Shown: piece after piece, positions 1 through 33,546 of the stretch | Numbering within the stretch: the first letter of the stretch is position 1 | Layout of the letters: the number at the start of each line of letters is the position of its first letter | Source of the DNA: Patescibacteria group bacterium | GTDB lineage: Bacteria; Patescibacteriota; Patescibacteriia; Patescibacteriales; GWC2-42-12 | Length of the DNA: 33,546 bases | NCBI GenBank assembly: GCA_028707005.1 | Contig: JAQTVB010000012.1 | Coordinates: 1-33,546 of the forward strand | Reading direction: 5' to 3' | The notes under the pieces: model-generated | The model's database searches: none | The model's input: the letters and a program-made list of their open reading frames with translations, nothing else | Told to the model about the DNA's origin: nothing | Translations under genes and position numbers: made by a program

Positions 1-380
1 GATTTTTTTGGCCCCTTAAAGCCGGCCATGCCAGCGCTCGCCCACGATAAAACATTGCCAGTCAAATCGGTTAAGGCGACGATGGTGTTATTATAGGTCG
101 CTTTAACATGAGCGATGCCCACCGCTCCATTTTTGGCAGTTTTCTTTTTTTTACCTTTTTTCTTGATCGTTTTTCTGTCGGCTTTATTTTTTTCCAACTT
201 TTTTTTAACTTCATCCGGCAGTTCTTCCGGCGCGTTTAAATCAGTTTTAACAGCCTGCTCGCCTATTGGAGCCGTTAGATTGTCTTGCGCCACGCTTACA
301 GTCGGCGCCTCTTCTTTTTTTATAGGCGCGGCTTGCAGCGGTTTGTCCTTTTCTTGTTTTGGCCTTTTTTCTTCTGCCAT
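1..380 (-). CDS. rpsK: Ribosomal protein S11 (partial, C-terminus beyond window edge) with long N-terminal extension
   Basis: Manual minus-strand translation from ATG at 380: [26 protein letters not shown]...[45 protein letters not shown]; the second part matches the S11 core (HVxATxNNTIVxxTDxxGNxLxWASAGxxGFKGxxKS). Lies just downstream of rpsM. Confidence 0.93.
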
Positions 381-426
381 ATTTTAATTTGTGTAAATTA
401 ATTCTAAATTAGTGTAAATTATATTT

Positions 427-819
427 TTAAGTTTTTTCCGCCGCCGGCTTTTTACCTGAAGTCGCGGTCTTTCTGATATTGTGGCGCACGGTTCGGCTGT
501 TGGTTTTTGTCCTTTGGCCTCTGGTGGGCAAGCTCTTGGTGTGGCGGCTGCCGCGGTAGCTACCGATTTCTTTTAATCTTTTTATGTTGGCGAAAATATC
601 GCGCCTTAAATCGCCTTCAACTTTGTTTTGTTTTTCAATAATTTCTCTCAAGATGTTGGCCTGGCTGTCGGTTAAATCTTTAACCCTGACATCCGGGCTG
701 ATTTTCGCCAGTTTTAAAATTCCGTTGGCTTTAGTTTTGCCAATGCCAAAAATATAAGTCAAGGAAATTTCCACTCTTTTTTCGTTTGGTATGGTTACGC
801 CGGCAATTCTTATAGCCAT
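427..819 (-). CDS. rpsM: Ribosomal protein S13
   Basis: [35 protein letters not shown]...[27 protein letters not shown] is the classic S13 signature. Confidence 0.97.
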
Positions 820-900
820 GTAATTAATTTATGATTTAAGATTTTAGATTTAGGATTTATGATTAAATCGCAAATCGAAAATTGAAAATCGTAAATTTTC

Positions 901-1014
901 TTATCCTTGCCTTTGTTTGTGTTTCGGGGTTTTACAAATCACGCAGACGCGACCTTTGCGCCTGACTATTTTACAATCTTTACAAATTTTTTTCACGCTG
1001 CTTCTTACCTTCAT
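901..1014 (-). CDS. rpmJ: Ribosomal protein L36
   Basis: Manual minus-strand translation: [37 protein letters not shown] (37 aa), canonical L36 with the C-C-C-H zinc ribbon. Missing from the supplied ORF track because of its length. Confidence 0.96.
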
Positions 1015-1020
1015 AGCTAT

Positions 1021-1109
1021 AAGATAATTGGGATATTGAGGATTTTTAAGATTGTTGGGAACGAGGAATTATTGTTTTCCCCAAAAATCCCAAATATCCT
1101 AATTATCTC
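1021..1109. repeat. Inverted repeat between rpmJ and infA, related to 25636-25694
   Basis: AAGATAATTGGGATATTGAGGATTTTT (1021-1047) vs AAAAATCCCAAATATCCTAATTATCTC (1083-1109): 23/27 complementary. Confidence 0.8.
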
Positions 1110-1122
1110 AACTATCCCGAAT

Positions 1123-1359
1123 TTATAACCTGTAAGTTATCCGGCCTTTAGTTAAATCATAAGGACTGATTTGAATTTTCACTTTATCGCCGGGGAGTAA
1201 TCTGATTTTATTCATCCTCATTTTTCCGGAAAGATGCGTTAAAATTTCATGGCCGTTTTCCAGCTTTACCTTAAAGCTGGCGGCCGGCTTAAGCTCAATC
1301 ACCTCGCCTATCATTTCAATGAAATCTTTTGAACTAATTTGCTGGTTATTTTCTTTCAT
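1123..1359 (-). CDS. infA: Translation initiation factor IF-1
   Basis: [62 protein letters not shown] matches the IF-1 S1-like fold; gene order infA-rpmJ-rpsM-rpsK supports it. Confidence 0.96.
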
Positions 1360-1376
1360 CTTAAAACAAAAATAGC

Positions 1377-1416
1377 TTTGGTTTAATGCTCATCTTTTAT
1401 CAGACGAGATACCAAA
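1377..1416 (-). promoter_or_regulatory. Hairpin in the infA 5' leader
   Basis: Two-part stem: tttggt (1377-1382)/accaaa (1411-1416) enclosing ctcatc (1389-1394)/gacgag (1403-1408, one wobble), between the mapped promoter and the infA start. Confidence 0.5.
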
Positions 1417-1464
1417 ACCTTTTAAACACGTGTAAAAATTTTAGGTTTATTTACCGTATAAACA

Positions 1465-1493
1465 ATTATATAGGTAATTAGAGCGGATGTCAA
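1465..1493 (-). promoter_or_regulatory. Consensus sigma70-type promoter for the infA-rpmJ-rpsM-rpsK operon
   Basis: Minus strand TTGACA (1488-1493) - 17 nt - TATAAT (1465-1470); both hexamers match consensus exactly. Confidence 0.88.
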
Positions 1494-1567
1494 GGATTTC
1501 AGCGCTATCAATCAAAAAATAAATTTTTGGCTAATAATAAAGAAACTCCATTTCATTTCAGCTGGAT

Positions 1568-3358
1568 TTATTCTAAAATAGCTTTAATTCTTCTAACGCC
1601 GGCCGACGAACTTTCCTCTTTTTGGATTTTAAAATGACCCAATTTGCCGGTGTTATCAACATGCGGTCCGCCGCAAATTTCTTTGCTGAAATTTCCCATC
1701 ATATACACTTTTACTCTTTCGCCGTACTTTGATTCAAAAGTGCCATGAGCTTTGAAGGCTTTAGCTTCGGCTAAGCTCATTTCCTGGCAATCAACTATTA
1801 ATTTATCCTTGATCGCTTGATTGACTAAATTTTCCACTTGTTGTTTTTGCTCATCAGTCATTTTTGTCGGATAGGAAAAATCAAACCTTAACCTCTCGGC
1901 GGTAATATTGCTGCCCCGCTGTACAACCTGTTCGCCCAAGACTTTTCTTAAAGCGGCCAAAAGCAGGTGCGCCGCAGTATGCAATTTGGTGGTTTGCGCG
2001 CCGGCATCGGCCAGCCCGCCCTTAAATTGTCCGGCCGAAGCGGTGCGGGAAAGCTGCTGGTGCTTTTTCAGTTCCTGGCAAAACGCCTCAACTTCAACGC
2101 TTAAGCCTTGCTCACGCGCTAATTCTTCGGTGATCTCTAAGGGAAAGCCATAACTTTGATATAAATCAAAGGCTTGTTTGCCGCTGATTTTTTTGCCGCT
2201 TCCCTGCTTAATGATTTTTTCAAACTCTCTTAGGCCTTGTTCTAAAGTTTTATTGAATTTTCCTTCTTCCACGTTCAGCTGTTCAATGACTTTATTAATA
2301 TTACGGCTCAATTCAGGATAAATTGCCTGATAATCATGCGCCACGACTTTGGCGATTTCTTTTGTCCAGGATTCGTTGACAATGCCGATTTGCCGGCCAT
2401 ATCTGATCGCCCGCCTGATCAAGCGCCGTAAAACATAGCCGCGGTCGGTATTGGACGGCGCCACTGCCTTGTCGTCGGCCATGATAAAGGTCGCGGCTTT
2501 GAGATGATCAGCGATAATGCGCAAAGCTTTATCAATCTCCGGAGTTTTGCCGTAAGTCTGGCCGCTTAGCTGGCAAATCCTATTAATGATATTTTTAAAT
2601 AAATCCGTTTGATAATTATCCGCCAAGCCGTTCATGACCGCTAAAATTCTTTCCAGCCCCATGCCGGTGTCAACATTTTTCTTGGCTAACGGCTCAAGCT
2701 TGCCGGCTTTTTTATTATATTGCATGAAAACATTATTCCAGATTTCCACCCATAGAGGATGATCATCATTAAAGCCGGCCGGCACTTTATCCGCGTCGCC
2801 CGCCCAATAAAAAATTTCCGTATCCGGTCCGCAAGGCCCGCCGGTTTCCAAACCCCACCAATTATTTTTTTTCGGCAGCTTGGCAATTCTTTGTTCCGCA
2901 ATGCCAATTTCTTTTTTCCAAATAGCAAAAGATTCTTGGTCAAACGGCGAATCTTGGTCTCCTTGAAAAACGGAAACTGCCAAGCGCTTTTTATCTAAAT
3001 TAAGCCACTCATGATCGGTTAAAAATTCCCAGCTCCAAAGGATTGCTTCTTTTTTAAAATAATCGCCCAGCGACCAATTGCCCAGCATTTCAAAAAAAGT
3101 ATGGTGGGTGCTATCGCCCACTTCCTCAATATCGCCGGTTCTGATGCATTTTTGGCAGTTAGCCAGCCTGGTTCCGGCCGGATGCTTTTCGCCCATTAGA
3201 AAAGGCACTAACGGATGCATGCCAGCGGTGGTGTATAAAATCGTTGGATCATTTTCCGGAATCAAAGAAGCGCTGGAGATTATGGCATGCCCCTTAGTTT
3301 TAAAAAAGTCCAAATATTTTTGGCGCAGTTCTCCGGAAGTCATAAGTAGTTGAATCAT
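1568..3358 (-). CDS. alaS: Alanyl-tRNA synthetase, short form (596 aa); start may be the internal Met of MTSGELRQ
   Basis: TSGELRQKYLDFFKTKGHAIISSASLIPENDPTILYTTAGMHPLVPFLMGEKHP...; editing domain zinc motifs HTAAH and CGGPH present; protein ends shortly after the editing domain. Confidence 0.96.
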   Translation of the reverse strand: MIQLLMTSGELRQKYLDFFKTKGHAIISSASLIPENDPTILYTTAGMHPLVPFLMGEKHPAGTRLANCQKCIRTGDIEEVGDSTHHTFFEMLGNWSLGDYFKKEAILWSWEFLTDHEWLNLDKKRLAVSVFQGDQDSPFDQESFAIWKKEIGIAEQRIAKLPKKNNWWGLETGGPCGPDTEIFYWAGDADKVPAGFNDDHPLWVEIWNNVFMQYNKKAGKLEPLAKKNVDTGMGLERILAVMNGLADNYQTDLFKNIINRICQLSGQTYGKTPEIDKALRIIADHLKAATFIMADDKAVAPSNTDRGYVLRRLIRRAIRYGRQIGIVNESWTKEIAKVVAHDYQAIYPELSRNINKVIEQLNVEEGKFNKTLEQGLREFEKIIKQGSGKKISGKQAFDLYQSYGFPLEITEELAREQGLSVEVEAFCQELKKHQQLSRTASAGQFKGGLADAGAQTTKLHTAAHLLLAALRKVLGEQVVQRGSNITAERLRFDFSYPTKMTDEQKQQVENLVNQAIKDKLIVDCQEMSLAEAKAFKAHGTFESKYGERVKVYMMGNFSKEICGGPHVDNTGKLGHFKIQKEESSSAGVRRIKAILE

Positions 3359-3403
3359 GAATTAATGCTTTTTAATTTTTATTGATCCATGATTCATGCT
3401 TTT

Positions 3404-3432
3404 AGTATATAAAAAACCTTTAACTTTGGCAA
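3404..3432 (-). promoter_or_regulatory. Sigma70-like promoter for alaS
   Basis: Minus strand TTGCCA (3427-3432) - 17 nt - TATACT (3404-3409), upstream of alaS and downstream of the terminator at 3441-3490. Confidence 0.65.
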
Positions 3433-3440
3433 ATTTGGGT

Positions 3441-3490
3441 AAAAAAAGAGACTGCGCGCGGTTTTTTGGCTTGTGCGGCCACGCGCAGTC
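3441..3490 (-). terminator. Intrinsic terminator of the candidate ncRNA
   Basis: Minus strand GACTGCGCG...CGCGCAGTC (9 bp perfect outer stem, inner TGGC/GCCA) followed by TCTTTTTTT. Confidence 0.82.
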
Positions 3491-3788
3491 GTGAAAACGA
3501 GAAAAGAACAACTCGGTTTATAGTCGGCTAGAGAATGACAATTGGGCTAGCCGACTCTTAGCTAGATGCTATCTCGGGCACGGTGTGTGGTTTTCATGTC
3601 GTGTTTAGTGTTGCGGGTGTTGTTGTTTTCTACATAGTTGTGATTCTGCAATTCTTCATTGTTTTGCCCTCTTCCTGCGGCAAAACCTGAAGACACCGTG
3701 GCTGGCGTCCGAGTTAGCCACGGATTTGAGATAAAAATTAGCATTGTTAGCTCAAGTCCGTGGCAAACGTCTTTTTTAAAAGAGCGAT
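3441..3788 (-). ncRNA. Candidate stand-alone structured non-coding RNA, family unknown
   Basis: Intergenic, with its own promoter and terminator. Stems: 3717-3730/3751-3764 (14 bp, one wobble); nested 3573-3577/3709-3713 plus 3579-3586/3693-3700 closing a ~110 nt domain; 3661-3668/3679-3686 (8 bp); 3522-3531/3547-3556 (10 bp perfect); terminal 3450-3458/3482-3490. Confidence 0.7.
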
Positions 3789-3794
3789 ATTGTT

Positions 3795-3823
3795 ATATTT
3801 ACATATCTTAATAATTTTGTCAA
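3795..3823 (-). promoter_or_regulatory. Sigma70-like promoter of the candidate ncRNA
   Basis: Minus strand TTGACA (3818-3823) - 17 nt - AAATAT (3795-3800), with TG just upstream of the -10 (TGTAAATAT). Confidence 0.6.
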
Positions 3824-3840
3824 AAATTGGCAAATGGGCT

Positions 3841-5361
3841 TTAAATTATGATCAAAGCAATCAAAAGGCAGATTAAAACCAGGGTTGATAAGATGATATG
3901 TGGATATTGCCGTTTAATCTCAATTAAGATGTTTAATGCCAAGGCGATTGAGGCGATGACCAAGATAATTTTATAAAAGACGGAAGTGATATTGAATAAA
4001 GGGCTAAGATAAGGCGATTGGTGCTTTCTGACAAATAAATATTGCTCTAAAACCGTGGTGTTGGACGGTTTGACGTTATCCCAAGCCAAATCAGCCGTTA
4101 TTCTATTGCCCGACTTATCTTCAGCGGTAACCACCGGCAAAATAACCGGGTTAAAAATTTGCTCCCGGCTGTCTTTAAAGACGATTGTTTGGCCGGTCCA
4201 GCGGCCGGTTGCTGAATTTTTTTGCAGGTCGATAATGTGGCTATTAAAGGTTATCCAGGCCCGGGATGCTTCGCCCCGCAAAGAGACTTCGGCTCTGATG
4301 ATATATTGATTCTGGCCTTGCGGCTGGTCGATAAACAATTGGGAATTAGCCAAGTCAATCTCCAGGGGCTTAATTTCCGCGCCGGCAATCGACTGGCTTG
4401 GCTTTGCCGTTTGATTTTCCTGGACTTTTTCGCCGAGCAACTGCGCCTTATCCGCCGCGACTGCCGGCTGGTTTATTTCTTGATTTAGCGGATTTTTCGC
4501 TTCAACCGGCTTGGCGATAGCTTCCTGCTCGCTACCGGCCGATCTTGGCGCGCGCGAACGAAACGGCGAAGCAAAATATTGCGCAACCAAAGTAGTGTCA
4601 ATGTTTTCATAAAGTCCGCTAGTCATGCCCACGCCGATTTCCGAGAAATCCGGATCAATCATATTGCGATAATGCGTTTGGCTGCGGCTCCAGCCGTTCA
4701 CCACTTCTTCGGGGCTGGAAAAGCCCATGGCTAAATTTTCTCCGGCTACCGCGTAATTGTATTGAACTTTTTCCAGCCAATCGGCCAAAGTCTTTTTATT
4801 CGGGCCGGTGTGGGCGAAATACTGGTATAAAAGCATGTCTTCGGCTTTTTCGTAAGCCGCCCGGTTCAAAAGAGAGCTTTCGGTTAAGGCGGTTAAGCGC
4901 AAATTTTTTCTGATGGTATTGGTAAGGCTGATGATCTTTTTGCTTTGTTCGGTTAAAATATCCGGCGTCAACCAAGCTTCAATCGGCAAGACGATTACCG
5001 CGCCGATTAAGATGACTTTGAAAAGAATGGAACTTAAAGCATAAAAAAGCAGGCGGTAAGGATGCAAGGCTTTGGGCTGGTAATTATTGCTGGCGCTAGG
5101 AATGAAAAGATCTTTTAACAAGCCCGGCCCCTTGGGATTATCCCCTCTCTTGATTTCGTCGCCGTCTTTTATGCCGTCGTGATCGGTGTCAGGATTTAAG
5201 GGATCGGTTTGGTAGATATTGATTTCTTCATAATCATTAACCCCGTCATTGTCGCTATCGGCCTTAAAAGGATCGGTGCCCAATTTTTTTTCCAAATCAT
5301 CAGACAGGCCATCGGCGTCCGAGTCTTGGAAATTATTATTTTTATTTTTTCTCTTGAACAT
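3841..5361 (-). CDS. Membrane-anchored CAP/SCP-domain (YkwD-like) protein with N-terminal thrombospondin type 3-like calcium-binding repeats
   Basis: N-term DSDADGLSDDLEKKLGTDPFKADSDNDGVNDYEE...DTDHDGIKDGDE; TM segment; CAP motifs ENLAMGFSSPEEVVNGWSRSQTHYRNMIDPDFSEIGVGM; C-terminal TM segments. Confidence 0.85.
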   Translation of the reverse strand: MFKRKNKNNNFQDSDADGLSDDLEKKLGTDPFKADSDNDGVNDYEEINIYQTDPLNPDTDHDGIKDGDEIKRGDNPKGPGLLKDLFIPSASNNYQPKALHPYRLLFYALSSILFKVILIGAVIVLPIEAWLTPDILTEQSKKIISLTNTIRKNLRLTALTESSLLNRAAYEKAEDMLLYQYFAHTGPNKKTLADWLEKVQYNYAVAGENLAMGFSSPEEVVNGWSRSQTHYRNMIDPDFSEIGVGMTSGLYENIDTTLVAQYFASPFRSRAPRSAGSEQEAIAKPVEAKNPLNQEINQPAVAADKAQLLGEKVQENQTAKPSQSIAGAEIKPLEIDLANSQLFIDQPQGQNQYIIRAEVSLRGEASRAWITFNSHIIDLQKNSATGRWTGQTIVFKDSREQIFNPVILPVVTAEDKSGNRITADLAWDNVKPSNTTVLEQYLFVRKHQSPYLSPLFNITSVFYKIILVIASIALALNILIEIKRQYPHIILSTLVLICLLIALIII

Positions 5362-5416
5362 ACATTTTAATTATAGCATTAGCCAAAAAAATAGTCTAAC
5401 AACAGGGGAAAGCCCC

Positions 5417-5490
5417 AAATCCCAAATCACAATGACCAATCAAATCATAAATCTCAAGCCCCAATTATTGGTCATTGGGATTTGGGATTT
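5417..5490. repeat. Intergenic inverted repeat
   Basis: AAATCCCAAATCACAATGACCAAT (5417-5440) vs ATTGGTCATTGGGATTTGGGATTT (5467-5490): 23/24 complementary. Confidence 0.85.
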
Positions 5491-5513
5491 TATTAGAAAT
5501 TAGTAATTAGTAA

Positions 5514-6725
5514 TTAGGATTTTTCCTCTATCACTCCTCCGCCCAAAACTTCCCTGCCACGACAAAGCACCACGCTTTGTCCGGGCATGACCGCTCTTTG
5601 CGGCCGGGCAAATTTGACCTGAAAAATATTTCTTTTAATTTTAGTGACGACGCATTGAACCGGCTGCTGGCGATAGCGGATGATGGCTTGACAGGACAAA
5701 GGCGCGATCGGCGCAACGCCAGCCAGCCAATTGACCTGACCGGCTATCAGGGAGCTGCTGTAAAGCCCGGGATGGTCGCTTTCTTTGACAACATATAAAG
5801 TGTTGCTTTTATAATCCATTTTAGCCGCATAAAAAGGGCCTGATCCGCCGATGTTGATGCCTCTTCTTTGGCCCACAGTGTAAAGCGGCAAGCCGGCATG
5901 TTGGCCTAAGACCTCACCCTTGCCTCTCCTTGGCGAAGAGAGGATCAAACCTGGCTTTAATTTTAGATGCCGCTTCAGAAACTCATTATGGTCTTTGTCA
6001 GGAATAAAGCAGACTTCCTGGCTATCCGGCTTGGCCGCCACCGGCAACTTAAATTTTTTAGCCAAACGCCTGACTTGCGGTTTAGTGTAGTTAGCCAGCG
6101 GGAAAAGCAAGTGTGATAATTCATCTTGATTTAATTTATATAAAAAGTAAGATTGGTCCTTATTCCTGTCTTTAGCTTTGTATAGTTTGTAAATTGGTCC
6201 GGTGTTTGTATTTTTTGGTAATTGGCAATTGGTGCTTGGCAATTCCCGCCGCAGGCCGGCGTAGTGCCCGGTGGCCAAATAATCAAAGCCGAGTTTTTTT
6301 AATTCTTTCATCAACTGGCCGAGTTTAACCAGCTGATTGCATCTGACGCAGGGATTGGGCGTGCGGCCATTGGCGTATTCAAACAAAAAGTTATTCACCA
6401 CCTGTTTTTTAAAAATTTCAGCGAAATCCAAAACATAAAGAGGAATGCCTATTTTTACGGCTGTCCGTTTGGCGTCCAAGAGCGCTTGCCGGGAACAGCC
6501 CCCTCCCCGACCCTCCCCCGTTCGTTCCTCGCGGGAGAGGGAGTCTGCTTTCTCCCGTGAGGAACGAAACGGGGGAAAGGTTGGGATAGGGGGATTTTTT
6601 TCTTTCCAAAAATGCAAGAAAATACCGGCCACTTCATGCCCTTGATCTTTTAAAAGTTTGGCCGCCACCGCAGAATCAACTCCGCCGGACATGGCGACCG
6701 CGATTTTCAGTTTTTTCTTATTCAT
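5514..6725 (-). CDS. mnmA: tRNA-specific 2-thiouridylase MnmA with in-frame repeat-derived inserts
   Basis: KIAVAMSGGVDSAVAAKLL (PP-loop), GRTPNPCVRCN, ATGHYA, KDQSYFLYKL, DSQEVCFIPD, YTVGQRRGINIGG, PGQSVVLCRGREVLGGGVI are all MnmA signatures. Confidence 0.95.
   Translation of the reverse strand: MNKKKLKIAVAMSGGVDSAVAAKLLKDQGHEVAGIFLHFWKEKNPPIPTFPPFRSSREKADSLSREERTGEGRGGGCSRQALLDAKRTAVKIGIPLYVLDFAEIFKKQVVNNFLFEYANGRTPNPCVRCNQLVKLGQLMKELKKLGFDYLATGHYAGLRRELPSTNCQLPKNTNTGPIYKLYKAKDRNKDQSYFLYKLNQDELSHLLFPLANYTKPQVRRLAKKFKLPVAAKPDSQEVCFIPDKDHNEFLKRHLKLKPGLILSSPRRGKGEVLGQHAGLPLYTVGQRRGINIGGSGPFYAAKMDYKSNTLYVVKESDHPGLYSSSLIAGQVNWLAGVAPIAPLSCQAIIRYRQQPVQCVVTKIKRNIFQVKFARPQRAVMPGQSVVLCRGREVLGGGVIEEKS
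5923..5943. repeat. Small palindrome within mnmA coding sequence
   Basis: CCTCTC-cttggcgaa-GAGAGG, encoding part of LILSSPRRGKGEV. Confidence 0.55.
6215..6244. repeat. TTGG(C/T)AATT word repeat within mnmA coding sequence
   Basis: ttggtaattggcaattggtgcttggcaatt, encoding ELPSTNCQLP; resembles intergenic low-complexity words elsewhere in the window. Confidence 0.55.
6499..6595. repeat. ~97 bp palindromic element inserted in frame in mnmA
   Basis: CCCCCGTTCGTTCCTCGCGGGAGA (6515-6538) vs TCTCCCGTGAGGAACGAAACGGGGG (6551-6575), plus weaker outer arms to 6499 and 6595. Confidence 0.85.
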
Positions 6726-6770
6726 GATGTAAAAATAATATAAATTTTAAAATAAATCAACTGATAACAA

Positions 6771-6797
6771 GAAAGCATCCGGGATGCGGACGCTTTC
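6771..6797 (-). terminator. Terminator-like hairpin between the O-antigen-ligase-like gene and mnmA
   Basis: GAAAGCATCCG-GGATG-CGGACGCTTTC (11 bp stem, one wobble); T-tract on the minus side is weak. Confidence 0.4.
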
Positions 6798-6841
6798 TCT
6801 AATATTTTTATTGATTTTTTTATTTTTTCGCTCCGCGGTTT

Positions 6842-9253
6842 TTAGTATAATCCGGGAAATTGTTTTTTAATTGCCTCAATCGAGGCCTGATCGGTAACCA
6901 CGGCCAGAAGCTGCTTAATGACGATTTTCGCGTTATCAGTTTCTCCGGTTTTTTGGTAAAGCAGGGCCAAACTATAGAGCGCGTTGGCATGGTTCGGGTT
7001 AGCTTGAATGATGCTTAAAAAAAGCTGTTCCGCTGTTTTAACATCCTCGTTTTTAGCCGCCGCGCCGCCCCGTCCGCCGGTGACGCTTAAATCCTGGCTT
7101 GATTCTTCGCCTTTAGTTATGTCTTGAGTAGCGGTTTGCTGCAAATCACCGGCGGCGGCGCCTCTGTTAAAATAAAGCCGGCCCAGTTCAAATCTGTAAT
7201 CAACATTATCGCGGCTTAAAAGCGCGGCTTTTTGCAGCTGGTCTATCGCGTCGTTAATTTTATTAAGCTTTTCATAAGCAATGGCTTTGCCGTAATAAGC
7301 GGCGTCAAAATCGCCTTTTTTGGCAATCGCCAAATCATATTGTTTGATAGCTTCGTTAATATAATGCTCCTGCTCTGTTTTAGCCGTTTCCGCGTTGGCT
7401 CTGGCCATATTTATTAAAGCCAGGCGAATATGAGGCGTCGGGCTGTTAGGCTCTAAGGCGATATTTTTATTGTATAAAGTTTCAGCCCATTCCAACGCTC
7501 CTCTTACATAATAAGAAGCGTTTTCGTAGATCAAGGCCATGGCTTCGCTGTCGGCTACGTTGTTGGGTGCGATCTCTAAAGCTTTTTTGCCTTTTTCTAT
7601 GGCCAAAGACAAGCTATTTTCTATGATTGTCTGATTTTTACTGCCTTGGGCCTCCTGGTTGGCCAGAGCCATATAGTTATTGGCCAAGTTTATGTAATAG
7701 GCATCCTGGTAAGGCGCTAAAACTATTGCTTTGTTGATTTTATCGATTTTTTGGTTGATATCGGTGACGGCGAGCGACTGCTTGGCGTAATAATCAGCCA
7801 GATACATTTTCGCTCCCATGGTAAATAAGATGACTACGCCCGCGCTTAAGCTTAAAAATATCGCGGCCAGGGCCAGCGCGTATTTGGGAGAGGCGCGGAA
7901 AGATAAATTTAAATCTTTAAATCTTTCCGGATAATTGATGATCGCCACGGCGACCGCCAGGGTTGAAACTAGTATCGCGACCAAAATAATGGAAGTGTTA
8001 ATGGCGAAAAGCAAAGAAAAGATAATTACGGTTATGAAACTGGAAAATAAAGCCAGTAAAATTGATTGGGAACCGTTCCTTTGCGCTTTAATCAGGGTTA
8101 AGAAACAAATAGACAAAGCAACCAATAAAATAACTATTACGGCCAAGACGCCCAAGCCGCCTATCGTGGCCGCGAGCTCAAACAAAATTCCTGACGGGTT
8201 ATCGAAACGGACATTCCATAAAGGCGAGGAGTTAAAATCCATGCCCTTATATTTCGCGAAATCGTAGACGAAGGTGGCTGGGCCGGAACCCAGCAAGGGG
8301 TTGTTTTTTAAGCCGGTTTTTGCTATGTCCCACGAAGCTTTGCGCGACAGGCTTACTTCAACCGGCAAGTTTAAGTTAATGATATTAAAATTGCCCAGAA
8401 CCAACAGGATGATCAGCAGTAAAAAGGTGGCGATCGGTATTACCAAGTTTGAACTGGAAATTTTTATGATTTTTGAAAGCAGAAACATTAAAACGATAAC
8501 GATGCCGACGATGGCGGCGGGCCAAAAAGTGAAACCGTTTAATAAAGTAAGAATAAAAAGCGATAAGAGAATTACAGCGCCCAATAGCGCCTTAATGATA
8601 AAGCGTAAAGCTTTGCTTTTCTGATTAGGATGAATTTCGTTTATTTGGGCCAGACCGATAACCAGGAGAGGCAAAGTTATCACCAGGAACATGGTTAAGC
8701 CGGATAAAGAATCTATGGGGTTGAAGTTGATTGTTTTAGTTAGCCCCAGGGGTAAAATAAATTTGCCGAGTAATTGCAAAAGCGAAAAAATCGCCACCAT
8801 TGAAGTTGAGACGATAAATCCCCAAAACAGCAATTTGCTCTTTTTTTGATCGATATTATTTATGACTAAATAATAAAAGATGATAAAAACAACAACCATT
8901 GCCAAACTTTTGGCCGGACTGCCATAGACGCCGATCAAGCTGTCTTTTTGAGCAACGGACAGAATGGTGGAGACGATAAATACCGCCAGCAAGCCGATGA
9001 TTGGCCAATCCAAGGGAGTCCGTTTAATATTCAGCTCCCCTACTATTACGGCTTTAGTCACCCACGAGACCGTGCCCAAAAGCACCAGAAAGTAAAATAA
9101 AGTAATTTTTTCAAAGCCGATATTCTGCGCGACCTGGCCGGTAAAAAATATCGGGCAGAGAAAAAACACCAGGAAAATCGCTCCAGCGATCACGAAATCC
9201 AAGCCCTTGGTCGTTGTGATCTGATGTTTAGATAAAGTTTTTTTGTCGTCCAT
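6842..9253 (-). CDS. Polytopic membrane protein: O-antigen ligase/polymerase-like (Wzy/WaaL) plus C-terminal TPR repeats
   Basis: N-terminal ~450 aa with many TM helices and ligase-like segments (SLIGVYGSPAK; GLKNNPLLGSGPATFVYDFAKYK); C-terminal TPR-like repeats (NANALYSLALLYQKTGETDNA type). Confidence 0.8.
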   Translation of the reverse strand: MDDKKTLSKHQITTTKGLDFVIAGAIFLVFFLCPIFFTGQVAQNIGFEKITLFYFLVLLGTVSWVTKAVIVGELNIKRTPLDWPIIGLLAVFIVSTILSVAQKDSLIGVYGSPAKSLAMVVVFIIFYYLVINNIDQKKSKLLFWGFIVSTSMVAIFSLLQLLGKFILPLGLTKTINFNPIDSLSGLTMFLVITLPLLVIGLAQINEIHPNQKSKALRFIIKALLGAVILLSLFILTLLNGFTFWPAAIVGIVIVLMFLLSKIIKISSSNLVIPIATFLLLIILLVLGNFNIINLNLPVEVSLSRKASWDIAKTGLKNNPLLGSGPATFVYDFAKYKGMDFNSSPLWNVRFDNPSGILFELAATIGGLGVLAVIVILLVALSICFLTLIKAQRNGSQSILLALFSSFITVIIFSLLFAINTSIILVAILVSTLAVAVAIINYPERFKDLNLSFRASPKYALALAAIFLSLSAGVVILFTMGAKMYLADYYAKQSLAVTDINQKIDKINKAIVLAPYQDAYYINLANNYMALANQEAQGSKNQTIIENSLSLAIEKGKKALEIAPNNVADSEAMALIYENASYYVRGALEWAETLYNKNIALEPNSPTPHIRLALINMARANAETAKTEQEHYINEAIKQYDLAIAKKGDFDAAYYGKAIAYEKLNKINDAIDQLQKAALLSRDNVDYRFELGRLYFNRGAAAGDLQQTATQDITKGEESSQDLSVTGGRGGAAAKNEDVKTAEQLFLSIIQANPNHANALYSLALLYQKTGETDNAKIVIKQLLAVVTDQASIEAIKKQFPGLY

Positions 9254-9361
9254 AGAAGTTTGCCCCGTATTGAGGCGATTATAATTATTTAAGATAATAA
9301 TAATTTTACCATAGCAACCGCGGTTTTGTCCATAACAAGATGCGACAATTTGCCAAGAACG

Positions 9362-10525
9362 CTAAAACATGTTTTTGCCGATTAACCCTCTTATCTCGCT
9401 TAGCATTTTAAGATAAAATTCAAGATTATTCAAGCTGGCCAGTCTGCCGGCCAGAGACTCATTTATTTTAAATAAATAATTCAGATAAGCTTTGGAATAA
9501 TTTTTTAATTCCGTCAAACCGCTGGCCGCGTTAATCGGAGAAAAATCTTTGGAAAATTTGGCATTGGTGATATTGATCGTTTCGTAAAAATTCAAACGTT
9601 GATTTTTATAATTCGCGGGCGATGATTCATGGCCGGTTTTCCAAAGCAAGAGCCTGCCGTGCCGGCCTTCCCTGGTCGGAATAACGCAGTCAAACATGTC
9701 CCAACCCATTTTAATCGCTCTCACAATATCAACCGGCAGGCCGATGCCTAAACCAAAGCGCAGTTTATTATCCGGAATTTGTTTGGCTGTAAGTTCAAGA
9801 GTTTTTGATAAAAAAGCGCCTTGCTCATCAATATGCCTGGCGCCGAAGCCGAAGCCATCGAAACCGATCCGTAAAAGCTCCCGGGCGCAAAACTCTCTTA
9901 AGGCCAGATTGTTGCCGCCCTGGATTACGGCGATAATCAGCGGCTTCTTGCCCTTAAGCCGGCGCGATTTGATTTGTTTATCATACTCAACTCGGCATTT
10001 TCTCGCCCATTTGATGGTGCGCTTAACCGCGATTTCCAGCTTAAAATCATTATAACCGTTCGGCGGGCAGTCATCCAGGCAAACTATTATGTCAGTCCCA
10101 AGGCCAAATTGAATTTTAATCGACTGTTCAGGCGTTAGCCGCAATTTGCTGCCGTCCAGAGGCGACCGGAAAATCGCTTCATTATCGGTAATCCGTCCGC
10201 CCGGATTGCCTGATTTATTTTTATGAATCAAAGAAAAAATTTGGTAGCCGCCGCTATCGGATAGAATCGGCTTATGCCAATCAACGAATTTATGCAAGCC
10301 GCCGGCCCGATTTATTAATTTAACGCCGGGGCGCAAAAATAAATGCAGAGTGTTAACCACGAAGCATTCCAAACCGAGATTAATCAATTCTTGATTGCTT
10401 AAGTTTTTCACCAATCCCCTGGTTGCGTCCGGCATAAAAAAGGGAGTCTTGATGCTGCCGTGGCCAGTTTTAATGATACCCAGACGGGCTTGAGAAATCT
10501 TCGACCGTTTGATTATTTTAAACAT
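9362..10525 (-). CDS. tgt: tRNA-guanine/queuine transglycosylase-like protein; ORF extends to 10570 but the start is probably the internal Met of MFKIIKRSK
   Basis: TPFFMPDATRG, LSDSGGYQIFSL, LTPEQSIKIQFGLGTDIIVCLDDCPP, AVIQGG, FDCVIPTREGRHG are Tgt motifs; canonical zinc-binding CxCxxC...H is not recognisable. Confidence 0.88.
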   Translation of the reverse strand: MFKIIKRSKISQARLGIIKTGHGSIKTPFFMPDATRGLVKNLSNQELINLGLECFVVNTLHLFLRPGVKLINRAGGLHKFVDWHKPILSDSGGYQIFSLIHKNKSGNPGGRITDNEAIFRSPLDGSKLRLTPEQSIKIQFGLGTDIIVCLDDCPPNGYNDFKLEIAVKRTIKWARKCRVEYDKQIKSRRLKGKKPLIIAVIQGGNNLALREFCARELLRIGFDGFGFGARHIDEQGAFLSKTLELTAKQIPDNKLRFGLGIGLPVDIVRAIKMGWDMFDCVIPTREGRHGRLLLWKTGHESSPANYKNQRLNFYETINITNAKFSKDFSPINAASGLTELKNYSKAYLNYLFKINESLAGRLASLNNLEFYLKMLSEIRGLIGKNMF

Positions 10526-10603
10526 ACCGGTTAAAAAATTAATTCCCAACGTCCAGTTTCTAATTTTCATTGGGAATTGCCTATTGGGAATTGGGAATTT
10601 TTA

Positions 10604-12556
10604 TTACTGCACCACTCCGTCCCCGCCGACCATCTTATCATCCTCCAGCTTTGAAGTTTTGGCTTTCAAGGTTTTATAAATTCGCGTTCCGGTATCGGTG
10701 TCCAGCGCCGAAATATTGGTACCGGGCAAGATCACCATGATGGTATTCCTGTCCGAGGCCACGGGCGTAACGCTTATATTGAATTCAGCTTGAGCTTTAT
10801 AGGTGGTGATGGGCAAGCGGTCGATTTGCCAAGTCACTTGGCCGTTTGAACTGTCGTAGCCGATGCCGCCAACAGATGCAATGTTTTTGCCGTCCCATTT
10901 TATATTCGCAGGCAAGGCAAAGCTGATTTGCAAACTATTCAATTCATGCAAATTATTTTCTATGGTCCAATAAATTTTTAAGCTGGTTGTTTGGCCGACT
11001 TTCGGAGGCAATGGCCCGGAACCGACGGCGATATTGTCGTCGCTGAAGTACCTTAATTGTTCGGTTAAATTAAAATCGCTGTTTATTCTATTGATTACCG
11101 CGTTGCTTTGATTTTCATCGCCCGGATTTTTTCCCGCCACGCTATATCTCACATAGCTTTTTATCTGGTAAGCTTTGCTTAAATCAATCGTGGCCTGCGC
11201 TTTTATCTTTATGGAAAAGTCAATCACGCCGCCGGCGCCGCTTGGCAGTTCGGCTAAAGCGGGAATTTCCGCTTTGCTCCAGCTAATCGCGTTGCCGCTT
11301 AATTTTCCGCCACTTTCGCTTTTGAAAGTCTGCCAATCAAGGAAGTCGCTTTCTAAAACCGCCATAATAATAACGTCTTTCATCAAGGTGTCTCCTTTAT
11401 TCGTGTAATTGATTGAATAATTCAGAATTTGCCCGAAATTTACCGCCTGGTCAAGCGGCGAGCCGTTAATAATCAGATTGACGTTCAGATCGCTTTTAAT
11501 GATTTCATAAGTCAAATCTTTTTCATAAAATAAATAATATTTTTTTTCTTGGTTTTCCGCCGGCAGTTCAAATTTTATTTTTAAAATGACGTCCGGTTGT
11601 TTTTTTTCCTTGACTTTGAATTTAATTTTGAATTCATTCTCGTTTTTGCCAAGATTGCTGATTGACCATGCGCTTTTTCCCTCTTCGAGCTTAATCAGGG
11701 GAACGGAGGCGGTGCTGGTTGCCGCCGGCCGGTTAAGAATCTCCACTTCGCTCGGAAAATCCGCGTTTATGCGGAAATTATCAAGGTAATTTTGGTCCTT
11801 GGCTTTAAATTTTACGATAATTTCATTTTCTTCATTAATGAGCGCGCTGCTGGAATTGATAAAAGAAAAATCCAGGCCCAAATCATTGACTGTTGTTTCA
11901 AAAATAGCCGATTTTTTGAATTCGCTGGAAAAATTTTCCGGTTTGTAGGTCATATCGGCTGAAATAATATGGCTGGTATCGGCCGGCGCGACCAATTTTC
12001 CTTTTATTTTTATAATATCGCTGCGGTGAGAGCCTAGGCTCGCCACTTCCCAAACGTTGTTGCCCGAGCTTGGGGCCGGGTCGCTTGCCAATAAAATAAA
12101 ATTTTCCGGATAGTTTACTCTAATTTCTATATTTTTTATGCTTACTTGGTCCTCGTTTTTGTAATTTAAGCTGTAATTGAATTCTTCGCCCGCCGCTACT
12201 TCTTTAGCGGATTCAAAATTCAAGCTTACCGGCTGTTTTGGCGAATTGATTTTTAGATAAAAATAATTGTAGGCCGCGTAAACCGCGCCGCCAAAAACAA
12301 ACATGACGATAACGAAGGTAGCTAAATTAAAAAAGAAGCCCCGCTTATGTTTTACGGTCATGGTTTTAATGTCCACCTTGTTGCCCGTGTCATCGCGATA
12401 AATTTTAGCCAAACTGTCTTTTATTTCATTTTCTTTTGTTTCGTCAGCCACATATTTTTCAAAAGCTTCAACCTCTTCGTCGCTGGGCAAAGGTTTTTTT
12501 ATGAATTCGGACAAGCTGGAGGCGCTATTTTTGATTTTTATTTCATTATTTTTCAT
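10604..12556 (-). CDS. Membrane-anchored surface protein with repeated DUF11-like/Ig-like domains
   Basis: Single N-terminal TM (FFFNLATFVIVMFVFGGAVYAAY) then repeated beta-rich segments such as NFGQILNYSINYTNKGDTLMKDVIIMAVL. Confidence 0.65.
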   Translation of the reverse strand: MKNNEIKIKNSASSLSEFIKKPLPSDEEVEAFEKYVADETKENEIKDSLAKIYRDDTGNKVDIKTMTVKHKRGFFFNLATFVIVMFVFGGAVYAAYNYFYLKINSPKQPVSLNFESAKEVAAGEEFNYSLNYKNEDQVSIKNIEIRVNYPENFILLASDPAPSSGNNVWEVASLGSHRSDIIKIKGKLVAPADTSHIISADMTYKPENFSSEFKKSAIFETTVNDLGLDFSFINSSSALINEENEIIVKFKAKDQNYLDNFRINADFPSEVEILNRPAATSTASVPLIKLEEGKSAWSISNLGKNENEFKIKFKVKEKKQPDVILKIKFELPAENQEKKYYLFYEKDLTYEIIKSDLNVNLIINGSPLDQAVNFGQILNYSINYTNKGDTLMKDVIIMAVLESDFLDWQTFKSESGGKLSGNAISWSKAEIPALAELPSGAGGVIDFSIKIKAQATIDLSKAYQIKSYVRYSVAGKNPGDENQSNAVINRINSDFNLTEQLRYFSDDNIAVGSGPLPPKVGQTTSLKIYWTIENNLHELNSLQISFALPANIKWDGKNIASVGGIGYDSSNGQVTWQIDRLPITTYKAQAEFNISVTPVASDRNTIMVILPGTNISALDTDTGTRIYKTLKAKTSKLEDDKMVGGDGVVQ

Positions 12557-12583
12557 AATGTTCTTATTTTTGATTTTTAAAAA

Positions 12584-15316
12584 TTAATTCTCTTCCGCCA
12601 TCACGCCCAGCAGTTTGTCTTGGGAGAAATTTTCGTTTATCAGCCAGCCCGTTTGGTCTGGATTTAAATCGCTCGGGTAATGCCAGATCGGCTTAAAATT
12701 ATCGGCTAGCTTTAATTCGCTGGAAAGGGCGGAGGAATTCATGCCCGGCTGTTTCTGCGCCAGCAATGAATAGGCATAAAGGCTCTTTTGCTCCGGGTTA
12801 ATAACCGCGTTCGCCTTGGCGATAATTTGATCCAGCAATTTTTGGCTCGGCTTGGCTGTATTATCCGTAAGCTTGAAAGGCAGTTCATATTTCAGGCTGA
12901 TGCTTTCGGACTGGCCCGGATCCACCTGCGACCAGCCGGCAAAAACCGTTTTATCTAATTCATTATAGATTTTAACGCCGGATGATTGATCCGTAATAGC
13001 GCTAGCTTCCGCCGCTTTCACTTCCGGATCATCGCGCCAGCTCGGATTTATCTCCTTAAAAAATATTTTATCAACCGGCTTAAAGCCCGAAGCCGACAAA
13101 AGGGTTGAACCTTTAGGGACATATACTCTTAGCCAGTCGATATTTCTTGCGCCGCAAAAAGGTTCTCCCCTTACTCCATTATGAGCGCGTATGATGGTTA
13201 AATTATCAATAATAGAACCATCGCTTTTAATTTCAGCGCGGTGGATAATCCGCTGTTCAATTTTGCGGTCGCTTTTTCCCCCGCCGATATTGGTATTAAT
13301 AACGTTTAAATAGTCACCGGCCGTTTTTTTCATCGCTCCGCCCCAGCCTAAGTCCAGAGCCTTGTTTTCCAGGCCGCTATCGGTAAAATAAAACAAAATA
13401 TTTTTGTCATTCAGCGACTCTTCGACTGTTTTCGCCAAATCAAGCAAATTGTCTTTGCTTAAGCGTCGCGGCAGCTCTTCGATTATTTTATTAAGCAAAT
13501 CGCCGATAATTTTTTTCGGCTGGTTGGTAATATTCGGCTTCTGTTCCGCCAGTTTTTGCGTTTCCCGCCAAAAATTATCCGCGTCTATGATTAAGCCGTA
13601 GTTGTCTTTTAGGTCAATCGGTCCGATAACTTTCAAGATCCTTTCCATGACCGTCGGCGTTAAGCCGATTACTCCATCAACCGTTGAACCGTCGCTATTC
13701 TCATAAAACCAAGCCAGCTTCTCGGCGCTCGTCGGCCAATCGGGCCACCAGTTAGCGTCCCAAAAATACCAGTCCGGCCTGATTAAGCTTAGGGGTTCAG
13801 GCGATTTTATTTTTTCCAAGAGGCCCGCTGCGGTGTCGTAGCTGCCGCCGCCCGGGACTTCAATATTTTTAATTTTTCCATCCAGGACATCAACCAAAGC
13901 GTAACTGCCGATAAAGCCGCCGGACGCTCTTAATTCCGAGTTATTCTGAAAAATCAGCAAATAGCGCTTTAGTCCGTTTTCGCCCAGAAAAATTTTAGTG
14001 CTGTCGGCGATGCCGATGAATTCGTTTAAACCATCGTGAAGCGCGGCGATTTGCTGTTTTAATAAAATAAATTGTTTTTGATAGTTTTCCGGCATAACAT
14101 CGCTGTTTATCTTGTTGAGTTCGCCGGATAAATCGGCCAAGTTAACAACAGCTTGGCGGCCGTAGAAGCATAAATTTGCCAAAACTTTACCGCCGTCTCC
14201 CGGCCGGAAGTAAGTGAGCCCGGACGCGGCTAAACTCAGATTTTTTCCGGCCGAAGCCGTAAGCTCTCCGGCTTTTGCCAGATTTTTTCCGGCCGAAGCT
14301 AAACGGATATTTTTTTCAGGAATGACGGAGGCTAAAATGAAAAGCGATCCGTTAATCTCGCCAAGCTGGTTTCTAACGGTTGAAAAATTATCGGCGGCCG
14401 CGGTGAAATTTTCGTCCGCCCGGTTAAAGTTAAAATCTATCGCCGCTTGTCCGCCGGAAATAAGGTTGTTAATGGCGCTTTCGCTTGCGCCCAGCACTAT
14501 TCCTGTAGTGCTGTCTATGGATTTGTAATAGCTGAATGCCTGGACCGGCAAGACTATGAGAAGGAGAATACTCGCGAAAACTAGCGCCGGTTTTAAACAG
14601 CCGATATCCCAAATTAGCTTTTTAGCTTTAGAATAGGCCGGCTCCGCTGCCGGCGAATTCTCTTTTAAAGCAAGACGCTCTAGTTTTTCTTTTCGAGCGT
14701 TTTTAAAGCGTGAATGAATAACCGACATTAATTTCGGCAAAGCGGATAAAGCTGACTTTAAATTCAGTATGAAGATGTTAAAAATTCTTACGACCGCTGG
14801 ATAAAGCGCGCCTGAAGCGCGCTGTAGTAATTTTATAATCAGGCCGGCGAACGCTCTTAAGCTAAAATATGCGAATCTCACAATAAACATCATCATCCAG
14901 CCCGCCAGATAGCAAATTTTATCAATCGACTTAAATATCAGTTTTGCCAGGCCGACAAAAGCCAACTGATCCAATAAGTTAAGCCAGCGGCTGTTGCCGT
15001 AAGCAAGTTTGTGGCGCTTGGCGGTTGCCGATTTTTTAACCCGCGCCTTTGGAGCCGCTAAGGCAGCGGCGCTTAGTTTTGATAAATTGTTTTTATAATT
15101 TAAAATTACGGTTTTAATTTTGTTTTTGCCTGTGTTAAAATATTTTTTGTAATCCAGTCCGGCTAACTTTTCCACCCTGGTTTCAATTTCAAAATTAAAG
15201 TTATTAACTTTTTCTTTGGCCTCAGCGGCCGTCGCGTTTTGCGTTAAATCCACCACAAAACGCGACGATTTTGCGCCGGGATTAACTTTTATTTTATTAC
15301 GTTTATAAAAGCCCAT
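12584..15316 (-). CDS. DUF4012-domain membrane protein
   Basis: KRYLLIFQNNSELRASGGFIGSYALVDVLDGKIKNIEVPGGGSYD...PDWYFWDANWWPDWPTSAEKLAWFYE...VDGVIGLTPTVMERIL is DUF4012-like; TM around VFASILLLIVLPVQAF. Confidence 0.8.
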   Translation of the reverse strand: MGFYKRNKIKVNPGAKSSRFVVDLTQNATAAEAKEKVNNFNFEIETRVEKLAGLDYKKYFNTGKNKIKTVILNYKNNLSKLSAAALAAPKARVKKSATAKRHKLAYGNSRWLNLLDQLAFVGLAKLIFKSIDKICYLAGWMMMFIVRFAYFSLRAFAGLIIKLLQRASGALYPAVVRIFNIFILNLKSALSALPKLMSVIHSRFKNARKEKLERLALKENSPAAEPAYSKAKKLIWDIGCLKPALVFASILLLIVLPVQAFSYYKSIDSTTGIVLGASESAINNLISGGQAAIDFNFNRADENFTAAADNFSTVRNQLGEINGSLFILASVIPEKNIRLASAGKNLAKAGELTASAGKNLSLAASGLTYFRPGDGGKVLANLCFYGRQAVVNLADLSGELNKINSDVMPENYQKQFILLKQQIAALHDGLNEFIGIADSTKIFLGENGLKRYLLIFQNNSELRASGGFIGSYALVDVLDGKIKNIEVPGGGSYDTAAGLLEKIKSPEPLSLIRPDWYFWDANWWPDWPTSAEKLAWFYENSDGSTVDGVIGLTPTVMERILKVIGPIDLKDNYGLIIDADNFWRETQKLAEQKPNITNQPKKIIGDLLNKIIEELPRRLSKDNLLDLAKTVEESLNDKNILFYFTDSGLENKALDLGWGGAMKKTAGDYLNVINTNIGGGKSDRKIEQRIIHRAEIKSDGSIIDNLTIIRAHNGVRGEPFCGARNIDWLRVYVPKGSTLLSASGFKPVDKIFFKEINPSWRDDPEVKAAEASAITDQSSGVKIYNELDKTVFAGWSQVDPGQSESISLKYELPFKLTDNTAKPSQKLLDQIIAKANAVINPEQKSLYAYSLLAQKQPGMNSSALSSELKLADNFKPIWHYPSDLNPDQTGWLINENFSQDKLLGVMAEEN

Positions 15317-15362
15317 TTATTTTTAAAATATAAAAAAACATTTTGCTTTAGTTGTCAACATT

Positions 15363-15368
15363 ATTATA
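15363..15368 (-). promoter_or_regulatory. Extended -10 promoter element upstream of the DUF4012 gene
   Basis: Minus strand TGTTATAAT (TGn + TATAAT) in the AT-rich gap upstream of 15316; -35 not clear. Confidence 0.4.
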
Positions 15369-15420
15369 ACATAAAATTCAAAAAACAAGAAAGTGCGCTT
15401 TTTTATGTTGCATTAAGATA

Positions 15421-16554
15421 TTATTTTTTAAAATTATTTTTATAAGCTTGCAGTGTTTTTTCCGCGCATTCGCCCCAACTGTATTTTTTAATCTGTTCCA
15501 ATCCCCTGCCTTTAAGTTCTTGGCGTAAATTTTGATCATTAATCACCAGCTCAATTTTTTCTCGCATTTCTTTTTCGCTTTCCGGATTAAAATAAATCGC
15601 GGCTTGGCCCAATATTTCCGGCAAACAAGTTTTATTAGAGCTCACCACCGGCAGGCCGAAAGCCATGGCCTCTAAAGGCGGCAGGCCGAAACCTTCATAG
15701 AAAGACGGAAAAACATAGGCCAGAGCTTCTGAATATAAAATTTTTAAATCCGCATCCGGCACATAGCCGGGAAAAATAATATTTTCACCCAGACTTTTTA
15801 CCAGTTGCTTTAAGCGGCGATAAAAATAATCTTCTTTGCCCACCAAAATCAGGCGCAAAGCCGGCTGTTCGTGATTGAGCGAGGCAAAAACGTTAATCAA
15901 ACCTTCCAAATTTTTATGCGGGTAAGCGTTGCCCACATAAAGCAGATAGGGTTGAGCGATGTTATACTTCTCTAGGGTGCCGGCGGCTGATTGATTGATT
16001 TTCTTAGCGGCTAAAAAAAATTCCGGCACGCCTTCGTAAGTCACAATAATTTTTTCCGGCCGAATCCGGAAGCGGCTTAATAATTCTTTTTTGGTAAAGG
16101 CGGAAACGGCGAAAATTCCCCGCGCTCGCTTTACCGCCGAATAAATAACAATTTTGTAAAAAAAGTTTTTCAGGGCGTAGATCAGCGGGCTTAAGGTGGT
16201 GGCGCGGCGCGTAGGAAATTTCAGAAGAATCAAATCATGAATGGTCACGAGGAATTTAACCGGGCATAACACCGGTACGTTGAAATGGAGAAAATGCATC
16301 ATATCCAAGCGCTCGGCCAGAATGTAAAAAGGGAAAATAATCTGTTCGGCCCAGCCATACCACTTAATATCCACTAATACTTTTTTAACTTTTGGATTAT
16401 CGGTTTGGCAGGCGGAAAAATTTTCTCGGCGTAAAAAAATCACATACTCGTTGCTCCGGTCGAGTTTAATCAGCTGATCAATCATTTCCTGGGTGTATCT
16501 GCCCAGGCCTTTGCCTACGGGTCCGTAAAATCTGGCGTCAATGCCAATTCTCAT
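15421..16554 (-). CDS. Glycosyltransferase family 4
   Basis: MRIGIDARFYGPVGKGLGRYTQEMID...YLLYVGNAYPHKNLEGLI...VFPSFYEGFGLPPLEAMAFGLPVVSSNKTCLPEILG. Confidence 0.92.
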   Translation of the reverse strand: MRIGIDARFYGPVGKGLGRYTQEMIDQLIKLDRSNEYVIFLRRENFSACQTDNPKVKKVLVDIKWYGWAEQIIFPFYILAERLDMMHFLHFNVPVLCPVKFLVTIHDLILLKFPTRRATTLSPLIYALKNFFYKIVIYSAVKRARGIFAVSAFTKKELLSRFRIRPEKIIVTYEGVPEFFLAAKKINQSAAGTLEKYNIAQPYLLYVGNAYPHKNLEGLINVFASLNHEQPALRLILVGKEDYFYRRLKQLVKSLGENIIFPGYVPDADLKILYSEALAYVFPSFYEGFGLPPLEAMAFGLPVVSSNKTCLPEILGQAAIYFNPESEKEMREKIELVINDQNLRQELKGRGLEQIKKYSWGECAEKTLQAYKNNFKK

Positions 16555-16591
16555 AAAGTTATTATAAGTTATTCTAATAAATTCGTCTAAC

Positions 16592-16750
16592 TTTAGTTAC
16601 ATTTATCTAATTTTTTAAGCGAGGATTGTTCGAGCCATTACTAATTCGTGGATAAAGCCAGGGAATTGCTGGTCTGGCCATATATAGCCTTAACACAGCT
16701 TACCGAAAGCGAGTCCCGCAGCGAAAAAAAATTAAATAAATGTAACTAAA
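16592..16750. repeat. ~160 bp intergenic element bounded by terminal inverted repeats
   Basis: TTTAGTTACATTTATCTAATTTTTT (from 16592) vs reverse complement of 16750 inward: TTTAGTTACATTTATTTAATTTTTTTT; ~100 bp unique core. Confidence 0.7.
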
Positions 16751-16791
16751 ACTTTGTGGCTAACCGACATAATTTTATAACTATGCCATGC

Positions 16792-18540
16792 TTATTTTAT
16801 TGGTTCTTTGATTTTTTCCAGTTTATAAAGCGTAAATTCGTTAGCTATTTTTTTTACCGGGCTGAGGCGCAAGCTCAAAGCGGCCAATTTTTGATCGTTT
16901 AAATATTTAAAATCTTTTTCCTGGAAAGTAAAATTATAATAATAAATCGGTAAATAATTAGTAAGGATAGCGTATTGTTTTAGCATGTTGTCATTATTTA
17001 GAAAGCCAACAATCACTTTTCTTTCGGGGAAGAACAGCTTGTCATGGTATTGGGTGATGATAATCGCCCGAGACTCGGTTAAGGACATCACTTGGTTAAA
17101 TTCTTGGCGCGCCGCCAGATGTTTTTTGACTGTCGGATATAAACCCTCCACGCTGCCCACCAAGACGAATTGCAGGGAAAGAAAAAATATGGCGATCACC
17201 AGGCAGGTTTGGCAGCCATAGACTAAAATTTTGTTCTTTAACAGTTTGCTTAATCTGATAATAAAAAAACTGGCTAAAGGCATGGCGCCCAAATAAATCG
17301 GCAGCCAATAGCGCGTGTAGGAATTGCCGATGGTATGGCTTTTAGGATCCGGATTATCGTGAAAATCCCAGCTGCCGTAATAAAACAGTAAAATTATAAA
17401 AATAACCGTATAAGCGGTTAAATACGCCCAATGGCGCCGCCGCCACTTTTTAATCTTTAATAAAAACCATATTGAGCCGAAAACGGCCGGCCAGAATAGC
17501 CAATAGAACATTACCGTAAAGTAATAGTAGAGCATTTTACCGCTCTTGAGCGGCAAAAAACCAAAATGAAAAAAATTATTTTTTATCTGGCGCAAATTAT
17601 TTTTCAGCAAGGCCATGTTAAAGCCGGTATTTTGCACGATGGCCTGGCCGGCGCTGGCAATATTGGTGATAGACTGGTTCATTTCTTCATAACCGCCTTG
17701 CCAATAAGATTGGTAAAGTATTTTATTCCAATAAGCGGCCGGCAGCAAAGCAACCAGCAAAAAAGCCAAGAAAATTATCAATTTGGCCAAACCGATTTTT
17801 TTAACATTAAACAGCCACAAGATAATTATCAGCGGCGCGAGCCAGACCAACTCCGAAGTCCTAACAATAATGGCCAGGCCGAAAAAAGCGCCGGCCGCCG
17901 CGGCGTAGACCCAGGGCAAAAATTTGGTTATGGCCGCTTGCATAGCCTTACTGGAGCTTCTCGCCACCATGATTACGGCGAAATATAAGCCGGCAATTAA
18001 TAGAACCGTAAAGAGCACATTATGAAACATGCTGCGGGCGCTATAATAAATAAACGGCGGAAAACAAGTTAGGATCATCGCGGACAATAAAGCGTTGCGC
18101 CGGCCGAAGACTTCTTTGATTAAAAGAAAATAGAAAAGCACGCCGATCGCGGCGAACAACGGCGTTAGATAGGGTAAGACTTTATAGGAAGTTAAGCCGG
18201 CGATTTTGCCATAAATTAAAATGATGCCTAAAAAACTTATAGGCATAATCGTGCCTCGCACGCTTAAATAACTGCGCGGATGAATAATGTCCGCGGCCAA
18301 GAGGTTGTATTTTTCAAAAAAAGACATGCGCCCCTCCTGGGCATAGAGCTTGGCGAAATTGTAATTAGCGGCTTCGTCGGGCGAAGACCATTTGATAAAA
18401 TCGCCGGCTTGCATAAAATAATTAAAGCTGGCAGCGCCCAGGAAAAGAGCGATGGACATCAAGGCAAGAACCAGCCAATGCCAGCGCCTGCTTAGCCAGG
18501 TTTTCGGTTCTGTTAACTTTTTTGATTGCTCTTGGGACAT
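16792..18540 (-). CDS. GT-C fold membrane glycosyltransferase (PMT/ArnT, GT39-like)
   Basis: About 10 TM helices; early SSPDEAANYNFAKLYAQEG acidic loop; RNALLSAMILTCFPPFIYYSARSMFHN resembles the PMT-like pattern. Confidence 0.75.
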   Translation of the reverse strand: MSQEQSKKLTEPKTWLSRRWHWLVLALMSIALFLGAASFNYFMQAGDFIKWSSPDEAANYNFAKLYAQEGRMSFFEKYNLLAADIIHPRSYLSVRGTIMPISFLGIILIYGKIAGLTSYKVLPYLTPLFAAIGVLFYFLLIKEVFGRRNALLSAMILTCFPPFIYYSARSMFHNVLFTVLLIAGLYFAVIMVARSSSKAMQAAITKFLPWVYAAAAGAFFGLAIIVRTSELVWLAPLIIILWLFNVKKIGLAKLIIFLAFLLVALLPAAYWNKILYQSYWQGGYEEMNQSITNIASAGQAIVQNTGFNMALLKNNLRQIKNNFFHFGFLPLKSGKMLYYYFTVMFYWLFWPAVFGSIWFLLKIKKWRRRHWAYLTAYTVIFIILLFYYGSWDFHDNPDPKSHTIGNSYTRYWLPIYLGAMPLASFFIIRLSKLLKNKILVYGCQTCLVIAIFFLSLQFVLVGSVEGLYPTVKKHLAARQEFNQVMSLTESRAIIITQYHDKLFFPERKVIVGFLNNDNMLKQYAILTNYLPIYYYNFTFQEKDFKYLNDQKLAALSLRLSPVKKIANEFTLYKLEKIKEPIK

Positions 18541-18570
18541 TAGATTAATTAGAAATTAGAAATTATTGCT

Positions 18571-19113
18571 CTATGCCTGATATAAATACACCGGCAAATC
18601 TTTCTCGGTTGGTTTGTCCACGATTACCGGTTTCCAGCCGTCCAGCTTAAAAGAGTAAGAAATGATTTTCGCGCCGGGCCGCAATTCCCTCTTCAATTTG
18701 GCGCTTAATTTTTTGTTAATCGTTGTCGGTATGCCGAAAAAATAAACCGCATCGGCTGCCGCCAAATTTTCCTTAAAAAGATTTTTTAATTTAAACTTGA
18801 CCAGCGGGTTATGGTCAAAAAATTTTTTTAATCGGCACAAGAGATAAAGAGCCCAAGAAATTTCCAAGCCAACGGCTTGCGCCCGGAAATACCGGCCGGC
18901 ATAAAAAATTACTCGGCCGTCTCCACAGCCTAGATCATAAAAGGTTTCTCCCGGCTGCAGGTTAGCCAGCTTAAAAACTCTAGATAGGTCGCGGCGGCGG
19001 ATCGGCAGCCAAGGCGCGAAGGATAACACGGAAATAATTATATTAAAACAACCGGCTAAAAGCAAAAGTGAAAAAATTATCAACAAAGCATAGGTCAATA
19101 TGGAATTTATCAT
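18571..19113 (-). CDS. Membrane-anchored class I SAM-dependent methyltransferase
   Basis: N-terminal TM; FKLANLQPGETFYDLGCGDGRVIFYAGRYF...AVGLEIS is SAM-binding motif I/II. Confidence 0.82.
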   Translation of the reverse strand: MINSILTYALLIIFSLLLLAGCFNIIISVLSFAPWLPIRRRDLSRVFKLANLQPGETFYDLGCGDGRVIFYAGRYFRAQAVGLEISWALYLLCRLKKFFDHNPLVKFKLKNLFKENLAAADAVYFFGIPTTINKKLSAKLKRELRPGAKIISYSFKLDGWKPVIVDKPTEKDLPVYLYQA

Positions 19114-19152
19114 ACAATGTGGTAAGATATAAATATAATCTGCGATCTTAAT

Positions 19153-21114
19153 ATGAACGATAAATTGCTGAAAATCGTTGATTCTTTATTAATATTACTC
19201 TGCTTGGTCGCTTTGTCGGGCGGCCTGGTTTATCGCGGGTATTCGCTCAATAATTCAGGAATAGCAATTAGTTTAACTTTAGCGGTTATTTCTTTTATTA
19301 TTATACAGTATTCACGCTTTTCCGCAAATCAAAAGAGTTGCCAATCTGCGCGCTCGGAAGTTCTTCCTGAACAAGCCGAGAAGCGAAAAAATAAAAACTA
19401 CTTCCAGTGGAAAAGAGGATTGCTCGACTGGTTGCTGGCCATCGGCTATTTATCGCTGATGGCTGCCTGCTTCTATGACTTACTGACTCATAGCACTGCC
19501 GGTTCCATCGTTTCTCCTTGGCAGGTTGTGTCAAAAGATCTTTTTCTTCTTTATTTTTGCGCCAGCGCGCTATTAATTATCAATATCACTGCTAAGTCAA
19601 AATTCGCTTTGTTGTTTTTAGTGTTGCACTACTTTTTATCATTCGCCGTCACTCTGGTTGTCTACCGGCTGGGCTATGGCTATGATCCATTCATCCATCA
19701 AGCCACGGAAAATTTAATTGATAAAAACGGTGTGGTAGAGCCTAAGCCATTTTATTATCTTGGGCAATACGCTTTGGCGGTAATTGCGCATAAAATAACC
19801 GCTTTGCCCCTGGCTTGGCTGGATAAAACTTTAGTCCCTCTGGCGGCCGCCGTTTTTTTGCCTCTAGCGTTATGGCGGAGCTTAAAAGAGTGGTTTGCTG
19901 ATGAACGAATCAATCTCTTGTTGATTTTTTCCCTTTTAGCCCTTACTTTCCCTTTTCTGATCGTGACCACGCCGCAAAATTTCGCTTATCTTTTATTATT
20001 GGTAGTGATTTTACTGGGCTTAGCTTGCAAAAGCTTGCCGGATTTCTTTGTCATCTTGCTTTTATCTTTAACCGCCCTGATAACCCAGCCGATTGCCGGC
20101 TTGCCGGCCCTGCTTTTCTGCGCTTTACTGGCGGTTTACCATAGCGATAAGCCAAAGTTTAAAAAATACTTTTATCCGATTTTAATAATCATTACGGTTG
20201 TGATCTTGCCGATTTTATTTTATTTTTTAAATCAGCAATTGGCTCCGGCCGCCTTAAACGATGGTTTAGCGCAAAATCCTGGCCAGTTGACCTTAACTAT
20301 TCCGGGCCAAGAAAGTTTTGTTTTAAACTTTATTTACCTTTACGCCTTTAACTGGAAATTTGCCTTTATTTTGCTAGTGGTGAGCGGCATGGCCATTGCT
20401 GGCAAACACCGCGAGCAATGTAAAATTTTTTGGCTTTATTTGGCGACTTCCCTGGCCTTATTCACTTCTTATTTTATCACCAGCAAAATACCTTTCGCTT
20501 TTCTCATCAACTATGAACGCGGCGATTATGCGGAAAGAATTTTGCTGATCGCCTGTTTATTTCTCCTGCCTTTTATCATGATTGCCATATATGCTTTAAT
20601 GGAAAAAGTGTTGGCGCGCAATTTGATCTTCAAACTAACCTGGGCTTCGGCGCTGATTTTTTTAATCTGCGCCGCCCTTTATTTAAGTTATCCGCGCTTT
20701 GACAACTATTATAATTCTCGCGGCTATTCGGTGTCGGCGTCCGATATTAAAGCCGTTAATTTCATAAACGAAAAGGCTGGCGCTGATTACATAGTTTTGG
20801 CCAACCAGCAGGTAAGCGCCGCATCTTTAAGCCAGTTTGGTTTTAAGAAATACTATGGCGATGGCCGATTATTCTACTATCCGATCCCCACCAGCTCTCC
20901 TCTTTATCAGTCTTACTTGGATATGGTATATAAAAAGCCAAGTCGCGAAACCATGCAGCAGGCCATGAACTTGGCTGGCGTTAATGAGGGTTATTTTGTG
21001 CTGAATAAATATTGGTGGGCGTTCAAAAAAATTCTGGACCAGGCTAAATTGTCCGCCGATAGCTGGCAAGAGTTTGATAATGGGGCGGTTTTCGTCTTTA
21101 AATATACGCAGTAA
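19153..21114 (+). CDS. Polytopic membrane protein, probably GT-C-like glycosyltransferase
   Basis: 653 aa with many TM helices, VVYRLGYGYDPFIHQATENLIDKNG luminal-type loop, soluble C-terminus. Only well-supported plus-strand gene. Confidence 0.65.
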   Translation: MNDKLLKIVDSLLILLCLVALSGGLVYRGYSLNNSGIAISLTLAVISFIIIQYSRFSANQKSCQSARSEVLPEQAEKRKNKNYFQWKRGLLDWLLAIGYLSLMAACFYDLLTHSTAGSIVSPWQVVSKDLFLLYFCASALLIINITAKSKFALLFLVLHYFLSFAVTLVVYRLGYGYDPFIHQATENLIDKNGVVEPKPFYYLGQYALAVIAHKITALPLAWLDKTLVPLAAAVFLPLALWRSLKEWFADERINLLLIFSLLALTFPFLIVTTPQNFAYLLLLVVILLGLACKSLPDFFVILLLSLTALITQPIAGLPALLFCALLAVYHSDKPKFKKYFYPILIIITVVILPILFYFLNQQLAPAALNDGLAQNPGQLTLTIPGQESFVLNFIYLYAFNWKFAFILLVVSGMAIAGKHREQCKIFWLYLATSLALFTSYFITSKIPFAFLINYERGDYAERILLIACLFLLPFIMIAIYALMEKVLARNLIFKLTWASALIFLICAALYLSYPRFDNYYNSRGYSVSASDIKAVNFINEKAGADYIVLANQQVSAASLSQFGFKKYYGDGRLFYYPIPTSSPLYQSYLDMVYKKPSRETMQQAMNLAGVNEGYFVLNKYWWAFKKILDQAKLSADSWQEFDNGAVFVFKYTQ

Positions 21115-21119
21115 AAAAA

Positions 21120-22280
21120 CTATTTCAACAGTTCCTCTAATTTTTTAATATAATTTTCTACGCCGCTTTGAGCGGCTTTTTCTTTGCCCGCCTTAGCCAT
21201 CTCTTCAAGGCTGTCCTGATTTTCCAGCATCCACTCCATCTTTTCCGCCAAGTTAGCGACGTTGCCCGGTCTGAATAATATCCCGGCATTTTCGCCCAAT
21301 AGCTCGCTGATGCCGCCTAAATCCGCGGCTAAAACCGGCAAGCCGGCGCTAAAAGCTTCCAAAATCACGGTCGGGCAGTTTTCATAGCATAAAGTCGGCA
21401 CAACCAGGGCGTGGCTGGACTTAAGCAATTCGTCAACTTGCGCTTTGCTCCGCCTGCCTAAAAATTTAATGCCGCTCTTCTCCCCTGCCGCGATTTTCAG
21501 ACGCTCCAGCTCGGCGCCGTCTCCGGCTACGGCCAACTCAGTAAGCGGAAATTTTTCTTTGATCTTTATAAAAGCCTGGATTAACGGATCAACCCCTTTG
21601 TGCCGCTCAATCTGGCCTAGATATAAAAATTTAAAGATGCCACTCGCCGGTTTGCGCGCCGCGGATACCGGCGCGATGGGGTTAGGCATAACAATTCTTT
21701 TTGATTTGATAAAAAATATTTTGTCCAGATGGATGTTCAAAAGCCAGCCGGAAGGAAAGATCGCGATCTGCGGCGAAGCAAACAGCCGGCTGGTTAATCC
21801 GGCGTAATTTCTCGCGAACAAGCGGTCAACAATTTTTTCCTGACCATAAAGGATTAAGCCGGCAGGATGGATCAGTTGAATGTCATGCATGATATGAAGG
21901 TGCTTAATCTTCAATTTTCTAATCGCCAACGGCGTCAAAAAACCAATGCCCATTAAATTGTTGGTTATAACCGCATCGCACTTCTCCCGCCGTAAAATTT
22001 TTTTCACTTTAAAATAATTTACAATATTGAAAATATTTCCCAGCTGCCAAAAGAACCGTATAATTTTTGGCAGTTTCCCTAAGTTAAAATATAAACTGTT
22101 TAAGTAGTAAATTCGCAATTCGTCATCATCAATTTTTAATTGTTTGGCGCGCGGCTTGGTGGTGATAATAAAAACTTCGTGCCCGGCATCTTGTAAGCCT
22201 CGCGCTAAGGTAGCGACCACCTTTTCCGCTCCACCTTTGGCCAATGGTCCGTATAAATTATTGATGATGCAGATTTTCAT
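21120..22280 (-). CDS. Glycosyltransferase family 4
   Basis: MKICIINNLYGPLAKGGAEKVVATLARGLQDAGHEV...FLYLGQIERHKGVDPLIQAF...PTVILEAFSAGLPVLAADLGGISELL. Confidence 0.92.
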   Translation of the reverse strand: MKICIINNLYGPLAKGGAEKVVATLARGLQDAGHEVFIITTKPRAKQLKIDDDELRIYYLNSLYFNLGKLPKIIRFFWQLGNIFNIVNYFKVKKILRREKCDAVITNNLMGIGFLTPLAIRKLKIKHLHIMHDIQLIHPAGLILYGQEKIVDRLFARNYAGLTSRLFASPQIAIFPSGWLLNIHLDKIFFIKSKRIVMPNPIAPVSAARKPASGIFKFLYLGQIERHKGVDPLIQAFIKIKEKFPLTELAVAGDGAELERLKIAAGEKSGIKFLGRRSKAQVDELLKSSHALVVPTLCYENCPTVILEAFSAGLPVLAADLGGISELLGENAGILFRPGNVANLAEKMEWMLENQDSLEEMAKAGKEKAAQSGVENYIKKLEELLK

Positions 22281-23428
22281 AGTTGAGCGTATTTTACATA
22301 ATGGTAAATCACGTTCAATTTTTTCGCGACTTTATCCCAGGTATATTTTTTTAAAATCAACTCTCTGCCCGCCCGGCCCATAAGTTCAGCCTGTTTCTTA
22401 TTTCCCAAGATCATTTGTAATTTTTTCGCCAAATCTTTTACGTCGCCCGGCTTAACCAGCAAACCCTGTTTGCCGTTTTTGAATGAGCTTCTAACGCCCG
22501 GCAAGTTAGAGGCAATCACGGGCTTGGCGCAAGCCATGGCTTCAAGCACAACCAAGCCGAACGCTTCCGCCTGATTAATGGAAGGCAAAACCAGGCAGTC
22601 GCCACGGTTATAAAAATCCACCAGATTGTCGTTGTTTACGCGATCATTAAAAACGACCGCTTTCGCTATGCCGGCTTTTTCCGCGCAATTTTTGTAATAT
22701 GCCATTAAATCGCCGCGGCCGACAATGTTTAGGATGGCGGAACTAAATTCAGGGGTTTTTCTGATTTCAGCTAAAGCCTTGATTAAATTCTCTAAACCTT
22801 TAAAATAATGCGCTTTATCTAATCCGCCGACGAATAAAATCGATTGGCCGCCATTGCTCCGGCCGGCGCTTTCAGTAACGGAAAATTTATTCGGGTTAAC
22901 GCCAAAAGAAATTTGCCTGAATTTATCCGGTCTAAGCCGATAATATTTTTTTAAATCAGAATGTTTTATATAATCAAGCGAAGCGCAGGTGATAATTTTC
23001 GCCTGGCGAGCGAGCGCCGGTAATAATAATTTTTTATATAAATAAAAAATCAGGCGCTTTGCTCCCCTGGCCTTGGCGTCCATGTGATAATGAAGTATCA
23101 GCTGAATTTTATTTCCTGAAAAAATTTTTTTAAGCAAAACCGTTTCTACCGCGCCATAAAACGGATAATGCAAATGGACGATATCGTAGCCGTCAAGCAG
23201 GGAATAAAGCTGCGGCACAACTGCGCCGTTGCCTATTGTAAATATTGGTTTAAGGCGCTTGACGATGATATTTTCTTTCTCATCTCCTTCGTCTGGCAAT
23301 TTATAATCCGGAGTGAAGACGGTGATCTCGTGCCCCAGCCCTGCCAGCGCGTCCGCGATACTCTTAACGCTGTTGCCGATACCGCTTCTATAAGGCGGAT
23401 AGACGCAAACTATATGAGCGATCTTCAT
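22277..23428 (-). CDS. Glycosyltransferase family 4
   Basis: MKIAHIVCVYPPYRSGIGNSVKSIADALAGLGHEITVFTPDY...EAFGLVVLEAMACAKPVIASNLPGVRS; 4-bp ATGA overlap with the downstream GT4 gene. Confidence 0.93.
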   Translation of the reverse strand: MKIAHIVCVYPPYRSGIGNSVKSIADALAGLGHEITVFTPDYKLPDEGDEKENIIVKRLKPIFTIGNGAVVPQLYSLLDGYDIVHLHYPFYGAVETVLLKKIFSGNKIQLILHYHMDAKARGAKRLIFYLYKKLLLPALARQAKIITCASLDYIKHSDLKKYYRLRPDKFRQISFGVNPNKFSVTESAGRSNGGQSILFVGGLDKAHYFKGLENLIKALAEIRKTPEFSSAILNIVGRGDLMAYYKNCAEKAGIAKAVVFNDRVNNDNLVDFYNRGDCLVLPSINQAEAFGLVVLEAMACAKPVIASNLPGVRSSFKNGKQGLLVKPGDVKDLAKKLQMILGNKKQAELMGRAGRELILKKYTWDKVAKKLNVIYHYVKYAQL

Positions 23429-23432
23429 ACTA

Positions 23433-23550
23433 ATAACGAATTACGAATTAAATACCTGCCTACCGGCAGGCAGGCGAATTTACGAATTTAATTTTATTTT
23501 GCATTACATTTATTTGTATATTCGTACAAAATTCGTAATTCGTATTATTT
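23433..23550. repeat. Intergenic nested palindrome
   Basis: AATAACGAATTACGAATT (23433-23450) vs AATTCGTAATTCGTATTATT (23531-23550), with an inner CCTGCC-TACC-GGCAGG (23456-23471). Confidence 0.75.
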
Positions 23551-23872
23551 ATTTATCTTTTAGGGCGATATGTTTAACGATTTTGGTTATATCTTTTTCA
23601 ATTTTTTCCAGCTTCAAGCGCAAACGAAAAACAAAATAAAATAACAGGGCGATGCTTAAATAAAGAAGCACTTCAATGCCGCTGCCGGAGAAACCCAAGT
23701 TTAGCACCAGTTTATCAATAAATTTCAAAGAAATTATCAAAGCGGCGGCGGCTAGCCAAAAAATAAGCCAAAATAAAAATTCATTAACGCCGATGTAATT
23801 CTTTTGTTTCTGCCAAAAAAGGCGCGAGACAAAAAAGGCGATGATAATTAAAGCGATGATTTGTTGCAACAT
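23549..23872 (-). CDS. Small membrane protein, DUF2304-like
   Basis: 107 aa, three TM helices, ends with a charged helix (LRLKLEKIEKDITKIVKHIALKDK); adjacent to a GT2 gene as is common for DUF2304. Confidence 0.72.
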   Translation of the reverse strand: MLQQIIALIIIAFFVSRLFWQKQKNYIGVNEFLFWLIFWLAAAALIISLKFIDKLVLNLGFSGSGIEVLLYLSIALLFYFVFRLRLKLEKIEKDITKIVKHIALKDK

Positions 23873-23879
23873 ATATTAT

Positions 23880-24572
23880 TTAATTAACCAGCATGGCGAT
23901 GAATAAATCTTTTAATATTCTAAAGCCTCCTAAAAAGTTTTGGCCGAAGTTACGATAAATTACTTTTATCGGCACTTCCGCGACTGGCAAATTGTTTTTT
24001 TTGACCATGAGCATTATTTCCGAGCAATGCGCCATCCGATCCTGCTGCCAGCTGATTTTACGGGCGGCCGAAGCGGTCATGGCTCTAAATCCGCTCTGCG
24101 GATCGGTCAAGTCAATTTTAAAAAATATCCCGTTAACGGCCCGGGCTAACGGCATGATAAAATATTTTTTAACAAACGGCATGCCGCGGCCGGGCCGATT
24201 GCTTTCTTTGGCATCGTTCAGGACCGGTAAAAAACGCGAGCCAAATACCACTTCGGCCCGGCCACTTTCTATCGGTTCAACGATTTTGGCTATATCTTCG
24301 CTTAAGAATTGCCCGTCGGCGTCAAAATGCACAATGATTTCGGCGCCCTGGCTTAAACTGTATCCGGTCCCGGTTCTTAGGGCCGCGCCTTGCCCGCGGT
24401 TGATGATATGGCGCAGGACATCAACGCCGGCGCTTTTTGCCAATTCATAAGTTTGATCGGTTGAGCCATCGTCAACCACCACCACTTTGTCAACCAGCGG
24501 CTTAATCTCGCTGGCCACAGCTTTAATTGTTTTGGCTTCGTTGTAAGCCGGGATCACGCAAAAGATTGTCAT
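23880..24572 (-). CDS. Glycosyltransferase family 2 (DPM1/polyprenyl-phosphate sugar transferase-like)
   Basis: FCVIPAYNEAKTIKAVASEIKPLVDKVVVVDDGSTDQTYELAKSAG...HFDADGQFLSEDI...DPQSGFRAM. Confidence 0.92.
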   Translation of the reverse strand: MTIFCVIPAYNEAKTIKAVASEIKPLVDKVVVVDDGSTDQTYELAKSAGVDVLRHIINRGQGAALRTGTGYSLSQGAEIIVHFDADGQFLSEDIAKIVEPIESGRAEVVFGSRFLPVLNDAKESNRPGRGMPFVKKYFIMPLARAVNGIFFKIDLTDPQSGFRAMTASAARKISWQQDRMAHCSEIMLMVKKNNLPVAEVPIKVIYRNFGQNFLGGFRILKDLFIAMLVN

Positions 24573-24601
24573 ATATATAAATACAATAACAACACCGAAC
24601 T

Positions 24602-25624
24602 TTAAATTTTCCGCTCTACGGTTTTTAAGCCCTTGGAGGCCCTTAAATCATCAATGGTTTTTGCCAGGCCCTTTTCTAAAGTTACGATCGGCATCCAACC
24701 CAATTCTTCCCGCGCTCTAGTTATGTCCGGCAGGCATAACTCGGTAATAAATAAGTGTTTATCAGCGTACTTTATTTTTGATTTTGACTCAAGCGCTTTA
24801 ATGATAATATCGCAAATTTTCGTCAACTTAATGTTTACGTCAGAGCCGATGTTGACCGGAGATTGCAAATCGCTGGCCATCAACTTCAGAATCGCGTCCA
24901 CGCAATCATTAATATAGCAGAGCGCGGTGGAAAAATTTTCGTCCCCGGGAATGTTAAGGTCGGAATTGTCTAAAGCGCTATCAATAAAATCGGGAATCAG
25001 ATTGCCTTCGCCGAGTTTCATGCGCGGCCCGTAGATGCGGAACAGGCGGATAATTTTTGAATCAATGCCATAAACCTGCCGGTAATTTTCCACCATGGTC
25101 TCGGCAAACCGCTTGCCTTCATCATAGGAGCTTCTTGCTGATAAAAAATCAACCTTGCCGATGTCGCTTTCGTCGATTTTCACCTGATCGTTTTGCCTCG
25201 GGCCGTAAACCACCGACGAGGAGAATTGCATAAATTTTGCTTGATAGCGGACCGCGAGGTCAAGCATATTTTTCACTCCGTACGAGGAGGCCATAATCGT
25301 GGCAATTTTGTTTTTTTCAAAATTTATGGGCGAGGTCGGGCAGGCTAAATTGTAAATTTCCTGTATCCCCTGAAATTCAATTTTGAATTTTTGCAATTCC
25401 GGCAGGCTTTCCAAATTTAAAGGTTCGCTTACATCATGTTTGATAAATTCAAAGTTATAGTCGGAAAGCAAGTGGTCGATATTCCTTTCATCGCCGGTGG
25501 AAAAATTATCCAGGCAAATTACCTTGCTGGTTTCAAGCAAGCGGTCGCACAAATGCGACCCGATAAAGCCGGCGCCGCCGGTTACCAAAACATTTGGCTT
25601 GTCGAAAATCGCGCGTTTAGTCAT
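24602..25624 (-). CDS. NAD-dependent sugar epimerase/dehydratase, UDP-glucuronate decarboxylase-like
   Basis: VLVTGGAGFIGSHLCDRLL, IYNLACPTSPINFEKN, SSYDEGKRFAETMVENYRQVYGIDSKIIRLFRIYGPRM; YxxxK catalytic pair present. Confidence 0.88.
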   Translation of the reverse strand: MTKRAIFDKPNVLVTGGAGFIGSHLCDRLLETSKVICLDNFSTGDERNIDHLLSDYNFEFIKHDVSEPLNLESLPELQKFKIEFQGIQEIYNLACPTSPINFEKNKIATIMASSYGVKNMLDLAVRYQAKFMQFSSSVVYGPRQNDQVKIDESDIGKVDFLSARSSYDEGKRFAETMVENYRQVYGIDSKIIRLFRIYGPRMKLGEGNLIPDFIDSALDNSDLNIPGDENFSTALCYINDCVDAILKLMASDLQSPVNIGSDVNIKLTKICDIIIKALESKSKIKYADKHLFITELCLPDITRAREELGWMPIVTLEKGLAKTIDDLRASKGLKTVERKI

Positions 25625-25635
25625 ATAACAGGTTA

Positions 25636-25694
25636 GGATATTTGAGATTATTAGGATATTTGGGATTAGAGATTCCTAATAATCTCAAATATCC
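25636..25694. repeat. Intergenic inverted repeat (21 bp perfect arms)
   Basis: GGATATTTGAGATTATTAGGA (25636-25656) vs TCCTAATAATCTCAAATATCC (25674-25694). Confidence 0.9.
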
Positions 25695-25726
25695 CAGTAA
25701 TCTCCACTATCTCAAATATCTCATAA

Positions 25727-27973
25727 TTATTTTATTATCTTTATACTCCCCACGTTCACTCCGCCGCTGAATTTTTCTTCATAAGCGTAAAATGAACCGA
25801 TAATCGCGCCGTTGGCTTCAAAAACACGAACATGCGGCGCGCCGCTCGGGCCGGCCGCCGTTATTATTTCATCCAAGCCATCATTATCAACGTCCGCTTT
25901 GGCTAAATTAACTCCGCCGCGAAAATTGCTTTTAAAGGCGAAAAAGTGGGACAGCAAATTTCCGTGGCTGTCAAAAAATTCAAGGTTTGGCCCGCCGCCG
26001 CCCGCCGGAGCGGTTATAATTTGAGTGCGATTTTTCCGCGTGCCTCCTTTAATATCAGCGATCAGCACGCGAATACCGCCGCGAAAAGTCTTGGGATATG
26101 CTAAAAATTGGTTTTGTAGAATGCCGATGGCCTTAAAGACTTTAACCTCGGGAATTTTGCCCGAGCCCAGGCCGGTAACGATTTCTTCTTCGCCGTCGCC
26201 GTCAATATCGCCGGTAGCTATATCCAGCCCGCCCCTGAATTTATTGTCGTAAGCGTAAAAGGAGCCTAGCATCTGGCCGCGGCCGTTAAACATTCTGATT
26301 TCCGAATTTCCGTTTAATTCCTGAACCGCAATTACTTCGTCAGCGCCATCGTGATTCACATCGGCGCAAGCCACTTTGGCGCCGCCGCGGAAGGCTTTAT
26401 CAAAAACAAACCACTGGCCGACCAATTCGCCGTTAAAATTAAAGATTTTTACGTGCGGCCCGCCTCCGGGACCGGCGGCGGCGACAATTTCTTTTTTGCC
26501 GTCGCCGTTGATATCGCCTGAAGCCAAGTTTACTCCGCCTTTAAATTTTTCGTCAAAAGCCAAAAATTCTTTTTCCACTCGTCCGTCCTGATCCGCTATT
26601 TTTACTAAACTTTTAAAACCCGCGCGCGGGGCTACTAACAATTTTTCCGTTTTACTTCGTAAAATATTCTGCGCTTTTGCAACCGCGGCTGAAAGGTTGA
26701 TCCGTCCGCTGCCCAATTTATTTATATAACTGGGATTGAGCATATTAATATTGTCGGCTGTGCCGAATAAGACGCTTAGCACTTCATTCCTGTTTAGAGC
26801 CGGGTTGGCGGCTTCTATCAGAGCAATGCCGGCGCTTACCATGGGAACGGCAACGGAAGTGCCGGACCAATAACCGTCGTAGTATTTATTAAAAGGCTGG
26901 CCGTCAATCGAATTCTCCGGTGAATACGCCACGGTGCTAAAAATGCTGATTCCTGGCGCCGCGATGTCAATGCATTTGCCGCCAAAACTGGAAAAAGGCG
27001 CTTTTTGATCCAATGTATCGGTGGCGGCTACGCCGATTACCCTGTTTTGGCCGTTTGACCCGTCAAGGCAAGCCGGATAAATCGGCGTTTCGTCGAGGTT
27101 GTAGCCTTCGCCCTGCCCTTGTTCGTTGCCGCCGGCCGCGACCACAATCACTCCGGCGTCAAAAGCCCGCTTAATCGCTTCATCCAAGCCTTTGCTGTAG
27201 CCAAAGCCGATGAAGCTTAAATTTATAATGTTCGCTCCGCTGGCGACCGCGTAATCTATTGCTTTAATGACTTTTGAAGAACCACCTTCGCCTTTATCAT
27301 CTAAAATTTTAAGCGGCATCAAGCGCGTTTTCCAGCTTACACCGGCAATGCCGGCGGCGTTATTGCCTGAAGCCGCCGCAATGCCCGCGATGATCGTGCC
27401 ATGGTTAATGCCTTCTTCGGTAAAGCCGAGCTGAAATTTAGGAGCCGGATCCGGAACATCATTGACAAAGTCCCAGCCGTTCACATCATCGATAAAACCA
27501 TTCTTATCGTCATCAAGGCCATTGCCGGCAATTTCTTTTTTGTTTATCCAAATATTGTCTTTTAAATCCGGATGTTTGATATCTACGCCGGAATCCAAAA
27601 TGGCGATAACAATGTCCGGGCTTTCCCTTACGTTATCCCAGGCCGCGACAGCTCCGATTCTGTTTAAATACCATTGGTTAGCGAAATAAGTGTCGGAAGG
27701 AATGATAGAGGCCCGGTAAAGATAATCCGGCTCCGCGTATTCAACCGACGGCGACCGCTGATAGCCATCTAAAATTTGATAATAATCTTGGTAAGGTTTG
27801 ATTTTTATGCCGATCAACTCCTTTCCAGCTTTAAATTTTACCAATATTTCATCGGTTTTGAATAAATCCCGGCCCTTAGCCGACGCCGCGTCTTTTATGG
27901 GAAATAAAAATAATATGGCCAGCGATAAAGCGAATATAAAAACATTAAAAAAAGACGTTATTTTCTTTTTCAT
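25727..27973 (-). CDS. Secreted subtilisin-like (S8) serine peptidase with C-terminal FG-GAP/VCBS-like repeats
   Basis: Catalytic triad contexts IAILDSGVDIKHPD, NHGTIIAGI, GTSVAVPMVSAG; five ~51 aa repeats with GDINGDGKKEIVAAAGPGGGPHVKIF-type motifs. Start moved to MKKKITSFF because upstream codons overlap a promoter. Confidence 0.92.
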   Translation of the reverse strand: MKKKITSFFNVFIFALSLAILFLFPIKDAASAKGRDLFKTDEILVKFKAGKELIGIKIKPYQDYYQILDGYQRSPSVEYAEPDYLYRASIIPSDTYFANQWYLNRIGAVAAWDNVRESPDIVIAILDSGVDIKHPDLKDNIWINKKEIAGNGLDDDKNGFIDDVNGWDFVNDVPDPAPKFQLGFTEEGINHGTIIAGIAAASGNNAAGIAGVSWKTRLMPLKILDDKGEGGSSKVIKAIDYAVASGANIINLSFIGFGYSKGLDEAIKRAFDAGVIVVAAGGNEQGQGEGYNLDETPIYPACLDGSNGQNRVIGVAATDTLDQKAPFSSFGGKCIDIAAPGISIFSTVAYSPENSIDGQPFNKYYDGYWSGTSVAVPMVSAGIALIEAANPALNRNEVLSVLFGTADNINMLNPSYINKLGSGRINLSAAVAKAQNILRSKTEKLLVAPRAGFKSLVKIADQDGRVEKEFLAFDEKFKGGVNLASGDINGDGKKEIVAAAGPGGGPHVKIFNFNGELVGQWFVFDKAFRGGAKVACADVNHDGADEVIAVQELNGNSEIRMFNGRGQMLGSFYAYDNKFRGGLDIATGDIDGDGEEEIVTGLGSGKIPEVKVFKAIGILQNQFLAYPKTFRGGIRVLIADIKGGTRKNRTQIITAPAGGGGPNLEFFDSHGNLLSHFFAFKSNFRGGVNLAKADVDNDGLDEIITAAGPSGAPHVRVFEANGAIIGSFYAYEEKFSGGVNVGSIKIIK

Positions 27974-27982
27974 AACATCTTT

Positions 27983-28012
27983 ATTATAACATAGATGGCT
28001 ATTTGTTTTCAA
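27983..28012 (-). promoter_or_regulatory. Sigma70-like promoter for the S8 peptidase
   Basis: Minus strand TTGAAA (28007-28012) - 18 nt - TATAAT (27983-27988), preceded by TGT (extended -10). Confidence 0.65.
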
Positions 28013-28022
28013 CTCGCGCCGA

Positions 28023-29297
28023 TTACATTTTTTTTATTACCGCCAACGTTTCTTGAGCGCACTTTAACAAGCTGAAATCGCTAGCTCTAGCATGGCCCTT
28101 GGCGATTAAATCTGCGGCCAGCTTCTTGTCCGATAATACTTTAGCCATTTTTTCCGCGATATCGCGCTTGTCCAACGGATTAAAAAGCCAGGCCGCTCCG
28201 GCGGTTGTTTCCCTGATGGAAGGAATATCCGAAGCGGTCACGGGTACGCCCGAAGCCATGGCCTGCACCAAAGGAATGCCGAAACCTTCATAGAGCGAAG
28301 GAAAAACGAATAGCGCCGCGCCACCGTACAAATAAGGTATGTCAAGCTCCGGCACCCAGCCGGTAATAATCACGTCGTTTTGCAAATCAAATTCTTCAAT
28401 CACATACTTTACTTCGTCAAAACCCAGGTCGGCGTTTCCAACCAGCACCAATTTATGATTCGTTTTATATTTCTCTTTCATGATGGCAAAAGCGTTCACT
28501 AATCTGGCCGTATTCTTTTTCTTTTCCAAGCGGCCGACATAAAAAATGTAGGGCGCTTTGATGCCATATTTTTTCAATGTTTTCTCTATTTCATTTTTGT
28601 CGGAAATTTTTTTATACAGTTCGGAATTAAAACCGTTATGGACGACTTCTATTTTTTCGCCGGACGCGCCGTAAATATCAATCATCTCTTGCTTGGTAAA
28701 TTCGGAAACGGCAATGATTTTTTTTGCGTGTTCAAGGGCGAACTTGGTTGACCAGCTGTGATAATCCAGTTTATTGGCGCGAAACTTTCCGCCGGTAAAC
28801 AATTTTATAAACAGGCCGAAAATTTTGCCGATCCAACCGCCGCTTGGGCCTAAATTGTCCGAACCGTAGAGCTCTTTGGCGCGTTCAAAGCCGACGTCAT
28901 GGATGGTAACCACGGATTTTTTCGGATGGATAAGCGGCAAGGTGTGGGCCGGAATAAAAAGCGCGTCGGGCGGCTCGACCAGCATCTCCAAAGACAGGCG
29001 GACTTGAGTCCATAAATAAGAAAATGGCCAAGCTAAAATCTTGGCTTTAAAATTATGATGCGGGCTTTTTATGATCTGGCAGCCGCGTTTCACGGTAATC
29101 TCGCGGCCATTGTCCGGGTTGGCGCCAGCCAAATCGGCCAAACCGCCGGTTAAAGGCTTGTCGCTATATAAAAGATACTGATTGGTTGAATCAATTTTGG
29201 CCAATTCTTTAATTAAATAATACGCGTACCATTCGGTGCCGCTCTTAAACCTCCGATTGGCGCGTGAAGCGTCAAGGCCGATTAACATAATTTTCAA
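28023..29297 (-). CDS. Glycosyltransferase family 4
   Basis: PYIFYVGRLEKKKNTARLVNAFA...LFVFPSLYEGFGIPLVQAMASGVPVTASDIPSIRETTAGAAWLFNP. Confidence 0.92.
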   Translation of the reverse strand: MKIMLIGLDASRANRRFKSGTEWYAYYLIKELAKIDSTNQYLLYSDKPLTGGLADLAGANPDNGREITVKRGCQIIKSPHHNFKAKILAWPFSYLWTQVRLSLEMLVEPPDALFIPAHTLPLIHPKKSVVTIHDVGFERAKELYGSDNLGPSGGWIGKIFGLFIKLFTGGKFRANKLDYHSWSTKFALEHAKKIIAVSEFTKQEMIDIYGASGEKIEVVHNGFNSELYKKISDKNEIEKTLKKYGIKAPYIFYVGRLEKKKNTARLVNAFAIMKEKYKTNHKLVLVGNADLGFDEVKYVIEEFDLQNDVIITGWVPELDIPYLYGGAALFVFPSLYEGFGIPLVQAMASGVPVTASDIPSIRETTAGAAWLFNPLDKRDIAEKMAKVLSDKKLAADLIAKGHARASDFSLLKCAQETLAVIKKM

Positions 29298-29308
29298 TTT
29301 TGTAATTT

Positions 29309-30316
29309 TTATTTGGTAGCAAAAATACTTCTCTTATACGAGTCTAGATTCTCCAGCGCGATGCCGGTTCCTTTAACCACGCACAGCAAAGCTTCATCGG
29401 CAACGTAGGCTGGAACGTCGGTGGTGCGCGATAATAACTGATCAATATTGCGCAATAAGGCGCTGCCGCCGGATAAGACCATACCCTTATCCATGATATC
29501 AGCGGCTAACTCCGGCGGCGTCTCCTGCAAAACTCTTTTGGCCGCGTTGATAATGGCTTCCAGCTCGTTTTGAATGGCTTCGGTGACATCGTCGGAGTTA
29601 ACCGTAATATTGCGCGGCAAACCGGTAATCATGTCGCGGCCGCGGATTTCCATGGTCAATTTATCTTCCAAGTACAAAGCGCTGCCAATTTTTATTTTAA
29701 CTTCTTCGGATGTTCTCTCACCGATCGCCAGATTGTATTTGCGCCTGATAAATTCCTGAATCGCGTCATCAAACTTATTGCCGCCGATCCTTACCGAGGT
29801 TGAAGTGACGATGCCGCCCAAAGAGATCACCGCCATTTCGGCCGTGCCGCCGCCGATGTCAATAATCATGTGGCCGGACGCCGAGCCGATGGGAATATCG
29901 GCGCCGATGGCCGCGGCAATCGGCTCTTTAATGATATAAGCGGCCCTGGCGCCGGCGGCGATGGTCGCGTCTATGACCGCGCGGCGTTCGGTTGAAGTGA
30001 TACCGGCCGGCACCGCCACCATCACTTCCGGCCTGAATAATCTTATGCCGCCCAAAGCTTTATTGATAAAATAACGCAACATGGCTTCGGTGGTGTGATA
30101 ATCGGCGATCACGCCGTCTTTTAAAGGCTTAATCGCGACAATCGCGTCCGGAGTTCTGCCCACCATATCCTTAGCTTCATTGCCTACGGCCAAAATTTTT
30201 TTATCAATCAAAGAAATCGCCACCACGCTCGGTTCATTGATGACAATGCCGCGTTTTGGGATATGGACCAAAGTATAAGTTGTGCCTAAATCTATGCCGA
30301 TTCTTTTTATAAACAT
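29309..30316 (-). CDS. mreB: Rod shape-determining protein MreB
   Basis: KRIGIDLGTTYTLVHIPKRGIVINEPSVVAIS...AVGNEAKDMVGRTP...MIIDIGGGTAEMAVISLGGIV; start set at MFIKRIG rather than the ORF start at 30331. Confidence 0.95.
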   Translation of the reverse strand: MFIKRIGIDLGTTYTLVHIPKRGIVINEPSVVAISLIDKKILAVGNEAKDMVGRTPDAIVAIKPLKDGVIADYHTTEAMLRYFINKALGGIRLFRPEVMVAVPAGITSTERRAVIDATIAAGARAAYIIKEPIAAAIGADIPIGSASGHMIIDIGGGTAEMAVISLGGIVTSTSVRIGGNKFDDAIQEFIRRKYNLAIGERTSEEVKIKIGSALYLEDKLTMEIRGRDMITGLPRNITVNSDDVTEAIQNELEAIINAAKRVLQETPPELAADIMDKGMVLSGGSALLRNIDQLLSRTTDVPAYVADEALLCVVKGTGIALENLDSYKRSIFATK

Positions 30317-30436
30317 AGTAATAATTTTCAATTAAATTAGCCACAATTTGAAAATTAATAAATTGAAAATTCATTGAAAATTGTAAATTGAAAATTGTAA
30401 ATTATTTCATAACCTAACTTCCGCTAGATTATTCAT

Positions 30437-30464
30437 TTTATAATATTATTGAAGCTAAAGTCAA
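30437..30464 (-). promoter_or_regulatory. Sigma70-like promoter upstream of mreB
   Basis: Minus strand TTGACT (30459-30464) - 16 nt - TATAAA (30437-30442). Confidence 0.55.
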
Positions 30465-30481
30465 CTATGGGTGGCTGGATG

Positions 30482-31804
30482 CTATTCCTGCCTTAAAGCG
30501 TCAATCGGATCAAGCCGCGCGGCTTTGCGGGCCGGGTAAACACCGAAACCCAGGCCGGAAATAATCGCGAAAGCGCAAGCGACGTAATAAGCTTTGGCCG
30601 GAATGGAGAATCTCCAGTCTAAGCCATAATAGTTCGCCCCCGCGGAAATTAAATAAGACGCGCCCGCGCCAACTAAAACGCCGGCAATAGCCCCGATAAA
30701 GGTGATGATTAGAGATTCAATTAAAAATTGCAGCATAATATCCGTGTATTTGGCTCCCACCGCTTTGCGCAGCCCGATTTCCGCCGTTCTTTCCGTGATA
30801 ATAACATACATGATATTCATAACACCCACACCGCCGACAATCAAAGATATGGCAACAATCGCCAAAAGCATTAAGGTGATGGCTTTGGTTATGGTGTCCA
30901 TAACGTCCAATGATTCTTTCATGGTAACCACGCGAAAATCGTCTTTGCTGGTATCGGTCATGCCTTCGCCCAAAATTTTGACTATCGGCTCGCCGGCTGT
31001 AAATTCCAAGGGCTTGGAAACAATGTCATGGTTTTCTCTGATGACCAGCCGGGCTTCTTCGGCAGTTTCATCCGCCAAATCAGCGTCTATTAGCTGGTGC
31101 ATCATGAATATTATATAGTCAATCCCCATGATTTTTTTCTGTAAAGTCCTGATCGGCACATAAACAAAATCATCATAATCCAAAGTCATGACAGCGCCTC
31201 TTTCTTTAGCCACGCCGATAATGAGAAATTTTATTTTCCTAATTTTAATAAACTTGCCCAGCGGGTCGCTGGGACCGAATAATTTTTCTTTAATCTTAGA
31301 GCCCAAGACAGCCACCGGCGCCAGCGATTTATCTTCAATGTCGGTAAAATATCTGCCATAATCAATTTCCAGCTTATCGATTTCTATGGAACTGGCGGTG
31401 GTGCCGAAAATTAAAGATTTTTTTGATTGTTCATTATAGTTAACCTGCTCTTGCCCGATAACCACCGCGTAAGCGTTTTTTATATTCGGCAATTTTGAAA
31501 CATCCTCCATGTCCTTCAGGGTGAGCGTGGAAATTTGAGCTCCCTGGGCGATGGCGATGGCGCTTTGCTGTTCCGCGGCCGCGCCTTTTTTGCCTGTCGG
31601 CGCCTTAAGTTCGGTTTCTATCAAATCAGTGCCGCCGAAAGCTTCAACCTGGCTCATCACCAAGCCATTAATCCCCTCGCCGGCTGAATAGACGATAATC
31701 ACGCTGGCGATGCCAATAACTATGCCCAAAACGGTAAGGCCGGTTCTTACTTTGTTGGCTTTAACCGCGCGCAAAGAAATTTTTAGAATGGTTAAAAGGC
31801 TCAT
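30482..31804 (-). CDS. ABC transporter permease, MacB/FtsX-like
   Basis: SLRAVKANKVRTGLTVLGIVIGIASVIIVYSAGEG...GGVGVMNIMYVIITERTAEIGLRKAVGAKYTDIMLQFLIESLIIT...YPARKAARLDPIDALRQE. Confidence 0.93.
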   Translation of the reverse strand: MSLLTILKISLRAVKANKVRTGLTVLGIVIGIASVIIVYSAGEGINGLVMSQVEAFGGTDLIETELKAPTGKKGAAAEQQSAIAIAQGAQISTLTLKDMEDVSKLPNIKNAYAVVIGQEQVNYNEQSKKSLIFGTTASSIEIDKLEIDYGRYFTDIEDKSLAPVAVLGSKIKEKLFGPSDPLGKFIKIRKIKFLIIGVAKERGAVMTLDYDDFVYVPIRTLQKKIMGIDYIIFMMHQLIDADLADETAEEARLVIRENHDIVSKPLEFTAGEPIVKILGEGMTDTSKDDFRVVTMKESLDVMDTITKAITLMLLAIVAISLIVGGVGVMNIMYVIITERTAEIGLRKAVGAKYTDIMLQFLIESLIITFIGAIAGVLVGAGASYLISAGANYYGLDWRFSIPAKAYYVACAFAIISGLGFGVYPARKAARLDPIDALRQE

Positions 31805-31850
31805 AAATTATGCATGGTCATTGCGGGCTCGGGGGCCGCCATGACAGACT

Positions 31851-33104
31851 CTATTCGTGCCTTAGCGCCTCTACCGGCTGTAAGCGGCTGGCTTTGCTGG
31901 CCGGGTACAAGCCAAAAATCAAACCAACGGCGGCTGAAACCGCCAAGGCCAAAAAAATTGAAAAAGGCGAAACCACCAAATCCCAGTCATACCCCAAAAC
32001 GCGGGCGCCGACGGAAATTAAAACGGCAACCAGGCCGCCGGTTATAATTCCCGCGCTGCCGCCGGCCAAAGTGATGGTAATGGCTTCCAGCAAAAATTGC
32101 GACATAATACTTTTATTGCTCGCACCCACCGCTTTGCGCAAACCGATTTCCCGCGTTCTTTCCGTCACGCTTACCAGCATGATGTTCATAATGCCGATGC
32201 CGCCGACCAAGAGAGACAGCGCCGCCATGGCGGCCAAAAAGAATTTTAACGCGTCGGTAATCGTCGTAATCATCTCCAGCGCTTGAGCCGAGCTCCTTAC
32301 GGTAAAGTCATCATTGGCTCCGCTTTGATCTTTAATTTCATGCTGTTCGCGCAAAATCACTTTTATATCCTCCATGGCTCTGGCCGCATTGGCTTGGTCG
32401 TCAATTTTAATCCGTATCATGCTGATATGATTCACGCCGGCAATCAATTTTTGCATGGTTTTCAGCGGTAAGAAAATCTGGTCGTCATTATTTTGGAAAG
32501 CCACCGTGCCGCGCTCTTTCATAACGCCGATAACTTCAAAATTTTGTTTTTTGATTTTTATCTTTTGGCCGACCGGATCTGATTCGCCGAACAGCTCTTC
32601 TTTAACCGCGCTGCCCAAAACGGCGACTTTGGCTAAATTGGTTTCTTCTTCTTTGGTAAAAAACCTGCCCTGCTCAATCTCCCCGTTTTCCACGGTTAAA
32701 TAGCCGACCGTGGTGCCGCTCAAATTAGTGTCGTAGGAATTCGCGCCCCAGCTGGCCGTTCCCATGCCCTTATAATAAGCGACTGTCTCTACGGCGTTGG
32801 GCACGTTTTTTTTGTCATTAATGGCCTGCGCGTCGTCATAAGTAAGGGTGGTAATCACAATGCCCATGATAGTGGCGGGCGGACCTTCTTCTTCGGAAGC
32901 TCCGGGCAAAATTCCGATAATATCAGTGCCTAAAGATTTGACTTGATTGATAATCAGGCTTTGCGCTCCGGCGCCGACGGCCATAATAATGATCACCGCG
33001 GCCACGCCGATAATTATGCCCAGCATTGTTAAAAAGCTTCTGCCTTTATTGGTCAGAAGCGCTTTAGTGGAAATCTTAACGCATTGTTTGCAGAACTCTA
33101 GCAT
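31851..33104 (-). CDS. ABC transporter permease, MacB/FtsX-like; ORF extends to 33152 but start is probably MLEFCKQ
   Basis: STKALLTNKGRSFLTMLGIIIGVAAVIIIMAVGAGAQ...GGIGIMNIMLVSVTERTREIGLRKAVGASNKSIMSQFLLEAITIT...YPASKASRLQPVEALRHE. Confidence 0.93.
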   Translation of the reverse strand: MLEFCKQCVKISTKALLTNKGRSFLTMLGIIIGVAAVIIIMAVGAGAQSLIINQVKSLGTDIIGILPGASEEEGPPATIMGIVITTLTYDDAQAINDKKNVPNAVETVAYYKGMGTASWGANSYDTNLSGTTVGYLTVENGEIEQGRFFTKEEETNLAKVAVLGSAVKEELFGESDPVGQKIKIKKQNFEVIGVMKERGTVAFQNNDDQIFLPLKTMQKLIAGVNHISMIRIKIDDQANAARAMEDIKVILREQHEIKDQSGANDDFTVRSSAQALEMITTITDALKFFLAAMAALSLLVGGIGIMNIMLVSVTERTREIGLRKAVGASNKSIMSQFLLEAITITLAGGSAGIITGGLVAVLISVGARVLGYDWDLVVSPFSIFLALAVSAAVGLIFGLYPASKASRLQPVEALRHE

Positions 33105-33162
33105 ACATATAGCGCGAATGCGCGAATTAAGACACGGATAGTTTACCCGCAACTTCGCGTGA

Positions 33163-33546
33163 TTACTTTAATAGCGCGCCGTCGCGAGCGATTCTTCTCC
33201 GCGCCACCGCGTAATCATCCACGATCAAACCGTCTTTGATCTTTATGATTCTTTTGGCGTGCTCGGAAGTATAAGTTTCATGCGTCACCAAGACTATGGT
33301 GTTGCCTTGTTCATTAAGGTTCTGTAAAATTTCCATTATTTGCACGCCCGATCTTGAATCAAGATTGCCGGTCGGCTCATCGGCGAAAATCACGGCCGGA
33401 GCGTTAACCAGCGCGCGGGCGATGGCCACGCGCTGCTTTTCGCCGCCGGAAATCTGGTTGGTATAATAATGCAAGCGGTGGCCCAGCCCCACTCTTTCCA
33501 AAACTTGCTTAGCGCGAGCCGCGTGCTCCGTCAAACGCTTAGAATA
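33163..33546 (-). CDS. ABC transporter ATP-binding protein (MacB/LolD-like), partial, N-terminus beyond window edge
   Basis: [38 protein letters not shown] signature and Walker B; frame stays open to 33546. Confidence 0.93.

Follow-up and report, generated by a model that had tools for sequence, protein, structure and literature searches.

A candidate small RNA gene with a conserved 5' hairpin upstream of alaS in one genus of Patescibacteria

We analysed a stretch of 33,546 nucleotides, hereafter the window, from a Patescibacteria group bacterium (GWC2-42-12; assembly GCA_028707005.1, contig JAQTVB010000012.1, positions 1-33,546). Positions 3441-3790 of its minus strand carry a candidate RNA unit composed of a promoter, a 5' hairpin (P1), further stems and a GC-rich terminator. 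We consider it probable, at about 60%, that this unit is an independent functional RNA gene, monocistronic and non-coding, of approximately 340 nt, lying upstream of a separately promoted alaS. As judged by comparison of the loci, its position, its architecture and the base pairing of P1 are conserved in three species, and the best reading of the unit is that of a fast-evolving, genus-level small RNA gene with a fast-evolving middle.

Organisation of the unit

All features described here lie on the minus strand. The unit is preceded by a promoter-like TTGACA-17-AAATAT (3795-3823), the -10 hexamer of which is poor (3/6 matches), and by a 5' leader motif, GCTCTTTTAAA (3775-3785), that is similar in all three species. 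P1 follows as a helix of 16 pairs (3713-3767, arms 3764-3717). The middle domain (3573-3713) is predicted only; in it CTCGG (3713-3709) would pair with CCGAG (3577-3573) and CACGGTGT (3700-3693) with ACACCGTG (3586-3579), enclosing an inner 8-bp hairpin, CTTCA...TGAAG (3654-3692), and an A/C-rich stretch (3653-3587). Sequence and predicted fold then give a perfect 10-bp hairpin formed by AGTCGGCTAG and CTAGCCGACT (3522-3556), and an intrinsic terminator (3441-3490) in which a 12-bp GC-rich stem is followed by TCTTTTTTT, with its run of seven T residues. Downstream of this terminator lie the promoter of alaS, TTGCCA-17-TATACT (3404-3432), and alaS itself (1568-3358), the conserved downstream neighbour, which encodes an alanyl-tRNA synthetase of 596 aa. 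An earlier note on this DNA had described the same promoter, stems and terminator at these minus-strand coordinates, and all of them are present. The unit is single-copy, as a blastn search with the element in its own genome returned the element only, and the extra matches of the covariance model R1 in that genome were at chance level.

Conservation upstream of alaS

As we read the compared loci, synteny is the decisive evidence for the unit. Of the three other species examined in the genus, two (G002 and G003) have a unit arranged in the same way directly upstream of alaS, with a TTGACA promoter followed by P1, by further stems and by a terminator or terminator-like hairpin, after which comes a separate alaS promoter. 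These are the homologues for which the earlier note had proposed a search; both were located through alaS synteny, and the three orthologues do not match each other by sequence search. The promoters upstream of P1 are TTGACA-16-TATAAT in G002 (12/12 matches) and TTGACA-16-TATGAT in G003 (11/12 matches). The leader motif has its counterparts in GGTTCTTTCAAA of G003 and CGTTCTTTAAAT of G002, with YTCTTT-AAA common to all three species, and the equivalent place at the 3' end holds a strong terminator in G002 and a hairpin with a weaker U-tract in G003. The gene on the far side is that of a CAP protein in the window, mnmA in G003 and that of a 220-aa membrane protein in G002; thus only the pair of RNA and alaS has been kept. 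The alaS proteins of the two species are 68-76% identical to that of the window, a distance at which unconstrained spacer would be expected to align no longer. The fourth species of the genus, G001, has another gene at this position beside alaS, and its genome yielded no copy of the unit elsewhere.

Covariation of P1

The three P1 sequences were aligned with MAFFT without structural information. In this alignment the 16-pair helix is 91.7% paired (44/48 cells), with compensatory changes on both sides at six pairs, so that the covariation which the earlier note had asked for is borne out for P1 across the three syntenic units. None of 500 shuffles reached this level of pairing and covariation; with the partner shifted by one column, pairing fell to 50% or less, and every slid register is far worse. 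A model built only from the window's genome and G003 located the P1 of G002 where it was expected and on the expected strand (E = 1e-4 in 9 kb); its score there, 23.6 bits, is significant at the locus and not genome-wide, a chance match of 24.1 bits being present in the window's genome. P1 is a palindrome which both strands fit, and the counts of standard pairs on the two strands (44/48 vs 43/48, from G-U vs A-C cells) do not decide between them. The strand of the unit is taken from the orientation of promoter and terminator. P1 is demonstrably conserved in these three sequences, and is the only part of the unit whose structure has comparative support.

The middle and 3' parts, whose homology beyond P1 is weak, differ in length and in pairing among the three species. 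GTCTTCA...TGAAG of the inner hairpin is common to the window and G003, without covariation, and is not recognisable in G002; at a position comparable to that of the perfect 10-bp hairpin, different hairpins are found in the other species. An alternative closing helix, TAACTCGG (3716-3709) with CCGAGTTG (3516-3509), competes with the long-range domain, and in the three species covariation was found for neither. A middle-domain structure common to all three was sought and not found. The multi-part domain (3713-3573) put forward in the earlier note has gained no comparative support, and the species differ there.

Folding energy was evaluated for the minus strand of 3441-3790 and, as a control, for the 144 intergenic gaps in the window's genome that are 250 bases or longer. 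The segment folds at -107.6 kcal/mol, more stably than its dinucleotide shuffles (z = -5.35), but in energy per base its gap comes only 15th among the 144. Since hairpins abound in the long gaps of this genome, stability by itself is unexceptional and proves little.

Distribution

Relatives were sought by blastn against 98 genomes and with the covariance model R1 against 146. The blastn search with the element returned itself and one 20-base chance match; that with the G003 unit gave short chance matches in the 146 genomes, and that with the G002 unit mostly matches to a nearby REP/MITE repeat. With R1, the three known copies scored 55-65 bits and were matched on their reverse strands as well, P1 being a palindrome; no other match in the 146 genomes exceeded 25 bits. 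Nine weaker R1 matches outside long ORFs were rejected, all of them lying outside any promoter/terminator context. The alaS loci of the GTDB contigs are too distant and gave no credible R1 match; no match was obtained in the viral contigs. The family thus seems, from these searches, to be confined to one genus, in three of the four species examined.

Two other features were observed in the course of these comparisons. Each genome of the genus yields about 15 matches to the REP/MITE-like repeat (GTCATTGCGAGCGACCGAAGGGAGCGCGGCAATC..., approximately 190 bp, L036:3338-3530), and related genera have shorter pieces of it. In G006 (L039), the region upstream of alaS holds a perfect inverted repeat, about 25 bp long and with TATAAT inside it; next come a CTCTTTTATAAAAA motif and a hairpin resembling a terminator, and then the alaS promoter. 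This region is possibly a degenerate relative of the unit.

Alternative explanations

Could the unit encode a small protein? It holds an ORF of 60 codons (3562-3744) and, inside the RNA, an SD-like GGAAGAGG followed by a 9-codon ORF (MKNCRITTM, 3629-3676), the latter not conserved in G002 or G003. When the longest ORFs of the three units were compared, none was conserved; those of G003 (57 aa) and G002 (56 aa) run across stems and show no relationship in either sequence or position. An mRNA is accordingly hardly credible, and the view of the earlier note, that this is a complete minus-strand unit with no convincing protein, holds. Much the same remote chance is given to a divergent housekeeping RNA (SRP RNA, tmRNA, RNase P RNA or 6S RNA) missed by the Rfam models, for which the size of the unit is in the right range. 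None of the 4227 families of Rfam 15 matched the window at the gathering cut-off, 6S RNA included, and at E-values up to 5 only chance microRNA-precursor matches appeared, on the opposite strand. No tRNA or tmRNA match was found in the unit; the genome's true tmRNA is on contig C34 and its true RNase P RNA on contig C22, the window having no RF00010 match. SRP RNA calls for closer consideration, as none was detected in these genomes by two Rfam models (RF00169 and RF01854), and bacterial SRP RNA resembles the unit in being a structured RNA of comparable length. It differs, however, in its domain IV motif, the pattern of which (CAGG...AGCAG) had no match in 21 genomes. Moreover, tblastn and phmmer searches with the E. 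coli K-12 proteins found neither Ffh nor FtsY in the complete assembly, while the control proteins TrmD, S16 and FtsE were found. Loss or absence of SRP has been published for Parcubacteria (PMC4508563), so no SRP RNA is expected here, and identification of the unit as the missing SRP RNA was rejected. A housekeeping RNA would, besides, not be limited to three of 146 genomes. That the unit lacks features of tmRNA, RNase P RNA and SRP RNA agrees with the earlier note.

The position of the unit, on the same strand as an aminoacyl-tRNA synthetase gene and immediately upstream of it in all three species, and its ending in a terminator raise the question of a cis-acting alaS leader or attenuator, T-box-like or with another aptamer, in which the terminator would be the expression platform. 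T-box leaders likewise combine a structured RNA and a terminator upstream of such genes, but Rfam gave no T-box or riboswitch match here, and where a T-box leader would have no independent promoter after its terminator, inspection of the sequence, the only test applied, finds alaS with its own. This promoter lies downstream of the RNA terminator in the window, G002 and G003, and is present also in relatives without the RNA; its form, TTGCCAAA(A/G)TT...TATATACT, varies hardly at all among several genera of the family. In G002 a copy of the REP/MITE-like repeat lies, in addition, between the alaS promoter and alaS, and an alternative antiterminator common to the three species was not seen. Given the separate promoter, the unit is most likely not an alaS leader, and we regard that reading as quite improbable. 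A further explanation holds that P1 is a DNA-level or bystander inverted repeat, such as a protein-binding palindrome or a decayed repeat, set in hairpin-rich spacer with no functional RNA. It is favoured by the strong folding of the genome's long gaps in general, by the fit of P1 to both strands and by the lack of conservation in the middle and 3' parts, and covariation of a hairpin is no proof of transcription. P1 is, however, single-copy, and in every case it is found upstream of alaS, flanked by a TTGACA promoter and by a terminator or a hairpin resembling one; the leader motif that precedes it is shared as well, as is GTCTTCA...TGAAG with G003. We therefore hold a bystander repeat to be unlikely, though it deserves to be taken seriously.

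Proposed function and significance

As an independent RNA gene, the unit would be transcribed from its own sigma-70-type promoter to the intrinsic terminator, as a separate RNA, in which P1 may protect the 5' end or bind a protein. Action in trans could then come from base-pairing by the middle, which is variable and in part unpaired (the A/C-rich stretch at 3653-3587 is an example); alternatively, the RNA could act in trans by binding protein. Under either mode, its place beside alaS would reflect retained gene order and not control of alaS. Action in trans is a tentative proposal, to which we assign somewhat less than an even chance. A screen of the rest of the genome for exact antisense 13-mers gave 34 (4-37 in shuffles), which is no excess, and no target stood out.

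In kind, though not in family, the unit resembles the orphan intergenic structured small RNAs of bacteria in having its own promoter, a 5' hairpin, a variable middle, an intrinsic terminator and a narrow distribution. It differs from them in that none of the 4227 Rfam families matches it, by sequence or by model. Our searches of open-licence papers found no description of the unit, nor of Patescibacteria small RNAs beyond Rfam annotation. The earlier note had inferred a new RNA family; the absence of an Rfam match, the homologues and the covariation of P1 speak for this, while the restriction to one genus and the unsupported middle domain narrow the claim. This leaves a new family that is genuine but narrow, its members RNA genes of an ordinary kind. 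We give an even chance to the unit being the first member of a structured RNA family of Patescibacteria, genus-level in extent, that has a real role in the cell.

The genomes of Patescibacteria are reduced, and a conserved promoter-terminator unit in genomes of approximately 1 Mb would provide an entry point to their RNA regulation. The unit also illustrates that synteny can reveal fast-evolving RNAs which are invisible to blastn.
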